NCBI RefSeq assembly: GCF_022811925.1 | Contig: NZ_CP065511.1 | Location: 3,465,501-3,529,500, forward strand | Direction: 5' to 3' | DNA from: Cytobacillus oceanisediminis | GTDB taxonomy: Bacteria > Bacillota > Bacilli > Bacillales > Cytobacillaceae | DNA length: 64,000 nucleotides | In this document: piece after piece, positions 1 to 64,000 of the stretch | How the letters are laid out: each line of letters begins with the position of its first letter | How positions within the stretch are numbered: position 1 is the stretch's first letter | The notes under the pieces: model-generated | Databases searched by the model: none | What the model saw: the letters and a program-made list of their open reading frames with translations, nothing else | What the model was told of the DNA's origin: nothing | Made by a program: the position numbers and the translations under genes

Positions 1-935
1 TCCATGCCATTCCCGATCTGCAGACGATTTACCTTTTCTGCAAACAAGCGGGTAAATTCATCTGCGGCCTTTTGCTGAACATAAATCCGGTTTGTGCATA
101 CACACGTTTGTCCAGCATTCCTGAACTTGCTTGCAACCGCTGCTTCTGCGGCTTTCTCTAAATCAGCATCCTCAAATACGATAAAAGGGGCATGACCGCC
201 TAATTCCATTGAAACTTTTTTGACGGTATTTGACGCGTCCCTCATCAGTTTTTTCCCAACCGCCGTTGAACCTGTGAATGTCAGTTTCCGCACCTGCTTG
301 CTGTCTAATAAAGTTTGGGCAATCTCATTAGAAGGTCCAATAATCAAATTGGCTACTCCTTTTGGTAAACCAGCCTGATGAATGGCTTCAAAAATTTTCA
401 CGGCCGTTAAGGGAGTAGCTGAAGCTGGTTTTAGGATGACAGGACATCCGGCAGCTAACGCTGGTGCAATTTTGCGGGTAACCATGGCGGCTGGAAAGTT
501 CCAGGGTGTAATTGCGCCCGTCACTCCAACCGGCTCCTGCAGTACGAGTATGCGCTTATCTCGGCTGGAAGCTGGAATCGTCTCTCCATAAATACGCTTG
601 GCTTCCTCTGCATACCAATCCATATAGGAAATCGCCAGTTTTACTTCACCAATGGATTCTTTCAGGGGTTTGCCCATCTCTTTCGTAATGGTTACTGCCA
701 GATCTTCTTCTCTGTCTCTTAGACAATCTGCAATTTTTCTAAGATATTGCGATTTCTCAACTGCGCTTGTTTTCTTCCAGTCTTGAAAGGCAGCGGATGC
801 GGCCTGGATTGCTTCCTCGGCTTCTTCCTTTCCTCCATAAGCGACAGCACCGAATTTTTCTAAAGTAGCAGGATTATACACAGTAATCGATTCATTTTTA
901 TAGGAAGATTTCCATTCTCCATTAATATATAGCAT
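1..935 (-). CDS. gabD: NAD(P)-dependent aldehyde dehydrogenase, succinate-semialdehyde type (3' end off window)
   Basis: The N-terminal 311 residues of an aldehyde dehydrogenase are present; the C-terminus lies beyond the left edge. The general-base Glu (about E245, in ELGGH) and the catalytic Cys (C278, in AGQTCVC) are visible, as is the TPWNFP motif near residue 144. The ATG at 935 follows AAAAGGAG and lies inside the end of the upstream aminotransferase gene (14-nt overlap), so the two are probably translationally coupled. Pairing with a class III aminotransferase suggests oxidation of succinate semialdehyde to succinate, as in GABA breakdown. That substrate is inferred from family and context; another semialdehyde is possible. 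Confidence 0.88.
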   Translation of the reverse strand, partial: MLYINGEWKSSYKNESITVYNPATLEKFGAVAYGGKEEAEEAIQAASAAFQDWKKTSAVEKSQYLRKIADCLRDREEDLAVTITKEMGKPLKESIGEVKLAISYMDWYAEEAKRIYGETIPASSRDKRILVLQEPVGVTGAITPWNFPAAMVTRKIAPALAAGCPVILKPASATPLTAVKIFEAIHQAGLPKGVANLIIGPSNEIAQTLLDSKQVRKLTFTGSTAVGKKLMRDASNTVKKVSMELGGHAPFIVFEDADLEKAAEAAVASKFRNAGQTCVCTNRIYVQQKAADEFTRLFAEKVNRLQIGNGM

Positions 936-2229
936 GACCGTTCTCCTTTTTAGCGAGTTGCTGCAATCCTTCTTTCAGTACAGAAACTGCTTGATCAAGT
1001 TCCTCTTTTAATACCGTTACAGACGGGATAAACCGCAAAACATTCTTCTCAGTGCCGCAGGTTAAAAGAATGACTCCATGTTCTAAAGCAAAATTCTTCA
1101 GCCAATTTACAGTAGTGGCATCCGGGCGGCCTTTTTCATCCGTGAACTCTATGCCAATCATCAAGCCCAGACCTCTAACATCGCCAATTCCGGCAAACTC
1201 TGACTGTAAATCATATAATTGCTGTTTTAGATATCCCCCTAAAGTTTGGGCGTTATCTATTCCTTCCCGTTTTAAAATTTCTATGGAAGCCAAGGCTGCC
1301 GCACACGAAACAGGGTTTCCGCCGTAAGTGCCTCCATGTGTTCCCGGTTCCCATTTTTCCATAATTTCTTTCTTAGCAATGATGGCACTTAAAGGGAAGC
1401 CTGAAGCAATTCCCTTTCCTAAGGTAAGAATGTCCGGCTCTACTCCAAAGTGTTCATAGGCAAACATTTTCCCTGTTCTTCCGAATCCGGTCTGAACTTC
1501 ATCAAAAATAAGCAATATCCCATGCTGATCACAGATTTCTCTTATTTGTTTCAAAAATTCTTTCGGGGGTACAATATACCCTCCCTCTCCCTGTACAGGT
1601 TCAAGGATTATGGCAGCCACCTGGGATGGAGCAACTTGATACTGAAATACTTCATTGATACTTTGAATACACCTTTTCGTCTCTTCTTCATAACTTAGCC
1701 CGGTTCTAAAAGAATATGGATATTCACAAGCATATACGCTTGGAAGAAGTCCTTCATAATCCTGACGATAAGCTGAGCTTGAGAAAGTAATCGATGTCGC
1801 TGCGAGTGTGCGTCCATGGAATCCCCGTTTGAATGATAGGATGGCTGGACGCTTTGTCGCTTTTTTCGCTAATTTGATTGCTCCCTCATTCGCTTCTGCT
1901 CCGCTATTTGAAAAGTACACCATTTTCTGTGTTCCGGTTAATTCGTTCAGTTCCTCCGCTAATTGAATATAGGATGGATAGTAGGCCACATTATGGCCAA
2001 CATGAATCATCGCATCCAGCTGCTGCTTCACTGCTTCAATTACCTCGGGATGACAGTGTCCAACATTATTTACTCCTACACCACTGGCAAAATCGAGATA
2101 TTTCTTCCCGTTCTCGTCCTCTAGGGTTGAGCCATATGCTTTCGTTACACCTATCTTCGTTGCTCTGTTGGCAGCAGGGGGCAGAACAAGGTCGCCTCTT
2201 TCTGCTAGACTTTTATTCTTTTCAATCAT
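922..2229 (-). CDS. gabT: Class III PLP-dependent aminotransferase (4-aminobutyrate transaminase-like)
   Basis: 435 aa, full length for the ornithine/GABA aminotransferase family. The cofactor lysine is K272 in LTLGKGIASG, the pyridine-N-binding Asp is D243 in IFDEVQTGFGRTG, and the phosphate-binding SNSGAEANE lies at 107-115. It would transfer an omega-amino group from GABA or a similar amino acid to 2-oxoglutarate, giving a semialdehyde for the next gene. Its start overlaps the gamma-carbonic-anhydrase stop by 4 nt (ATGA), and its own end overlaps gabD. Sequence alone does not separate GABA from other omega-amino acids. Confidence 0.85.
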   Translation of the reverse strand: MIEKNKSLAERGDLVLPPAANRATKIGVTKAYGSTLEDENGKKYLDFASGVGVNNVGHCHPEVIEAVKQQLDAMIHVGHNVAYYPSYIQLAEELNELTGTQKMVYFSNSGAEANEGAIKLAKKATKRPAILSFKRGFHGRTLAATSITFSSSAYRQDYEGLLPSVYACEYPYSFRTGLSYEEETKRCIQSINEVFQYQVAPSQVAAIILEPVQGEGGYIVPPKEFLKQIREICDQHGILLIFDEVQTGFGRTGKMFAYEHFGVEPDILTLGKGIASGFPLSAIIAKKEIMEKWEPGTHGGTYGGNPVSCAAALASIEILKREGIDNAQTLGGYLKQQLYDLQSEFAGIGDVRGLGLMIGIEFTDEKGRPDATTVNWLKNFALEHGVILLTCGTEKNVLRFIPSVTVLKEELDQAVSVLKEGLQQLAKKENGHAIY

Positions 2230-2753
2230 AATGACTCCTCACTCTCTTCACGATAATCGCGTTTCCATAGCTCGATGTATTCTTCTGCATTTTTTTCCAG
2301 GTCATGTATTTCATTTTCTGTTAATTCACGCACGATTTTGGCAGGAACTCCAACAGCTAAGCTGCCTATAGGAATTACTTTCCCTGGAGGAACTAACGCA
2401 CCCGCTCCAACTTGTGCTCCCTTTTCAATGACAGCACCATCTAAAATAATAGAACCAATGCCAATCAAAGCTCCATCTTCAATAGTACAGGCATGTAGAA
2501 TGGCACCATGACCTACTGTAACCATTTTCCCTATCCTTAAAGGAGCATCAGGTGTCACATGGCAGATGCAGCCGTCCTGGATATTGCTTCCTTCACCTAT
2601 TTCGATAAAATTATCATCGTCTGCTCTTAAGACTGATTGAGGCCAGACACTGACATTTTTGGCTATTCTGACGTCGCCAATCACTTGTGCCGAGCCATGA
2701 ATCATGGTTTCGGCATGAATGGATGGAACCCGCCCTTTTAATTGTTCTATCAT
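2226..2753 (-). CDS. Gamma-carbonic anhydrase-like left-handed beta-helix protein
   Basis: 175 aa of hexapeptide repeats typical of the YrdA/PaaY/CaiE family. The three metal-ligand histidines of gamma-class carbonic anhydrases are visible (H65, H82, H87), with R43/D45 and Q59 at the expected active-site positions. The family members PaaY and CaiE occur in CoA-ester catabolic operons, where thioesterase or accessory roles have been proposed, and this gene lies between a CoA transferase and an aminotransferase. It starts after a good AAGGAGAAGG site. The true activity (CO2 hydration or CoA-thioester related) cannot be told from sequence. Confidence 0.85.
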   Translation of the reverse strand: MIEQLKGRVPSIHAETMIHGSAQVIGDVRIAKNVSVWPQSVLRADDDNFIEIGEGSNIQDGCICHVTPDAPLRIGKMVTVGHGAILHACTIEDGALIGIGSIILDGAVIEKGAQVGAGALVPPGKVIPIGSLAVGVPAKIVRELTENEIHDLEKNAEEYIELWKRDYREESEESL

Positions 2754-2800
2754 GAATATCCTTCTCCTTAATGAAAATCAGGATTTATTTATTTCACACA

Positions 2801-3946
2801 TTATTGAGCTGCGAGTCCTAATTCTTTTAAGATCTCTTCCTTATGCTCTCCCAGCACAGGAGCAGCTTTCGCAATCTTTCCAGGTGTCTTTGATAGTTTT
2901 ACAGGAATGCCTAATGCTTTTATTTTCCCGGCAACAGGGTGCACAACCTCTTCTATCATTCTTCTGGATAGTGTGTGCTGGTCAGTTAAAGATTCGGGAT
3001 AGGTATTTATTGGGCCAGCAGGAATTCCCGCTTTCTCAAATTTTTCCAGCCAGTAATGTCTCGGATTCAGACTCGTCTTCTCTTCAATTAATCGGACAAA
3101 TTCATTTAAGTGCTGAATTCGAGAGGCATCATCAACAAATCGGTCATCAGATAAGAATTCAGGTCTGCCGATGATCTGGCAAAATACTGGCCAATGATGT
3201 GGTGTATCTGCACCAACAGTAAAATAACCATCACTGGCACGAAATGCCTGATATGGAGCAGACAAGCGGTGTCCGCTTCCGGTAGGTGCAGGTGTTTCTC
3301 CCGTAAACCAATATTGGGTGCTTTCCCAAACCGATAATGCGAGTCCCGTATCATATAAAGAAGCGTCAATATACTGCCCCTCATTGGAATGAACCCTGGA
3401 ATACAATGCGGATAAGATACCATAGACAGAAAACAGGCCAGAACCCAGATCGATAATCGGAAGGCCGCATTTAACAGGGTTGCCATTCCTTTCACCTGTC
3501 ACACTCATAATACCGGTCATTCCCTGTGCGATTAAGTCATAACCGCCACGGGAAGAATAAGGGCCATACTGGCCAAACCCAGAAATAGAGCAGTAGATCA
3601 GTTTTGGGTTAATCTGATTAAGTGTTTCATAGTCTACGCCTAGACGCTTAACTACCCCAGGGCGGAAATTTTCTATCAAAATATCCGCGGTTTCAATTAA
3701 CTTATAAAACACTTTCTGATCTTCGCCATCTTTTAAATCAAGCGTTATGCTGCGCTTGTTCCGATTGATCGCCATAAACGCACCGCTTTCCCCTTCCTTA
3801 TAAGGGGACCATCTTCTGGTGCTTTCACCTTTTGGCGGTTCAACCTTTATGACATCAGCTCCCATATCGGCCAGCAGCATTCCGCAATAAGGCCCTGCCA
3901 TGACCTGGCTTAAGTCAATTACTCTAATGCCTTCCAATGCACTCAT
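2801..3946 (-). CDS. CaiB/BaiF (class III) CoA transferase
   Basis: 381 aa, normal length for family III CoA transferases. It starts with the typical LEGIRVIDLSQVMAGPYC segment and carries ENFRPG at 92-97. The expected catalytic Asp is D166 in IIDLGSG, which forms the acyl-anhydride intermediate. It would move CoA between an acyl-CoA donor and a carboxylic acid. ATG follows AGAAGGAGATGG. Together with the crotonase downstream it implies that the imported acid is processed as its CoA ester. The substrate is unknown. Confidence 0.9.
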   Translation of the reverse strand: MSALEGIRVIDLSQVMAGPYCGMLLADMGADVIKVEPPKGESTRRWSPYKEGESGAFMAINRNKRSITLDLKDGEDQKVFYKLIETADILIENFRPGVVKRLGVDYETLNQINPKLIYCSISGFGQYGPYSSRGGYDLIAQGMTGIMSVTGERNGNPVKCGLPIIDLGSGLFSVYGILSALYSRVHSNEGQYIDASLYDTGLALSVWESTQYWFTGETPAPTGSGHRLSAPYQAFRASDGYFTVGADTPHHWPVFCQIIGRPEFLSDDRFVDDASRIQHLNEFVRLIEEKTSLNPRHYWLEKFEKAGIPAGPINTYPESLTDQHTLSRRMIEEVVHPVAGKIKALGIPVKLSKTPGKIAKAAPVLGEHKEEILKELGLAAQ

Positions 3947-3983
3947 TCAAACCATCTCCTTCTTTAAAATGGATTCCACTCTC

Positions 3984-4979
3984 TCAAAGTCTATTTAAGG
4001 CTTTATCTTCAAATAAATAGAGTTCCTGATTATCCAGAATGAGTTTGCCGTCGATTTCGACCCGCGGATCCTTTACGACCATATCGTAATGCCCTTTGGC
4101 CTTCACAGTTCCCCCGATATATGCATTCGTACCTAAAGCAATGTGGATCGTTCCATAAACCCCTTCATCACTTAGCATGCTGTTTTCCAATTCACATTCT
4201 GGATTCATGCCAATGCCAAACTCACCGGCAAAATAGATATTCCCTTCGTCATCATTCTTTTCCATTAGTATTTTCCTGAATTGCTCCGCTTCTCTGCCTC
4301 CTGTAATCGAAACCGCCTTTCCTTCCTTAAATACCACTTCAACTGGAGTCTCCATTAGACCCACCCCTGGAATACTCCCATCTACCACTAAAATTCCTTC
4401 AGCGGTTCCTTCAACCGGAGCAATGCTGGATTCGATGCAGTGAGCTGCCGAAACATCCGTACTGTTTGCAAACCCTGTTAGGGCTCTGCCTGGCCTGCCT
4501 TTGATGGAAAATCTTAAATCTGTGCCAAGGGCTGTCGTGATATGGACAAATTCACCAGCTGTCAATATGTCTGCCAGTTTCTCAACTTGAGGTCTTAGTG
4601 CAGCAAAGTCAGCACGCAGCACCTTGCTTAATAAAATGTCTTCATGTGCTTCAGGCAAGATTAATACTCGGGCTCCTGCCTTTTGTGCATCATGGCGGGC
4701 TTTTGTATGGGCAATGTTATAGGTTGTCGGTGCGATGATCACATCGGCTTCCTTCATAGCCGCTGCGACTGCATCCGGCAATGCATCTCCATGCCCTGTC
4801 CTCGGCGGCATTGAGATCGTGATGGGTTCAGCGTCGAGTGAACAGACCACAGATGCCAGAACTTTTGTGATTCCATCCGTTAAAAAATCTGTCAGGATGA
4901 CAACTTTTTCTCCGCTCTTAACACCTGCCAGAACTTTTACGAGTGCTGTAGCGGCCGGGTACATTAGTGCTTCTTTCAT
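3984..4979 (-). CDS. M29 aminopeptidase-T / NicX-superfamily metalloenzyme, paralog 1
   Basis: 331 aa, shorter than M29 aminopeptidases (about 400) and near the length of NicX, the 2,5-dihydroxypyridine dioxygenase of the same superfamily. Candidate metal ligands of the fold are retained: E253 (GEFGIGMNP), H279 (GTIHI), H297 and D299 (GHYD). A very similar paralog opens the operon at 10.1-11.1 kb. Database pipelines usually call such proteins 'aminopeptidase', but two copies in a small-acid catabolic operon with a carboxylate importer fit ring opening or amide cleavage of a small molecule better. The reaction is not determined. ATG follows AGGGAG. Confidence 0.7.
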   Translation of the reverse strand: MKEALMYPAATALVKVLAGVKSGEKVVILTDFLTDGITKVLASVVCSLDAEPITISMPPRTGHGDALPDAVAAAMKEADVIIAPTTYNIAHTKARHDAQKAGARVLILPEAHEDILLSKVLRADFAALRPQVEKLADILTAGEFVHITTALGTDLRFSIKGRPGRALTGFANSTDVSAAHCIESSIAPVEGTAEGILVVDGSIPGVGLMETPVEVVFKEGKAVSITGGREAEQFRKILMEKNDDEGNIYFAGEFGIGMNPECELENSMLSDEGVYGTIHIALGTNAYIGGTVKAKGHYDMVVKDPRVEIDGKLILDNQELYLFEDKALNRL

Positions 4980-5025
4980 TTTTTAAAACAACTCCCTGAT
5001 TCATCAATTTTTATAAAGTTTAAAC

Positions 5026-5799
5026 CTATATCCCTTTAAATACTGGCGGCTTTTTGTTAAAGAACGATTCAATCGCATGCTTGTGATCCCATGTATCCTG
5101 GCATTCAATAAACGCATCCAGTTCCTGTTCCATTGCTTCCTGCCACTCAAAATCCATGGTTTTCTGAATCGTGTTCTTCGCATGTCTTACTGCGATTGGA
5201 GCACGGGAAGCAATCAGCTGTGCCCATTCATGCGCTTCTGTTAATAAATTGTCAGGGGATACAACCCTGCTCGCTAACCCTCTTTGCAATGCTTCTTCAG
5301 CTGTTATCGTTCTGCCTGTCAATATCACTTCCTTGGCATATGCTTCACCCAATAGCCTGACTAACCGGGTTGGTCCGACAACCAGTCCAACCTTTACCCC
5401 TGCCGCACAAAGCTTTGCACGTTCCGACATGATGCGAATATCACAGGCTAAGGCAAGCTCGAACCCTCCGCCAAATGCATAGCCATTAACTGCAGCAATC
5501 ACAGGCTGGGGCATTTCGTTGACAATATCGTATATTCTGCAATCTTCCTCTAAGAAATGCCGGACAGATTCAGGAGTCAGCTCACCTTCCTCGTTTAAAT
5601 CGGCTCCTGCACAAAATGCCCGATCCCCTTCTCCAGTAAGGACAATAACCCGGACATCCGAGGAGGTTTTAAGCTCCTCCATATAGGGAACAAACTCTTG
5701 CCGAAACTCTTTCGTCAAAATATTCATTGGCGGGTTTTTAATGGTAATGGTGCAAATAAAATCGGATATTTCAGCATGAATTTTTTCCAACCTTTTCAT
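5026..5799 (-). CDS. Enoyl-CoA hydratase/isomerase (crotonase) family protein
   Basis: 257 aa crotonase fold with the oxyanion-hole FCAGADL (about 63-69) and GGGFELALACD (111-121). The first catalytic Glu of enoyl-CoA hydratases is present (E115 counting from the upstream GTG). The second, normally in a PEI-type motif about 20 residues later, is replaced: the segment reads AAGVKVGL. The enzyme may therefore be an isomerase, hydrolase or lyase rather than a plain hydratase. The ATG at 5799 is preferred over the GTG at 5802, which lies in the ribosome site AAGGGTG. The permease gene ends 8 nt upstream. Confidence 0.85.
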   Translation of the reverse strand: MKRLEKIHAEISDFICTITIKNPPMNILTKEFRQEFVPYMEELKTSSDVRVIVLTGEGDRAFCAGADLNEEGELTPESVRHFLEEDCRIYDIVNEMPQPVIAAVNGYAFGGGFELALACDIRIMSERAKLCAAGVKVGLVVGPTRLVRLLGEAYAKEVILTGRTITAEEALQRGLASRVVSPDNLLTEAHEWAQLIASRAPIAVRHAKNTIQKTMDFEWQEAMEQELDAFIECQDTWDHKHAIESFFNKKPPVFKGI

Positions 5800-5806
5800 C
5801 ACCCTT

Positions 5807-6931
5807 CTAAGATTCCTGTTCGAGCTCAGCAGAGATTTTTATTTTTTTCCTGGGTATATCCTCCAGACGTCCATCTATGCCTTTGCTTCTTTGATACTTA
5901 TCCCATAAAATAACGGCTATTGGGCATAATATCGAGGTAGTAATAGTAGAAATGGAAATTTGTATTGTGGCTAAATTGGCAATTTCCTGAAAACTTTGAG
6001 CCTTTTCCACCGTCATCAGACCTGCACCCGCTGCCACTGATGCTGCCGCTGCGATTGCAGCAGGTGTTCCCACTGCGTTCCCTGCCGTTGATGCTTCTGC
6101 AACAGGGCCAATCGTACTTTTTTCTCCAAATAACCTATAGACCAGGATTCCGGTTAATGCGGTAAAAATGACTGTGGCAAACCCGAGAGCCAAACCTCCC
6201 CAAACAGCTTCAGGATTAAAGAAACTCATGAAATTCATTCCTGCTCCAAGACAGAAAGCAAAGAATGGTACAAGCAGCGTTTCACCAGGCTTTAAAAACT
6301 CCCGAATGTCTTCATCCAGATTTCCCAACAGCATTCCTAAAGCAATTGGAAGCAGGACAGCTATGAATGCGATTAAAGGAAAATTAACGCCAACCATCCC
6401 CAAAGCCAGCATGGTGAAAAAAGGACCGTCATTCAGAGTTAATACGGAAATGGCTCCAACATCTGACCGATTCCCGTATTGCCCTGTCAAAACGGCATAC
6501 ATTCCTTCATTTCCATTGGTCATGGCAGCAATAATAGCCAGGGTAGATAATCCAAGCAGACCGTTCATTGGGTCAAAAAATACCCCAAATAAAATACCGA
6601 TCGCAATCCCGGTTAAACACTTGCTTCCTGTTAATAGAATTCCTTTCTTTAAGGCCTTTCCGCCTACTCGCAAATTCATCTGGCTGCCTGCACAAAATAA
6701 GAACAAGCCAATGAGTGTTAACGTTCCTGTTTTAAAGAGTGCTTCCGAGAATCCTCCGATTTTCATAAACTCATAAATTCCTTCTTCAACCGGCGATACC
6801 CCTATGCTTTTAAGGAAATTCATTATAAATGGAATGTGAAGCTGATCAATCGTATTAAATAAAGCGCCAAGCATCAGCGGAATGACCATCAGACCTCCGG
6901 GCACTTTTTCAATTGTTTGCTTTATCCTCAT
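5807..6931 (-). CDS. 2-keto-3-deoxygluconate permease (KdgT)-family transporter
   Basis: 374 aa with about ten hydrophobic segments. The N-terminus (KQTIEKVPGGLMVIPLMLGA) is diagnostic of the KdgT family, proton symporters for 2-keto-3-deoxygluconate and related acids. The conserved NGNEGMY and STAGNAVGTPAA segments are present. It sits between TctB and the crotonase, so the operon encodes two independent uptake systems. No sugar-acid catabolic genes are nearby, so the substrate is probably a different small carboxylate; this is inference from context. Confidence 0.85.
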   Translation of the reverse strand: MRIKQTIEKVPGGLMVIPLMLGALFNTIDQLHIPFIMNFLKSIGVSPVEEGIYEFMKIGGFSEALFKTGTLTLIGLFLFCAGSQMNLRVGGKALKKGILLTGSKCLTGIAIGILFGVFFDPMNGLLGLSTLAIIAAMTNGNEGMYAVLTGQYGNRSDVGAISVLTLNDGPFFTMLALGMVGVNFPLIAFIAVLLPIALGMLLGNLDEDIREFLKPGETLLVPFFAFCLGAGMNFMSFFNPEAVWGGLALGFATVIFTALTGILVYRLFGEKSTIGPVAEASTAGNAVGTPAAIAAAASVAAGAGLMTVEKAQSFQEIANLATIQISISTITTSILCPIAVILWDKYQRSKGIDGRLEDIPRKKIKISAELEQES

Positions 6932-7050
6932 TTAAATCACCGCCATATCTATTATTTGATTTCCTTTTAAATCAAACTCTTTATATCCTATCTCTTCATC
7001 TTTCATTGAATCATTGGATCATTTAGGAGTGTAAATAATAATTACGTTTT

Positions 7051-7497
7051 TCAAGGTAATCGAATATACATAAGTTTTTCAAACACCACATAAATGAATC
7101 CAATCATCCCTATAGATACTAATGTGGCCGTATACCAGCGAACTTCCTTATAATACAGCATGCCGATGAGTAAAAAGATTAAAGTAGAATACAGAAAACC
7201 TATAAAAGGTATTAACAGAAAGACATAAACAACTGTCAATAGCAGATATAGTATCCCTCTTTTAACTTCCTGAATAGAGGCAGAACCTGTTTCCTCTTCC
7301 TCCTCTTTTTTCTTTCTGACCGCTTGGACAAACTGCCAGATTGATAGACCTATCAAACTATAGCCGAGCAGCATGGGAAATGAACGAGATGAATTTAAAA
7401 AATGTTCTCCTGGCGGGAATTTATAGCTGCCTATTACAAAAAAGAGGCCAATCGCGAAAACAATGCCCGCCAAAAGATAATCTTTATTTATCCGCAT
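7051..7497 (-). CDS. tctB: Tripartite tricarboxylate transporter small membrane subunit TctB
   Basis: 148 aa with four predicted membrane helices and a charged loop (RKKKEEEEE) in the middle, typical of TctB. TctB pairs with the large TctA channel and the periplasmic/lipid-anchored TctC to import carboxylates with Na+ or H+. Gene order here is tctA-tctC-tctB, with the binding protein gene 15 nt upstream. TctB is usually poorly conserved, so the call rests on size, topology and neighbours. Confidence 0.85.
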   Translation of the reverse strand: MRINKDYLLAGIVFAIGLFFVIGSYKFPPGEHFLNSSRSFPMLLGYSLIGLSIWQFVQAVRKKKEEEEETGSASIQEVKRGILYLLLTVVYVFLLIPFIGFLYSTLIFLLIGMLYYKEVRWYTATLVSIGMIGFIYVVFEKLMYIRLP

Positions 7498-7512
7498 CTT
7501 TTCTCCTTTCCA

Positions 7513-8553
7513 TCACTCTTTTGGCCGGCTAATTCCTACTTCTTCCGGTGACCGTTTTCCCACACCAATATCCCAAAGCAGCCAGCTTGTTTTTTCCGTG
7601 ATTTCTTTTGTATATTCCTGACTATCATCAATATCTGTGAGGACAATTGCCCTTTTCTTTGCAAATTCCTTAAATTCATCACTGCTGATCGCCTTGTTAT
7701 ATGCCTCTCTAATTTTAGTAATGATTTCTTCAGGTGTTCCGCGCTTCACAGCTGGCCCCCACCAGGTTCCTTCCGGTACATATTTTTGCAAATCAGAGAC
7801 AAAATCAGTGACGGGCGGGATTGATTCAAGGTCATCCACTTCAAACGGTTTATTATCCATAACAGCCAGTGAACGTAAATCCCCTGCCCGAAGCAGATCC
7901 ACTACCTCGTTAACCCCGCTGATTGAAAAATCCACCTCACCTTTCATGGCAGCCATGGCAGCATTTGAACCAGAATCATACGTAATAATTTCGGCATCTC
8001 CACCCACGACACTATTCACTATCTCCAGAGTGAGGTGCCAGGGGTCCCCAATCGCAGCTACACCAACCTTCGCATTTCCATCTTTTAATAGCTGAACCAC
8101 ATCATCAAAGGTTTTCAGGTCAGATTTGTCTTTAACTGTAAAATTAGCAATCCCCATTGCGCCAATTCCAATTTGCTCGAAATCCTTGTATGTTAAATCA
8201 GTCATGCCCATTGTTGGAAATACACGGACCAGATCTGTTTGAAATAGGATGGTGTGTCCGTCAGACTCTTGTTCGTTAACATATTCAAGGGCCAATGCAC
8301 TGGAGGCTCCAGGCATATTTCTCACCGCAATGGATTCCCCTAATTCCTCCTGAAGGATTGGCTGCAGGGTCCGGGCCATTGTGTCAGTCCCGCCTCCCTC
8401 ACCAAAACCAACAATGATTTCTATTGGCTCTGAAGGGTATGCACCTTCTGCTTCCTTGTTGCCAGAAGCCTTTTGATTTGATTGATTACCAGAACAGGCA
8501 CCTAATATCAGAACCCCTGAAAATAGAGTCAGAAACATCATTTTTAGTTTCAT
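7513..8553 (-). CDS. tctC: Tripartite tricarboxylate transporter substrate-binding lipoprotein TctC
   Basis: 346 aa. A lipoprotein signal ends in LILGAC with the lipid-modified Cys at about residue 20, followed by a low-complexity linker and the TctC/Bug fold (YPSEPIEIIVGFGEGGGTDTMAR onward). Bug proteins bind carboxylates such as citrate, nicotinate or aromatic acids; the ligand cannot be read here. The start overlaps the tctA stop by 4 nt (8550-8553), indicating coupled translation. Confidence 0.92.
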   Translation of the reverse strand: MKLKMMFLTLFSGVLILGACSGNQSNQKASGNKEAEGAYPSEPIEIIVGFGEGGGTDTMARTLQPILQEELGESIAVRNMPGASSALALEYVNEQESDGHTILFQTDLVRVFPTMGMTDLTYKDFEQIGIGAMGIANFTVKDKSDLKTFDDVVQLLKDGNAKVGVAAIGDPWHLTLEIVNSVVGGDAEIITYDSGSNAAMAAMKGEVDFSISGVNEVVDLLRAGDLRSLAVMDNKPFEVDDLESIPPVTDFVSDLQKYVPEGTWWGPAVKRGTPEEIITKIREAYNKAISSDEFKEFAKKRAIVLTDIDDSQEYTKEITEKTSWLLWDIGVGKRSPEEVGISRPKE

Positions 8554-10067
8554 AAGTTTGCCCCCTTAGGCTTTATTTTCCCCCACAAATGTTTTAAGCG
8601 TTTTGTCAGGAATGAATTTTGATTTAACAGCAGAAATACAATACAGACCAGCAAGAAAAGACTAATTGGGCGTGTGAAGAATGGCCCGAACGAATAATCC
8701 GCACTCACCATGGCTCTTCGGAAATTCTGTTCCGCCATTAAACCAAGGATCAATCCTAACACTAATGGAGGGGCAGCCAGCCCGACTTTACGCATAAGAA
8801 AACCGATGATGCCAAAAAGAAACATAATTCCAATATCAAATGGCCTGTTGTTAACTGCAAATGTCCCTACCACACTAAATACCGTAACAATCAGCAAAAC
8901 TATACTTCTGGGAACTGATAGAATTTTCTGAAACAAATAAGAAAAAAATAATCCAAACACAAGCATAAACGCAGCAGATATCGTTAAAATGATAAAAAAC
9001 TGATTTAATATATCCGGATTTTGTGTCAGTAAAAGCGGACCCGGCTGCAATCCGTGAAGCAAAAGCCCTCCTATAATAACTGCCGTGACTGCATCACCAG
9101 GGATACCAAGTATTAACATCGGTATATATGTACCTGGCACACAAGCGTTATTCGCCGTTTCTGCAGCAACGATTCCTTCTGGATTTCCCTTGCCAAAAGT
9201 CTCAGGCTTCTTGCTTCTCCGGCGGGCCACATCGTAGGAAACCCAGGCAGCTACATCAGCCCCAACCCCCGGTATCGCTCCTATCGCTGCTCCTATTACT
9301 GAAGATCTTCCGCCGGCGGGCAAAAACTTTACTAACATCTTCCACGGGGGGAAAATAGATTGGAATTTCTCCGCTTTTAAAGGCTTCTTCAGCTGCATAA
9401 TAGAGTCGATTACCTCAGCTATTCCGAATACTCCGATTAAGACTGCAATTAGACTAAAACCATCCATGAGTGCACTTTCTCCAAAAGTAAAACGCTGGGC
9501 GCCTGTGATCTTATCCATTCCTACAGTGGCTAAAGCTAATCCTAATATCCCGGAAATAAGCCCTTTCGACAGTGATGCAGCCGTTAGGTTTGCACTGAGA
9601 ATAATTCCAAACATGGCTAGTAGAAAATACTCCCATGATCCGAAATTCATACTTAAATCCAGCAGGAGCGGCGCCCCTATCAGAAATAAAACAGCAGCCA
9701 GAATAGTACCTAAAAAGGATTGGAAGGTTGCCAGTCCTCTTGCCAGTCCTCCCTCCCCTCGCTGAGCCATTGGATAACCATCCATAGCAGTCGCAGCTGA
9801 GGCAGGCGTACCTGGGATATTTAAGAAGATGGCTGGCGTGGACCCGCCATAGGTTCCTCCTATATGAACCGAAACAATTAGAACCATTGCTTCTATCCAT
9901 TCCATCCCCCAGGTAAATGAAATCAGCAAGGATACTCCCATGGTAGTAGTGAGACCCGGAAGTGCGCCTACTGCCATTCCGGCAACTGTGCCAAAAAGAA
10001 ACAAAAGCATGATTTTAACTGTAAAGAAACTGGCCAGCGATTCGCCAATTAGACTTATTTCTCCCAA
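8550..10067 (-). CDS. tctA: Tripartite tricarboxylate transporter large membrane subunit TctA
   Basis: 505 aa, about twelve membrane helices, with the TctA signature segments GALPGLTTTMGVSL near the start and GAAIGAIPGVGADVAAWVSY in the second half; both carry the glycine-rich G-x-x-P-G motifs of the family. The start is TTG at 10067, 5 nt after a strong GGAGGAGG. It follows the first M29/NicX-like gene by 15 nt, so uptake and the first enzyme are co-expressed. Confidence 0.93.
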   Translation of the reverse strand: MGEISLIGESLASFFTVKIMLLFLFGTVAGMAVGALPGLTTTMGVSLLISFTWGMEWIEAMVLIVSVHIGGTYGGSTPAIFLNIPGTPASAATAMDGYPMAQRGEGGLARGLATFQSFLGTILAAVLFLIGAPLLLDLSMNFGSWEYFLLAMFGIILSANLTAASLSKGLISGILGLALATVGMDKITGAQRFTFGESALMDGFSLIAVLIGVFGIAEVIDSIMQLKKPLKAEKFQSIFPPWKMLVKFLPAGGRSSVIGAAIGAIPGVGADVAAWVSYDVARRRSKKPETFGKGNPEGIVAAETANNACVPGTYIPMLILGIPGDAVTAVIIGGLLLHGLQPGPLLLTQNPDILNQFFIILTISAAFMLVFGLFFSYLFQKILSVPRSIVLLIVTVFSVVGTFAVNNRPFDIGIMFLFGIIGFLMRKVGLAAPPLVLGLILGLMAEQNFRRAMVSADYSFGPFFTRPISLFLLVCIVFLLLNQNSFLTKRLKHLWGKIKPKGANL

Positions 10068-10082
10068 ATAAACCTCCTCCCC

Positions 10083-11063
10083 CTACTCTATATAGAGTTC
10101 TCCGTCTTTCATAAGGATTTTCCCATCCACTTTGATAGTCGGTTTTCGAATCACTAAATCACAATGCCCCGGGGCTCTGATACTGCTTCCAAATGTGATT
10201 CCATTGCCAATTCCAATATGCATCGTTCCGAACTCTGCCTCGTCTTCCAGCTGGCCTCCTCTTCCAATTTTCGCCTTTGGGTTCATGCCAATTCCCATTT
10301 CCACTGCGCAATATACATTGGGATGATTGTAACTTTCCAGCGTTTGCTTAAGCATTTCAGCATCTTCTTTTCCTTCAATGGAAATGATTCTTCCTTCTCT
10401 AAAGACGACTTTAACTGGATCTTCACAAGCCCTTCCCGGCACAATGGCCCCATCAATGTACATGATGCCTTCTGTAGTTCCTTCTATTGGTGCCACTGCT
10501 GTTTCAATGCAAGGAGGGGGTGAAATACTTCCAGGTTCATGACAAATTCCAGTTTGAGGTACGGCATGACGACCTGATATGGACATGGTCAGCTCTGTAC
10601 CTAAATGGGTTGTGATGCTCAATCGTTCTCCTTCTTCTAGAATGGCGGATACTTTATCGATTATTTTCTTTTGTGCAAAATAATCGATATCCAGCGAACC
10701 ATCTAAGAAAACCTCTTCATTTGCATCGGGCATAAATATTAATCTTGCACCTGCATTACTTGCTTCTTTTCTGGCAGTTGAATGATTAATAGAAAAAGTC
10801 GTCGGAGCAACGATCGCATCAGCTGCTTTCATTGCTTCTGCAATGATTCTTGGCGGTTCATCGCCATGCCTTGTGGTGGGATTCATGATTGTCATAACAA
10901 CCTCTGCTCCCATCCCTTCACCAGCAAGTGCGAAAACCTCTCCAATTTCTGTCGTATTTGTATCCGTTAGAATCAATAGGTTTTCTCCAGGCTTTACATT
11001 TAGACATGTCTTCAATAAAGTCTGCACGGACTTCATCATAAACATTTTATTTATGATTTTCAT
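10083..11063 (-). CDS. M29 aminopeptidase-T / NicX-superfamily metalloenzyme, paralog 2 (operon first gene)
   Basis: 326 aa paralog of the protein at 3984-4979. Matching candidate metal ligands are E255 (VEMGIGMNP), H282 (GTMHI), H300 and D302 (GHCD). As first gene after the sigma-54 promoter it probably acts on the incoming substrate. The ATG at 11063 follows GAGGGGGAG with good spacing. The ring-opening dioxygenase NicX and metallopeptidase M29 share this fold; the sequence does not settle which chemistry applies. Two diverged copies in one operon suggest two successive or alternative substrates, or a hetero-oligomer. Confidence 0.72.
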   Translation of the reverse strand: MKIINKMFMMKSVQTLLKTCLNVKPGENLLILTDTNTTEIGEVFALAGEGMGAEVVMTIMNPTTRHGDEPPRIIAEAMKAADAIVAPTTFSINHSTARKEASNAGARLIFMPDANEEVFLDGSLDIDYFAQKKIIDKVSAILEEGERLSITTHLGTELTMSISGRHAVPQTGICHEPGSISPPPCIETAVAPIEGTTEGIMYIDGAIVPGRACEDPVKVVFREGRIISIEGKEDAEMLKQTLESYNHPNVYCAVEMGIGMNPKAKIGRGGQLEDEAEFGTMHIGIGNGITFGSSIRAPGHCDLVIRKPTIKVDGKILMKDGELYIE

Positions 11064-11101
11064 TGCACTCCCCCTCGTATTTTTACTACAACTAGTTAGA
11101 C

Positions 11102-11117
11102 TGCAAGTACCGTGCCA
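11102..11117 (-). promoter_or_regulatory. Sigma-54 (-24/-12) promoter of the catabolic operon
   Basis: The minus strand reads TGGCAC, five bases (GGTAC), then TTGCA. This matches the consensus TGGCAC-N5-TTGCA with invariant GG and GC exactly 12 bp apart. The predicted start is near 11091, 28 nt before the ATG of the first operon gene. The gene just upstream encodes an AAA+ activator with a GAFTGA loop, as sigma-54 promoters require. Confidence 0.93.
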
Positions 11118-11215
11118 AGTTATGAATTTTCTATATTTTTCATTAACCCCCCCTGTATATAAGGGATATACAGGACAACTTCTATATTATTGAAAACATC
11201 ATCATGATCCATTGT

Positions 11216-11325
11216 TCGCAAATTGCAAAAAAAACATAGAAGATCTGTCCAGATTATAAAGAAAAGACAAATCTACTATGTTTTTAACGTAATCGCAATT
11301 TGCGAACTATAATTGCATTTTGCGA
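11216..11325. promoter_or_regulatory. Three 13-bp enhancer-like sites for the sigma-54 activator
   Basis: Three related 13-mers lie upstream of the -24/-12 promoter: 11216-11228 TCGCAAATTGCAA, 11293-11305 TCGCAATTTGCGA (a perfect palindrome about one base), and 11313-11325, which on the minus strand reads TCGCAAAATGCAA. The consensus is TCGCAAWWTGCRA. Their centres lie roughly 130, 208 and 228 bp upstream of the predicted start, a usual range for upstream activating sequences. The third site overlaps the last codons of the activator gene. Binding by that activator is inferred. Confidence 0.8.
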
Positions 11326-13091
11326 TTAAGCTCGTATTTATTAATTTTCCTGTATAGGGTTGCTACATTTATACCAAGTTCATCTGCTGCTTGTTTTTTT
11401 CCATTCAATGTATCACTATATCTCTTTAATACATCCATTATCATTCTTTCTTCCATTTCTGCTAGAGTAATATTTTCTTTATCACCATTCAGGTGATTTT
11501 GTACACGGATTCTTGGAGGCAGGTTTTCTACTTTAATCCAGTGATCAGTTGCCATATTTATGGCATATTCCACAGCATTTTGAAGTTCACGTATATTACC
11601 GGGCCAGTTGTACGAACATAGCATATTCTCCGCATCAGGAGTGAAACCTCTCACTTTTTTTTCAGTAATTTTGTCATAGTGCTGTACAAAATGCTGTAGA
11701 AGGACGAGAATATCACCATCTCTTTCCCTCAATGGAGGAATATGAAGCGGAATGACACTTAGCCTAAAAAATAAATCCTGCCGAAATTCCCCATCAGCTA
11801 CCATTTTTTCTAAGTTTTTATGGGTTGCTGCAACGACCCTAATATCGATATCTATTGAGTTATTAGAACCAATTCGTTCGATTTTTCTTTCCTCTAACAC
11901 TCTTAACAGCTTCACTTGTAAATGCAATGGCATATCACCTATTTCGTCCAGAAAAATGGTGCCTCCTTGTGCCATTTCAAATTTTCCAGGCTTACCGTTT
12001 TTCCTTGCACCCGTAAACGCACCCTCGCTATAGCCAAACAATTCACTTTCCAGTAAATGTTCAGGAATAGCTGCACAATTAATGGCCCGAAATGGTTTAT
12101 TTACTCTTTTGCTTTCTTGATGAAGCGCTCTGGCAAAAAGCTCCTTCCCTGTTCCGCTCTCCCCCAAAAAGATGACTGTAGAATCTGTTGCCGCAACTTT
12201 TTTGGCTGCAGCCTTTGTCTGCAATATAGCAGGGCTTTTTCCCACAATAATATCGAATGTAGAATCATCTACCTCTGATGTTATAGAATAGGCAAACTTT
12301 TGAACTTCAGCTAAATCTTTGAGCGTAATCGCACATCCAATAATTTGGCTGTTATGGATCAAAGGGTTAGCACTGATAATGACTTGAATCATTTTTCCAT
12401 TCACAACAAGAGAACATTCTTTATCGGAGTATCCTTGTCCAGTTGAAAATACCTTTGTAATCGGGAGATTTTGAATAACTTCTGAAATATTCAAAGATAA
12501 TACATTGTGTTTTTTTATATTTAGTATTTTTTCTGCAGAACGATTCATCTCTAAAATGTACCCTTTCTGATCAACAGCAATGATTCCCTCGTACATGGAT
12601 TGGATCGTCACTTGCAGCATTTGTGAGGTTGATAAATATTTCTTTAAAAGTGATGTTCCATTTATTTTGCTGCTGATTAAATCTGCCATTTTCCCGAGAT
12701 AATTTGATAAAATACGATGCTTCTCTTTAAATTCATTTTTTTGTTTTTCAGAGAATGCCGTTAAACTGATAACCCCGACAATTTCGCCCTCATGTGTTAA
12801 TGGATATGAAACATCTGATTTTTCAGGGCAATTTTGATGAAGGATACAGCTTTTACATACGTCATGAAAACCTGGCTCTAAATTGTAAACAGGCTGATTT
12901 GTTTTTAAGACTTCTGCGATGATATGCCCTCGAACTGGCTCACCCACAACTGCATGCGTGCCCCCACCTGTGGCCGTAACAACAACTTTATTTTTATCAT
13001 AGATAATCACTTCTAAAGACAAAACAGATTTAATGGCTTCTGCTACTAAGTTCACTTCTTCTTGAATTTCAAAAAGGATTGATTTACCCAT
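11307..13091 (-). CDS. Sigma-54-dependent enhancer-binding transcriptional activator (PAS, AAA+, Fis-type HTH)
   Basis: 594 aa. Residues 1-145 form a sensor region with a Cys cluster (C79, C82, C88) that could bind metal or Fe-S; 155-260 is PAS-like. The AAA+ core (about 280-515) has Walker A GESGTGKE at 310-317, the sigma-54-contacting GAFTGA at 357-362 and Walker B LDEIGD at 381-386. A Fis-type helix-turn-helix ends the protein. No receiver domain is present, so a small ligand or redox signal is more likely than phosphorylation. The gene sits directly upstream of, and in line with, the sigma-54 operon, making it the probable specific activator. ATG follows GAGGAGGATG. Confidence 0.93.
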   Translation of the reverse strand: MGKSILFEIQEEVNLVAEAIKSVLSLEVIIYDKNKVVVTATGGGTHAVVGEPVRGHIIAEVLKTNQPVYNLEPGFHDVCKSCILHQNCPEKSDVSYPLTHEGEIVGVISLTAFSEKQKNEFKEKHRILSNYLGKMADLISSKINGTSLLKKYLSTSQMLQVTIQSMYEGIIAVDQKGYILEMNRSAEKILNIKKHNVLSLNISEVIQNLPITKVFSTGQGYSDKECSLVVNGKMIQVIISANPLIHNSQIIGCAITLKDLAEVQKFAYSITSEVDDSTFDIIVGKSPAILQTKAAAKKVAATDSTVIFLGESGTGKELFARALHQESKRVNKPFRAINCAAIPEHLLESELFGYSEGAFTGARKNGKPGKFEMAQGGTIFLDEIGDMPLHLQVKLLRVLEERKIERIGSNNSIDIDIRVVAATHKNLEKMVADGEFRQDLFFRLSVIPLHIPPLRERDGDILVLLQHFVQHYDKITEKKVRGFTPDAENMLCSYNWPGNIRELQNAVEYAINMATDHWIKVENLPPRIRVQNHLNGDKENITLAEMEERMIMDVLKRYSDTLNGKKQAADELGINVATLYRKINKYELNRKMQL

Positions 13092-13378
13092 TCACATCCT
13101 CCTCGTACATTAATTCCTCCTAATTAGCAGGAAAGTTTATCAGTCATTACAAAATTGCAGGATAATATATATCATTCGATTCGAAACGAGAAAAACCTCT
13201 GGAAAATTCTGAATATTCATTAAGTGTTTAAAATTATATATATCTCTCTCTGCAAAGAAATGTATCAATTAAATAGTTTAATATTATGATGCAAAACATT
13301 TGGACAAGACACTTTACAAAATTGCATTAAGACATTGTACACGGATGCCTGCACCCAAGTCTTACCCAATATACAAAA
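13092..13378. other. Intergenic region upstream of the activator gene
   Basis: AT-rich stretch of about 290 bp between the activator start and the terminator of the next minus-strand gene. It must hold the activator's promoter, but I see no convincing -35/-10 pair or sigma-54 site and no open frame with a ribosome site. Confidence 0.5.
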
Positions 13379-13405
13379 AGAAGCTGCTCACTTTGAGCAG
13401 CTTCT
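13372..13405 (-). terminator. Rho-independent terminator of the TPR protein gene
   Basis: A perfect 12-bp stem, AGAAGCTGCTCA (13379-13390) with TGAGCAGCTTCT (13394-13405), has a 3-nt loop. On the minus strand it is followed by a T-rich run (rc of atacaaaaa). It lies about 70 nt past the stop of the gene at 13474. Confidence 0.88.
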
Positions 13406-13473
13406 CACAGATTATACACTTTGCTCCATTATTGAAGGAATTAAAATTCCAAAAGGACGATGACTGCCATGTA

Positions 13474-14538
13474 TCAGCTCACATATTCATTCCCATAAGC
13501 CTCATCCACCCTAAACAAAACAGTAAAAGGAACCGATTCATTAAAATAATAAGCAGTCTCCCCCCTGTACTGAGTAACATCAATAATCTCTGGTATATCT
13601 ATTGATCTTAGAGTTACTCTCAGTCTTTCTATAGAATTGATAAAGGTGTTCTTCTTCACCTCTCCATCACTGCCAGTCCTTCCATAAAAATCACGCATAT
13701 TGATTCTCGTGCATGGATTATCCTTGCTGGATGAGAGCAGGAAATGTCTGAACATATTGGCCTGGGTTGGGGTGATAATGACTTCCTCCCCATTAAATAA
13801 GAGAATATTTTCGCGGTCATTAAAGTACAGGACCAGTTCATTAGATTCACTATTTTCGTAGAGGTCTTCACATGCTTCCTTTGAACATGTTCCGGTATTA
13901 TTTTTAGAGATTTTGTAGAAAGCGTGGTTCTGTAAGTATTTTTCATTCGTTGCCAATGTTTCAAATAATGGCGACAGCTCTGGATTCGGTAGCTGCTCCT
14001 CCGGCAAATATGGGAGTTTTTCCATCGTTTCATAAGTCTGGTTGGCAACGTATAAAGCACTGTTGGCCAAATACATATGGGCATGGAATTCCTGCTGCTG
14101 ATTAAGGGCGTATCTTGGATCATTCAGCAGCTGCTTGTTCAGGGCTTGCTGAAAATAGCGTACTGCTGATCCATACTTGCCATGTTTATAAGCCAGAAAA
14201 CCAAGACGATAATAGGCAATCGGAAGTTTTTGCTCTAAACCGATGGCCCTGATCAGCGACTCTACAGCATCACCGTCATCCTTGAAGTGATTCATTTTTA
14301 TGTAGGGACCGAATTTAATAAGATGGGATACAAAAACATTTTTAGTATGCTGAAGGGAATGTTCATATTGTGGTCCATTATTTCTCGCTAAACTTTTTAG
14401 CTTTTTATACATGGTTTCATAGACGATCACCAGCTGCTTGTAATAGCCGTAATCGCTTTTTTCCCCGTTTTCGTGAAGATCCTGTTCAAGCAATTCCAGC
14501 TCGTCCAGGGTTAAGTCTTTTATCTTTAAAGTCCTCAT
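13474..14538 (-). CDS. TPR-containing protein with possible C-terminal winged-helix domain
   Basis: 354 aa, no signal peptide. Residues about 85-185 contain tetratricopeptide-like helices (AYYRLGFLAYKHGKYGSAVRYFQQAL). The last 110 residues (LVLYFNDRENILLFNGEEVIITPTQ onward) resemble the OmpR-type winged helix seen in SARP/BTAD-like regulators but in reversed order. A role as a transcription or signalling regulator is possible. I do not recognise a named family. Single gene with its own terminator. Confidence 0.55.
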   Translation of the reverse strand: MRTLKIKDLTLDELELLEQDLHENGEKSDYGYYKQLVIVYETMYKKLKSLARNNGPQYEHSLQHTKNVFVSHLIKFGPYIKMNHFKDDGDAVESLIRAIGLEQKLPIAYYRLGFLAYKHGKYGSAVRYFQQALNKQLLNDPRYALNQQQEFHAHMYLANSALYVANQTYETMEKLPYLPEEQLPNPELSPLFETLATNEKYLQNHAFYKISKNNTGTCSKEACEDLYENSESNELVLYFNDRENILLFNGEEVIITPTQANMFRHFLLSSSKDNPCTRINMRDFYGRTGSDGEVKKNTFINSIERLRVTLRSIDIPEIIDVTQYRGETAYYFNESVPFTVLFRVDEAYGNEYVS

Positions 14539-14731
14539 CCCTACACCTCACTTCTATTAAAAGGTGCCAGCTTTGACACCGCATCTATTATGTATCAGGA
14601 ACACTTTCAACTATATAGAATTCACTCCTCCGTTTCGCGCGAATATTGTCGAATGAAATATGAATTTTTTGTAGCGAATCTTATCATTTATGGTCGCTTA
14701 GCTCTTTTAATTTCTCCCAAATTACCTAAGC

Positions 14732-14760
14732 TTGAAAAACACGAACAAATGTTTTATAAT
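14732..14760 (+). promoter_or_regulatory. SigA promoter with embedded LexA (SOS) box for the DinB gene
   Basis: TTGAAA (14732-14737), 17-bp spacer, TATAAT (14755-14760). Within the spacer, 14742-14755 reads CGAACAAATGTTTT. It matches the Bacillus LexA/DinR box CGAACRNRYGTTYC at 13 of 14 positions. Binding there would block the polymerase, so the gene should be induced by DNA damage. Confidence 0.88.
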
Positions 14761-14792
14761 TTACCTATAATATCCAACGAACGGAGGAATGA

Positions 14793-15299
14793 ATGATGTA
14801 CGTAACCATTTCAGACTATATTAATGAGTGGAATAGAGAGGCAGTGCTGACGCAAAAGGTTTTGGACGGATTAACAGATGACTCTTTACAGCAGCAAGTC
14901 TATCCAGAAGGACGCACCTTAGGGCGAATTGCCTGGCATTTAACAGCAAGTATTCCAGATTATTTAGCTCATTTCGGGTTAAAAATGGAAAAGGCTGAAA
15001 ATGAAGAAAATGTCCCCGCTTCGGCAAAAGAAATTGCGGATACATTTAAAAAGCTGAGTGAGGAAGCAGCTCTGGCCATTAATCAGCAATGGACAGATGA
15101 CTCATTGAGCCAGACACAGAATGCATTTGGAAGAGAAGAAACCAATGCTCAAATTTTGATGGGATTAATCAAACACATTGTGCATCATCGTGGACAATTA
15201 ACCATTCTCATCCGTCAGGCAGGATTAAAGCCATTTGGAGTTTATGGTCCGCCAAAAGAAGATTGGGTTAATTTAGGTGTCACGAATCCGCCGCTATAA
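14793..15299 (+). CDS. DinB family protein (damage-inducible, four-helix metal-binding)
   Basis: 168 aa DinB/YfiT-type four-helix bundle. The metal-binding histidine triad is visible: H49 in AWHLT, then H128 and H132 in KHIVHHRGQ. DinB proteins are often thiol-dependent transferases of unknown substrate. Two adjacent ATG codons (14793 and 14796) follow GGAGG at 14783-14787; the second has the better 8-nt spacing. The LexA box in its promoter supports a DNA-damage response, as for the founding DinB of Bacillus. Confidence 0.9.
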   Translation: MMYVTISDYINEWNREAVLTQKVLDGLTDDSLQQQVYPEGRTLGRIAWHLTASIPDYLAHFGLKMEKAENEENVPASAKEIADTFKKLSEEAALAINQQWTDDSLSQTQNAFGREETNAQILMGLIKHIVHHRGQLTILIRQAGLKPFGVYGPPKEDWVNLGVTNPPL

Positions 15300-15313
15300 A
15301 GGTGAAAGAGGAA

Positions 15314-15342
15314 AACGCTCGGAGATGGCCGGGCGTTTTTCT
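15314..15342 (+). terminator. Rho-independent terminator of the DinB gene
   Basis: AACGCTCGG (15314-15322) pairs with CCGGGCGTT (15329-15337) around a 6-nt loop and runs into TTTTTC. Confidence 0.9.
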
Positions 15343-15363
15343 TAGTTTCTAGATAAAGGGCTA

Positions 15364-15520
15364 TCCTAAGCAGCCCTTTCTATTTCCCTTTTCTACTTCT
15401 CCTTCCTCCCCTTTTATCAAATGACCATATTAATAAATTCTGTTAAACCAGAAGAAAATCCAAGCAGCGCCACTATATATAAGAACCCGAGGATAATGGT
15501 CCATCTTTCAAAATGGTATA
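15364..15520 (-). pseudogene. Decayed livM 3' fragment A
   Basis: The minus strand encodes FERWTIILGFLYIV followed by a version of GLLGFPSGL, closely matching the C-terminal part (about residues 285-332) of the intact livM at 33550-34548. It then breaks into a stop (TTTATTAATATGGTCATTTGA) while the nucleotide match continues to the homologous ...AGGGCTGCTTAG end. No start or 5' part is present. It is a relic of a second livM-like permease gene, in the same strand orientation as the intact one. Confidence 0.85.
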
Positions 15521-15617
15521 AGTCTTTTAGGGCAGCTGCCATCAATAGGAACAAAAAAAGAGCCTAGCCTCTACAGTACGTTAATACTCCAACGAACCGA
15601 AGGACAGGCCCACATGT

Positions 15618-17438
15618 TTATAAAAAGATTAAACTTAAAGCTATCTCCTTTAAATGAGGTTGATCTGCCCATAAAATGAAGTAATTGTAGGTTTCTCCTT
15701 GGATTGTAATGGGAGTTGGATACCTTACGATTAAAGCTGATTGATTCAGCATTTCTGCTGGCTGGTCCGCAGAGGGAAAAATGTAGCAGGCTTCCTGGTT
15801 TTGAATTCGAGACTTCAAGATGCTTGGCATGGATCCATAGGGCCTTAATGGATGGAAAGCTTCTCCATGGCACACCTCATCTAAGTTTTCACCTGCTGAA
15901 ATCGCTGATATTTGAAAAAAGCCGTCAGCACCTTCGTATCTTTCCTCGTTCACTTTTCGCCAGTTTGACGGATATTGGAAACGAATCTTGTAGGCAGTGT
16001 TCGTATATGTGTTCTTTTGGGTGCCATCCAATATGGCAGTTGGAGACCATTGAAGTGACTGAATGTTAACTCCTGCAATTAGCCGTATCGGGACGGGGTG
16101 ACGGAGGTCGATAGCCCACAATTCACTTGCAAATTCCTGTTCCTTGCATCCACTAAGATAGGCTATTTTTGTTCCGTCTGTTGACCACGTGACAGGCGAT
16201 GCAAAACAATTGGAAATAGCCCAAATTCGATCCTCTTCTCCTCGCCTCCCCACCGTTCGAACTTGTGAAAAATACCCGCGATCTTCAAAGGCGGTAGAGC
16301 TATAGGCAATTTTCAAAGAATCAGGTGACCATGTCGGATAATAATTTTTTGCAAGGGGCCCGCCTTTTACTTCAACCACATTGCCTGTTGAAAGCTCGAT
16401 GGTGTGAATAATGGAGATGCTGACACCTGGTGTTGTATAAAGAACAAAGCTTCCGTTGGGTGATAGCTGGGCATTATTAAGCCGCCCTCCTGTGTTACGT
16501 GTAATTTGCTGTTTCCCAGTTCCGTCGGTTTGAATTCGGTAAAGCTGACTAATTCCTGATGCATCCGGTGCCTGGAATAACAGTTCCCTGCCATTCGGAA
16601 ACCATTGAACATCTGTTGAGTCAGGCTGTTGAATGCTTTGCGCTTGATGAGACAGAACGTTGTACATGATAATGCGACCTTGCTTCGTATAAGCAATTTG
16701 GCTGCTGTCAGGCGACCAATCCAATTTGAATTCAACACCTTCTTCCATCTGGTCGATTTGAGCGATCGCACCAGATGCAACATCCACAACATATATAATT
16801 CTGTTCTTTCCAATAAACGCAATTCTCCTGCTATTGGCTGACCATTCTGGACTTGAAAAAGAGTCACCCAATCCACTGGTGAGCTGCACGTTCTCTCCTG
16901 TCCGGGGATTATATAACCAAATATCATATTGCCCTCCTCGATCAGCAGTATAGGCAATCAGGCCTTGGCCACCAGGAGGGGCGTATGGAATCCTTAACTT
17001 CATTCCGGGAAATAGCTGTGAGGATGGAAGCTGGTTTACAATCCGAATAAGCTCAGTATTTGGCTCCCCATTCGTAATGACATTAAAACGAATCGCAAGC
17101 CGATAAAGTGTATCCCCTTGCTGGACGTTATAATATGGAACACCTGGCGGAACCTTTAATAATTGACCGGCCTGAATGACATAGGGTGGCTGAAGCTGAT
17201 TCGCCTCTATGATAACTATAGGAGGAACTTTGTAAAATTGTGAAATTCGATACACTGAATCTCCTTGCCTAACACGCACAGCATCAACCCCAGGTGGAAC
17301 GGACAGCTGCTGACCTATATAAATCGTGTAAGGGGGCTTCAAATTATTTGCCGCAATAAGGGAATCGGCCGGGATTTCCCATCTCCTGGAAATCCCGTAC
17401 AGCGTATCACCTGAACGTACTGTATAAAAAATTTGCAT
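15618..17438 (-). CDS. LysM-repeat protein with TolB-like beta-propeller
   Basis: 606 aa from the ATG at 17438, which follows GGGAAGTGAAG; a longer frame to 17492 has no ribosome site. Three LysM domains lie at about 4-48, 53-97 and 101-152 (each with a GDTLY/GDSVY core), then TolB/WD40-like propeller blades at about 160-465 (SPDSSQIAYT, SPNGSFVLYT, SPDSLKIAYS), and a separate 130-residue C-terminal domain. There is no classical signal peptide. LysM without a signal at the extreme N-terminus recalls spore-coat/cortex LysM proteins. The gene lies between two livM relics. Exact role unknown. Confidence 0.8.
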   Translation of the reverse strand: MQIFYTVRSGDTLYGISRRWEIPADSLIAANNLKPPYTIYIGQQLSVPPGVDAVRVRQGDSVYRISQFYKVPPIVIIEANQLQPPYVIQAGQLLKVPPGVPYYNVQQGDTLYRLAIRFNVITNGEPNTELIRIVNQLPSSQLFPGMKLRIPYAPPGGQGLIAYTADRGGQYDIWLYNPRTGENVQLTSGLGDSFSSPEWSANSRRIAFIGKNRIIYVVDVASGAIAQIDQMEEGVEFKLDWSPDSSQIAYTKQGRIIMYNVLSHQAQSIQQPDSTDVQWFPNGRELLFQAPDASGISQLYRIQTDGTGKQQITRNTGGRLNNAQLSPNGSFVLYTTPGVSISIIHTIELSTGNVVEVKGGPLAKNYYPTWSPDSLKIAYSSTAFEDRGYFSQVRTVGRRGEEDRIWAISNCFASPVTWSTDGTKIAYLSGCKEQEFASELWAIDLRHPVPIRLIAGVNIQSLQWSPTAILDGTQKNTYTNTAYKIRFQYPSNWRKVNEERYEGADGFFQISAISAGENLDEVCHGEAFHPLRPYGSMPSILKSRIQNQEACYIFPSADQPAEMLNQSALIVRYPTPITIQGETYNYFILWADQPHLKEIALSLIFL

Positions 17439-17668
17439 GATCTTCACTTCCCAAAGAATAAATTTCCATTGAGGAATTAAATGCGCACACACTATCTGCC
17501 CATATTCTATTCAATCGAAAGTGCGAGGTTCAGTGCAAATGAGGAAGAATTAGATAAAAAAGAAATTTAATTACTATATAGATAGCTCTATTACAAATCT
17601 ATAGCATGATTCAATTCAAGAAAAGCCTGAAGGAATCATTATTAGCGAAAATAATTGTGGTAAAAAGA

Positions 17669-17697
17669 TAAAAAACCTTCAAATGGGAAGGTCTTTT
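17669..17697 (-). terminator. Hairpin attached to livM fragment B
   Basis: ACCTTC and GGAAGGT pair around AAATG, with AAAAAA on the plus strand upstream, giving a minus-strand U-run. Layout and sequence resemble the hairpin after the intact livM at about 33503-33528, so it appears to be part of the same duplicated 3' end. Confidence 0.6.
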
Positions 17698-17700
17698 ACT

Positions 17701-17845
17701 AAGCAGCCCTCTCTACTTCGTCATCGCTAGTTCTTTAAGAATTCGATGATTCCCGCTCCTGCAAAGGCACCATCCAGGGTTTCTAATCCTCCGATTATCG
17801 TCATTAAGATGGCATCCACTGTGGCTTCATTTGAGAAAACAATAT
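17701..17845 (-). pseudogene. Decayed livM 3' fragment B
   Basis: The minus strand encodes a copy of livM residues about 232-275: VDAILMTIIGGLETL, then AGAGIIEFLK. After that an internal deletion fuses remnants of ELAMT to the terminal ...AGAGGGCTGCTTAG. It differs from fragment A in which parts survive and carries its own tail and hairpin, so it is a separate decayed copy rather than the missing half of A. Confidence 0.85.
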
Positions 17846-17856
17846 GCATTCCATAT

Positions 17857-17890
17857 TTCGATGATAATCGAATTATTTAGCTCTTATAAT
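17857..17890 (+). promoter_or_regulatory. Promoter with overlapping inverted repeat for the PEP mutase-like gene
   Basis: TATAAT at 17885-17890 lies about 54 nt before the ATG. A perfect inverted repeat, TTCGAT-GATA-ATCGAA (17857-17872), covers the expected -35 position, and no good -35 is seen otherwise. It looks like an operator or activator site; the regulator is unknown. Confidence 0.55.
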
Positions 17891-17943
17891 AGAAATGAAG
17901 CAAAAAGAAACTTAATCCAAATCAGGAAAAGGAGCTTAATTTT

Positions 17944-18783
17944 ATGAGGACCAAAGAACAATCATTAAAGGCAGAAACCTTTCGCCGCTTACATCAGCAA
18001 TCATCCACCTTTGTTCTGCCAAACGCATGGGATGTAATCAGTGCAAAAATGTTTGAAGAATGCGGCTTTAAAGCAATTGGAACAACAAGTGCAGGCATTG
18101 CTGCATCTTTGGGGTATTTGGATGGGCAAAGTATACCGCTTAGAAAAATGGTTGAAACGATTGAAAACATCGCCAAATCAGTAAAAGTTCCTGTGAGCGC
18201 AGACATTGAGGCAGGTTATGGACAGACGGTTGAAGAGGTTTTAGAGACCGTAAAAGCAGTAGTTTCTGCTGGGGCTATCGGGATAAATCTGGAGGACGGT
18301 ACAGGTGATCCTAAACGGCCTATATTTGAAACTTCATCACAAGTGGAAAAAATAGCAGCTATCAAAGAGCTTTCGGAATCCAGAAATATGCCGTTATTTA
18401 TCAATGCACGAACAGATCTATATTGGTTAAATATTGGGGATTCTTCAACTCGTTTACAGGAAGCTGTAAAGCGGGGAAAAGCCTATCAAGATGCAGGGGC
18501 AGATTGCATTTTCATTCCTGGCTTAACTGATAGGAAGATTATTAAGATGATAAGAGAAGAAATTTCATGTCCGATCAACTTATTGGTTGACCCAGAGATG
18601 CCTTCTATATCGGAGTTATCTGAGATAGGAATTGAAAGGCTTAGCTGTGGATCCGTCCCATTCAGAGCCACCCTAACATACTTACGGACTATCAGTGAAG
18701 AGATAGTAAACCGCCAGACCTTTCATCACATGACAAATGGCGATGTTCTTTCTTATAGGAGGTTAACTGAATTCATTCAATAA
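17944..18783 (+). CDS. Isocitrate lyase/phosphoenolpyruvate mutase superfamily enzyme
   Basis: 279 aa TIM-barrel of the ICL/PEPM superfamily. The signatures are LPNAWDV (about 25), SADIEAGYG (metal/substrate Asp-Glu), GINLEDG, and NARTDLY. The KKCGH motif of true isocitrate lyases is absent, so it is a C-C or P-C lyase/mutase of unassigned substrate; oxaloacetate-decarboxylase or phosphonate-type activity are options. ATG follows AAAAGGAG. Monocistronic, ended by a strong hairpin. Confidence 0.88.
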   Translation: MRTKEQSLKAETFRRLHQQSSTFVLPNAWDVISAKMFEECGFKAIGTTSAGIAASLGYLDGQSIPLRKMVETIENIAKSVKVPVSADIEAGYGQTVEEVLETVKAVVSAGAIGINLEDGTGDPKRPIFETSSQVEKIAAIKELSESRNMPLFINARTDLYWLNIGDSSTRLQEAVKRGKAYQDAGADCIFIPGLTDRKIIKMIREEISCPINLLVDPEMPSISELSEIGIERLSCGSVPFRATLTYLRTISEEIVNRQTFHHMTNGDVLSYRRLTEFIQ

Positions 18784-18822
18784 ATACTTCTAATACCCAA
18801 CAACAAAATGATGAGTTTTGAG

Positions 18823-18858
18823 AAGCCGATTTTCCTATAATCATGAAATCGGCTTTTT
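18823..18858 (+). terminator. Rho-independent terminator of the PEP mutase-like gene
   Basis: AAGCCGATTTTC (18823-18834) pairs with GAAATCGGCTT (18845-18855), followed by TTT. Confidence 0.85.
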
Positions 18859-18917
18859 GTTCTCCTTCCCGTTTTAATAATTTTCCGGGAATGTTTTAGG
18901 GTGTTTGACTCTAATTA

Positions 18918-19880
18918 TTAACTATCAATAGACCTGTTGGTTACCGGCGGTTCATTAAGCCAGTCTTTCCTTACCAATAACTTAAACCCTTTCTCTGAAT
19001 AGCCTTCCACCTGATCAATTAATTCCTTTAGTGTTTTCACGTGACTTTTTTTATAACTGGAAACCACAGCAGTTTGCAGATTGCCGATTCCGATGGGATT
19101 TAAGAACATGATTAAGTTAGCCATTAGTTTATCTGAAAATGGGGATTTATTCACCTTATGAACGTGAGCCTCTAAACCGGTGGTTGTTGGGACTCCGTTT
19201 TCTCTATATATTTGGGATAAAACATCCACTTGATGATAGGACAATTTAATCCCATCCTGCAAAAAGCTCTTTGTATCTTCATCCTTGGCAGCATCCGAAA
19301 AAGCAGTGCATAGAGCTAAACCAACATTATTACATTGAAATGAACCAAACATACTTGCTAATTCAACAGCATTAAGCGGCCTCTGCTGGGTTGATGCCAC
19401 TTTAAATAACTTGCTTTCTCTGTCTTCAGCATTTGTGTATGAAAAAGACCTGTTTTGCAGTAAACCTTTGTGCTCCAGCAAATTTAAAATAGAAATGTCA
19501 ATTTGAATTAACTTATTGAGTATTTCTTTAAAGAAATTCTTAACCTTTGGGACGGTTAAGTCTGTATATTGAAAAGAAAGGATACCCAGTCCATTACTGG
19601 TTATATGCTTAATTATTTCTATCATTAATTGATCAGAAAATATCTTTTCTGAGGGGCTATGTAAATCATTTTCACTAAAAAACGGTGTAACATTTAATCC
19701 ATTATCAGATAAGAACTGCAAAGCCTCTTGTTCCTGGAATGATGAAAGTGCTTTAATCTCAGTTAAAACATCCTTCAAATCAGTATCTTCAGCAGTTTCA
19801 ATCAGATTTCCCAAAAAAACATTAACCATATTTGAACTTGCGTGTAAGTACCAAAGAAAGCCTAGTTCGTTTAAATTCAT
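18918..19880 (-). CDS. DUF3231 family protein (two four-helix-bundle repeats)
   Basis: 320 aa. Two homologous halves (about 1-155 and 165-320), each of long amphipathic helices, and a C-terminal WLNEPP motif identify DUF3231, a family common in spore-forming Bacilli and ferritin-like in fold prediction. No function is established that I know of. ATG follows GGAGGGG. Its neighbours are a small membrane protein and the PEP mutase-like gene; no shared pathway is evident. Confidence 0.82.
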   Translation of the reverse strand: MNLNELGFLWYLHASSNMVNVFLGNLIETAEDTDLKDVLTEIKALSSFQEQEALQFLSDNGLNVTPFFSENDLHSPSEKIFSDQLMIEIIKHITSNGLGILSFQYTDLTVPKVKNFFKEILNKLIQIDISILNLLEHKGLLQNRSFSYTNAEDRESKLFKVASTQQRPLNAVELASMFGSFQCNNVGLALCTAFSDAAKDEDTKSFLQDGIKLSYHQVDVLSQIYRENGVPTTTGLEAHVHKVNKSPFSDKLMANLIMFLNPIGIGNLQTAVVSSYKKSHVKTLKELIDQVEGYSEKGFKLLVRKDWLNEPPVTNRSIDS

Positions 19881-20005
19881 CTAAAAGGCCCCTCCACAAT
19901 TTATTTTCTTTTCTTAGTTTGTAATAGAAAATGGTAATTATTCATTAAATAGTCATCTTACATTGCCTATTATTAAAGCGCTTAACAATAAGATGGCTGC
20001 CCTGC

Positions 20006-20470
20006 TTAAAATGGTTCCATGTGTTTTTTCCTTATTATCTTCATTAAAATAACACCCACACTGACACCTGGTATTACACACAATATCGGAAGCCAAATAG
20101 GCCCTAATAATACCCCAAAAAGCTTAAAGGTAGAGGAATATATACACCCCACTGTAACAAAGTAAGCTGAAGACACAAACGGAAGAAAAGAATAGCTTTT
20201 TTTCCCTCCTCCCGCATCTTTAAAGGAATCCCACATAGCAAAGAAATACAAACAAGGGTAAAACATCAGCCACAAATAATCGGTTTCTGCTATTGCCTTC
20301 TCAATATCTCCATGAAAACTTGAAATAATGACCCCGTTGAAATTCGCTTGTACATTTATAAGGAACTCTAAAAATACAATAACCATTCCCTTTATCAGTT
20401 TCCCATTTAAAAATTGCCCAAAACCAGGAAGTGCAATACTCCATAATAGCATTTCTATAGATGTCGCCAT
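20006..20470 (-). CDS. Small membrane protein with TM2-like motif
   Basis: 154 aa from the ATG at 20470, 10 nt after AAGGGG; a frame to 20491 starts within that site. It begins LPGFGQFLNGKLIKG, the glycine-rich turn typical of TM2-like membrane proteins, and has three to four further hydrophobic helices. Function unknown. Confidence 0.7.
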   Translation of the reverse strand: MATSIEMLLWSIALPGFGQFLNGKLIKGMVIVFLEFLINVQANFNGVIISSFHGDIEKAIAETDYLWLMFYPCLYFFAMWDSFKDAGGGKKSYSFLPFVSSAYFVTVGCIYSSTFKLFGVLLGPIWLPILCVIPGVSVGVILMKIIRKKHMEPF

Positions 20471-20640
20471 ACTATTCAAGCCCCTTACCATGTTTCTTAT
20501 AGGTGTTCTCTTCCTGTAATCCCCTTATAAAGAGCAGCAAACTAATTGCCATCTGCCTGAAGATATCAATTAATATTGCTCAGAATCACACTTATTATTA
20601 TGTAAGCACTCTTCTCAAACTAAACTCCCTTTTAATAGTA

Positions 20641-20666
20641 GAAAAAAAGCTGCCGAATCGGCAGCT
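20641..20666 (-). terminator. Rho-independent terminator of the MFS gene
   Basis: AGCTGCCGA (20648-20656) and TCGGCAGCT (20658-20666 region) form a near-perfect stem about one base. On the minus strand it runs into TTTTTTTC. It lies about 50 nt past the MFS stop. Confidence 0.88.
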
Positions 20667-20712
20667 GGATTTTAATGCACTCTTGATTAGGTTCGAAGAG
20701 CTTAGTAATAGA

Positions 20713-21891
20713 TTAGGGATTTATCATGTCCGAATAAGTGCGATTATATCTGACGGAATACAGCAGCACATATATAACAATTAATGCAGCAAACAGGTTC
20801 AGCACAATCAGCGACTGGTTCAAACTGAAAAATTGAGTAAGCGCTCCGACTCCAATCACGGGAACGATAAATCCTGAGTATGCACACAAATAAAAAACCG
20901 AAATGACTCGTGGCCGTTCTTTTGGTTCCGGTAACTGTCCGGCAAGCCGCAGGGCGATTTGAAAGGTCCATCCGCCCCCCATAGACTGGATGAAAATGCC
21001 TGTCCAGAGCAGCGGCAAGCTTGATGTTAACCCGGAAGAAACAATAACCCATGACCCTATTGCAAGAAGCAGAATGCCGAATCTCATACGTGTAATAGGG
21101 TGACCCGGCCAAGGAATCAACTGAGCCAAGGCTGCTCCACTGAGAAGCACGAAAATGATTAACCCGGAAACAGCAAGGTTGGACGTATGAATGACATTCT
21201 TTACGAAATTAGGAATAAGAGCAAACGCGATTCCTTGAATTGTGAAAACTGTGAAGATAGGCAATCCGGCCATTGAGAAAAATGGAGAACGAATATTGTC
21301 TGGCACACCAAGCGATATCTTCGTTTTTACACGTTTTTGTTCATTGGAAACAGCATCTTTCGGAATAGATTCCAGCACGATTAGTGAGATGATAAGCAGG
21401 ATGAGCAGAATCCAAAATGGCAGGTAGAGTGGCAGGTAATGTATATATTGCACGATCAAACCCGCGATAGCTGGTCCCAGACCGAAACCAATGAGAATCG
21501 TAACACCTGATAATTTGAGAGCTGCACCTATTTGGCTCGGAGATGTTTGCTTCATTAGAAAAGCAGCAGCTGTACCTGTAAAGGCTCCGTATGCGATTCC
21601 TTCCAATGACCTGGCGACATAGAGCATCCAGGAATGATTGCCAGCCATGAAGAATAAGGTAGATGCGATGGAGATCCATATACTGATGCGAACAACCCTT
21701 TTTAATCCCCACGTGCTGCCTTTTTCTCCCGCAATAAACAAAGTCGGCAGCAAGAATGCAGCATAAATGGCAAACAAGATCGTGATTTGCAGACTGTTCA
21801 GCCGGTAAGCCTCACTATACAGAGGGAATAACGGGGTAATAAAGGTAGCCCCGCACGACATCAAAAGAGAAACCAATAGCATTCTTTTCAC
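20713..21891 (-). CDS. Major facilitator superfamily (multidrug-type) exporter
   Basis: 392 aa with twelve predicted helices. The MFS motif between helices 2 and 3 is degenerate (EKGSTWGLKRVV) and helix 4-5 has RSLEGIAYGAFTG. I place the start at GTG 21891, 9 nt after GGGG. A longer frame to 22032 would run through the TetR operator at 21922-21939 and into the vanY gene, which is unlikely. Operator placement 31-48 bp upstream predicts repression by the TetR regulator at 22976-23539, suggesting an inducible drug or metabolite exporter. Confidence 0.87.
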   Translation of the reverse strand: MKRMLLVSLLMSCGATFITPLFPLYSEAYRLNSLQITILFAIYAAFLLPTLFIAGEKGSTWGLKRVVRISIWISIASTLFFMAGNHSWMLYVARSLEGIAYGAFTGTAAAFLMKQTSPSQIGAALKLSGVTILIGFGLGPAIAGLIVQYIHYLPLYLPFWILLILLIISLIVLESIPKDAVSNEQKRVKTKISLGVPDNIRSPFFSMAGLPIFTVFTIQGIAFALIPNFVKNVIHTSNLAVSGLIIFVLLSGAALAQLIPWPGHPITRMRFGILLLAIGSWVIVSSGLTSSLPLLWTGIFIQSMGGGWTFQIALRLAGQLPEPKERPRVISVFYLCAYSGFIVPVIGVGALTQFFSLNQSLIVLNLFAALIVIYVLLYSVRYNRTYSDMINP

Positions 21892-21921
21892 TGTGGCAAT
21901 CCCCACTTTCAATAATATATT

Positions 21922-21939
21922 ACTTACTAGAAGGTAAGT
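21922..21939. promoter_or_regulatory. TetR-type operator O1 (MFS gene)
   Basis: ACTTACTAGAAGGTAAGT, inverted arms ACTTAC/GTAAGT. Identical to O2 and O4 and one of four copies in the window. It lies between the vanY lipoprotein end and the GTG of the MFS gene, just upstream of an AT-rich possible -10 (TAATATAT). Confidence 0.88.
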
Positions 21940-21989
21940 TTCATTTTTTAAATCCAGCAAAAGTGTTTTTATAAACATAGAAATACATC

Positions 21990-22880
21990 TCATATTTTCT
22001 TTACGATATTGAAGTATTCTTCCAATGTCCATTTCTTTTCATAAATTACTTTTGCAGCCTCGGAACCGACATAGCGGAAATGCCAGGGTTCATATTGGTA
22101 TCCAGTGATGGTTTCCTTTCCTTTGGGATATCGGAGAATAAAGCCGTAGCGGTGTGCATTTTCAGCCAGCCACTTTCCTTCGTTTGTTTCTCCAAATTTC
22201 TCTGATAGTTCCAAATTGGCGCTTCTGCTTGAGATATCCATCGATAGGCCTGTCTGATGTTCACTGCTGCCTGGAATCGCAACAGCTTGGACAGCTTTTT
22301 CTTTCCCAGCTCTTTTCACCTCTGCTTCAAACACTTGAGACTGCCGCGCATAAGAGCGGTAGCCGGAAACGGCAAACAGCTCTGCTCCTTCCTTTAATGC
22401 TTCTGCAAAAAGAGTTTCCAGAGCCTTGGCAGCATCCTGGCGCATATAGCTTTTTTCCACATCTAATTTTCCAAATGAAAAGGCAACTTCAGGAATCACC
22501 AATTGCAGCGGTTCATAGCTTTCTGGGAGACTGAATTGTTTATTCACAAGAACCAGTACATTCTCGGGATTCTGAATGACATTACGGTCATTGACCACTT
22601 TAACTTCATTGAAATAGGAAGCTTCCAATGAAAGGGGATCCTTTTCGGCAGACATTTCGTTTTTGCTTTCCGTGCCTTCATTCTGTGAAGCACCTTCTTT
22701 ATCTACTTCACTTCCGTCGGGAACAGCTTCTTTCTCCGAATTGCCCTCCAAACTTTTCTCCTCTTGCAGTAAAGGGATTTTGTCTGTTAGCTGCTTAACT
22801 TTATCCTTATATCGATCGAGCTGGCTGCAGCCAGAGAGAAGGAAAGCTAGTGTTCCTGCGAAAATTAGTATCTTTATCAA
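21990..22880 (-). CDS. vanY: D-alanyl-D-alanine carboxypeptidase, VanY/M15B lipoprotein
   Basis: 296 aa. A lipoprotein signal (AFLLSGC) is followed by a charged low-complexity linker and the M15B domain. Zinc/catalytic motifs are visible: SEHQTGLSMDIS (His and Asp ligands) and EPWHFRYVG (catalytic Glu, His ligand). It trims the terminal D-Ala from peptidoglycan stem peptides at the cell surface. Start is TTG at 22880 after GGGGGTGAC. Operator O2 lies 55 nt upstream, so it appears to belong to the adjacent TetR regulon together with the exporter. The symbol is by family; no vanA/B ligase is present. Confidence 0.88.
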   Translation of the reverse strand: MIKILIFAGTLAFLLSGCSQLDRYKDKVKQLTDKIPLLQEEKSLEGNSEKEAVPDGSEVDKEGASQNEGTESKNEMSAEKDPLSLEASYFNEVKVVNDRNVIQNPENVLVLVNKQFSLPESYEPLQLVIPEVAFSFGKLDVEKSYMRQDAAKALETLFAEALKEGAELFAVSGYRSYARQSQVFEAEVKRAGKEKAVQAVAIPGSSEHQTGLSMDISSRSANLELSEKFGETNEGKWLAENAHRYGFILRYPKGKETITGYQYEPWHFRYVGSEAAKVIYEKKWTLEEYFNIVKKI

Positions 22881-22934
22881 TTACAGTCACCCCCTTTGTC
22901 AAAAACCAACCTATAAAAATGAAGCATATTTTTT

Positions 22935-22952
22935 ACTTACTAGAAGGTAAGT
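22935..22952. promoter_or_regulatory. TetR-type operator O2 (vanY lipoprotein gene)
   Basis: ACTTACTAGAAGGTAAGT, identical to O1, located between the tetR stop and the TTG start of the carboxypeptidase gene. Confidence 0.88.
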
Positions 22953-22975
22953 ATTTCTCTTTAAAAAAACCGTTA

Positions 22976-23539
22976 CTACGGTTTTGTTAAGAAACGATTT
23001 AACTGATTTAGTACTTCGACTAATACCTCATCACCCAGAACACGTCTGTATAATAATGCTCCCTTAACACTTGATAATATCGTTACCGCTAACTGATGGG
23101 CATCTTCAGAGCTATTTATGATATTTGCCGTTTGTGCCTCCGCTACTAATTCTTTCATTACCTTGAGTTCCAGTCTGCTGACTTCCTCAATCTTTTCTTG
23201 TACAGCAGAAGGCAAAGATTCATAATCCGTCTGCAGCGAAGAAATCGGACAAATTTCATTACACTCGAATCTTTGAGCTTGCTGTTCAATGAACTGCTTC
23301 AGCTTCTCTTCAGCGGACACCGGCGAATTTTTAATTAACATCAAAGATTCCTGAAGTCTCAATAAAATACGTTCTGTAACTGCGACTCCTAAATCCTCCT
23401 TCTTCTCGAAGTGATAGTGAATACTTGCTTTGGTCACCCCAAGCTGTTTAGAAATGTCATCATAGCTGAAGGCTACATACCCTTTTTGCTGGATCAATTT
23501 AATGGCTAAGTCTACAATCTGTTTTTTTCTGTTTTCCAT
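22976..23539 (-). CDS. TetR/AcrR family transcriptional repressor
   Basis: 187 aa from the ATG at 23539. An N-terminal TetR helix-turn-helix (YDDISKQLGVTKASIHYHF, about 26-44) is followed by a helical ligand-binding domain. A longer frame to 23587 would include the promoter and operator and is rejected. It probably represses itself, the vanY lipoprotein, the MFS exporter and perhaps the ohr/ahpD locus, all marked by the same 18-bp site. The inducer is unknown; co-regulation of an exporter with envelope and peroxide genes suggests a toxic organic compound. Confidence 0.9.
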   Translation of the reverse strand: MENRKKQIVDLAIKLIQQKGYVAFSYDDISKQLGVTKASIHYHFEKKEDLGVAVTERILLRLQESLMLIKNSPVSAEEKLKQFIEQQAQRFECNEICPISSLQTDYESLPSAVQEKIEEVSRLELKVMKELVAEAQTANIINSSEDAHQLAVTILSSVKGALLYRRVLGDEVLVEVLNQLNRFLTKP

Positions 23540-23545
23540 GCCCCA

Positions 23546-23574
23546 ATAGTAACTTACTAATAGGTAAGTGTCAA
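23546..23574 (-). promoter_or_regulatory. Autoregulated tetR promoter with operator O3 filling the spacer
   Basis: On the minus strand: TTGACA (23574-23569), exactly 17 bp, then TACTAT (23551-23546). The operator ACTTACTAATAGGTAAGT (23552-23569) occupies the whole spacer. Only TGGGGC separates the -10 from the ATG, so the predicted transcript begins at or within a base or two of the start codon. Confidence 0.88.
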
Positions 23575-23831
23575 GATGAAGGGTCAAGAGTCAAAATTCA
23601 AATAAAATCTCTCTCTTCATTGTTGTTTTGCTTCAGAGCCAGTTGAAGAATCCTTTAATTTTTAATTTTCCTTTAAACTTAATTGACTGTTATCGAAAAG
23701 GAAAAGGATCTTCGGTTAATGATCCTATAGGTGCTTGTTCAACTATAGCGCCCTATAATAGATGACATGTAAATAATTAATAATTATCTGTGTCATATTA
23801 AAATGTAAAGTTCCCTATATGAGGTGATATT

Positions 23832-24563
23832 ATGGAATATGCATTTCAAATATTAAAAGTCCTAGGACGAATTGTTACCATTTTGCCACTAGCACTATTT
23901 GCAACACTTTATATGGGAAAACGCTCCATAGGTGAATTGCCGGTATTTGATTTTTTAGTCATTTTAACCTTGGGTGCAGTAGTTGGTGCTGATATTGCAG
24001 ACCCAAAGATTAATCATATATATACAGCGATTGCCATTATTGCAATAGCTTTACTGCAGAAATTAATTGCAACCTGGAAAATCAAAAATCGTAAAATAGG
24101 CCGTTTGTTAACATTTGAACCTACAATTGTCATTTATCAAGGACAATTTTTAGTGAACAAAATGAAAAAAATACAATATTCGATTGATACCATTTTACAG
24201 ATGTTAAGAGAACATCAAATTTTCAATGTAAAGGATGTTGAATTAGCTATAGTTGAAGCAAATGGAAATCTATCTGTTAAAATGTATCCTGAAAAGGAAG
24301 CTGCACGAGTCGAACATATTCATCCTCAACCGAATATTTTTAATAAGGGCATTGATGTACCAGTTGTTATTGATGGAGAGATATATGAAAAAGTCCTGCA
24401 CTCAAGAAATTTAAATGAATCATGGCTTTATGAGGAATTAGAAAGAAAAAATATTTTCGATGTAAAGGATGTCTTTTATGCAGCTGTTAACGATATGAAT
24501 GAACTATATGTATGCATAAAAACCACAAATAATCTTCAAAACCTTCCGCCTATTCAACATTAG
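23832..24563 (+). CDS. DUF421 (YetF-like) membrane protein
   Basis: 243 aa: three N-terminal membrane helices (about 8-85), then the cytosolic DUF421 domain with the characteristic pattern around GRLLTFEPTIVIYQGQ and DTILQMLREHQIFNVKDVELAI. Bacilli carry several such proteins, some in spores. Function unsettled. ATG follows GAGGTGAT. The gene is divergent from the TetR gene. Confidence 0.88.
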   Translation: MEYAFQILKVLGRIVTILPLALFATLYMGKRSIGELPVFDFLVILTLGAVVGADIADPKINHIYTAIAIIAIALLQKLIATWKIKNRKIGRLLTFEPTIVIYQGQFLVNKMKKIQYSIDTILQMLREHQIFNVKDVELAIVEANGNLSVKMYPEKEAARVEHIHPQPNIFNKGIDVPVVIDGEIYEKVLHSRNLNESWLYEELERKNIFDVKDVFYAAVNDMNELYVCIKTTNNLQNLPPIQH

Positions 24564-24577
24564 AAAAGGAAGGTTTT
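24540..24577 (+). terminator. Terminator of the DUF421 gene
   Basis: AAACCTTCC near the stop codon pairs with GGAAGGTTTT at about 24569-24578, overlapping the last codons. A second inverted pair, AAGGGCCATTT near 24636 and AAATGGCCTT near 24699, follows and is read toward AAATTTTT. Confidence 0.6.
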
Positions 24578-24721
24578 GAAGTTTTATATTTCTAATTTAA
24601 CCCTAACTATTATTTAGCCTCTTTTTCAATATAAGGGCCATTTACATGAAGAAAGTGCATCTCTTATTCAAGAAAAGCGCCCTTTCATGAATTACTAAAA
24701 TGGCCTTAAATTTTTCACTTT

Positions 24722-25588
24722 TCATTCGAAGACGGTCACAAATACCCCATCCATATTGTTGCCTGAAATCTCATAATAGCTATCGTCCGGTACGTTAATC
24801 GTCCTCGATTGAGGTATCGGGTAATAAGTAATCGTGTATTTTTCCCCATTCATATTCACAGAGATTTGTTTTTCTTCTTTTAGATAATCTAAGTATTCCT
24901 CTAAAGCAAATTTTTTTTCCTTCATAATCGCACTATGCGGCAGGCCAACATAGCGGATATGCCAGGGTTCATATTGAATTCCTGTTACGTCTGTCTTGTC
25001 CTTTGGATAACGCAGGATGAACCCGTATTTCCAGGCATTTTCTTCGATCCACTTTCCTTCAGGTGCATCGGCCATTTTCATTTGAGTAGATCCTACATCA
25101 AGCGATAAGCCCAAATTATGCTCGCTATAGCCTGCTGGCAAGGCATAGTCAGAACCCATCTCCTGATAAAGCACACTTTGTTCTTCAAAGCCTCGAAAGC
25201 CGCTGGTAATAGAGAAATTTCGAACTCCTTCTGTTTCTGCAGCATCGATCATCTCTGAAAATTCACGTGCAACGTCCTCTGACAGAAATATTTCGCTGTT
25301 TAACAAGCCATATCCCCTTGTCCGTTCACTTTGCTCAGATAGATTGATGACATCTGATTTAATACTTTCCGGGTGAACCGGATATTTATTATTAACCAAA
25401 AGCAAATTTCCTTGATAGATTTGTTCTTCTGCTATCTCTTTTTGGCTATGTTCAGAGGTCCTTCCATCCTCATTGTCATTTTCAAGTTGATCATCATTTT
25501 GTATTTTTACTTTTGGTTCAAAAAAAGAGTCCACATTTACGAATGTTAACCCCAGGCAAACTAATAGTAAAAAACCCCACTTCTTCAT
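24722..25588 (-). CDS. vanY: D-alanyl-D-alanine carboxypeptidase, VanY/M15B, membrane-anchored
   Basis: 288 aa with an N-terminal hydrophobic signal/anchor and an acidic linker, then the M15B domain: SEHNLGLSLDVG (metal His/Asp) and EPWHIRYVG (catalytic Glu, metal His). A 60-residue C-terminal extension is unusual compared with the other VanY in this window. It lies 104 nt downstream of the vanS-like kinase on the same strand, so the VanRS pair probably controls it. It would remove D-Ala from stem peptides. No vanHAX genes are present, so this is a cell-wall maintenance set, not evidence of glycopeptide resistance. Confidence 0.9.
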   Translation of the reverse strand: MKKWGFLLLVCLGLTFVNVDSFFEPKVKIQNDDQLENDNEDGRTSEHSQKEIAEEQIYQGNLLLVNNKYPVHPESIKSDVINLSEQSERTRGYGLLNSEIFLSEDVAREFSEMIDAAETEGVRNFSITSGFRGFEEQSVLYQEMGSDYALPAGYSEHNLGLSLDVGSTQMKMADAPEGKWIEENAWKYGFILRYPKDKTDVTGIQYEPWHIRYVGLPHSAIMKEKKFALEEYLDYLKEEKQISVNMNGEKYTITYYPIPQSRTINVPDDSYYEISGNNMDGVFVTVFE

Positions 25589-25691
25589 TTTTCAGCTTCC
25601 TCCTTATTCTTCCTTGCTTAAAGAATAGGAAAAACTATTTAAAAAAAGAGTAGGGTAAATTTTAAATTTTTCTTAAAACCTGTACTAACAG

Positions 25692-26804
25692 CTAATCTTC
25701 AATCATTATTTCACTTTCCTTTGGCAGGCGAACCTCAAAGATTGTCCTGATGACATTGCTCTCAACCGTAATGGTACCATTATGCTGTTCCAGAATATTC
25801 TTCGCTATGAACAGGCCAAGACCGGTGCTTTCTTCCTGATGCGTTCGTGATTTGTCACCGGTATAGAACATATCAAAGAGATGCGGGAGTTCCTCCGGAG
25901 GAATGCTGTCTCCATAATTCACCACTTGAACGACCACTTCATCCCCATCAATTGTGCCGTTAATATCGACATACTGGCCTTCATTTCCATAACGGATGGC
26001 ATTCGTTAGTAGATTTTCAAACACACGTGCTATCAATTCACCATCACCTAAAATGGGCAAATGGGGTGTGCTATCCATACGGGCAGCCAAATGATTCTTT
26101 TTGAATGCAGGATACAGTTCTTCCTTTAATTGATTAAGCAGGTCCGTTAAATTTAGTCTCTTTCTTTCAACTGGAAGCATGCCATAATTCATTCTGGTTA
26201 TTTCGAATAATTCATCAATCAGCCTTTCTAAACGCTGAGATTTCGTAAAGGCAATGGTCAAAAAATGCCTGACTTGTTCTTCGGTCAAGCTCTCATCCTT
26301 AAGGATCAAATCCAAATAGCCTAAAACAGAGGTAAGCGGAGTCCGCAAATCATGAGCCAGATTTACGACCAATTGATCCTTGCTGCTTTCCGAAAAATCT
26401 CCTCTTTCTACAGCTTGTTTCAATTTTTCACTTGCCAGATTAATATCATGGGCAATATCCCGAAATTCATCATTTGACTCTATTTGAACTTGATGTGAAA
26501 AGTCGCCCTGGGAGAGATGATGAATTCCGGTTGAAATCTCGTTAAAATAGCTGGAATATCGCTTCGTGAGTAAATAAAAGAACATGAACGAAAGCGGGAT
26601 AAACAGCAGTAAAAAGAAGTTAATGTCGCCAAATTGTTTCATGATTTTCCGATAAAATTCCAGCCGGTCACCAAACTGGGCATTCGCGTGATAATAGAAT
26701 TGAAGTGATTTAAAGACTATAAACGTTATAAGTCCAGAAAAAATCATACTTAAACCAAATAAAAGCACCATTTTTGAACGAAAGCTGCGCACCATTTTAT
26801 CCAT
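25692..26804 (-). CDS. VanS-like sensor histidine kinase
   Basis: 370 aa. Two membrane helices (about 12-34 and 60-80), a short extracellular loop, HAMP (to about 130), a HisKA domain with the phospho-accepting His in NLAHDLRTPLTS (about 149), and an HATPase_c domain with N box (ENLLTNAIRYG), FDMFY, and G box STGLGLFIAKN. It overlaps the response-regulator gene by 8 nt. The short sensor loop fits a membrane- or wall-sensing kinase. It resembles the VanS/YcbM-type of Bacilli; the stimulus is not known. Confidence 0.9.
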   Translation of the reverse strand: MDKMVRSFRSKMVLLFGLSMIFSGLITFIVFKSLQFYYHANAQFGDRLEFYRKIMKQFGDINFFLLLFIPLSFMFFYLLTKRYSSYFNEISTGIHHLSQGDFSHQVQIESNDEFRDIAHDINLASEKLKQAVERGDFSESSKDQLVVNLAHDLRTPLTSVLGYLDLILKDESLTEEQVRHFLTIAFTKSQRLERLIDELFEITRMNYGMLPVERKRLNLTDLLNQLKEELYPAFKKNHLAARMDSTPHLPILGDGELIARVFENLLTNAIRYGNEGQYVDINGTIDGDEVVVQVVNYGDSIPPEELPHLFDMFYTGDKSRTHQEESTGLGLFIAKNILEQHNGTITVESNVIRTIFEVRLPKESEIMIED

Positions 26805-27492
26805 TAAAGGAATACCCGACTCCCCACACGGTTTTTATCCATTTGTGGTTCTGTTTGCCTTCTTCCAGTTTTTTTCGCAGCGTGCGAATATGTACCATGA
26901 CTGTATTGCCGCTTTCAAAGTAGGCTTCACCCCACACCTGCTGAAAAATATTTTCCACACTATACACTTTTTTTGGATGACTCGCAAGCAAATACAAAAT
27001 ATCAAACTCTTTCGGCGTAAGCTCAATGCTTTCACCATATAGGGTCACTGTGCGCTGATCAGGAGTAATCACTAACCCGCCATATTCCAGCCAGGTTTTA
27101 TGATCTGCTTTCGGCTGATTCAGCTGTATAAAACGCCGGAGCTGAGCATTTACACGGGCAACCAATTCGATTGGGGTGAATGGTTTCGTCATATAATCAT
27201 CTGCTCCAATGACCAGTCCCTGTACTTTATCAAAATCAGAGGTTTTAGCACTCAAAAAGATGATGGGCATGTTATGCTGCTCGCGAATGCGGCGGGTTAC
27301 TTCATATCCATCCATTTTCGGCATCATAATATCCAAAATCAGCAAATCAATCTGTTGAGTCCCGACAACACGAACAGCCTCTTGTCCATCCGAAACTTTA
27401 ATAACATGATACCCTTCTTTTTCTAAATGAATGGCAATCAGATCAGCAATGTCCTCCTCATCATCCGCAATTAATATCGAAATATCTCTCAT
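26797..27492 (-). CDS. VanR-like OmpR-family response regulator
   Basis: 231 aa. Receiver domain with acidic pocket D10/D11 and phospho-acceptor about D53 (LLILDIMMPKMDG), K102 in MTKPF, then an OmpR winged helix (PKEFDILYLLASHPKKVYS ... VHIRTLRKKLE). First gene of the vanR-vanS-vanY set; ATG follows TAGGAGTGGGAAG. Likely targets are its own operon and the VanY gene. Confidence 0.92.
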   Translation of the reverse strand: MRDISILIADDEEDIADLIAIHLEKEGYHVIKVSDGQEAVRVVGTQQIDLLILDIMMPKMDGYEVTRRIREQHNMPIIFLSAKTSDFDKVQGLVIGADDYMTKPFTPIELVARVNAQLRRFIQLNQPKADHKTWLEYGGLVITPDQRTVTLYGESIELTPKEFDILYLLASHPKKVYSVENIFQQVWGEAYFESGNTVMVHIRTLRKKLEEGKQNHKWIKTVWGVGYSFNG

Positions 27493-27691
27493 CTTCCCAC
27501 TCCTACTAAATAAAAATGATCATACAGCTGTAAATCAAGTCTTATCCATTTTCTATTATTTCCGTTTCTTTTTCAAAAATATGGTCACATTGTGCAAATA
27601 AACATACAGCCATAATAAAAATGTTAAAGTGCATACAATTTTTGATAGGACTAATAATAACTAGTAACACATGTTAGGAGTACATTTGTTT

Positions 27692-29206
27692 ATGAACAAG
27701 GAAAAAAATAATCTAAATCCTGCAGAAAATCAAACACCTGCCGAGATAGTAAAAAGAGCCAAAAAATCATCTGATTTTAAAGAGATTAAAAAAAATGTTT
27801 CCGGAGTCCGGATAGTCATTTTATACTTCACTTCACTAATCGATCACAAGACGATGGAACATGTATTTCTTCCATATATTAATGAATGCGAAAAAAAGAC
27901 TGACCAGGCTTTTGATTTTAATCAATTTAAAAACAGCCTTCCGCTTGAAGATGTTATTAGAACAAAGGAAGCAAAAGAAATCGAAGAAAAAATTCATCAA
28001 GGATATGTCCTAATTAAATTTGAGAATACCTCTGAAGATTGTCTTTTAGTGAATGTAAGCAATTTATCTAAAGGGATAAGAGAATCTAACGAAACTGAGA
28101 ATGAATTTAATGTTATCGGCCCAAAATTAGGGTTTGTTGAGAGTCTTGATACCAATATTCTTTTACTTCGAACTAAGGTAAAGTCTCCTTTATTAACTAC
28201 TGAAGAGATCGTGCTGGGCACGCTGTCAAAAACAAGAATAATGATTGTTTATTTAGATGGCATTACAAATGAACAACATATAGAAAACGTAAAAAAAAGG
28301 CTCTCTGAAATAGATTTTGATATCATTTTTGATACTTCTGCTTTAGTCCAGCTAATTAAGGAAAATTCTTATACTCCTTTTCCACTTTACTTTTCTTCAG
28401 AGAGGCTGGATAGAATTTCTTATTCACTCACTTCCGGCCAAGTCGTTATCTTTAGTGATGGTTCACCATACGCAGTATCCGGACCTACTACCATATTCGA
28501 TTTTTTTCTCTCATCCGAAGATTATTATTATAACTGGATTATTGGGTCTTTCTTCCGTTTTACACGAATACTTGCGATCATCTTTTCAATCTTTTCTTCC
28601 GCCATTTATGTTGCGGTTATGACGTTTCATTATGAGGTGGTGCCTGCGGATTTACTGGGTCCGCTAATAGAGTCCAGAGCAAACGTTCCATTTCCGCCGC
28701 TGCTGGAGGTTCTTTTTTTAGAATTGACCATTGAATTATTAAGAGAGGCAGGAGCCCGATTGCCTACTAAAGTAGGACAGACATTGGGCATTGTTGGCGG
28801 TATTGTCATTGGACAGGCAGCTGTAATGGCAGCACTGACAAGTAATATTTTATTAATCATTGTCGCTTTAGCAGCCTTAGCTTCATTCACAACACCAGCT
28901 ATCGTTATGTCCAACACCATTCGAATTTTAAGATTTCCCTTTATCATCATGTCATCATTCCTAGGCGGGCTAGGTATCATGATAGGTTTTGCCGTGCTGC
29001 TATGTCATTTGTTTAAATTAAAATCATTTGATACTCCTTACATGGTTCCTTTGCACCCGTTTCGCAGCAATAGTCTTGCGGATAGTATCATAAGGTCCCC
29101 TTATAATAAATTAAACAAAAGGCCAGATTTTTTGAGACCTAAAGATAAAATTAAATATTCACCAAAAGAGAGTAACAAAAAGAAGGAAGATATTAATGAC
29201 GAATAA
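27692..29206 (+). CDS. Spore germination receptor subunit A (GerA family)
   Basis: 504 aa from the ATG at 27692; a longer frame to 27671 begins before the AGGAG. A long soluble N-terminal domain (about 1-290) is followed by the membrane domain, with the conserved motif PFPPLLEVLFLELTIELLREAG and PTKVGQTLGIVGGIVIG typical of GerAA/GerKA. It sits in the spore inner membrane and with subunits B and C detects germinants. First gene of a tight three-gene operon. It is divergent from vanR. Expression should depend on SigG, but I could not assign that promoter firmly. Confidence 0.94.
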   Translation: MNKEKNNLNPAENQTPAEIVKRAKKSSDFKEIKKNVSGVRIVILYFTSLIDHKTMEHVFLPYINECEKKTDQAFDFNQFKNSLPLEDVIRTKEAKEIEEKIHQGYVLIKFENTSEDCLLVNVSNLSKGIRESNETENEFNVIGPKLGFVESLDTNILLLRTKVKSPLLTTEEIVLGTLSKTRIMIVYLDGITNEQHIENVKKRLSEIDFDIIFDTSALVQLIKENSYTPFPLYFSSERLDRISYSLTSGQVVIFSDGSPYAVSGPTTIFDFFLSSEDYYYNWIIGSFFRFTRILAIIFSIFSSAIYVAVMTFHYEVVPADLLGPLIESRANVPFPPLLEVLFLELTIELLREAGARLPTKVGQTLGIVGGIVIGQAAVMAALTSNILLIIVALAALASFTTPAIVMSNTIRILRFPFIIMSSFLGGLGIMIGFAVLLCHLFKLKSFDTPYMVPLHPFRSNSLADSIIRSPYNKLNKRPDFLRPKDKIKYSPKESNKKKEDINDE

Positions 29207-30275
29207 CACATTAGTTAAAATGGGTATTGTTGTTCTAACTCTAATTCTGGCTGGATGTGTACCTCACAATATTATTAATGAAGTCTCTCTGATGCATAAT
29301 GTAGGATATGACAAAGAAGATGAGATGCTAAAGGCAAGTGTTGTTTATCCAAATTATGCCGAGAGTGATAATCCTGCTTTAATCACAGCTGCAGCTAAAA
29401 ATCCATCCAGTCTGCAGGAAGAACTTAGCCATAAGTCTCAATTTCCATTTGAAATAGGTCAAGTAAGGGTAATGATATTTGGGGATCAACTAAGCAGAGA
29501 TGGTTTAGCTTCCATATTAGACCCCATCTGTAAGGATCCAAAAATTGGCATAGTAAGAATTGTCATTACAGATGGAACTCCAGATTTAATACTAAGTAAA
29601 ACACTTAATGAGAGTCCGCTATTCTTAATGAATTTGATTGATAAAAGTATTGAAAATGAAGGAATTCCTGAATCTAACTCCCATGTAATGTATGACCAGT
29701 TTTTTGGAAGTGGAATTGATATGTCCTTTCCAAATCTTACAGTTGATTCTAAAGGGAAAATTAAAGTCGATGGTATGGGGATTTTTAAAGGTGAAAAATT
29801 AGCTTTTAGGATTTCCGAAAAAGAAACCTTCTTATTAAAATTAATGACGGATAAAAACAAAAGGGGAGTATATAGTTTTGACCTCAACATGCATGGACAC
29901 AAAGCTAATATTGGGGTCAGAACGAACTATGGAAAACACAAGGTGAAATTCATCAAGGAGAACCTCAGGGAACAAGTTAGAGTAAGCCTAAATTTAGATG
30001 TAGAACTTGATGCTTTGCCTGAATGGATCAATTTAGAAGATGAAAAGGATCTTAAATTATTTAAAACCGCCTTACAGAAATCAATTTCAAACGATGCTGA
30101 ATTACTTCTCAAGGATTTTCAAACAAATGGTGTAGATCCTTTAGGTTTAGGAAGAGTGTATAAAGCAAATCACAGAAATTATTCTGAAAAGAGTTTTTAC
30201 GATCGGATATATCCTAATATGACATATGAGGTAAATACCAAAATTGTTGTAAGGCAAACTGGGGTGGGAAATTAG
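29196..30275 (+). CDS. Spore germination lipoprotein subunit C (Ger(x)C family)
   Basis: 359 aa. A lipoprotein signal (LTLILAGC, Cys about residue 21) is followed by the Ger(x)C domains, with the C-terminal helix region ending ...RVYKANHRNYSE. It overlaps the A gene by 11 nt and the B gene by 1 nt (TAGTG). Subunit C is required for assembly of the germinant receptor. Operon order A-C-B instead of A-B-C occurs in some receptors. Confidence 0.93.
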   Translation: MTNNTLVKMGIVVLTLILAGCVPHNIINEVSLMHNVGYDKEDEMLKASVVYPNYAESDNPALITAAAKNPSSLQEELSHKSQFPFEIGQVRVMIFGDQLSRDGLASILDPICKDPKIGIVRIVITDGTPDLILSKTLNESPLFLMNLIDKSIENEGIPESNSHVMYDQFFGSGIDMSFPNLTVDSKGKIKVDGMGIFKGEKLAFRISEKETFLLKLMTDKNKRGVYSFDLNMHGHKANIGVRTNYGKHKVKFIKENLREQVRVSLNLDVELDALPEWINLEDEKDLKLFKTALQKSISNDAELLLKDFQTNGVDPLGLGRVYKANHRNYSEKSFYDRIYPNMTYEVNTKIVVRQTGVGN

Positions 30276-31384
30276 TGAACGTAAAAGTAGAAAAACAATT
30301 TCAAGTTTCGGCTTTTTTCACATTTTTTCTCATTCACTCTTCACAAACCGGAGTTGGTATCCTAAATTTTCAAAGCCAGGTTATTAAACATGCTGAGCAG
30401 GACGCCTGGATTTCTTTAATTATAACCTGGGCTGCAACCCATATCATACTCTATATTATTTTTAAGCTATTAGGCGGGGGAACTAATGATTTAGTAGCTG
30501 TTCATCAGTATTGCTTTGGAAAAGCGATTGGCAGCATAATGTCTGTCATGGCATTGGTTTATTTCTGGCTGGCTTCTTTGACAGTCCTCCGTGCATATAT
30601 TGAGGTCATCCAAATATGGGTGTATCCTTCAATAAAAACTTGGCAGCTATGTTTCGTTTTCGGACTCACATTTTATTATATTATCTCAAGCGGCTTTCGC
30701 AGTTTAACCGGCTTTAGTTTCTGGGGAGTTATATTGCCTGCTTTTTTGTTCTTTTTAATCTACTTCCCATTGATGCATGCGAATTATATTTACCTGCTCC
30801 CCGCCTTTAGTCATTCCCTAAGTGAGCTATTTTTATCTTCTAAAGGGTATGCCCTGCTTTTTCTTGGTTTCGAGTGGATCCTAATGTATTATCCCTTCCT
30901 TAGGAGTTCAAATAACAGAGATATTTCAAAATGGGCGTATCTTGGCAATATATATACTCTCATTGTGTACCTAATTATAACGTTAATATCATTCTTATAC
31001 TTTAATCAAGAGGTATTACAGCATTTACCTTGGCCCACTCTTATGATGGTTAAGATCGTTAAATTCTCTTTCCTGGAAAGATTTGAATATGTATTCATCT
31101 TTATTTGGCTGTTAGTGATCATATCCCCTATATGTATTTCTTTGTGGGCATGTACAAGAATCGTAAAAAGAACTTTCTCAATTCCTCCTAAAGCGACTTT
31201 GCTATTCTTGCTTATTGCAGAGATGATTGTTTCTATATACCTTCAGGAATTTAAGAGTATTGATTATCTTGTCAATTTTACTTCTAATGTGGGAATTGGT
31301 TTTGTATATGTGTATCTGCCGCTCCTTCTTATTATAAAATGGATTAAGAATCATTTTATGAAAAATAGGTTAAACAAAATCTAA
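30275..31384 (+). CDS. Spore germination permease subunit B (GerAB/AmiP family)
   Basis: 369 aa, ten predicted helices, APC-superfamily spore germination permease. It carries the usual N-terminal SSQTGVGILNFQSQV segment and GFEWILMYYPFL in helix 6. It binds the germinant in the receptor complex. GTG start coupled to the C gene stop. The germinant cannot be predicted. Confidence 0.93.
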   Translation: MNVKVEKQFQVSAFFTFFLIHSSQTGVGILNFQSQVIKHAEQDAWISLIITWAATHIILYIIFKLLGGGTNDLVAVHQYCFGKAIGSIMSVMALVYFWLASLTVLRAYIEVIQIWVYPSIKTWQLCFVFGLTFYYIISSGFRSLTGFSFWGVILPAFLFFLIYFPLMHANYIYLLPAFSHSLSELFLSSKGYALLFLGFEWILMYYPFLRSSNNRDISKWAYLGNIYTLIVYLIITLISFLYFNQEVLQHLPWPTLMMVKIVKFSFLERFEYVFIFIWLLVIISPICISLWACTRIVKRTFSIPPKATLLFLLIAEMIVSIYLQEFKSIDYLVNFTSNVGIGFVYVYLPLLLIIKWIKNHFMKNRLNKI

Positions 31385-31403
31385 TTCCTAATGCAAAAAA
31401 GAA

Positions 31404-31428
31404 TGCCTATCTTGTTAAAAGATAGGCA
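31404..31428 (-). terminator. Terminator of ohr (also faces the ger operon)
   Basis: TGCCTATCTT (31404-31413) and AAAGATAGGCA (31418-31428) form a stem. The minus strand continues into TTCTTTTTTG, so it serves ohr best; it may also stop the converging ger operon. Confidence 0.8.
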
Positions 31429-31460
31429 CTCTTGGTGTATGAAAAAAACCGGGATGCTGA

Positions 31461-31889
31461 TTAACCAACAACGTTGGAGGTTACTTCGATATTACCTTGA
31501 GTTGCTTTGGCATAAGGACAAACCTTATGAGCTTCCGCAACGACTTCTTCTGCCACGCTTGTTTCAACGCCCTTTACAGTGATATCCATTGTAATGGCCA
31601 GCACATATCCATCGTTCGCATCCTTGCCAAGCGTAACTTGTGAAGCAATATTTATACCGTCTGTTTTAATGTTCCTTTTCCTAAGGACAGTGCCCATCGC
31701 TCCCTGGAAGCATGCGGCAAACCCTGCAGCGAACAGCTGCTCCGGATTGGTTCCAGCTCCGTCCCCGCCTAATTCCTTTGGATATCTCAAGTCTACATTC
31801 AGATTGTTATCGTCAGATACCGCTTTTCCATCTCTTCCGCCTTGAACATTTACAGTAGCCGTGTATAATTTCTTTTCTATTTTCATCAT
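31461..31889 (-). CDS. ohr: Organic hydroperoxide resistance protein (Ohr/OsmC)
   Basis: 142 aa, full length for Ohr. Both redox cysteines are present: C60 in FAACFQGAMG and C124 in HKVCPYAKATQG. Ohr reduces organic peroxides using lipoylated protein or thiol donors. Start is one of two adjacent ATGs after AAGGGGAG. About 160 nt upstream lies TetR operator O4, with a decayed copy of ohr's own 3' end in between, so control by the exporter repressor is plausible. Confidence 0.93.
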   Translation of the reverse strand: MMKIEKKLYTATVNVQGGRDGKAVSDDNNLNVDLRYPKELGGDGAGTNPEQLFAAGFAACFQGAMGTVLRKRNIKTDGINIASQVTLGKDANDGYVLAITMDITVKGVETSVAEEVVAEAHKVCPYAKATQGNIEVTSNVVG

Positions 31890-31919
31890 TTTTAAAACTC
31901 CCCTTTTTATAATGGATTA

Positions 31920-32035
31920 GTATTTTTTTTTGCTTCAATATTTCCACAAGTAGCTTTTGCATTAAGGGCGAACTTTATGAGCCCGGCAATGACTTTTTCT
32001 ATAACGCTAGTCTTTGCCCTTCTCTTTCGGCTTGA
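31920..32035 (-). pseudogene. Decayed ohr 3' fragment
   Basis: The minus strand encodes KTSVIEKVIAGLIKFALNAK then ATCGNIEAKKNT. It aligns without gaps with the end of the intact Ohr (ETSVAEEVVAEAHKVCPYAKATQGNIE). The resolving Cys is lost and no 5' part remains. A tandem ohr duplicate has evidently been deleted except for its last 35 or so codons, leaving operator O4 just upstream. Confidence 0.85.
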
Positions 32036-32052
32036 AGGATCACCTTTTCTTT

Positions 32053-32070
32053 ACTTACTAGAAGGTAAGT
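32053..32070. promoter_or_regulatory. TetR-type operator O4 (ohr/ahpD locus)
   Basis: ACTTACTAGAAGGTAAGT, identical to O1 and O2, about 8.5 kb from the tetR gene. It lies downstream of ahpD and upstream of the decayed and intact ohr genes on the same strand. Confidence 0.82.
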
Positions 32071-32117
32071 TACCCTTAAAAAAAGACAATCATTAAGACA
32101 AGGAACTGTTGGAGATA

Positions 32118-32567
32118 TTATTTTTCAGTTGCTACATTCCCCATTGCAATTGAAATTCTATTCCAGCTGTTGATTTGATTGATGATTAGAACAAGGTCAA
32201 TATATTGTTTCTCATCATAATGTTCACGTACTCGATGATAAAGCTCATCTGGCACTCGTTTCGCCGGGATTAAAGTTATGTGCTCTGTTAATTCAAGAGC
32301 TGCTTTTTCTGCTTCAGTGTAAAATGTGCACTCTCTCCATGCACTAATGCAATATAAACGCTGTTCCGTTTCTCCCATTTTTCTCGCATCCGCTGTATGC
32401 ATGTTAATGCAATAGGCACAGCCATTTATTTGTGAAGCCCGAATTTTTATAAGTTCACGAAGTTTACGGTCTAAACCTGTCGTTTTCGTATACTTCTCCA
32501 TTTCCATCATTATTTTCATTGCCTCTGGTGCTAAATTGTAATAATCAATTCGTTGTTCCAATATCAA
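32118..32567 (-). CDS. AhpD-like alkylhydroperoxidase / carboxymuconolactone decarboxylase family protein
   Basis: 149 aa with the AhpD core motif C50-x2-C53-x3-H57 (INGCAYCINMH), which gives thiol peroxidase-type activity in the family. It is followed on the same strand by operator O4 and ohr, and is divergent from an Rrf2 regulator. The arrangement suggests defence against organic peroxides or electrophiles. ATG follows AAGGAGGAATTG. Confidence 0.88.
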   Translation of the reverse strand: MILEQRIDYYNLAPEAMKIMMEMEKYTKTTGLDRKLRELIKIRASQINGCAYCINMHTADARKMGETEQRLYCISAWRECTFYTEAEKAALELTEHITLIPAKRVPDELYHRVREHYDEKQYIDLVLIINQINSWNRISIAMGNVATEK

Positions 32568-32787
32568 TTCCTCCTTAAAGCTGATTCAACAAATAATTGA
32601 ACCGCATTTTGAAATTTCAATTGTGGATAGCATCAATCAGCGATTGATATTATCTATAATAAATTGTAGACTTTATTATGTCAAACCTCTTTTCATGTTA
32701 ATTAGTACCAATTGATCATGTTTGACAAAGAAATAAAAAATTTCTAAGATTGATTAAAATAGTCCCATTTATGAAGAGGTGTTCGTA

Positions 32788-33282
32788 ATGCAGTATAGTA
32801 TTGGGGTTGAATACGCACTTCACTGCCTTGTATATTTAATTGATAATACAGAGGATTCTTCCATTGGCATAAAGGAACTCTCCACTTTCCAAGGGATTTC
32901 CGAAACGTATCTTTCAAAGATTTTCAGTAAATTATCAAAGAACGGTATTGTTAGCTCAGTTCCTGGAGTTAAGGGCGGTTATAAACTTGCTAAATCTCCA
33001 GAAGAAATATCTTTTTGGGATGTAATTGAAGCAGTTGAAGGTCCCAAGCCGATTTTTCAATGCAAAAACATTAAAGATAATGGTTATTTGTATAGAGAAA
33101 ATATCTGCTCTTCGGGTACCTCCTCTTGTACCATCAATTTAGTTATGCTCTCAGCAGAAGAAAAAATGCGTGATTTCCTCCGCAGTAAAACACTTTCATG
33201 GCTAAATGAAGAGCTTGATCGTGTCTTGCCAAATCAAGTACGTGAAAATACCCGGAAATATTTTTCCAAGAACAGCCTATAA
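32788..33282 (+). CDS. Rrf2 family transcriptional regulator
   Basis: 164 aa from the ATG at 32788 after GAAGAGGTG; the GTG at 32779 lies inside that site. It has an Rrf2 winged helix (TYLSKIFSKLSKNGIV ... GGYKLAK, about 38-65) and three cysteines in the region of the Rrf2 cluster/redox site (FQCKN, ENICSSGTSSC). It may sense iron-sulfur status, NO or thiol stress. Divergent position from ahpD (220-bp gap) suggests that gene as its target. Confidence 0.9.
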   Translation: MQYSIGVEYALHCLVYLIDNTEDSSIGIKELSTFQGISETYLSKIFSKLSKNGIVSSVPGVKGGYKLAKSPEEISFWDVIEAVEGPKPIFQCKNIKDNGYLYRENICSSGTSSCTINLVMLSAEEKMRDFLRSKTLSWLNEELDRVLPNQVRENTRKYFSKNSL

Positions 33283-33286
33283 TACC

Positions 33287-33324
33287 AACCTCTCCTGAAA
33301 TTCCTTGATTTTGATGGAGAGGTT
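33287..33324 (+). terminator. Terminator of the Rrf2 gene
   Basis: AACCTCTCC (33287-33295) pairs with GGAGAGGTT (33316-33324), followed by TATTCTTTTTC. The remaining 170 bp to the liv terminator contain nothing I can assign. Confidence 0.8.
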
Positions 33325-33502
33325 TATTCTTTTTCTATGTTCTATTGATAACTATGACCGCTTCCATAGCCTGATCCGCATTGGATTTATCAGCTCTCAC
33401 ACCAGCTTAAGAACGTTTTTTCACAACATTAAAGATCATGGTTTTGATATTAACCCCCCGTTCAATATCCCGAAAAAAATAAGTGGTCTTGCAATTAATA
33501 AA

Positions 33503-33528
33503 AAACCTTACCCATGATGGCAAGGTTT
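33503..33528 (-). terminator. Terminator of the liv operon
   Basis: AAACCTTACC (33503-33512) and GGCAAGGTTT (33519-33528) form a stem with one mismatch. The minus strand continues into TTTTTTATT. A similar hairpin accompanies livM relic B. Confidence 0.8.
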
Positions 33529-33549
33529 CCAGAATCTTCTTATCCCACA

Positions 33550-34548
33550 CTATGCAGCCCTCTCCATTTCCCTTTTCTTCTTCTCCCTCCTCCCCTTTTT
33601 CAACGTGAACTTTTTAATAACTCCTGCTAAACCGGAAGGGAACCCAAGAAGCACCACTATATATAAGAATCCGAGGATAATCGTCCATCGTTCAAAGATG
33701 GGGAAAGTCATCGCAAGCTCAGAAAGATAATGTCTTAAAAATTCGATGATCCCCGCTCCTGCTATGGCACCAGCCAGGGTTCCCATTCCCCCGATCATCG
33801 TCATTAAGAGAGCATCAAGGGTAACTTCAATAGAAAAGACATTGGTATTAATGAACCGTAGTGACACTGCATAAAGTGCGCCGCTTAAGGAAGCTGCCAC
33901 TCCAGCCGTCACGCTGGCAATCAGTTTGTAATGAAGTGTTTGATACCCCAGTGCTTCTGCACGATATTCATTCTGGGAAATGGCTTTTAGCACCTTGCCA
34001 GTGGACGATTCTGTAAAAAGCTTCAGCAGGATGAAAACAACGGCTACACTAATGAGTGTAATGTAATAGAAAGAAGTACGGTCTTTGAATATGTCAGGCA
34101 CACTGAAGGTAAAACCGTCTCCGCCATGCGTCAGTCCCCTCCATTTCTCTGCCAATACAAGAAAGAGCTGTGATACTGCCAGTGTCAGCATCGCATAAAA
34201 GTGGCTTTTGAGCCTTAGTGATAATAAACCAATGATATAGCTAACCAAAGCGGATAGGATGATGCCTATAACCAATCCAATTAAAAAGTTTGGCAGAGTT
34301 GCATCCAGCTTATTAAAAATGAGAGCCGTGCTGTACGCGCCGATTCCAAAGAACATGCAATGACCAAAGGAAACAATGCCGGTATACCCTAACAGAATAT
34401 CAAAGCTCATCGCAAATATGGCAAAAATGAAGATTTGAGTAAGTAAAATCAGTGTGCTTCGGGAGTCGTTAACAAAGGGAAACAGAAGCATGAAAAGCAG
34501 AATCGCAAGCCCCCAGTACAGCGGCACTTTATGAAATACACCTCTCAT
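33550..34548 (-). CDS. livM: Branched-chain amino acid-type ABC transporter permease LivM
   Basis: 332 aa, nine to ten helices, with the LivM signatures DILLGYTGIVSFGHCMFFGIGAY near residue 50 and the EAA-like loop AISQNEYRAEALGY (about 190). It is the last gene of the long minus-strand operon and its start overlaps the livH stop by 4 nt. Parts of its 3' half recur as two decayed fragments at 15.4 and 17.7 kb. The substrate may be a short carboxylic acid rather than an amino acid given the CoA-ligase genes upstream (inference). Confidence 0.92.
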   Translation of the reverse strand: MRGVFHKVPLYWGLAILLFMLLFPFVNDSRSTLILLTQIFIFAIFAMSFDILLGYTGIVSFGHCMFFGIGAYSTALIFNKLDATLPNFLIGLVIGIILSALVSYIIGLLSLRLKSHFYAMLTLAVSQLFLVLAEKWRGLTHGGDGFTFSVPDIFKDRTSFYYITLISVAVVFILLKLFTESSTGKVLKAISQNEYRAEALGYQTLHYKLIASVTAGVAASLSGALYAVSLRFINTNVFSIEVTLDALLMTMIGGMGTLAGAIAGAGIIEFLRHYLSELAMTFPIFERWTIILGFLYIVVLLGFPSGLAGVIKKFTLKKGRREKKKREMERAA

Positions 34549-35414
34549 ACAGCACTCCCCTTTTCTCCCAGCAGCCCTGTTGGTTTCACCAATAATACGA
34601 TAGCCAATAGGAGCATATTCAATGCCAGTGACAAATCAGGCATATAATAAGCCATAAACGCTCCCGATACTCCTACGATCAGGGAAGCCAGTGCCGATCC
34701 CTGCAGGCTGCCCATTCCGCCAATGATGACCACAATGAAAGCCAGTATGGCATACTGCATGCCCATTTCCGCAAAAACGACTCCAGAATACGGCGCTAAT
34801 AGCGCTCCGCCTAAAGCAGCCAATCCGGCACCGAGCAGGAATACGAATGTAAAAAGTCCTTTTACATTGATTCCGAGCGCCTGAACCATTTCCTTATCCA
34901 GCACTCCAGCCCTGATCATAAGTCCAATCTGCGTACGGCTGAGCAAAAGCCATAATGCCAGATACAGCAGCAGTCCAACAACGATTACAAAAACACGGTA
35001 TTTAATGATGATGATTCCATCAAACTGATAGCTCCCTTCAAGCCATCCCGGAAGGTTTACCCGTATAGGATTCGGTCCCCAGAAAATTTTGATGCTTTCA
35101 GATAATACCAGCATCCCGCCTAATGTAATCAGCAGCTGCCGGACATGATTCCCATAGACAGGACGGATCAGGAATCTTTCCAATACCCATCCCAAGACCA
35201 TTCCGACTGCAACTGCACCCGCTATCGCTAATAGAAAACTGTTTGTTTCTTTAAAGATCCACGCTCCTGAGAAAGCGCCCCAGACGAATAATCCTCCATG
35301 GGCAAAGTTCAATACACTCATCAGTCCAAAGATTAAGGTAAGTCCGGCAGCCAGAAGGAATATCAGCAGCCCTGTTGAAACCCCATTGACCAATAAATTA
35401 ATAAAGACTTCCAT
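34545..35414 (-). CDS. livH: Branched-chain amino acid-type ABC transporter permease LivH
   Basis: 289 aa permease with GLTLIFGLMSVLNFAHGG near residue 25 and the cytosolic loop VLDKEMVQALGIN (about 175), both typical of LivH. It would pair with LivM to form the membrane channel. ATG follows GGGGGGCTGG, 20 nt after livF. Confidence 0.92.
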   Translation of the reverse strand: MEVFINLLVNGVSTGLLIFLLAAGLTLIFGLMSVLNFAHGGLFVWGAFSGAWIFKETNSFLLAIAGAVAVGMVLGWVLERFLIRPVYGNHVRQLLITLGGMLVLSESIKIFWGPNPIRVNLPGWLEGSYQFDGIIIIKYRVFVIVVGLLLYLALWLLLSRTQIGLMIRAGVLDKEMVQALGINVKGLFTFVFLLGAGLAALGGALLAPYSGVVFAEMGMQYAILAFIVVIIGGMGSLQGSALASLIVGVSGAFMAYYMPDLSLALNMLLLAIVLLVKPTGLLGEKGSAV

Positions 35415-35434
35415 TTCCAGCCCCCCTTCACTGC

Positions 35435-36139
35435 TTACGCGATGCCCAAGTATTTCTGGCAGGTTTCCTTGTCTTCTTTTAGATCCTGCATCCAGCCATC
35501 ATGGACTATTTTTCCGTCATCCATAATGTAAAAATAATCACCGATCTCGCTTGCCATCAGGAAGTTCTGCTCCACTAGCAGAATCGTCGTTTTTTCCTTC
35601 ATTTTCATGATCGATTCCATCAGCTTTTCAACCATGATCGGCGATAATCCTTTGCTTGGCTCATCAATCAGAAGCAGTCCATCTCCATTGATATACGCCC
35701 TGGCAATCGCCAGCATCTGCTTTTGACCACCGGAAAGCAAACCGCTTTTCTTGCGCCAGAACTTCTTCAAATCCGGGAAAAGCTCCAGCATCCACTCCAT
35801 TTTTTCTTCCGTCTCACCTGTGCTTTTGGCCTTGGCCAAATTCAGGGTTTCTTCTACAGTCAGTGCACTGAATATTCCCTGATTTTCCGGCACATAGCCG
35901 ATTCCTTTTCTGGAGATCAGGTGGGTAGGGATTCCGCTGATCTTCTGATCGTGATAATGCACGGAACCCGTGGTGGATGGGTTAAAGCCCATGATGGTGC
36001 GCAGTGTTGTCGTTTTGCCTGCTCCATTTCTCCCGAACAGGACGGTGATGCTTCCCTCTTCCACGGACATGGACACACCCTGAAGAATGTGATATTGACC
36101 CAAATAGGTCTCCAGATTATCCAGTTTTAATAGACTCAC
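35435..36139 (-). CDS. livF: ABC transporter ATPase LivF
   Basis: 234 aa ATPase: Walker A GRNGAGKTT (about 35-43), signature LSGGQKQM (about 138), Walker B LLLIDEPS (about 156), H-loop-type segment near VEQN. GTG start at 36139 after AGGAGG, overlapping the livG end by 23 nt. Confidence 0.93.
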   Translation of the reverse strand: MSLLKLDNLETYLGQYHILQGVSMSVEEGSITVLFGRNGAGKTTTLRTIMGFNPSTTGSVHYHDQKISGIPTHLISRKGIGYVPENQGIFSALTVEETLNLAKAKSTGETEEKMEWMLELFPDLKKFWRKKSGLLSGGQKQMLAIARAYINGDGLLLIDEPSKGLSPIMVEKLMESIMKMKEKTTILLVEQNFLMASEIGDYFYIMDDGKIVHDGWMQDLKEDKETCQKYLGIA

Positions 36140-36890
36140 GATGCAAGCCTCCTAAATATGCCGTCTGAACTCTTTGATCCTTAATAATTTCCTTCGGATT
36201 GCCGCTGGCCAGAAGCTCTCCATTGAATAGCACCACAAGGGTATCGGACAGATGCATGACCATCTCCATTTTGTGTTCGATTAATACAATCGTGTACATG
36301 CCTTCCTTCTTAATGTTCTCTATCACTTCCAGAATGGCAGGGATCTCTTCAATCGATATGCCTGCTGTCGGTTCATCAAGGAGAAGCAATTCCGTTTTGA
36401 GAGCCAGCAGCATGGCCAGCTCCAGTTTTCGTTTTTCCCCATGCGCCAGATCCTGTGCCAGCACATCTTCCTTGCCGCTTAGCATGCACCTCTCCATGGC
36501 CGCTTTTGCTTCATCCTGCTGGCGGTTCATGAAAGAAAGCCTTGGAAAGATCGAGTAGTAATCTTTACTTGATGATTGGATGGCCAGTCTGATATTTTCG
36601 AGCACCGTCAGTTCCGGAAAAATATTGGTGAGCTGGAAGGAGCGGCCAATGCCCCTTCTCGCCCGTAATGGTACAGAGAGCCTGGTTATATTGTCTTTCT
36701 TAAAATAAATCTCTCCCATTGTCGGTGGGATCTGGCCGCTCAGCAAGTTAAAGAGTGTGGTCTTGCCAGCCCCATTTGGACCGATAATCGAAGTCAGCTT
36801 GCCTCGCTCTATTTCCAGGTTCACTTCTTTTATGACATCATGCTCTCCAAAAGAAACAGATAGGCTTTTTGTTTCCAGAATATTTTCCAA
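36117..36890 (-). CDS. livG: ABC transporter ATPase LivG
   Basis: 257 aa from TTG 36890, 8 nt after GGGAGGGG. The ATG at 36908 has no ribosome site upstream and contains the better site itself. Walker A GPNGAGKTT and Walker B LLLLDEP are present, with LivG-type length and the C-terminal extension. The signature motif reads LAHGEKRKLE, as usual for LivG. Confidence 0.9.
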   Translation of the reverse strand: MENILETKSLSVSFGEHDVIKEVNLEIERGKLTSIIGPNGAGKTTLFNLLSGQIPPTMGEIYFKKDNITRLSVPLRARRGIGRSFQLTNIFPELTVLENIRLAIQSSSKDYYSIFPRLSFMNRQQDEAKAAMERCMLSGKEDVLAQDLAHGEKRKLELAMLLALKTELLLLDEPTAGISIEEIPAILEVIENIKKEGMYTIVLIEHKMEMVMHLSDTLVVLFNGELLASGNPKEIIKDQRVQTAYLGGLHRESIKTG

Positions 36891-36929
36891 CTTGGCGACC
36901 CCTCCCATGTATCTAACTATTCTGAATTT

Positions 36930-38144
36930 TTAATTTCCATTTCTGATTGGCGGCTCGGTTTCTTCCATATTCAATTCCCTGATCAGGACCGGCACCGGAT
37001 GATCCACACCCTCCTGTTCCTCCAGGGTTACTGCATATAGGGACTGCAATGCCTGATGATCCTCAGCCCGGAATTTCATCGTTCCTTTCGGTGTCTCAAA
37101 TTCCATATTTTCCATTGTGCTAATCAGACCATCCACATCTTTGTCGCCCTCTGTTTTCTTTAGTGCCTCCACAATGGAAATGGCAGCTGTCATTCCGCCA
37201 GCAGTAAACAGGTCAGGAATCTCACCGTCAAATTTTTTCTTATGTTCTTCCACCAGCCAGTCATTTACTTCATTATCCGGCAGGGTATGATAGTAAATGG
37301 AAAAACCGCTCATGCCAACCAAAGAATCCATCGTCTTTAAGGAAGCTATGTCCTGCGCCGCAGTGGATATTTTAATTCCCTGCTCCTCCAGCTGCATATC
37401 TTTTAACTGTTTCCATGGGGCATTGGATCCTGCCCAGACGATATAAAGGTAATCCGGCTTTTCATTTATAATGCTTTGAATATTCGCTGTGAAATCAGTG
37501 GAATTTGGGTCTGCATATTGTTCATTCACAATGGTGGCACCAAGCTTCTCCGCTCCTTCTTTAAAAGCAGCGATTCCTTCCCGTCCATAGGCATTATCCT
37601 GTGCGAAGGTCGCGATTTTCACATCTTTTTCAGCGATTGAAGCTGCACCGGCAACGGCATCCTGAGACGAATTTCTTCCAGTCCTGAAGATATACTTGTT
37701 CCAGTTCTGACCGGTGATGCTATCAGCAACCGCAGGCTCCACCACCATGATCTTTTCATATTCTTCAGCCAGCGGCAATACTGCCAGTGTGTCACCAGAG
37801 CTTGAGGACCCCACTAAGAAATCCACTTCATCCTCTTCCAGCAGTTTTGTCGCTTTTCTTACCGCGACATCTGGCTTTGTTTCTGTATCTTCCACAATGA
37901 ACTCGATCTTTTTGCCTGCGACTTCATTGGACCCCTCGGTTGCATAATCGAGCCCCAGTTCAAATCCAGCAACTGTTTGCTTTCCGTAGGTCTCTAGCGG
38001 ACCGGTTAAGGAAGCAAGCACACCAATTTTGACCGCTTCTTCTTCTGAACTCGCTGTGTCTCCGGAACATCCGGTTATGAATAAAAGAGTGAGCACGATG
38101 AAGAGTCTTAATACCGACTTAATGCCATGCACCTTACACTTCAC
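36930..38144 (-). CDS. livK: Liv-type ABC transporter substrate-binding lipoprotein
   Basis: 404 aa, lipoprotein signal LLFITGC (Cys about residue 26), then a type I periplasmic-binding fold (IGVLASLTGPLETYGKQ ... near 42). Members of this family bind branched amino acids, amides, urea or aromatic/aliphatic acids. GTG start after GGGGGAATGGGAA. It sits between the NHL-propeller gene and livG in the same operon. Confidence 0.9.
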   Translation of the reverse strand: MKCKVHGIKSVLRLFIVLTLLFITGCSGDTASSEEEAVKIGVLASLTGPLETYGKQTVAGFELGLDYATEGSNEVAGKKIEFIVEDTETKPDVAVRKATKLLEEDEVDFLVGSSSSGDTLAVLPLAEEYEKIMVVEPAVADSITGQNWNKYIFRTGRNSSQDAVAGAASIAEKDVKIATFAQDNAYGREGIAAFKEGAEKLGATIVNEQYADPNSTDFTANIQSIINEKPDYLYIVWAGSNAPWKQLKDMQLEEQGIKISTAAQDIASLKTMDSLVGMSGFSIYYHTLPDNEVNDWLVEEHKKKFDGEIPDLFTAGGMTAAISIVEALKKTEGDKDVDGLISTMENMEFETPKGTMKFRAEDHQALQSLYAVTLEEQEGVDHPVPVLIRELNMEETEPPIRNGN

Positions 38145-38161
38145 TTCCCATTCCCCCTATT

Positions 38162-40009
38162 TTAATTTTCTTTTCTAAAGAACTGTATTTTATGAAGCAG
38201 TCCGTCTGCGACAATAATGTTCCCGCTGCTGTCTATATCAAGACCCTGAGGTGAAAAGAAATGTCCGTCTTCACCGCTGAAAGTTCCAAACTGCTCTATG
38301 AATCTGCCATTTTCATCATAGACATTCATGCGGTTGTTGGAAGTATCCGTCACATACACACGGTCCTGTTCATCAATGGCAATGCCTGTAGGCAAGAACA
38401 GATCACCCGCTTCTTCGCCCCAATTTTCCAATGGATCCAGGTGGCCGCTTCCGCCGTTTGTTCCCCACTTGGTAATAAATTGGCCATTATTATCGAATTT
38501 CTGAACGCGATTGTTGATCCGGTCCACTGCGTACACATTGTCTTTAGAATCGATCGCCAGCTGCATCGGCTGAGAGAATTCGCCATTGCCAGTCCCTTTT
38601 CTGCCCCATTCTTTCATATACACGAAAAAGGAATTAAACTTTTGGATCCGATTATTTTCAGAGTCTGACACAAAGATATTGCCTTTGCTGTCAACTGCTA
38701 CCCCGCTTGGGAATTGGAAATAGCCGCTTAATGTTCCTAAAGATCCATAGGCTGTGAGAAAGGTCCCTGCATTGGAGAACTTTTGAATGCGGTGATTCAC
38801 TGAGTCTGCCACATATACATTGTCATACCGGTCAACCGCAATTTGTCTCGGCACAAAAAATTGACCTGCATAACTGCCGTAGCCAAAAGGTCCACCTGTC
38901 CCGTACATGCTTCCCCATTTGCTTACCAGACTTCCGCTTGCATTATACTTCAGGATTCTATGATTAAAGGAATCTGAAACAAACACATTTCCCTTTGAAT
39001 CGCTTTGAACATCGTAAGGCCCTGCATATTGTTTGTCACCATACCGGCCTAATCCGATTGTCATTTTATACGAGATGCTCAATCCTATTTCCTTGTAGAC
39101 TTCAATTCGGTTATTGCCTGTATCGGTAATAAATAAATCTCCATCCTGATCTGGCAGGATCTGGTTCGGATACACTAAATTGGGGAAAATTCCTGTTGTA
39201 TAGAGAAACCGGTCAGAAGAGTCAAATTTCATGATTCGGTTGTTATAGGTGTCCGCTACATACAATGCTCCAGAGCTAGGCTCAAAGTTTATTCCCCTTG
39301 GATGGTAAAACTGATAAGAACCTAATCCAGGTTCAAGCCCGCCTATTTTTCGCTTGAAGCTGCCGTTCTGATCGAACACTTGAATTCGATTGTTGTACGT
39401 ATCGGCTACATAAACTTCACCACTATTGTTTATGGCAATGCCTTGCGGGAGAGCCATCTGGCCATTGCCTTTTCCATACGAACCGATCGTTAGGAGATAC
39501 TGCCCCTCGGAATTATACTTTTGAATGCGATGGTTAAATTCATCTGTAATGTAATAGTTGTTCTGCTGGTCTATCGCAATTTCTCTTGGAAAGCCAAATT
39601 GATTATTCCCTTCTCCTTTAGTTCCCCAGCTGTTGATAAACTTGAATTGAGAATCGAACTTCTGAATTCGGTAGTTGCCTGTATCAGCCACCAGAATGTT
39701 CCCTTCTCGATCAATGGCAATGCCAAAAGGCATATTGAATTCTCCCGGTGAATGGCCAAGGGATCCAAATGTCCCCAGGATTTTGCCGGAGGAATCCATT
39801 TTTACTATGCGATGATTCCCCATATCTGCCATATAAAGATTACCGGAGGTATCTTTGGCTAAAGCAACCGGAGTCCGAAACATATTGGAAGAATCAGTTT
39901 CATTTCCCCATGCCTGCTGAAAGCTATAGGAAGCTTCTGCAAATCCGATGCCAGTGCCCATAAGGGAAAAAAGAAGGAGAAACAGGACTATCCTCTTTAT
40001 CCTTTTCAT
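38162..40009 (-). CDS. Secreted NHL-repeat beta-propeller protein
   Basis: 615 aa from the ATG at 40009, after GGAGAGGAG and overlapping the upstream stop by 4 nt (ATGA). A longer frame to 40135 lies in the KASIII gene. A signal peptide (about 1-26) is followed by roughly twelve NHL repeats of 45-50 residues with VADTGNYRIQKF / VADTYNNRIQVF-type cores, enough for two propellers. Such proteins act as extracellular binding platforms. Presence in an operon of acyl-CoA enzymes and an importer suggests it captures or presents the substrate at the surface; that is inference. Confidence 0.85.
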   Translation of the reverse strand: MKRIKRIVLFLLLFSLMGTGIGFAEASYSFQQAWGNETDSSNMFRTPVALAKDTSGNLYMADMGNHRIVKMDSSGKILGTFGSLGHSPGEFNMPFGIAIDREGNILVADTGNYRIQKFDSQFKFINSWGTKGEGNNQFGFPREIAIDQQNNYYITDEFNHRIQKYNSEGQYLLTIGSYGKGNGQMALPQGIAINNSGEVYVADTYNNRIQVFDQNGSFKRKIGGLEPGLGSYQFYHPRGINFEPSSGALYVADTYNNRIMKFDSSDRFLYTTGIFPNLVYPNQILPDQDGDLFITDTGNNRIEVYKEIGLSISYKMTIGLGRYGDKQYAGPYDVQSDSKGNVFVSDSFNHRILKYNASGSLVSKWGSMYGTGGPFGYGSYAGQFFVPRQIAVDRYDNVYVADSVNHRIQKFSNAGTFLTAYGSLGTLSGYFQFPSGVAVDSKGNIFVSDSENNRIQKFNSFFVYMKEWGRKGTGNGEFSQPMQLAIDSKDNVYAVDRINNRVQKFDNNGQFITKWGTNGGSGHLDPLENWGEEAGDLFLPTGIAIDEQDRVYVTDTSNNRMNVYDENGRFIEQFGTFSGEDGHFFSPQGLDIDSSGNIIVADGLLHKIQFFRKEN

Positions 40010-41016
40010 CTTTTCTCTCCTCTCCATTGAACTACAGTTGCAGCCCACGTATACCCAGTTCCCGCACTGACTGCTACCGCTAAGTCTCCAGGATTCAAAA
40101 GTCCCTGTTCCTGTGCAAAATGCAGCCCTATGCATGGGTCAAGTGAAGACATGTGACCATGGTGATTTAAGTAGATAGCTTTTTCTTCAGGAAGTTCGAG
40201 TGATTGTAAGAGTTCTTTGAACATGGAACGTTTGGTGTGCAGTGGCAATAGGAGTTTCATATCTTGAGGAGTATAACCACTTCTATGAAGTGCTTCGCGA
40301 ACTACATGATCAAAATTTGCAATCGATACAGGATCGAGTCTTTCTTTCATGGATTGCGGATCCTTCACATCAATATAATGAAGGTTTTTTTCTACTGTTT
40401 CGCGGCTGGCAAAATGTTTTGAGCCTCCAGCAGGCGTTCGGACATCATCATGGAAGGAACCGTCTGTCAGGATGGCACTCTTCAGTATTTCACTCTGGGA
40501 GCAATCCCTGGTGACCAGTGCAGCTGTTCCTCCATCGGCAAAGTTGAACATGAACCGTGACCGCGGATTCTCATAATCCACGATCTGCGATTCTTTACAT
40601 CCCCCAACAAGCAGGATGTTTTGAATCGACTGGTCTGAAGCAATCATGTCCTTTGCCACCTTTAAGGCAATCGGAAAACAGGAGCTGACATTCATGATTT
40701 CAAACGCATAGGCATTTTTCGCCCCTAATTCATGCTGTATTTTCGGAGCACTGGACCAGACATAATAATCCTTATGAGGACTGCCAAAATAGATCACGAC
40801 ATCGATGGACAGCGGGTCAATCCCTTCGATCGCCTGCCTTCCTGCAGCAATGGCCAAGTCGGAGGCATGCAGGCTATCATCTGCAACATGCTTCTGGACC
40901 AAACCGAACTTTTCGATAATCACCTGTTCAGGTATGCCCGTCTTTACAGCCAGATCTGCTGCCGTTTCGATTCCAGGAGGAAAAAATACTCCTGTTGCTA
41001 TAATGCCAATTCCCAT
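40006..41016 (-). CDS. 3-oxoacyl-ACP synthase III (KASIII/thiolase-fold) family enzyme
   Basis: 336 aa. The nucleophile is C113 in NVSSCFPIA and the first histidine is H260 in LPLHTKRSM. The position of the FabH asparagine carries His (H288 in HHGHMSS), giving a Cys-His-His set rather than Cys-His-Asn. This occurs in KASIII-like enzymes outside housekeeping FabH that handle unusual acyl donors. The MaoC stop and this ATG overlap as TGATG. In this operon it could condense or thiolytically cleave an acyl-CoA. Confidence 0.82.
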   Translation of the reverse strand: MGIGIIATGVFFPPGIETAADLAVKTGIPEQVIIEKFGLVQKHVADDSLHASDLAIAAGRQAIEGIDPLSIDVVIYFGSPHKDYYVWSSAPKIQHELGAKNAYAFEIMNVSSCFPIALKVAKDMIASDQSIQNILLVGGCKESQIVDYENPRSRFMFNFADGGTAALVTRDCSQSEILKSAILTDGSFHDDVRTPAGGSKHFASRETVEKNLHYIDVKDPQSMKERLDPVSIANFDHVVREALHRSGYTPQDMKLLLPLHTKRSMFKELLQSLELPEEKAIYLNHHGHMSSLDPCIGLHFAQEQGLLNPGDLAVAVSAGTGYTWAATVVQWRGEKR

Positions 41017-41432
41017 CAGATTACCCCTCCATCTTCAGGCACCATCATCTTGGCCATGCCTGTCAAAACTTTTGTTCCATCCTGATTAAAGCACTCTGTC
41101 AGCAGTGTCAGTATTCGCCTTTCGCTGTCAATCTCCTGAACCGTTCCTTTTGCGGTAATCGTATCGCCTATAAAAACTGGCGCCTTAAACCGGATGGTCT
41201 GTTCAACATAAATGGATCCTTTTCCGGGCAGATGCACACCCAATAGCTGGGATAATAGACTGGATGTTAAGAGACCATGGGCTATGCGCTTTTTAAATCT
41301 CGTTTTTTTGGCGTATTCCCCGTCTATGTGGACCGGGTTGAAATCGCCGCTCAACCCTGCAAACATCACAAAATCTGTTTCTGTAATGGTTTTGCTGCAG
41401 GAGGCCTGCTGGCCGACACTATAACTGTTCAC
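41016..41432 (-). CDS. MaoC-like (R)-specific enoyl-CoA hydratase
   Basis: 138 aa hot-dog fold with the hydratase motif: D30 and H35 in GDFNPVHID, then IAHGLLTSSLLS. It would hydrate trans-2-enoyl-CoA to (R)-3-hydroxyacyl-CoA. GTG start after AAGAGGGTG, 4 nt after the acyl-CoA synthetase stop. Confidence 0.9.
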   Translation of the reverse strand: MNSYSVGQQASCSKTITETDFVMFAGLSGDFNPVHIDGEYAKKTRFKKRIAHGLLTSSLLSQLLGVHLPGKGSIYVEQTIRFKAPVFIGDTITAKGTVQEIDSERRILTLLTECFNQDGTKVLTGMAKMMVPEDGGVI

Positions 41433-41436
41433 CTTT

Positions 41437-42918
41437 TCACCCTCTTACTAAAAGTTGTGTTTTCTGTATTTTTCCCGTGGCATTTTTCGGGAGCTCGTTT
41501 AAAAATGTTACTTTCTTTGGAATCTTATATTTTGCAAGATTCCCGTGACAGTGTTGAACAACATCATCTTCAGTTAAAGCGCTTCCATTTTCTTTTACAA
41601 TAAACGCTTCAGGCACTTCACCCCAAAGTGGATCAGCATTCCCAACCACGGCAACCTCAGCTACATCTCTTAATTGACTGATCACTTGCTCCACTTCAAG
41701 CGGGTAGATATTTTCCCCGCCGGAAATAATCATTTCTTTCTTCCGGCCTACAATGAATAGGAACCCTTCTTCATCCGTTTTGGCTAAATCCCCTGTCAGA
41801 AGCCATCCATCTTTCAGTGCATCCTCAGTGGCATCAGGCCGGTTCCAATATTCCTTCATGATATTTGGCCCTCTCACCGCAAGCTCGCCAACTTCACCTT
41901 TTGGAGCAGCTTCGCCCTCTGAATCTATCAGCTTATATTCGGAAAATAACACCGGCTTGCCGATGGACCCTCTTTTCCGCGGTGCGTCTTCTTTTGTGAG
42001 CATAAATAGAGTAGGAGACGTCTCCGTCATTCCAAAGCCCTGTCCGAAGAGGAAGCCTTTATCAAAATAGGCATCTATTAATTCACGCGGACATGGGGCT
42101 CCTCCATTATAGAACCAGCGGACTGTGCTTAAATCAGCCGTTTTGAATGATGGGCTTGTCAGCAGTGCCTGATGAATGGTCGGAACTCCCATCACAATGG
42201 ACACCATATGCTTTTCAATCAACACGAGCGCTTTTTCAGGCTCAAACTTGCCAGGGATGACAATGGTTCCGCCTGAAAACAGGGACGGAAATGCAAACAG
42301 CCCGATTCCCCCAATATGAAACAGCGGAAGCAGCACGATGCAGCGATCCTCTGACGTTAAATCGATCGCAAGCTTATTATTCACCGCATTCCAGAACATA
42401 TTGCTCTGTGTCAGCACGGCCCCTTTCGGTTTGCCGGTGGTCCCGGAGGTGTAGCAGATAATGTATGGAGCTTCCTCGTCAATTGGATTCTCATTAGTAA
42501 AGCTCGTTTGAGTAACCTCCCATAAATCCTCCATAAACTCGAAACTCTGAAGTTCGCTTTGTTCAACAAGGGAGGACGCAAACTCTGCATTCTCCTTTTC
42601 GGCAAAAATCAGCTTTGAGCCGCTGTCGTTGAGCTGGAAAACCAGTTCCTTTGCACTTAGCCGAATATTGAGCGGGACGGCCACACATTCTGCCTTTGCA
42701 ATGGCAAATAGAAGGACTATGTATTCAATCCGGTTGTGCGACAGAATGGCGATGCGTTCTCCTTTTCTTCCCTGCAGCTTTTCATAAATTTTCACAGCAG
42801 CTGAATCGATCATTTTATCCAGCTGCCTGTAGGACACCTTTTCGTTATCTGTTATGACTGCTGTTCGATCTGGATGTGTATATGCCCATTTCTGAATCCA
42901 ATAGGCAATCCCTTTCAT
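41437..42918 (-). CDS. Acyl-CoA synthetase (AMP-binding, class I adenylate-forming)
   Basis: 493 aa with the standard motifs: P-loop YTSGTTGKPKG (about 154-164), GMTETSP (about 296), LTGDLAKTDEEGF (A7 region), GRKKEMIISGGENIYP (A8 hinge) and the C-terminal catalytic Lys in NATGKIQK. It activates a carboxylic acid to its CoA thioester. Length and sequence fit medium/long-chain or MenE-like ligases; the substrate is undecided. It is the first enzyme gene after the TetR regulator (14-nt gap), so it probably starts the pathway for the acid imported by the Liv system. Confidence 0.9.
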   Translation of the reverse strand: MKGIAYWIQKWAYTHPDRTAVITDNEKVSYRQLDKMIDSAAVKIYEKLQGRKGERIAILSHNRIEYIVLLFAIAKAECVAVPLNIRLSAKELVFQLNDSGSKLIFAEKENAEFASSLVEQSELQSFEFMEDLWEVTQTSFTNENPIDEEAPYIICYTSGTTGKPKGAVLTQSNMFWNAVNNKLAIDLTSEDRCIVLLPLFHIGGIGLFAFPSLFSGGTIVIPGKFEPEKALVLIEKHMVSIVMGVPTIHQALLTSPSFKTADLSTVRWFYNGGAPCPRELIDAYFDKGFLFGQGFGMTETSPTLFMLTKEDAPRKRGSIGKPVLFSEYKLIDSEGEAAPKGEVGELAVRGPNIMKEYWNRPDATEDALKDGWLLTGDLAKTDEEGFLFIVGRKKEMIISGGENIYPLEVEQVISQLRDVAEVAVVGNADPLWGEVPEAFIVKENGSALTEDDVVQHCHGNLAKYKIPKKVTFLNELPKNATGKIQKTQLLVRG

Positions 42919-42932
42919 CGAACTCCCCCTCT

Positions 42933-43535
42933 TTACTTTTTTAGCCCTTGGAAGATAAGTGTCATCGCAGCATCAAATGCTTCTTCAGGAACTTCTTTCT
43001 TTTCCCAATACACCCATCTCATGCCGAGGAACTGTCCAATCGACATTAAGCAGTAAGCAACTGTCTCCTGGTCCAGGTCCTTAAACTCTCCCGCTTCAAT
43101 CCCTTGAGACAGACTCTTTAAAAATCCGTTTGCCAGCTTCCCGTAATACCAGCGAAACAGCTCCTGATCCACCACAACAGCCTGCTGGACAATGCTGTAT
43201 AAATTCGGATGATTTTTGACCCAGCTGAAGAAAGCAAAAAAGCCATTTCGCTGTGCTTCCTCAAAAGATGAGCTTCCTGCCATACCTTCCTTAATTGCAA
43301 TGCGCAGATCCCGGCTGTAGCTGCGGATCAGCTCATCATAAATATCTTTCTTTGAAGGAAAGTAATTATAAAAGGTTCCCTGGGCAACCTTGGCTTCCTG
43401 TGAAATATTGACGATGGAAGTTTCAAAATATCCCTTCTGCCCAAAGACCTCTTCAGCAGCTTTTAATAATTTTTCACGCGTTTCAATCCCTCTTGGAGTT
43501 AGTGCTTTTTCCTCAGTCACATTTTTAACTGACAC
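42933..43535 (-). CDS. TetR/AcrR family regulator of the acyl-CoA/liv operon
   Basis: 200 aa from GTG 43535, 6 nt after GAGAGGTG; the GTG at 43544 is part of that site. TetR-type helix-turn-helix at about 30-60 (SIVNISQEAKVAQGTFYNYFPSKKD). It is the first gene of the operon, so it probably represses its own operon and is released by an acyl-CoA or acid, as FadR-type TetR proteins of Bacilli are (family knowledge). No clear palindrome was identified in its AT-rich upstream region. Confidence 0.88.
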   Translation of the reverse strand: MSVKNVTEEKALTPRGIETREKLLKAAEEVFGQKGYFETSIVNISQEAKVAQGTFYNYFPSKKDIYDELIRSYSRDLRIAIKEGMAGSSSFEEAQRNGFFAFFSWVKNHPNLYSIVQQAVVVDQELFRWYYGKLANGFLKSLSQGIEAGEFKDLDQETVAYCLMSIGQFLGMRWVYWEKKEVPEEAFDAAMTLIFQGLKK

Positions 43536-43643
43536 CTGAATCACCTCTCAACTTTATTATAAATAATATTCTTAAAATTACAACAATAAAATTTAAAAAA
43601 TTTGCAGGCTGAAAATAGTTTGTTTTTAGAACTGAGCTAAAAT

Positions 43644-43670
43644 AACCCCGTGCATATTTATGACGGGGTT
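43644..43670. terminator. Hairpin between vgb and the TetR gene
   Basis: AACCCCGT (43644-43651) and ACGGGGTT (43663-43670) form an 8-bp stem just past the vgb stop; the minus-strand tail is moderately T-rich. Likely the vgb terminator. Confidence 0.7.
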
Positions 43671-43697
43671 AAATAATTCATCAAATTAGACCTTCAA

Positions 43698-44588
43698 TTA
43701 ATCTATTAAAGTGATTTTCCCAATCCTATCACACTCCAGTGCAAACCAGATGGTTTTCCCATCGCTGCTTGAAATCCCATGCGGTTCAGCATTTGGAGTT
43801 TCAATCGGATACTCCTTAATAATCCCATTGTCTGTAATTCTTCCAATCTTATTTGCTCCCCACTCTGTAAACCATAAATCGTTTCCTGCCCCTGCTGTGA
43901 TGGCATGCGGGCGGGCGTTCGCGGTTGGAATTTCAAATTCTGTGATTTCTCCAGATGTGCTGATACGTCCTATTTTATTGCCGATAATCTCCACAAACCA
44001 CAGTGCACCATCGTTTCCTTTCGTAATTCCAACCGGCCCGGAAGCTGGTGTAGGAACTTTAAACTCTGTCACTTCTCCATTTTCCGTAATTCTTCCGATG
44101 GCATTATTTTGGTTTTCTGTGAACCATAATGCATTATCGGATCCCAGCGTAATAAATGATGGGTAAGAACCTTGTGTGGGAAGGTCGTATTCATTGATTG
44201 AACCGTCTTCCTGAATGCGCCCAATACGATTTCCATTCATTTCGGTAAACCAGATATCTCCGTTCGGCCCTTCTGTAATCCCATAGGGTGCTGAATCTGG
44301 ATGGGGTAAGGGATATTCTTGAATAGTGCCTTCTTTCGTTATTCTCCCTATGTTGTTTGCTGCATTCTCGGTAAACCAGACCTCTCCTTTTGACGACACC
44401 ATTACACACATGACTTGTGCATTCGGTGTCGGCAGCGGGTACTCTGTCAGTTCCCCATCCAATCCAATGCAGCTTACCTTATTGGCTTTATGCTGTGTAA
44501 ACCAGACTTCCCCCTTGTCTGAAACAGCGATTCCGTATGGACCTGTATCTTTACTGGCAAGATTTATTTCCTGCAATTTAAATTCCAT
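43698..44588 (-). CDS. vgb: Virginiamycin B lyase (streptogramin B resistance)
   Basis: 296 aa seven-bladed propeller with repeated LWFTE(N)xxxNxIGRI blocks, very similar throughout to staphylococcal Vgb as I remember it. The catalytic His is at H270 (AEPHGI) and the Glu at E285 (ALEC); the substrate-facing H228 (RPHAI) is also present. Vgb opens the streptogramin B lactone ring by elimination rather than hydrolysis. ATG follows GGAGGGAAC. It sits alone between an operon and an intergenic repeat, with no plasmid or transposon genes beside it, so it looks like an intrinsic chromosomal gene. Confidence 0.92.
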   Translation of the reverse strand: MEFKLQEINLASKDTGPYGIAVSDKGEVWFTQHKANKVSCIGLDGELTEYPLPTPNAQVMCVMVSSKGEVWFTENAANNIGRITKEGTIQEYPLPHPDSAPYGITEGPNGDIWFTEMNGNRIGRIQEDGSINEYDLPTQGSYPSFITLGSDNALWFTENQNNAIGRITENGEVTEFKVPTPASGPVGITKGNDGALWFVEIIGNKIGRISTSGEITEFEIPTANARPHAITAGAGNDLWFTEWGANKIGRITDNGIIKEYPIETPNAEPHGISSSDGKTIWFALECDRIGKITLID

Positions 44589-44671
44589 ACTGTTCCCTCC
44601 AATTGCTATTATTTTTCAAGGCTGTTTTCGTAAAGTTTGTTGCTTTATAATAACTAAGTTTAATTTACTGA

Positions 44672-44794
44672 GTTGATTGGAGCGGAGGGCACTTGACTCC
44701 TGCGGGAGGAGAGGGAGCGGGAGACCCCGCAGGCGAAGCCGAGGAGGCTCCCGTTCCTCCCCGCGGAAAGCAAGTGTCCGCAGTGGAAATCAAC
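44672..44794. repeat. Bacillaceae GC-rich intergenic repeat with palindromic ends
   Basis: A 123-bp island of high GC in an AT-rich region. Outer arms GTTGATTGGAGCGG and the reverse complement of GCAGTGGAAATCAAC pair imperfectly. Inner arms include GGGCACTTG with CAAGTGTCC, and the core has CTCCTGCGGGAGGAG and GACCCCGCAGGCGAAGCCGAG. This is the widely dispersed Bacillaceae intergenic element (family knowledge); it often yields false short ORFs on both strands, as here. It probably folds into a long hairpin RNA. Confidence 0.85.
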
Positions 44795-44850
44795 GGACAA
44801 AATTCATATACAAAACAACAACCTTTTAGAAAACGGCCTTTTTCCCAAAC

Positions 44851-44887
44851 AAAAAGCCTCCTATCTCGTTTTTCCGAGACAGGAGGC
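44851..44887 (-). terminator. Orphan strong terminator hairpin
   Basis: GCCTCCTATCTCG (44856-44868) pairs with CGAGACAGGAGGC (44875-44887). On the minus strand it runs into GCTTTTTGTTTGG. No minus-strand gene precedes it before the symporter gene, so it ends an unannotated transcript or is a relic of a lost gene. Confidence 0.75.
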
Positions 44888-45273
44888 AATGCAGCACATA
44901 AATAGACTTAAATAGGCGTATCGATTCGTTCAGCCCTTTTCAAGTCAAAAAGCACACACATTAATCCTATCTCAGAAAAACAATCGATAAATAAAGCCCG
45001 TTCAAGAGAACTGACTCTGGAGCTAAAATATCGACTTTCTCTAAAGCTAAGATTATAGGATCATGTGCTTTTCTTCACCCTTTCGACTATTGGATAATTT
45101 CACTGTAAGATATTTACTGATTGAAGTCAAATGGTGCTTGGTCAAAGTCGGATATACTTAGCCTTAGAAAGGCGAATCAGACAGAATATAAAGAAATATT
45201 CCAGCAGCCTTCTTTTGAGGCACAATTTAATTATATAATAGAGTTTCGTAATATATAGAAAGGTTGAGACATC
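44888..45273. other. Intergenic region upstream of the symporter gene
   Basis: About 385 bp without a convincing open frame. It must hold the symporter promoter; the ATG follows AAAGGTTGAG. A small GCCTT-AGA-AAGGC hairpin is near 45164. Together with the orphan terminator at 44851-44887 the minus strand could encode a small RNA. Confidence 0.45.
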
Positions 45274-46530
45274 ATGAAAAAGGTTTTATCAAACTACAAA
45301 CTAACCATCTTCCTGCTCCTTTCCATCCTGATCGGAGGCATAGCCGGAGTGGTTTTTGGCCCGAAGACAGCGGTAGTGAAGCCGTTTGGGGATTTATTCA
45401 TAAATTTATTGTTTATGATCATTGTGCCGCTCGTCTTTTTTAGCATCGCTTCGAGCCTTGCGAATATGGGCGGAATGAAAAGGCTCGGGAAGATTATGGG
45501 CGGAATTTTTACAGTCTTTTTTATTACGGCTGTCATTTCCGCCATCCTGGGGTTCATCGGGATCTCGATTGTGGATCCGCTCAAGAATACAGATATCTCT
45601 GCCGTTAAAAGCATTATGACTGAGGCAGCAATCGACCCTGAGGCAGAAGAAGTCACGTTCCTCGGTCAGCTGGTCCAGGCGTTCACGGTGCCTGATTTCC
45701 AGATGCTGTTTTCGAAAAATAACATGCTGCAGCTGATTGTGTTCTCGATTTTATTCGGATTGGCAACTGCGATGTCTGGTGAAAAAGGCAAGCCGATTGC
45801 GAATCTTCTTTCTTCTGGTTCAGCTGTCATGATGAAGATCGTTGGATTTGTGATGTACTATGCGCCAATTGGTCTTGGCTGTTATTTCGCGACCATCATT
45901 GGTGAGCTTGGCCCGCAGATTCTTGGCGGATATGTACGTGTGTTTGTCCTTTATCTTGTATTAACACTAATTTACTTCTTTGGTTTCTTTACGCTGTATG
46001 CCTTTGCGGCTGGCGGTAAGGATGGGGTCAAGGTGTTCTGGAAAAATGCAATCACTCCTTCTGTCAGTGCGATTGCCACATGCTCCAGTGCAGCATGCAT
46101 TCCAATTAACCTTGCGGCTGTGAGAAAAATGGGTGTTCCGCAGGATATTGCTGAGACGATGATTCCGCTTGGGGCTAACACGCATAAAGATGGTTCTGTT
46201 CTTGGCGGAGTGTTTAAGATTGTTTTCCTGTTCAGCCTGTTTGGAAAAGACATGTCGAGCATGACAAGCATTCTGACCATTCTTGCTGTTTCATTCCTGG
46301 TTGGAGCTGTTATGGGGGCAATTCCTGGCGGCGGGATGATTGGGGAGATGCTCATCTTAAGTGTGTTCGGTTTCCCTCCTGAAGTGCTGCCGATCATCGC
46401 AGTCATCTCTACGATCATTGATGCACCGGCAACTCTTTTGAATTCAGCTGGCAACACGGTTTCGGCCATGATGGTCAGCCGAATTGTTGAGGGGAAGAAT
46501 TGGCTGAAGGAATCTATGTCATTGAAATAA
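45274..46530 (+). CDS. Dicarboxylate/amino acid:cation symporter (DAACS family)
   Basis: 418 aa with eight helices and two re-entrant hairpins. The serine-rich HP1 motif reads TCSSAACIPI and the transmembrane-7 motif LGANTHKDGSVLGGV replaces the classic NMDGT, so this is a divergent member. It imports glutamate, aspartate, C4-dicarboxylates or serine/threonine-type substrates with Na+ or H+. Single gene with its own terminator. Confidence 0.9.
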   Translation: MKKVLSNYKLTIFLLLSILIGGIAGVVFGPKTAVVKPFGDLFINLLFMIIVPLVFFSIASSLANMGGMKRLGKIMGGIFTVFFITAVISAILGFIGISIVDPLKNTDISAVKSIMTEAAIDPEAEEVTFLGQLVQAFTVPDFQMLFSKNNMLQLIVFSILFGLATAMSGEKGKPIANLLSSGSAVMMKIVGFVMYYAPIGLGCYFATIIGELGPQILGGYVRVFVLYLVLTLIYFFGFFTLYAFAAGGKDGVKVFWKNAITPSVSAIATCSSAACIPINLAAVRKMGVPQDIAETMIPLGANTHKDGSVLGGVFKIVFLFSLFGKDMSSMTSILTILAVSFLVGAVMGAIPGGGMIGEMLILSVFGFPPEVLPIIAVISTIIDAPATLLNSAGNTVSAMMVSRIVEGKNWLKESMSLK

Positions 46531-46550
46531 TGCTGCTTCAGAAATCAAAT

Positions 46551-46593
46551 AAGCGAGGCTGGAATCGGTACTCCCATTCCAACCTCGCTTTTT
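46551..46593 (+). terminator. Terminator of the symporter gene
   Basis: AAGCGAGG(CTGGAAT) at 46551-46565 pairs with (ATTCCAA)CCTCGCTT ending at 46590, followed by TTT. Also usable from the minus side. Confidence 0.88.
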
Positions 46594-46599
46594 AACCTA

Positions 46600-47061
46600 T
46601 CATTCAATAAAATACATCTTTCCGTTGATTTCAAGTGATACAGATGATTGTTTCATTTCTTCCTTTAAAGCCCTGGCATAGTCCACTACCTGCTTAATCT
46701 TTTTCTTGTCAAGATCCTCTGCAAAGCTGTACACAATGGTCACTTTTTCCTTTACAAGCTGCTCATCCTCAGATAGCCATGCTCCTGTTCCATCAACAGC
46801 TGTTGCCCCTCCAAACATTCCAGAGAATTTTTCTAGAGTTTTGTTCACATAGGGAGTATTATCAATTGGCTGATCAACATCATAGGTGGATGGTACATAA
46901 ATTTTTACCACGTCTTCAAGATAATATTGCCCTTTTAAGGCCGAAGAGTACTTACCGCTCTCTGCTTCCGGCTGACCTGCAGCATAAACAGCACTTCCCA
47001 AAAAGCAAATGAAAAGGATTAGGGGGATCATCCAATAGGCAAATCTTTTCCTTTGCAACAC
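46600..47061 (-). CDS. Secreted DUF3574-like protein
   Basis: About 153 aa: signal peptide (cleavage near AVYAAGQ), then a compact domain with FGGATAVDGTGAWLSEDEQLVKEKV, reminiscent of DUF3574/hot-spot ferredoxin-like exported proteins. The start is taken as GTG 47061, 5 nt after GGAG; GTG 47067 and TTG 47058 are alternatives. Function unknown. Confidence 0.65.
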   Translation of the reverse strand: MLQRKRFAYWMIPLILFICFLGSAVYAAGQPEAESGKYSSALKGQYYLEDVVKIYVPSTYDVDQPIDNTPYVNKTLEKFSGMFGGATAVDGTGAWLSEDEQLVKEKVTIVYSFAEDLDKKKIKQVVDYARALKEEMKQSSVSLEINGKMYFIE

Positions 47062-47228
47062 AGCCACTCCTTTGTTTGTAAGTTCGCTGACGAAACACCG
47101 GTGCCTTCCTCTAAATGATTATAGCTTCTGGTTTTGAACAAATCATGGTATATTTTTACTTAATTTCAATAATTTTGATGTCCTTAAGTGTATCCTTTTA
47201 ACTAAATCACTCCGGCCGCTATAAAAGA

Positions 47229-47265
47229 AAAAAGGAATAACGCGATTTATACACGCCATTCCCTT
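47229..47265. terminator. Bidirectional terminator after the GIY-YIG gene
   Basis: AAAAGGAAT and ATTCCCTTTT flank an inner GCG/CGC pair; T-runs occur on both strands. It lies directly after the stop of the gene at 47270. Confidence 0.75.
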
Positions 47266-47269
47266 TTTG

Positions 47270-47629
47270 TCAGCCCTTTAGTTTTTTGTTATATCCTTTG
47301 TCACCATACGGCTGCAGCTCCTCCAGCCACTTTTCTTCCAGCTTTTCCAGGGCTTCCTTCTCGTTGAAATACGGATCATTTTTCTTTTTCAGCTTCTCCA
47401 GAATGGCGATTTCAAAAGCCTCTTTCCCATACTGATTCCACTCGTCCTGCAGCTCCCGATTAGGCATATAGCCGTTTGTTTCAAGTGAAAATTTTACTCC
47501 ATTCAAGCTTTTTAAATTATTCGTGCTGCCAATGAAGATTTTATTGTTCACTTTATTCTTTATTTGATAAACCCCTGCTTCAATGGGCGTTTCTTTAAAC
47601 TGCTGTTTTAATTCTCTTTTCCGTTCCAT
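47270..47629 (-). CDS. GIY-YIG nuclease family protein
   Basis: 119 aa. Single GIY-YIG domain with GVYQIKN and KIFIGSTNN (degenerate GIY and YIG cores), conserved Arg/Glu region near the middle, and YNKKLKG at the end. It resembles stand-alone LuxR-linked GIY-YIG proteins of Bacilli. It lies 17 nt after the DUF2087 regulator, and the two genes probably form an operon. Whether it cleaves DNA is unproven; the catalytic Tyr of YIG is Phe here. Confidence 0.82.
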   Translation of the reverse strand: MERKRELKQQFKETPIEAGVYQIKNKVNNKIFIGSTNNLKSLNGVKFSLETNGYMPNRELQDEWNQYGKEAFEIAILEKLKKKNDPYFNEKEALEKLEEKWLEELQPYGDKGYNKKLKG

Positions 47630-47646
47630 GATAATCCCCCGTTTTT

Positions 47647-48402
47647 CTATTTTTTAAGCCAATACTCGCTGCCATCCAGCTTTCGGTCCAAAAATCCATA
47701 GTCGATCAAGTATCTCCTGATCAGAGCATAATCCTCATAAAAGTCCTTCAATGCCTGATTTAACTCTTTCTCGCCATATGTGTGCTTAGGCTGAAGCTGC
47801 CTGGCAATCTCCCGCAGCACAATCATCCTTTGCTTCTCCTTTGGCGGAAACTTTACGAGAGGTTTATCAGTGCCTTCAGGGAAGTATTTTTTGAGAATCT
47901 TATCCTGTTCTTCCTGTGTAATGTTGTAGCGGTCATCCACCATTGTCGCTGTTTTATGGACAGGCAGGAACGCTGGTGCATACTCATCCTTTTCCTTCAG
48001 CAATTCCATGATCGCCAGGAAAGTCTTAGCCTGCCGTTCTTTTTCTTTTAAGGCAAAGCGGTGATGGCGAATGGTCGAGGTGCTCCCCATGTCCAGTTCT
48101 TTCTGAATGTCCTTATCGCTTTTTCCCTGATAAAAAAGCTGCAGAAGACTCTTTTGATGATCAGTAAGCCCTGTAAGCTTCTTATCCATGAACAGCAAAT
48201 AATCAAACACCGAGTTATGAGTCGTTTCGATATGAATGCGCAAATACCGTTCCGCTTCGTAAAATCGATCTTTATACGGATAGACAATTCCTTTTTCCGT
48301 CTTTTCCCCGCATAGCAGGCATGTAAATGAATCCTTTTCTTCAATATATCCCTGTTTTAGCTCCTCCAAAGAAGCCTCCCAGAATAAATTTGATAATTCC
48401 AT
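47647..48402 (-). CDS. DUF2087 domain transcriptional regulator with zinc-finger-like N-terminus
   Basis: 251 aa from ATG 48402 (GTG 48414 possible; AGGAT lies just upstream). The N-terminal CLLCGEK with a downstream H-x3-H suggests a zinc site. The centre has a LuxR/sigma-like helix-turn-helix (LTDHQKSLLQLFYQGKSDKDIQKEL), and the C-terminus is DUF2087 (KYFPEGT ... FPPKEKQRMIVL). The family is common in Bacilli and assumed regulatory. Operon with the GIY-YIG gene. Confidence 0.82.
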   Translation of the reverse strand: MELSNLFWEASLEELKQGYIEEKDSFTCLLCGEKTEKGIVYPYKDRFYEAERYLRIHIETTHNSVFDYLLFMDKKLTGLTDHQKSLLQLFYQGKSDKDIQKELDMGSTSTIRHHRFALKEKERQAKTFLAIMELLKEKDEYAPAFLPVHKTATMVDDRYNITQEEQDKILKKYFPEGTDKPLVKFPPKEKQRMIVLREIARQLQPKHTYGEKELNQALKDFYEDYALIRRYLIDYGFLDRKLDGSEYWLKK

Positions 48403-48596
48403 TAGCCAAAACACATCCTAATCAGTTTGAAAATAAACAAACTATCACTTTGTTTGCCCTATGTTAAACATATTAAAATAAAGTTTAATTTTAGTCAACC
48501 ACAAAACAAACATACCAATAATATGTTTATTTATTTCCAAACGAAAATCAAAAAGGTTTGTGCATACAGTGATAACATACACAGACAAATAAATAA

Positions 48597-48618
48597 AGAC
48601 CTCCGGTTAAGAAGGTCT
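48597..48618 (-). terminator. Weak hairpin after the 50-aa protein gene
   Basis: AGACCT (48597-48602) pairs with AGGTCT (48613-48618); the minus strand then reads TTATTTATTT. It is in the right place to end the gene at 48659. Confidence 0.5.
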
Positions 48619-48658
48619 AGAATCTCCCTTTACGAATATGCTCATTGCCCCAGGGATT

Positions 48659-48811
48659 TTAACTTCCTCTTTTTTCAAAGTCCCTGTAATGTATGATCTC
48701 AGAAAGAATCTTACATCCATTTGCTTTCTCAAACTCCGTTCTGGCTTCATCCTTATTGTCATACTCAAACATTTTGACTTTGTCATGTAAAAAAAGTGTT
48801 AGAATCCACAA
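48659..48811 (-). CDS. Small conserved-type protein, 50 aa (TTG start)
   Basis: The minus-strand frame from TTG 48811 begins 8 nt after GGGAGG (48820-48825) and encodes MWILTLFLHDKVKMFEYDN with a charged helix (KDEARTEFEKANG) and CKILSEIIHYRDF to the stop. The composition is coding-like and the WIL...MFEYD...A...F...GCKILSE pattern recalls a short protein family I have seen in Bacilli, though I cannot name it. No membrane segment. A hairpin follows. Function unknown. Confidence 0.75.
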   Translation of the reverse strand: MWILTLFLHDKVKMFEYDNKDEARTEFEKANGCKILSEIIHYRDFEKRGS

Positions 48812-48915
48812 ATCTTATACCTCCCTGGTTATAAAGATGCTTGAAGAATGAGCACAATCCGCAGAACCCCCTATAGTTTAAAGGTATGAAGTTTATGAGA
48901 GTAAGATGATTGTGT

Positions 48916-49011
48916 TCATTTTAAGAACAGATTAAAAGCAACCGTAATCAGCCAGCCGAGTGCAAAAGTAAGGGAAATATATGTACCGACATAAAGTAAA
49001 ACCTCCGCCAT
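48916..49011 (-). CDS. Small single-pass membrane protein, 31 aa
   Basis: The ATG at 49011 follows GGGGGAGG by 4-5 nt, one of the strongest ribosome sites in the window. The product starts MAEVLLYVGTYISLTFALGW and continues with LITVAFNLFLK, a single hydrophobic helix with a basic C-terminus. Too short for standard gene calls. The strong site and clean stop argue for a real membrane micropeptide; role unknown. Confidence 0.68.
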   Translation of the reverse strand: MAEVLLYVGTYISLTFALGWLITVAFNLFLK

Positions 49012-49321
49012 GATTCCTCCCCCAATGATTTTGACTTGGATTTTTCTTTATAAGTGGGTATATTCTCGCTGCTAAGGATTGTCAAATCGTATTAAAACTA
49101 AAAGTACTTAGCCGTTTTCATCTCCCTTCCTTTTAAAATAATGTCATTATATCAAGTGGTTTTTAAAAATATGTCGAACAATTGGATCTTCAACGATTTG
49201 TAAATAGAGTGTTAACTTCCTTTAATAAATCTAATTTTTGTATTATAACTGATAAATAGTTGTCTATTTTTTCCGCTGCCAATTTGCGCTGATGCGGATT
49301 AATTGATTAACTAAACAGAAA

Positions 49322-49347
49322 AAAAGCCTATTTCCACATAGGCTTTT
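49322..49347. terminator. Bidirectional terminator after the CBO0543-like gene
   Basis: AAAAGCCTAT (49322-49331) and ATAGGCTTTT (49338-49347) form a perfect 10-bp stem with a 6-nt loop. Between it and the 31-aa gene (49012-49321) I see no feature. Confidence 0.85.
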
Positions 49348-49357
49348 AAAAATTTGA

Positions 49358-49804
49358 TCATTGTTTCTTTCCATTCATCCATCCGTGAAACGCAGAGATC
49401 AATCCGATAAATAAGCTGTATCCCAAAAAGGTATAAAGGTGGTGCCAGTCTTCTGCATGAACAAACAGGCCCATGGCCTCTGCCATTTTTTCCAGGGCTG
49501 CCATTGCTAAACTGATGGACAAAACAAAAATTCCTTTTAACCAGCCCTTCAGACTTTGCATGATTTTTAATAAAGGAATCATGAAGATAGGAAGGATTGC
49601 CAGGGTGAACAGAATATTGATTGAAAATATGGCTGAGAATGGCCGGATCGGGAAGTAGTATATCCCCTTCCCGATGAAATACAGATCTAAGTATGTGCCT
49701 AACAACGATGCCAATAGCATGGCCGGCATATAGGTTCTAATTCCAGACGGCTTTTTTGGCAAGGGCTGCGAGCTCGAGCCTTTCAAGTGTTTTACAGTAT
49801 GCAT
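49358..49804 (-). CDS. CBO0543-like membrane protein
   Basis: 148 aa from ATG 49804, 7 nt after GGGGAG; starts at 49819 and 49729 are possible. Four predicted helices with the family-typical TYLDLYF near the first and ALEKMAEAMGLFVHAEDWHH in the third loop. The 5' part overlaps the DUF2515 gene by about 68 nt in another frame, so the two are translationally linked. Function unknown. Confidence 0.7.
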   Translation of the reverse strand: MHTVKHLKGSSSQPLPKKPSGIRTYMPAMLLASLLGTYLDLYFIGKGIYYFPIRPFSAIFSINILFTLAILPIFMIPLLKIMQSLKGWLKGIFVLSISLAMAALEKMAEAMGLFVHAEDWHHLYTFLGYSLFIGLISAFHGWMNGKKQ

Positions 49805-50864
49805 GCTGGATCTCCCCATTGATCATATCGTCTAACTCCAGAAAATACTCCAATACATGAAAATCTCTAAACCAATCACCTAATTCTGTTTCAGGCTGGC
49901 TCACATTTTTCCAGGCAGTTTCAAGGCTTGGGCTATAAATCCGTCTTCCACCCGGCCGCAGCTTGCACGATTTTAATTGAAACTGATATTGCTCGCCCGG
50001 CAGCCCTTCATGGACATCATTGAAAATATGCGGCCAATAATCCTTCCTTGAACCAGTATGGGGGTTAGCATATGCCCATTGTTCCGTTAGGGCGAGCACC
50101 TCTTTGTCCTTAAACAGGACTTCATACAGTTTTTTCCCTAATAGGATCCGTTCATGAAGCGATTCAAAATGATTCAATGTCTGGCCCTTCATATGGGTAA
50201 CGCCATTCTTTTCATAAGGAAAAAGGATGTGATTCAAGGACAACAGCTCCTGCAGCTTAAATTCAAGCTTTTGAAAAACCTCTTGTTTATATAGCTGATT
50301 TTGAATCACTCTTTTTTCTAAATAGCTTTGTTCATTTATGATAAGGGCAATGGTGAGAATGTAAGGATCAGGCTTTCTCCAAAAACAGCTCCAGACCGTT
50401 TCCATGAAGATGGAAATATTAAGGAACGGAAACAGGAAAAATAATGGCTTATTTCTTTTCAGGCTTTCCCGATAAATCAGGAATTGCGGATAGGCATCCT
50501 GAAAAATGAGCCAATTCCCTCTTTCCAGAAAGGAAAAGAAAGAATGTTTTTCGCGATCCGGTACTAATCGGGACAGAATCTCCCCTTTTAAATCGGTCAT
50601 ATTCCAGCCGCCATTTCGTGAAACCATATGTCCTAAAAACGCCCAATGGATTTCCGGATGCTTCCGATAGAAATCAAGATAGGCTTTTGTTCTGGTGACA
50701 TTATTTAGATTCCAGCGCTTTGTCTCCCGTTTAATTTGGCTGAGTATCCCCTTCTCCTCATCCGAAAGACTTTTCGGTTTTTGAATTCCTGTCCTTTTCT
50801 TTAATTCTTCCTTTAACCAGCCCATTGGGGATTTCCCTTGTTTCTTTTGAAAAAAGATGAGCAT
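49737..50864 (-). CDS. DUF2515 family protein
   Basis: 375 aa from ATG 50864, right after GGAGGAGGGG; an upstream ATG at 50894 lacks a site. The soluble helical protein carries NNVTRTKAYLDFYRKHPEIHWAFLGHMVSRNGGWNMTDL (quoted in part: the segment around residues 70-110), the DUF2515/YppC core. Function is not established. It is divergent from squalene-hopene cyclase, sharing an 86-bp promoter region. Confidence 0.8.
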   Translation of the reverse strand: MLIFFQKKQGKSPMGWLKEELKKRTGIQKPKSLSDEEKGILSQIKRETKRWNLNNVTRTKAYLDFYRKHPEIHWAFLGHMVSRNGGWNMTDLKGEILSRLVPDREKHSFFSFLERGNWLIFQDAYPQFLIYRESLKRNKPLFFLFPFLNISIFMETVWSCFWRKPDPYILTIALIINEQSYLEKRVIQNQLYKQEVFQKLEFKLQELLSLNHILFPYEKNGVTHMKGQTLNHFESLHERILLGKKLYEVLFKDKEVLALTEQWAYANPHTGSRKDYWPHIFNDVHEGLPGEQYQFQLKSCKLRPGGRRIYSPSLETAWKNVSQPETELGDWFRDFHVLEYFLELDDMINGEIQHAYCKTLERLELAALAKKAVWN

Positions 50865-50950
50865 CCCCTCCTCCATGAATTCTCTTTCAGCCATATGAAT
50901 ATGTATCTGTATCTAAAGGAAACATTTTACTTGAGAGGAATGTGCATGAA

Positions 50951-52825
50951 ATGACTGATACAGTTTCCGGCATTAACGATCTCATCACCCTATTAAGAAA
51001 AGACCAGTCACATGATGGTTCCTGGAATTATCCATTTGAAACTGGTATTTCAACAGATGCTTATATGATCATTTTATTAAGGACACTGGAGATACATGAT
51101 GAAAAATTAATACAGGGGCTGGCAGCAAGGATCATAAGCAAGCAAGAGGAAAATGGCGCCTGGAAGATTTTTGAGGATGAAAAGGATGGAAATGCCACCT
51201 CCACTCTGGAGGCCTATTACGGGCTTCTTTATTCAGGCTATATTCAGAAGGAAGATCCCAGGATGAAAGCTGCCAGGAAATTTATACTGGAGCATGGCGG
51301 AATGGAGAGCGTAAATGTTTTTACAAAAATTATGCTTTCCTCTACGGGACAATATCCATGGCCTGACTCCTTTCCGGTTCCCGTGGAGATTATGCTTCTT
51401 CCTCTTTCCTTCCCCTTTAACTTTTATCAGTTTTCCGTGTATGGGCGTGTGAATCTGGCTCCGATTTTGATTCTGGCAGAGAAAAAGTTCAGCATCAAAA
51501 CGAAAAATAGCCCTGACCTTTCAGATCTACTATTAACAAGGTCAGGAGTAGTCCCATGGGATATCCAGCCAGAATACCGGTCATTATTATCATTCATCAA
51601 AGAAGGCGTTGAAGATCTTTTAGGACTGTCTGAACAGTTTCACTCATTGGCTATGGAACGGGCAAAAAAATATATGCTCGAGCGGATTGAACCGGATGGA
51701 ACATTCTATAGTTATTTCAGCTCAACCTTTTTAATGATATTTGCGCTCTTGTCTCTTGGCTATTCCAAGGATGATCACATTATAAAAAAGGCGGTCGCAG
51801 GACTGAAATCGCTCAGGACTGATATTGCCGGCCTCCCCCATATCCAGTACGCTAACGCCAGTGTCTGGAATACTTCCCTGATTAATACCGCTCTTCAATT
51901 GGCCGGCCTTTCGCCAGAAGATCCTGCTGTAAAGAAAGCAAAAACCTATTTGCTGAAGCGGCAGCATGATCAGTTTGGGGATTGGGTCATCCATAATCCG
52001 AATGCTTTGCCGGGCGGATGGGGCTTTTCCGACGTAAACACCCGCAATCCCGATGTAGACGATACAACTGCTTCGTTAAGAGCGATAGCCAGAAGTGTTC
52101 AGGATAGTTCAGTCAATCAGGAAGCCTGGGATCGGGGCATTCAGTGGCTATTATCTATGCAGAATGAGGATGGCGGATGGCCTTCTTTTGAGAGGAACAC
52201 CGGGAATCCATGGCTCGGCTTCCTTCCGATTGAAAAGGGTGAATATATGTTTGGAGATCCAACCTCTGCCGACCTGACCGGGAGGACTCTGGAGTTTTTG
52301 GGGAATTATACAAATCTGCCTGTTGCTGACCCTTTGTATAAAAACGCGGTAAACTGGTTGTTGGACAATCAGGAACAAGATGGCGCCTGGTATGGCAGAT
52401 GGGGTATTTGCTATCTTTATGGCACGTGGGCGGCAGTAACAGGGCTTATCGCGTCTGGCCTTTCAAGAGACCATCCTTCCATTCAAAAAGCAACTGACTG
52501 GCTGAAGGGAATTCAAAATGAGGATGGCGGCTGGGGGGAATCATGCCTGAGCGACAGCGAAAAATCATATGTTCCTTTGAATGCAAGTACCATAACAGAC
52601 ACGGCATGGGCACTGGATGCTTTAATTGCAGCCGAGGACCAGCCAACAGATGCAATCCAAAAAGGAATTCATTACCTGGCCCATTCAATCGATAAAGAAG
52701 ATTGGACAACAGCCTATCCAAAAGGGCAGGCCATGGCAGGAAGCTTTTACATCCATTATCATAGCTATCGGTATATCTTTCCTCTTATGGCTTTGGCCCA
52801 ATATCATAGGAAGTTCGGTCAATGA
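50951..52825 (+). CDS. shc: Squalene--hopene cyclase / terpenoid cyclase
   Basis: 624 aa from ATG 50951 after GAGAGGAA (GTG 50942 is too close). The class II cyclase acid motif D-V-D-D-T-T lies near residue 370, and several QW repeats (QNEDGGWPSFE, QEQDGAWYGRWG, QNEDGGWGES) stabilise the alpha/alpha barrels. It protonates and cyclises squalene to hopene, or in Bacilli C35 tetraprenyl-curcumene to sporulene-type lipids. It acts as a monotopic membrane enzyme. No other hopanoid gene is adjacent. Confidence 0.92.
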   Translation: MTDTVSGINDLITLLRKDQSHDGSWNYPFETGISTDAYMIILLRTLEIHDEKLIQGLAARIISKQEENGAWKIFEDEKDGNATSTLEAYYGLLYSGYIQKEDPRMKAARKFILEHGGMESVNVFTKIMLSSTGQYPWPDSFPVPVEIMLLPLSFPFNFYQFSVYGRVNLAPILILAEKKFSIKTKNSPDLSDLLLTRSGVVPWDIQPEYRSLLSFIKEGVEDLLGLSEQFHSLAMERAKKYMLERIEPDGTFYSYFSSTFLMIFALLSLGYSKDDHIIKKAVAGLKSLRTDIAGLPHIQYANASVWNTSLINTALQLAGLSPEDPAVKKAKTYLLKRQHDQFGDWVIHNPNALPGGWGFSDVNTRNPDVDDTTASLRAIARSVQDSSVNQEAWDRGIQWLLSMQNEDGGWPSFERNTGNPWLGFLPIEKGEYMFGDPTSADLTGRTLEFLGNYTNLPVADPLYKNAVNWLLDNQEQDGAWYGRWGICYLYGTWAAVTGLIASGLSRDHPSIQKATDWLKGIQNEDGGWGESCLSDSEKSYVPLNASTITDTAWALDALIAAEDQPTDAIQKGIHYLAHSIDKEDWTTAYPKGQAMAGSFYIHYHSYRYIFPLMALAQYHRKFGQ

Positions 52826-52980
52826 TATACCGCAGAGGAAGATTTAGCCCTGCCTTCTTTTAGTTTTTCAGGCAAAAAAAGGCGCCTGCCTAATAACATA
52901 AAGGGTTCCGTTTTGAGGTGCTTTTCAAAAAAACTGCACCGAAATGACAGCCCATTTTTACAACGTAAATGGCATATAAA

Positions 52981-53016
52981 AAAGCAAAACTCGCTCTAAA
53001 ATGGCGAGTTTGCTTT
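52981..53016. terminator. Bidirectional terminator after squalene-hopene cyclase
   Basis: AAAGC(A)AAACTCGC (52981-52994) pairs with GCGAGTTTGCTTT (53004-53016) around TCTAAAATG. The 155 bp between the cyclase stop and here hold nothing else that I can assign. Confidence 0.82.
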
Positions 53017-53068
53017 GTAATAAATTACCCGTTCTTATTGAACTAAAGCAGCCGTTCGTATTATAAGG

Positions 53069-53257
53069 TCAACTAGAAATGAAAATATTTCTGGTTGATA
53101 CTTCATAGGCATAGGGGGTAGTAAATTGATGTTTCTTTATATTTAGTAGTTCATACTCACCTGCAAAACAGCTACCAATATAAAAAAAATCCTCTGTATA
53201 TTCTTCATCATTATTCGGTATTTCTACATTACAACCAATGTAGGAAGCCAAACTCAT
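53069..53257 (-). pseudogene. Probable N-terminal fragment of an unidentified protein (62 aa)
   Basis: The minus-strand frame reads MSLASYIGCNVEIPNNDEEY and ends abruptly after an apparently structured SCFAGEYELLNIKKHQF...YEVST segment. The pattern looks like the start of a longer soluble Bacillus protein, with the rest missing. The ribosome site is poor. I cannot name the family. It adjoins a HAD phosphatase relic, consistent with a deletion-prone stretch. Confidence 0.45.
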
Positions 53258-53342
53258 TTCGACTCACGGAGAAAAAAAGACTTATAATCCACTAACCAAT
53301 CACTTACATAAATTGGTGAATGAGTCGAATTAGTCCAAATGA

Positions 53343-53522
53343 AATCACAGCCATTGGGGACGGCTCCATATAGAGATGCTTCGTCATGTCGGTACTGGCG
53401 TGGCTATGGGGAACGCCAGCGATAGGGTTAAGGCAGCAGCTGATTTTGTTACTGGGCACCACGAAAATGATGGATTAACTGAGTTTATAGAACGCTATCT
53501 TCTTAAATCATATGCGATTTAG
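53343..53522 (+). pseudogene. C-terminal relic of a Cof-type HAD phosphatase
   Basis: The plus strand from 53376 encodes MLRHVGTGVAMGNASDRVKA and then ADFVTGHHENDGLTEFIERYL to a TAG at 53522. This is the typical C-terminus of Cof/YidA-type HAD-IIB phosphatases. Immediately upstream the metal-binding AIGDG is present, but the ND of the motif is lost and the frame is shifted by a small deletion. All N-terminal sequence is gone. Confidence 0.85.
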
Positions 53523-53538
53523 AGTATATTTATAAAAA

Positions 53539-53571
53539 AATGACAGGTTTCATTCATACCTGTCATTTTTT
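53539..53571. terminator. Terminator after the HAD relic
   Basis: TGACAGGT (53541-53548) and ACCTGTCA (53558-53565) form a perfect stem followed by TTTTTTT; it is preceded by AAAAAAA. From here to 53979 there is only a weak 58-codon minus-strand frame (53681-53857) without a ribosome site. Confidence 0.85.
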
Positions 53572-53979
53572 TAATAGCAATATTTATTTAATAGAGTCCA
53601 GTTTAGCTTCTCCTTCTAACGGGAAATATTCAGGGATCCATAACGGCATTTTCAGTCAATGGCTATTTAATGATCCTTCCTTAAACGAAAATTTGTTTCT
53701 TCTTAAGATGATGTTTAAGACTTTCCATCAGCATATCTTCTTTTATAATTTTTTTGTTAAGTATCCTAACTTCATCAACCATTAATAGCCTCATATCTTC
53801 TACAATGTATTTTGCTAAAAGCCATATATAAACACCCCTATTCTTCATATTTTGCATACAAAAATACAGGGTAATCTCACTTGTCTAAATTTCCTGAAGA
53901 TATTTTTTGCAGTAACGGCTCCTCCGTTTAAAGCTATCTATACCTATCATACTCAGCCACAAAGCTTCCAGTTCTTCCG

Positions 53980-54372
53980 CTATTGAACGTTAAATCTTTG
54001 GCTTTGCACAAACTGATTTCCCTCTTGTGCCACTAGCCATATCGTAAAGGTGTATTCACCTTTATTTAAAGATGGTAGCTTTACATCAAATGACAGCGAC
54101 TCACCTGGCAAAATCCTGATTTCTTTTAATACTTGCAAAAAGAACTTTCCATCAGAATATCGGTATACCCTTCCCAATTCTCGGCTGGAAATTTCAAATT
54201 CATATAATTGGCTCGTATTAAAATGCAGAATTGCTACTTCACTTCCTTCATTTTTTATTTCATAGGTAAAAATTAGATTTTCATCGTCCGATTCATTTAG
54301 AATAAGTGAAGGTCTTAAATTTTTCATAGTTTGCCCATCCTTTACATTTCGTATTTGGGATTTAATTTTCAT
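53980..54372 (-). CDS. BsuPI-like intracellular proteinase inhibitor domain protein
   Basis: 130 aa (ATG 54327, after AAAGGA, would give 115 aa and may be the true start). Immunoglobulin-like beta protein with the BsuPI pattern: FTYEIKNEG, HFNTSQLYEFEI, VYRYSDGKFFLQVLKEI, LPGESLSFDVKLP, KGEYTF. BsuPI inhibits the major intracellular subtilisin in Bacillus (family knowledge). No signal peptide. It is divergent from a giant subtilase gene, a suggestive pairing, although that protease is secreted. Confidence 0.82.
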   Translation of the reverse strand: MKIKSQIRNVKDGQTMKNLRPSLILNESDDENLIFTYEIKNEGSEVAILHFNTSQLYEFEISSRELGRVYRYSDGKFFLQVLKEIRILPGESLSFDVKLPSLNKGEYTFTIWLVAQEGNQFVQSQRFNVQ

Positions 54373-54859
54373 ATATGTTTCTTATTCTATGACTTTTGTT
54401 TCTTTAACATTTGATTGCTTTATCGATAAGTTATTATTTATAAGTATATTATGTTTATTATTACCTCTAGTTTTCAAAGTTGGGGCCTAATTTTAAAAAC
54501 CCCAAATCTCCCGCGTGTTTATAGTAGTTTTGATGGATTTATCAGCAAAATTCAAGTGAAATCCAGAGATCCATTCATTCTTAGTAGTTCTTTAGAACCT
54601 CAAAATAACCCCAATTGCTAATCCTTTTTGTGAGCTTTACAATTTTACTAACCTCTTAGTCTAACCATCCTTATCGAAAAATCCTTCCACATATTTTTCA
54701 AGATCCTAAGAAAAAGTCTTCTATTCTATTACCCTTTGAAAGAGGTGATGATACTTCGTAATCCATTAAAAACTATTTGAGCTACATACCATCTTCATTT
54801 TTTCATCAAGATTCTCTTCTTTGCAGTCTATAAAAATTTGGTGGAATAGGAGAATGTCA
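54373..54859. other. Long intergenic region between the BsuPI-like gene and the subtilase
   Basis: About 490 bp, AT-rich, with no supported gene. It must carry the divergent promoters. A 10-codon frame after AGAGGTG at about 54740 is too weak to call. A long untranslated leader for the subtilase is possible. Confidence 0.45.
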
Positions 54860-57800
54860 ATGAAAAAGCTAACTAAGAAAACTCTTTTAGCTGGTTCTTT
54901 AGCTACTATTATGCTTTCAGGGTCTATTTTTCAAGTAAATGCACTTGGAGCACCTGCGAATGAAACAGGCTTGGAAAAGTCAAGTACAGCAATTAGTAAC
55001 AATATCACAGATAATCATGAAATTACGCTTATTACTGGTGATGTAGTGAAGGTTTCTACTCTTGATAACGGAAAATATATCATTAACGTAGATCCAGCTG
55101 AAGAGAATGGCGAAGGTGTCAGGGTGATGACCATTGGAGAGGATACATTTGTTTTCCCGAACTCTGCCATGCCGTACCTTGCTGCTGGAAAACTAGATCA
55201 GGACTTATTCAATATTACAAAATTGAGGGAATATGGCTATGATGACAAGAATTTAGCATCGTTACCTGTTATCGTAGAATACGAAGAGTCAAAGGCTAGA
55301 ACCTTCTCCAAAGCCGTTGCTCCAAAAGGATCGAAAAAAGTTCGCGAATTAGAAAGCATTAATGGTGCTGCACTTTCAGCAGAGAAAAAACAGGCGGATA
55401 CATTCTGGGAGGATGTCACCGTGGAAAGCACCAGTAATGAACCTGAAAAAGCCTCTCTCTTTAAGTATGGTGTAGAAAAAATCTGGCTAGATGGACGTGT
55501 TGAAGCATCACTGGATAAAAGCGTTCCGCAAATTGAGGCTGATACAGCATGGGAAGCTGGCTATACAGGTAAAGGTGTAAAGGTGGCCGTACTTGATACT
55601 GGAATTGATGCTGTGCACCCTGACATAGTCAATCAAATAGATGAAGCAGTTAGCTTTGTTCCAGATGAAGATGTGAAAGACGTCAATGGACATGGTACCC
55701 ATGTTGCCTCCACTGTGCTTGGAACAGGTGCAGCTGATAGTAAATACAAGGGCGTTGCTCCTGATGCGCGTTTACTTGTAGGGAAAGTATTGAGTAATCA
55801 AGGATTTGGACAAGACTCCTGGATTATCGATGGGATGGAATGGGCATCCGAGAATGCGAAGATTGTTAACATGAGTCTTGGAAGCAGTGAGCCAAGTGAT
55901 GGGACAGACCCTATGGCTCAGGCAGTAAATAGGCTTAGCGAAGAAAAAGGTACACTATTTGTTATCGCAGCAGGAAATAGCGGAGGAGAAGGCACGATTG
56001 GTTCTCCTGGGGCGGCAGATTCTGCGTTAACAGTTGGAGCTGTTGATAAATCTGATCAGCTTGCTTACTTCTCTTCTAAAGGACCACGCTATGGAGATAT
56101 GGCCGTAAAACCTGATTTATCAGCTCCTGGTGTGGGAATTGTGGCTGCACGCTCTCAATATTCTTCTGGCAGCGGATCATACAAAAGTTTAAATGGAACA
56201 TCTATGGCTACACCTCATGTGGCCGGTGCTGCTGCTATCCTAGCACAAAAGCATCCAGAATGGGATGGAGATACCATAAAACAAGCCCTGATGAATACGA
56301 CAAAGAAGCTTGATGCTTACCAGCCTTTTCATGTAGGAACTGGACGAGTGAACGTTGCTGCTGCTTTGAACACACAGTTGCGGGCAACTGGTTCGATCTC
56401 ATTCGGCTTCTTCAAATGGCCACATGATCAATCAGCTCCTGTAGAAAAAGGCGTTACGTATACAAATGATAGTGAACAAGATATCACTCTAGAGCTGGAA
56501 GCGACATTTACGAATGCCCAAGGTACAGAAGCTCCAGCCGGGTTGCTGACCCTTTCTGAAAAAACAATCACAGTTCCAGCGGGAGGAAGTGCAGACGTAA
56601 AAGTGAAGCTCGATTCAAAATTGGGCGAAACTGGATCCCGTTATCAAGGTTATTTAACAGCTAAGGTAAATGGAGAAACAGCTGTACGGACTACAATGGG
56701 AATGGTTAAGGAAGATGAAAGATATCCGCTCACATTAAAGGCAACAGACCGTGACGGTACTCCAGGACTGGCATATGTAGTGTTATTCAGTGAGAATATG
56801 GAACCTTGGGTTTATGCTGTTAATGGATCCTTGGAGCTTCGCCTGCCACCAGGCACTTATTCCGCAATGTCCCTTATGGATGTGGATGTCGACACTGACC
56901 ACGCTGGTGTAGCCCTTGTTGGAGATCCAGAAGTGAAATTGAATGGCCCACAAACAGTCGAGCTCGATGCAAGGAAAGCAAATGAAATATCCGCAGAAGT
57001 ACCTAAGGAAGTAGAAGCGAACTACCGCAGAATAGAATATTATCGTACCCTTGGTGACCAGAAACTGAACAGTGGTTATTTGTTGCCGGTATGGGTTGAT
57101 AAGATGTATGCAGTCCCAACAGAAGAAGTTGAAACTGGATATTTTGAGCAGCTCACTCGCTGGCGACTTGCAAAGCCATATCTGACGATTAAATTTAACG
57201 GCATGGAACTGGATGATATTCCATTAGCTGGAGGTACATTGTTAGATGGAAAGTATAACATATCCACCGTTTATGCAGGCAAGGGTAGTTCCACTGACTT
57301 TGGAGCATTGGATGTGCAAGATAAAGCCGTCGTTGTCGAGCGAAATGATGAAGTGACTCCTTCCGAACAAGCTACTGCTGCTGCAGCTGCCGGGGCAAAA
57401 TTACTAATCATCGTCAACAATGAAGATAAAGAATTTAGTGTCTATGCAGGTACAGCAGATTACACAGACAACCCAATAGCAGTTGCTGCTGTCAGCAAAA
57501 AGGAAGGAGCAAAGCTAGTTCAAGCTGCAAGTTCAGGAAATGTTATGCTTCAGGTTGAGGGAAATGTCAATTCTCCTTATGTTTATGACCTAGTAGATGC
57601 CCATAAAGGATCGATCCCGACCGATCTGACCTATGCACCAAAGAATAAGGATTTAGCTACCATCGATAGTCGCTACAATTCACATGTCCAAGCAGCAGGT
57701 GGAGAGTTCCGATATGACTTGCGTCCGCATACATTTGGAGCTGTAGGTTTCATGTACAAAATAAACTATCCTTCTGCTCGAACTGAATATGTGTCAGCAA

Positions 57801-58588
57801 CAGAGGATTCACGATGGTATCACCAGGCAAATGTGCTTGATGCAACATGGCAAATTCGTCAGCCATTGGCTACTTATTCAAAAGGGCAAAAATTAAAAGA
57901 AAACTGGTTCTCTCCTGTCGTCCGACCAAGCTTGGGTGAAGGCTATTGGGCTCCAAAACGTCAAGGCAGTGGCCTTCAAATTAACGTCCCTGCATGGGCT
58001 GATGCCGGAAAAGGAAACACCGGTGGTACAGAATATGATGTATCTGTACAAAATCAGTCGTCGAAATTGTACCTGAGTGATACCCTGCTGAAAGAAGGAA
58101 AAGGACAGGCGCTAGCTGCATATACTGGCATACCAAAAGAACGTACACAATTCCGCTATGTTACGGATGCAAAACGTGATGAAAATCGCTGGAATACGTC
58201 GGTCCGCACGCATACTGAATGGACCTTCTGGACGGAAGAATTACAAGATGCTTGGCAATATAATCTTCCATTCCTTACTCTGGATTACCAAGTGGATACA
58301 GATGTAAATGGAAATGCTAAAGTAAATGTCCCTACTAGCCTTAGCCTATCGGTAGGAAAAGTTAAGGATGCAATAGGTTATGGAAAGGTGGAAGGTGCCA
58401 CATTAGAAGTATCATTCGATGAAGGTATTTCATGGAAAAAAGTGAAACTAACACAAAGCGGAGACAATTTTGAGGCAACAATCGAAAACCCTATAAATGC
58501 AAAATCGGTTTCTCTCAAAGCAAGTGCTTGGGATGATGAAGGGAACAAAATCACTCAAGAAATCATTAAAGCTTACGGACTGAAATAA
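54860..58588 (+). CDS. Large secreted S8 subtilisin-like protease with PA domain
   Basis: 1242 aa from ATG 54860, 7 nt after AGGAG. Signal peptide (about 1-28) and a propeptide-like region lead to the catalytic domain with Asp (D246, AVLDTGID), His (H278, GHGTHVAS), Asn (N373, AAGNSG) and Ser (S448, GTSMATPHVAG). A PA-type insert lies C-terminal to it (about 790-900, AAAAGAKLLIIVNN), then beta-rich domains. The length and downstream architecture (TEWTFWTEEL ... LPFLTLDYQVD) resemble the 1100-1250-aa subtilases common in Streptomyces more than Bacillus subtilisins, so acquisition from Actinobacteria is possible. It is an extracellular protein degrader. Confidence 0.93.
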   Translation: MKKLTKKTLLAGSLATIMLSGSIFQVNALGAPANETGLEKSSTAISNNITDNHEITLITGDVVKVSTLDNGKYIINVDPAEENGEGVRVMTIGEDTFVFPNSAMPYLAAGKLDQDLFNITKLREYGYDDKNLASLPVIVEYEESKARTFSKAVAPKGSKKVRELESINGAALSAEKKQADTFWEDVTVESTSNEPEKASLFKYGVEKIWLDGRVEASLDKSVPQIEADTAWEAGYTGKGVKVAVLDTGIDAVHPDIVNQIDEAVSFVPDEDVKDVNGHGTHVASTVLGTGAADSKYKGVAPDARLLVGKVLSNQGFGQDSWIIDGMEWASENAKIVNMSLGSSEPSDGTDPMAQAVNRLSEEKGTLFVIAAGNSGGEGTIGSPGAADSALTVGAVDKSDQLAYFSSKGPRYGDMAVKPDLSAPGVGIVAARSQYSSGSGSYKSLNGTSMATPHVAGAAAILAQKHPEWDGDTIKQALMNTTKKLDAYQPFHVGTGRVNVAAALNTQLRATGSISFGFFKWPHDQSAPVEKGVTYTNDSEQDITLELEATFTNAQGTEAPAGLLTLSEKTITVPAGGSADVKVKLDSKLGETGSRYQGYLTAKVNGETAVRTTMGMVKEDERYPLTLKATDRDGTPGLAYVVLFSENMEPWVYAVNGSLELRLPPGTYSAMSLMDVDVDTDHAGVALVGDPEVKLNGPQTVELDARKANEISAEVPKEVEANYRRIEYYRTLGDQKLNSGYLLPVWVDKMYAVPTEEVETGYFEQLTRWRLAKPYLTIKFNGMELDDIPLAGGTLLDGKYNISTVYAGKGSSTDFGALDVQDKAVVVERNDEVTPSEQATAAAAAGAKLLIIVNNEDKEFSVYAGTADYTDNPIAVAAVSKKEGAKLVQAASSGNVMLQVEGNVNSPYVYDLVDAHKGSIPTDLTYAPKNKDLATIDSRYNSHVQAAGGEFRYDLRPHTFGAVGFMYKINYPSARTEYVSATEDSRWYHQANVLDATWQIRQPLATYSKGQKLKENWFSPVVRPSLGEGYWAPKRQGSGLQINVPAWADAGKGNTGGTEYDVSVQNQSSKLYLSDTLLKEGKGQALAAYTGIPKERTQFRYVTDAKRDENRWNTSVRTHTEWTFWTEELQDAWQYNLPFLTLDYQVDTDVNGNAKVNVPTSLSLSVGKVKDAIGYGKVEGATLEVSFDEGISWKKVKLTQSGDNFEATIENPINAKSVSLKASAWDDEGNKITQEIIKAYGLK

Positions 58589-58593
58589 TTCGC

Positions 58594-58632
58594 TAAAAAA
58601 GATGCTCGCTTTTAAAGGGGCATCTTTTTTAA
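58594..58632 (+). terminator. Terminator of the subtilase gene
   Basis: AAAAAAGATGC and GCATCTTTTTT pair around a 15-nt loop, ending in a T-run. Confidence 0.88.
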
Positions 58633-58939
58633 TATAAGAGTGCCCATTTTTCTACACCCCACAGTGCAACTTGCCAAACCTCGGTGAACTGTGAATGCTG
58701 AAGGCGGGGGTCACTCTTTTCTGGTCGAACCCAGAACCTCCAAATAGTGCTGATTGTACATAATGCCTAGGATATTCCCAAAATTTAAATCAATTCCTTT
58801 AATTCATAAAAAGAATCATTTATTGCATCATTTACAATCTTGCCTTCTCCTGATTGTCTTGGTGCTGGTAGTATTAGTCTTTCAGTTTCAATGTGTAAGG
58901 GTATGTCTAATAACAATTAATTCATTTCCATTTCTTTCA

Positions 58940-59215
58940 TTTTTTTTTCTGAAAATAACCTTCCCTTTAGTTTGATAAAGATCTTTACTTAAATTCACTG
59001 GAACATGGCGATCTAATTCATCATGTATCATGTCTTTATTGGTAATAATTCAACAGGGGATGTCAGCCTATAACGTTCCGTCACTTCATCAGGGGATCCA
59101 CCTATTAGTGCAGCTACATGACTTTTCATTCTATTTTGTTCAAGGATTTCCCACATCAACTGTATGGTCGTCTAATGTTTCTTTCTACACCAGCAATAAT
59201 ATTTACCTTTAACCC
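58940..59215 (-). pseudogene. Decayed alpha/beta hydrolase (S9/BD-FAE-like)
   Basis: The minus strand encodes ...LWEILEQNRMKSHVAALIGG then SPDEVTERYRLTSPVELLPI, the usual lid/late region of S9-like alpha/beta hydrolases. After a stop and frame change it continues with ELDRHVPVNLSKDLYQTKGK, the Asp-containing late motif. Several stops and frameshifts separate the pieces and the nucleophile region is gone. The flanking 58640-58940 and 59216-59440 are otherwise empty. Confidence 0.8.
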
Positions 59216-59462
59216 CCATACCTCTCCGCAATTAGTGATATATACCCTTCCTTTGTAGAAATAGTTTTTGATACTATACGAAATGCTCCTTCATATCCTT
59301 TTCCCGTTTTACTTACCCGGATCATATGCATTTTTTGTAAAAAAGTAAGGAAAAATATTTATTGTGTCCTTCAGTAACCTTTGTCATGACGGTTTAAACC
59401 TTTCCTGATCAGACAAATTGGCTAAAAAATTTAATATTAATAAGTAATTGAGGTGACAGTAC

Positions 59463-60242
59463 ATGCCAATGATCAATATGAACAGTGCCAGCCTATATTA
59501 TACTGTAAAAGGAAGCGGAACTCCGATTGTTTTTATCCACCCGCCTGTATTGACTTCAGTAAACTTCAAATATCAATTAGAAGAACTTTCAAAAAATTTT
59601 CAGATAATTACTTTTGATATACGCGGACACGGAAAAAGCCCACACTCCCCTGAACCAATAACCTATCCACTGATTATTGAGGATATCATTCGACTATTGG
59701 ACCACCTTAATATAAATAAAGCGTTTTTATGCGGATATTCTACGGGCGGTTCTATTGTTTTAGAATTCATGCTGACGTTTCCTGAAAGAGCTTTAGGGGG
59801 AATTTCAATTGGGGCAATGCCCGATGTAAATGACGATTACTTGAGAAAGAAGATTTCTTTAGGAATCAAGCTTTCAAGCAAAGGGGCTATTAACTTATTA
59901 GCCTGGTCCATCTCCTGGAATAATTCAAATAATATAAAGCTGTTTAAAAATATGTTTTCAGAAGCAAAAAAAGGGGATTACCGCAACATTGAGCAATATT
60001 ACCGCTATAGTCTAAAATACAATTGTATCAATCAGCTTAATGAGATTAATTTGCCTATCTTATTGGTTTATGGCAAGAAGGATAAGCCCTTTCATTCCTA
60101 TGCAAGGCAATTGCATGAGAAACTGCCCCAAAACGAATTGCACTTTATCGAGAATGTTGACCACCGTATCCCAACCAAGGCTGCAAAAGAACTTAACCGG
60201 CTAATTTTTCAATTTGTAACAAAGACGCTTTCCTTATATTAG
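59463..60242 (+). CDS. Alpha/beta hydrolase
   Basis: 259 aa single-domain hydrolase. Nucleophile S93 in GYSTGGS, oxyanion segment FIHPPVL (an HG-type motif altered to HP), acid Asp in VYGKKDKPF and His in NVDHRIP. It belongs to the esterase/epoxide-hydrolase/lactonase-like group; the substrate is unknown. ATG follows GAGGTGAC. Single gene. Confidence 0.88.
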   Translation: MPMINMNSASLYYTVKGSGTPIVFIHPPVLTSVNFKYQLEELSKNFQIITFDIRGHGKSPHSPEPITYPLIIEDIIRLLDHLNINKAFLCGYSTGGSIVLEFMLTFPERALGGISIGAMPDVNDDYLRKKISLGIKLSSKGAINLLAWSISWNNSNNIKLFKNMFSEAKKGDYRNIEQYYRYSLKYNCINQLNEINLPILLVYGKKDKPFHSYARQLHEKLPQNELHFIENVDHRIPTKAAKELNRLIFQFVTKTLSLY

Positions 60243-60572
60243 AAAAACGCCCTTTAATGGAATAACTTAAATATGCTCTCCACCCTAAAGCCATTTAATT
60301 TTATTAAACGAATTGTCAAATGAAAGGGAGAAACATTAAAAACAGGACTGTTTAGATATTGTTTTTAGCTTTAGAAATAAGTTGAGGGTCGAGGCTTTTT
60401 CTATTGAGGACCTCCTTTTCAAGTTCACCATTTCCCTTAAGATTATTTATAAACATATTCTATGGGCAAAATACGGTTTCCTTCTTTCACTAATATGCCC
60501 GTTAGTCGAATAAGAAAACCGCATCACGCTGTCCCAGTAATACACCCGCACGTTTTTGTAAAATCGTTACTG
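60243..60572. other. Intergenic region with no gene identified
   Basis: 330 bp between converging genes. I see no clear hairpin with a T-run, no repeat and no supported reading frame. Confidence 0.45.
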
Positions 60573-61109
60573 CTATATTTCTCTAACATAATTTCGCGCT
60601 ACGCCTCTTTCGAATGCATCCAAATGGTTCATTGATGCATTTCTTAACTGTGTAAATACTGTTCTTACATCTGTTGGAAGAATTAAAGAAAGAAATTTAT
60701 TATACATACTTATATTCTCTATCTCCCCTTGTACTCCAAAAGCAAAAGCGTTTTTTATTGTTTCTGGGGCAGTAACAAACATTCTTGAAATATCTTCTGG
60801 AATAGGTACTTGATATCGTTGAAAAAGAGGGAGTAACGCACTAATATGCCTTAATTCAGCTTCTTGGATTCGGGCAAATGTACGTATATAACCAAAGGTT
60901 AAAAGAATATTATTATACCTAGCCTGAGCAAGAAATTCGTCTTGTAAAGCATAAGTTAGCATCTGAGACAAGGTTAGTGTTGGGGCATTCAAAGCCCCTT
61001 TGGCTCCATAGTCGTTAACATTTTGTCTTTCTAATGATTGTTGCAAATTATGATAAGGGGGTTGATTATGGGAGTAATAATTTTTCGCATACATTGATTG
61101 TATCTTCAC
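60573..61109 (-). CDS. Ferritin-like domain protein (probable spore-associated)
   Basis: 178 aa. A Tyr/Asn/Gln-rich N-terminus (about 1-35, YAKNYYSHNQPPYHN) is followed by a four-helix ferritin-like domain with candidate di-iron ligands E58 (DEFLAQARYN), E85 and H88 (EAELRH), E129/E131 (GEIENISMY) and H162. It is DUF2202-like in pattern. The Tyr-rich head resembles spore coat or exosporium proteins. Divergent from a cupin with a similar Tyr-rich head. Role unproven. Confidence 0.75.
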   Translation of the reverse strand: MKIQSMYAKNYYSHNQPPYHNLQQSLERQNVNDYGAKGALNAPTLTLSQMLTYALQDEFLAQARYNNILLTFGYIRTFARIQEAELRHISALLPLFQRYQVPIPEDISRMFVTAPETIKNAFAFGVQGEIENISMYNKFLSLILPTDVRTVFTQLRNASMNHLDAFERGVARNYVREI

Positions 61110-61315
61110 CTCTTAAATTATTTTCCTGCTTCTGAGTAGCTGTTTTAGCTCATCGTGCTCCTAATTCAAAGTTATTCTCTTATTAGGGTATATATAAGGA
61201 ATCGAAATGTACCTTGGATACTCGAAGAGGCCTATTAACATTAATAAGTACATTCCTCTTATACCGTACATAAGATAATTTATTAATAATAAATAATATG
61301 AAGGGATTGAGGAAA

Positions 61316-62122
61316 GTGTACTATGTGCCATATACGTATCAATATCCTTATTATGCAAATGCACCATCGCATACTTACGGAAATCCAACTGGTTATGGGG
61401 CTCTTTCTAATGATTTGGCATTCCGTTCTTATCGGTCATTTTATGGTGATTGCAGAAACGTATTAAAAGATTATGGAGCAAACCCATTTGTTATAAATAT
61501 CAATGAGGCAGCCAAACAAAACAACACATATCGTACTGCACTATGGACAGGAAATCATTTGCAAGTTACATTAATGAGTCTTAATGTTGGTGAAGATATC
61601 GGATTGGAAATTCACCCTGATGTGGATCAATTCTTACGTGTTGAACAAGGTCAGGGGATTGTACAAATGGGAAAAAGTAAAGATAATTTAAGTTTCCAAT
61701 GGAGAATCTTCGATGACTCTGCTATTATGATACCGGCTGGAATGTGGCACAATGTCACAAATACAGGAAATATTCCGTTGAAACTATACTCCATATATGC
61801 CCCGCCAAACCATCCATTTGGTACAGTTCATAAAACGAAGGCAGATGCAATGGCAATCGAAGAAGATTTGGCTAATGGAAATGGGAAAACAGTAACTTTC
61901 GGAAAGACTCCAGATGAATGGGTAAGACATACGGAGTTTTTGGTAAAAGAAGGCTTGGAGGACGTTAAAAGAGGAATAAATATGACACACATTCTTCAAG
62001 AGTTTATTCTAATGGGAGTTCTTGTAGGGAAGGGGTATTCTCCTGAAAAAGCATATGAAACAGTAGAAGAATGGGAACGTACAGGAGAATCCAAACTTCT
62101 TCAGGAAAGCAAAAATATGTAG
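61316..62122 (+). CDS. Cupin domain protein with Tyr/Pro-rich N-terminal tail
   Basis: About 268 aa from GTG 61316, 9 nt after AAGGGA; the ATG at 61298 has no ribosome site. The head is rich in Tyr, Pro and Asn (VPYTYQYPYYANAP). A cupin core spans about 85-175 with the metal motif IGLEIHPDVDQFLRVEQGQG (His, Asp/Gln, Glu) and IPAGMWHNVTNTG (second His). A 60-residue helical tail follows. It resembles YrkC-type cupins with an added head. Divergent from the ferritin-like gene; both heads suggest the spore surface. Confidence 0.82.
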   Translation: MYYVPYTYQYPYYANAPSHTYGNPTGYGALSNDLAFRSYRSFYGDCRNVLKDYGANPFVININEAAKQNNTYRTALWTGNHLQVTLMSLNVGEDIGLEIHPDVDQFLRVEQGQGIVQMGKSKDNLSFQWRIFDDSAIMIPAGMWHNVTNTGNIPLKLYSIYAPPNHPFGTVHKTKADAMAIEEDLANGNGKTVTFGKTPDEWVRHTEFLVKEGLEDVKRGINMTHILQEFILMGVLVGKGYSPEKAYETVEEWERTGESKLLQESKNM

Positions 62123-62186
62123 AGCAACCGTAATTCAAAATCAGATGTTTTTGTTGAATAATGATATATTATTTCCTGCCTGCATT

Positions 62187-62216
62187 AAAAACTCGTCAGT
62201 CGTGACGAGTTTTTTT
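62187..62216 (+). terminator. Terminator of the cupin gene
   Basis: AAAACTCGTCA pairs with TGACGAGTTTT around GTCG, ending in TTTTTTT. Confidence 0.9.
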
Positions 62217-62356
62217 GTGTTACTTTGCGACATTTATATTGTCAAGTCGTGTGTCAATTTAGCTTCAAATATTAAAAATGCACCTTAAATAGAACCTTTA
62301 TGGCAAATACATCTTTTTTCCTTGTTCAACTCCCTCAGTTTAATACGGTTTACTCA

Positions 62357-62688
62357 CGAATGCTCGCTTATTCGCAGGATTTCATCCTCCATGGATATAT
62401 ATTTCTAAATTGAAAAGAGTAGATTCTGGACAAATGGCTACGTGAAGACATAGTTAAATAGAGGAGTAGGATAATACTCCAAATTCTACCATATGATGCA
62501 CTTCTCCACGCCAGCCCTTGGAGGCTTTCCCTCCCATGTCTCAACGGGTCAATTGCCCTCTCATTCCTTCGTCATGCCTATCCAAGGGGTGGAGGCCAGT
62601 TATGCTAACCTGATGGGTCAGTGCCCTTTTGTTGAACAAACCTGATACTCCGTACATATTTGAAATCCTGCGAATAAGCCAACACTCG
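62357..62688. repeat. 332-bp structured segment bounded by 28-bp inverted repeats
   Basis: The left arm at 62357-62384 contains GCTTATTCGCAGGATTTCA; the right arm at 62661-62688 carries its exact reverse complement over those 19 bases and matches most of the remaining nine. The interior is GC-richer, with several smaller palindromic blocks (e.g. GGAGGC...CCTCCC near 62530), and no open frame. It lies just beyond the 3' end of the IS110-type transposase. It may be the non-coding end of that element, possibly a bridge-RNA locus, or an independent MITE-like repeat. Confidence 0.65.
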
Positions 62689-62740
62689 ACCTTTAAAAAT
62701 ATAAGGGGTAATGATTCTCTTCGAAAAAAAGTGAATTGAA

Positions 62741-64000
62741 CTACGCTGCCAACTCAGTTAACGGCTGGACCTTCTTGGCACAATAAGCTTCGTTTTTTCG
62801 CGCTATCCCTACAAAGATCCTAGCTAACTTCCCGATCAGCTTCATTATAGATTTCATTTTTTTCATTTTCTTGACCTTAACATTATTCGAGTGGAGGGCT
62901 TTAAATTCCGGGTTGTTCATTACCAGACTCATAGTAGCTAAATAGAGGAAACGTCTTAACCTTGATCTTCCACGCTTTGAAATGATAATTTGCCCTTTCC
63001 ACTTCCCTGAACTGGCTTCGGCTAGATGGAGTCCTGCATGGCGAAGTAAAGAGTTGCCGTGTGAAAAACCACTTAAATCTCCTGCTTCCCCTAAAATACC
63101 AGCTAACGAAATTTCACTAATTCCCTTAATCATAAGTAACTTATTCGCGAAAGGAATTTTAGGTAGTTCATCCTTAATTGCCAGCTCAACTCTTTCAAGT
63201 TGTTGAATCGCAAGGTTATACTCTTCAGTAATTGTTCAAGATGAAATTTATAAGCTTCTAATGCTTGCCTTGTACCAACTGATTTCCTGGCTACATTGAG
63301 GAGTAAATAGGCTTTCTTTAATCCAGGCTGTCGCTTCATCAGTAACTTCCACCCGGCCACGATCTCTTCAGGCTTCATGGAACCCAGTTCCATCGGAGAT
63401 GGGAAAAGCCGAAGTGTTGCGATGGCCCCTTTAGCAGTGATGTCTTTAAATACTTGCCTAAGCTCGGGGAAGACAATATCCACCCAGCGATTCAATTGAT
63501 TAATCGAGCTTACAAGCCTCTTAACAATGACATCCCGATTTGACATGAGCACCCTGAGCTTTTCAAACGACTCAGAAGTATTCCTCACAAAGGCATAGTA
63601 ACCGTTCTTCACCATATCGGCTGTTACAAGAGCGTCTTTTTTATCACTCTTTGATTGGGTATTATCACGGTTTTCTTTATTTCTTTTCACCAAATGAGGG
63701 TTAACTGTCACTACCTCAATATCTTGTTTCATCAGCCATTTAGAAAGGTTAATCCAATAATGACCGGTAGGTTCCATACCAACTATGGCAGCCTCAAGTT
63801 TATGTAATCTTTTAATGCTATTAATCCAGATTAACAGGGACGAAAATCCCTCTTCGTTGTTTGGAAAAGTGATTGGATCTCCTACTACAATCCCACGGAA
63901 ATTCACTGCTCTGGCTACGTGAAATTGTTGTGCAATATCCACACCAACCACAAGATGTTTATCAGTAATTCTTTCTATTAGTTGATTTTGTTTGTCCTGC
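62741..64000 (-). pseudogene. IS110-family transposase, frameshifted, N-terminus off window
   Basis: The minus strand encodes a DEDD domain (VGVDIAQQFH; GMEPTGHYW; SKSDKKDALVTADM) and, in another frame, a Transposase_20 domain (GISEISLAGILGEAGDLSGF; ISKRGRSRLRRFLY). The frame changes near 63220-63230 by what looks like a one-base loss; restoring it joins ...EQLL to EEYNLAIQQLERVELAIKDE and on to IKGIS. Translation stays open to the right edge (QLIERITDKHLVVGVD), so the start is just outside. The element is probably inactive unless the shift is programmed or an assembly error. Confidence 0.9.

Follow-up and report, generated by a model that had tools for sequence, protein, structure and literature searches.

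A probable one-operon sigma-54 switch in Cytobacillus oceanisediminis and the recurrent pair-plus-single spacing of its candidate enhancer sites

Genes and control elements of the locus

The window, i.e., the whole stretch of 64,000 nucleotides of the Cytobacillus oceanisediminis genome analysed here (contig NZ_CP065511.1, positions 3,465,501 to 3,529,500), holds an activator gene at 11307..13091 on the minus strand. Its product consists of an N-terminal domain with a weak resemblance to GAF and SpoVT_C (the GAF_2 and SpoVT_C matches sit slightly under the Pfam cut-offs), a PAS domain, an AAA+ Sigma54_activat domain (PF00158, E 8.5e-72) with GAFTGA present in the translation, and a Fis-type HTH (PF02954, E 2.6e-8). 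The best-scoring family model for the activator was PrdR (NCBIfam NF041552), with the PAS-AAA+-HTH region in common. An assignment as PrdR was rejected, as the model reached 440 bits against a cut-off of 795 and matched from residue 154 onward only. The nearest named records by activator include Cytobacillus firmus and other bacilli (best 80 of 92 loci). In the N-terminal part, the consensus NPxxHxxCxxCxxxxxCxE was observed at residues 70-90 (window 12822-12884) and in the relatives at loci L082-L101, and this may be a metal or redox site. The last cysteine of the consensus is absent in several relatives, e.g., L087, L093, L098, and L187.

The genome encodes sigma-54, with one match to the sigma-54 DNA-binding domain (PF04552, E 2.6e-63), and contains 22 matches to PF00158, of which 17 are strong. 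A strict intergenic -24/-12 element was found in the fetched stretch at 13 of the 16 other strong activator loci, indicating that activator loci of this organism normally have a sigma-54 promoter next to them.

Ten genes on the same strand, running down to position 922, form a putative catabolic operon next to the activator gene. The first gene encodes an M29/NicX-like protein (10083..11063, Pfam PF02073), followed, as assigned by domain search, by TctA of a tripartite tricarboxylate transporter (8550..10067), the solute-binding protein TctC (7513..8553), TctB (7051..7497), a KdgT-type permease (5807..6931), a member of the enoyl-CoA hydratase/isomerase family (5026..5802), a second M29/NicX-like protein (3984..4979), a family III CoA-transferase (2801..3946), a hexapeptide, gamma-carbonic-anhydrase-like protein (2226..2753; 178 bits, below the NCBIfam cut-off of 250), and a class III aminotransferase (922..2229). 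An aldehyde dehydrogenase gene (1..936, minus strand, domain search) runs off the window edge, and genes for FAD-oxidase and cysteine-rich Fe-S (CCG) proteins follow on the same strand beyond the window. We infer that the operon probably extends into these genes. The sole solved relative found for both M29-like proteins is 2,5-dihydroxypyridine 5,6-dioxygenase, and a literature search on the gene set of the operon found no paper.

An earlier note on this DNA had proposed a -24/-12 promoter of the form TGGCAC-N5-TTGCA, and an exact match, TGGCACGGTACTTGCA, is indeed present at 11117-11102 on the minus strand, with a predicted start near 11091. This is the sole exact promoter match in a pattern scan of the window; with one mismatch, 2 matches were obtained vs 1.19 expected, and only the exact form carries weight. 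The N5 spacing of the -24/-12 element is that of a sigma-54 promoter. The three matching 13-mers of the same proposal were recovered as well, as exact copies of TCGCAAWWTGCRA at 11216-11228 (plus strand), 11293-11305 (both strands, and therefore the perfect palindrome that had been described among them), and 11313-11325 (minus strand). Listed on the minus strand, they are candidate enhancer site 3 (TTGCAATTTGCGA, 11216..11228, promoter-proximal), site 2 (TCGCAAATTGCGA, 11293..11305), and site 1 (TCGCAAAATGCAA, 11313..11325). If transcription starts near 11091, their centres lie at approximately -131, -208, and -228, in agreement with the 130-230 bp given previously, and the distances between centres are 20 bp from site 1 to site 2 and 77 bp from site 2 to site 3. 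All three had been placed between the promoter and the 3' end of the activator gene. This is correct for sites 2 and 3, whereas site 1 is located inside the activator ORF, in the last codons, as part of the tail NRKMQL.

On the minus strand, the order is thus the end of the activator gene at 11307, site 2 just past the stop codon, a terminator, site 3, the promoter, and the first gene from 11063. The intrinsic terminator of the activator gene (approximately 11285-11230, minus strand) takes up the stretch from site 2 to site 3, and the earlier note made no mention of its hairpin. The hairpin reaches -21.8 kcal/mol (z -7.2), a value that 0 of 200 shuffles equalled, and a test of hairpin plus T-run gave -18.3, better than 10 of 10 shuffles. 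Its position fits the need to halt activator transcription ahead of the operon.

Occurrence and conservation of the motif

Within the 5.58-Mb genome (two contigs), the exact 13-mer occurs at 5 places. A scan of the window with 2 mismatches showed no enrichment (12 found vs 15.87 expected) and is uninformative, so the evidence for the sites is the exact cluster, i.e., 3 of the 5 genome copies within 110 bp at this locus. The symmetrised motif TYGCAWWWTGCRA was found at 7 places genome-wide, 3 of them at this locus, with 0 for the reversed control. For the promoter, TGGCAYN5TTGCW gave 44 matches genome-wide vs 2 for the reversed control pattern, and the strict -24/-12 pattern is therefore mostly signal. 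None of the four other copies of the symmetrised motif, two of which are exact, has a -24/-12 element nearby; three lie within predicted ORFs and one is intergenic. The motif had been expected to serve as a finder of a whole regulon, an expectation that did not hold, since the genome scan gave only this operon as a combination of motif and promoter. As no other copy is near a -24/-12 element, a regulon of just this operon is predicted. Among 397 genomes of the order, a long exact two-site pattern proved too strict for use, with matches in only 3.

Conservation of the 13-mers upstream of orthologous operons had been named beforehand as a test of the proposal. Eight orthologous loci (L078-L085) with 63-97% identity over nearly the whole activator were taken from the best 80 of 92 loci, and three sites, including the counterparts of sites 2 and 3, together with a -24/-12 element were found in 8 of 8. 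One base change in the first site of L084 was picked up by the palindrome search. The same-genus close copies L178, L180, and L185 (identical ones set aside) also keep the sites and the promoter, apart from a single-base change in site 2 of L185. When the window was aligned with six of the eight loci, 35 of 55 positions in the sites and the promoter were invariant vs 17 of 196 elsewhere; for the promoter, this amounts to 9 of 16 positions in the 7 aligned regions. The first operon gene is M29-like in L078-L081 and L083, KdgT in L082, and a CoA transferase in L084 and L085, indicating that conservation of the regulatory block does not depend on the genes under its control. The activator stop codon comes before site 1 in L082 and L085 and the site is still present, and it can be concluded that the DNA site is conserved and not the protein tail. 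In a same-genus relative (G053:C1:2066254-2068034), the activator is split in two overlapping reading-frame pieces, with the downstream sites and promoter present. A downstream -24/-12 element was found in 5 of the more distant relatives (16 loci, L086-L101), and all 5 carry TATCA-type palindromes instead, so that the 13-mer motif does not extend beyond the close ortholog group.

Pair-plus-single spacing in other activator loci

The layout of a pair of sites followed by a single one (2+1) was searched for from 60 bases before the activator stop codon to the first downstream -24/-12 element. Three palindromes sharing one half-site (5 + gap 1-6 + 5, at most one mismatch) were sought, with a first distance of 16-22, a second distance of 50-120, and the pair first; these limits were fixed after a first look. 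A first palindrome score, which counted three sites at any spacing, was weak, as shuffles often reached 3 (window p 0.03). It is therefore the spacing, and not the three-site count alone, that makes the 2+1 evidence decisive. The discovery set comprised relatives of the window activator plus the activators of the same genome and is not independent of the chosen limits; here, the layout was present in 23 of 61 regions vs 0.14 expected (200 dinucleotide shuffles each), and none of the other first-distance windows between 9 and 85 gave a match. The mirror order, with the single site first, gave 0 in the discovery set and in all hold-out sets.

For the first hold-out, HTH_8 proteins of 12 other genomes of the phylum were used, which are presumed sigma-54 activators. 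With a downstream promoter present, 2 of 35 regions matched vs 0.07 expected (100 shuffles each), and without one, 0 of 58 matched vs 0.07 expected. Such few matches mean that the layout is no rule for all activators. The second hold-out covered relatives of the window activator in other genera, with 89 of 112 places looked at, and 11 of 31 regions with a downstream promoter matched vs 0.19 expected. Its first batch contributed 2 of 7 (0.04 expected; one match repeats L091) and its second batch 9 of 24 (0.15 expected), the latter from 60 relatives, 36 of them without a downstream promoter, so that 15 of the 24 with a promoter fail the 2+1 limits. Other first-distance windows gave 0 in the first hold-out, and 1 (first batch) and 5 (second batch) in the second. 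Pooled over all sets, 36 of 127 regions match, with first distances piled at 18-20 and 25 HTH-similarity clusters. Two or three doubtful matches stay counted, among them L347, which has an AT-rich half-site and a third site 10 bp from the promoter, and L331, whose third site is 258 bp away from it. The 2+1 layout is well above chance, common in the wider subfamily of the activator, and rare in the general sample.

Further arrays were observed alongside. In the same genome, L159 (G000:C1:4713400-4721900) and L162 (G000:C1:2437700-2446200) show the 2+1 layout with the half-sites CCAGA and TCCGA. L084 (Alteribacillus iranensis) has a second, minus-strand sigma-54 activator with its own 2+1 array and an ATGCA half-site, and L134 and L149, from records titled Deltaproteobacteria MAGs and hence outside Bacillota, carry 2+1 arrays of GTACC-N6-GGTAC palindromes. 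A helical phasing of the distance between sites 2 and 3 is not claimed: over 25 clusters, p was 0.004 (best period) and 0.007 (10.5 bp), both post hoc, and the hold-outs alone were not significant (0.12, 0.29). A search of titles and abstracts found no adjacent-pair enhancer layouts, and the 2+1 spacing was not found described in the literature searched, which consisted largely of papers outside subscription.

Terminators were tested in 17 of the 23 discovery matches, with L078-L081, L180, and L185 left out as close copies of the window. A hairpin with T-run beating all 10 shuffles was found in 12 of these 17 arrays and none such in 5. In the window, L082, L083, L084 (plus strand), and L091, the stem is a separate one, placed between sites 2 and 3, and in L085 it is found past site 3. 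Sites 1 and 2 make up the terminator stem in L159 and L162, and site 3 does so in L095, L187, and L188. In the portions of the literature searched for terminators overlapping enhancers, including those of PMC12316311, none were seen.

The sequence of the half-sites was compared with the recognition helix, where the scoring covered only TabCA half-sites and the 63 regions in which the helix conforms to a set pattern. When the first helix residue is N, the half-site is TCGCA/TTGCA in 11 of 11 (one ortholog group). For G, it is TATCA in 13 of 16 labelled regions (1 tie, 1 TCTCA, 1 TCCCA; 1 unlabelled), and for S, TCTCA in 10 of 15 labelled regions (3 TATCA, 1 TTTCA, 1 TGTCA; 20 unlabelled). The contrast of G/S by TATCA/TCTCA gave p values of 0.001, 0.05, 0.1, and 0.46 when clustered at 90, 70, 60, and 50% identity, respectively. 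A one-residue helix code for the half-site may be considered as a lead only.

Proposed switch, rival readings and known systems

The bEBP domains of the activator, the sigma-54 gene in the genome, and the sites kept in orthologs speak for the view of the earlier note that activator, binding motif, and target share one locus, as far as can be judged from sequence. Being palindromic, 100-250 bp upstream, and conserved in orthologs, the sites are good UAS candidates. The locus is very probably a pathway-specific sigma-54 switch comprising the activator, three sites, looping, a hexamer, and the catabolic operon. This reading builds on the sequence features, their conservation, sigma-54 in the genome, and the unique combination of motif and promoter, and from these we infer binding, looping, hexamer, inducer, and operon extent. 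The activator gene would be transcribed toward the operon and halted at its own terminator at 11285-11230. Activator dimers may then occupy the three palindromes, with sites 1 and 2 paired at the 3' end of the activator gene and site 3 single, and three dimers at three sites would seed a hexameric AAA+ ring. The DNA that separates the sites from the promoter would loop, and the ring would remodel sigma-54 RNA polymerase at 11117-11102 and turn on the catabolic operon of about ten genes, from the M29-like protein through the aminotransferase. An inducer presumably acts at the N-terminal or PAS domain.

The 13-mers could also be the sites of another regulator, with the window activator acting elsewhere, and the four further symmetrised motif copies in the genome would suit such a regulator. 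However, these copies have no -24/-12 element nearby (three are in predicted ORFs, one is intergenic), the motif co-occurs with the activator in 8 of 8 orthologous loci, and TATCA and TCTCA palindromes occupy the same place where the HTH differs, which makes this explanation improbable. That the repeats are RNA or terminator hairpin elements and not protein sites is suggested by the strong hairpin between sites 2 and 3 and by the palindromes that themselves form the terminator stem in L095, L159, L162, L187, and L188. In the window, however, none of the three 13-mers is part of the stem, 5 of 17 arrays have no hairpin beating all 10 shuffles, and termination has no need of three copies that share a half-site and stand at fixed spacing upstream of a -24/-12 element; we consider this very improbable. 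That site 1 is conserved only as coding sequence for the C-terminal tail of the activator (in the window, part of NRKMQL) is hardly credible, since the ORFs of L082 and L085 end ahead of site 1 and the site is retained.

If the locus is read as a sigma-54 switch, it would be a clear one-operon switch for an uncharacterised catabolic pathway. Since the 2+1 spacing recurs in relatives with changed site sequence, it looks like a conserved assembly geometry. We tentatively propose, at somewhat less than even chances, that the layout (pair mostly 18-20 bp apart, third site 56-82 bp on, one case 114) is a shared hexamer assembly geometry kept as sites change, and that the first helix residue largely sets the half-site (N: T[CT]GCA; G: TATCA; S: mostly TCTCA). 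If true, the sites of many uncharacterised activators could be read from the DNA ending their own genes. That one spacing occurs with different motifs points to a way in which three activator dimers might sit on DNA to build the ring, and it could offer a way to infer the binding motifs, perhaps a recognition rule, of Fis-type sigma-54 activators from sequence alone.

Among known systems, NorR uses a GAF iron centre to sense NO, and it acts from the region between the divergent norR and norVW genes. In contrast, the window activator gene points toward its operon, with two sites at its 3' end. Both share a bEBP with GAFTGA and three sites upstream of a sigma-54 promoter. Activation at norVW of E. 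coli requires the three NorR sites, which serve as the scaffold of a higher-order oligomer (PMC2941729, in part). AdhR of Clostridium beijerinckii, likewise a Gram-positive sigma-54 activator, has three UAS sites, comparable to the three candidate sites of the window, and disruption of any one severely impairs the promoters (PMC7017808, in part). The AdhR-type motif TGT-N10-12-ACA (PMC6615313, in part) differs from TCGCAA-N-TTGCGA in the window. CelR is added to the three-site cases in a discussion passage (PMC8899819, in part). The window with its three candidate sites would fit the NorR/AdhR scaffold scheme. GabR of Bacillus thuringiensis is also a PAS-type sigma-54 activator of an aminotransferase gene, but its layout differs, with one protected stretch that contains a 21-bp inverted repeat near the promoter (PMC4279683, in part).

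For Clostridiales, Nie 2019 described 39 EBP groups, in which EBP, UAS, and sigma-54 promoter are usually side by side, 65% control one operon, multiple UAS occur in 32 groups, and most UAS are 100-250 bp upstream (PMC6615313, in part). The ortholog group of the window is from bacilli and thus outside that study. A fixed 2+1 spacing was not found in the portions of PMC6615313 covered, and an overlap with its UAS tables and logos is possible. Compared with these systems, the switch is ordinary in kind, and what merits specialist attention is that the 2+1 spacing recurs while the motifs change.
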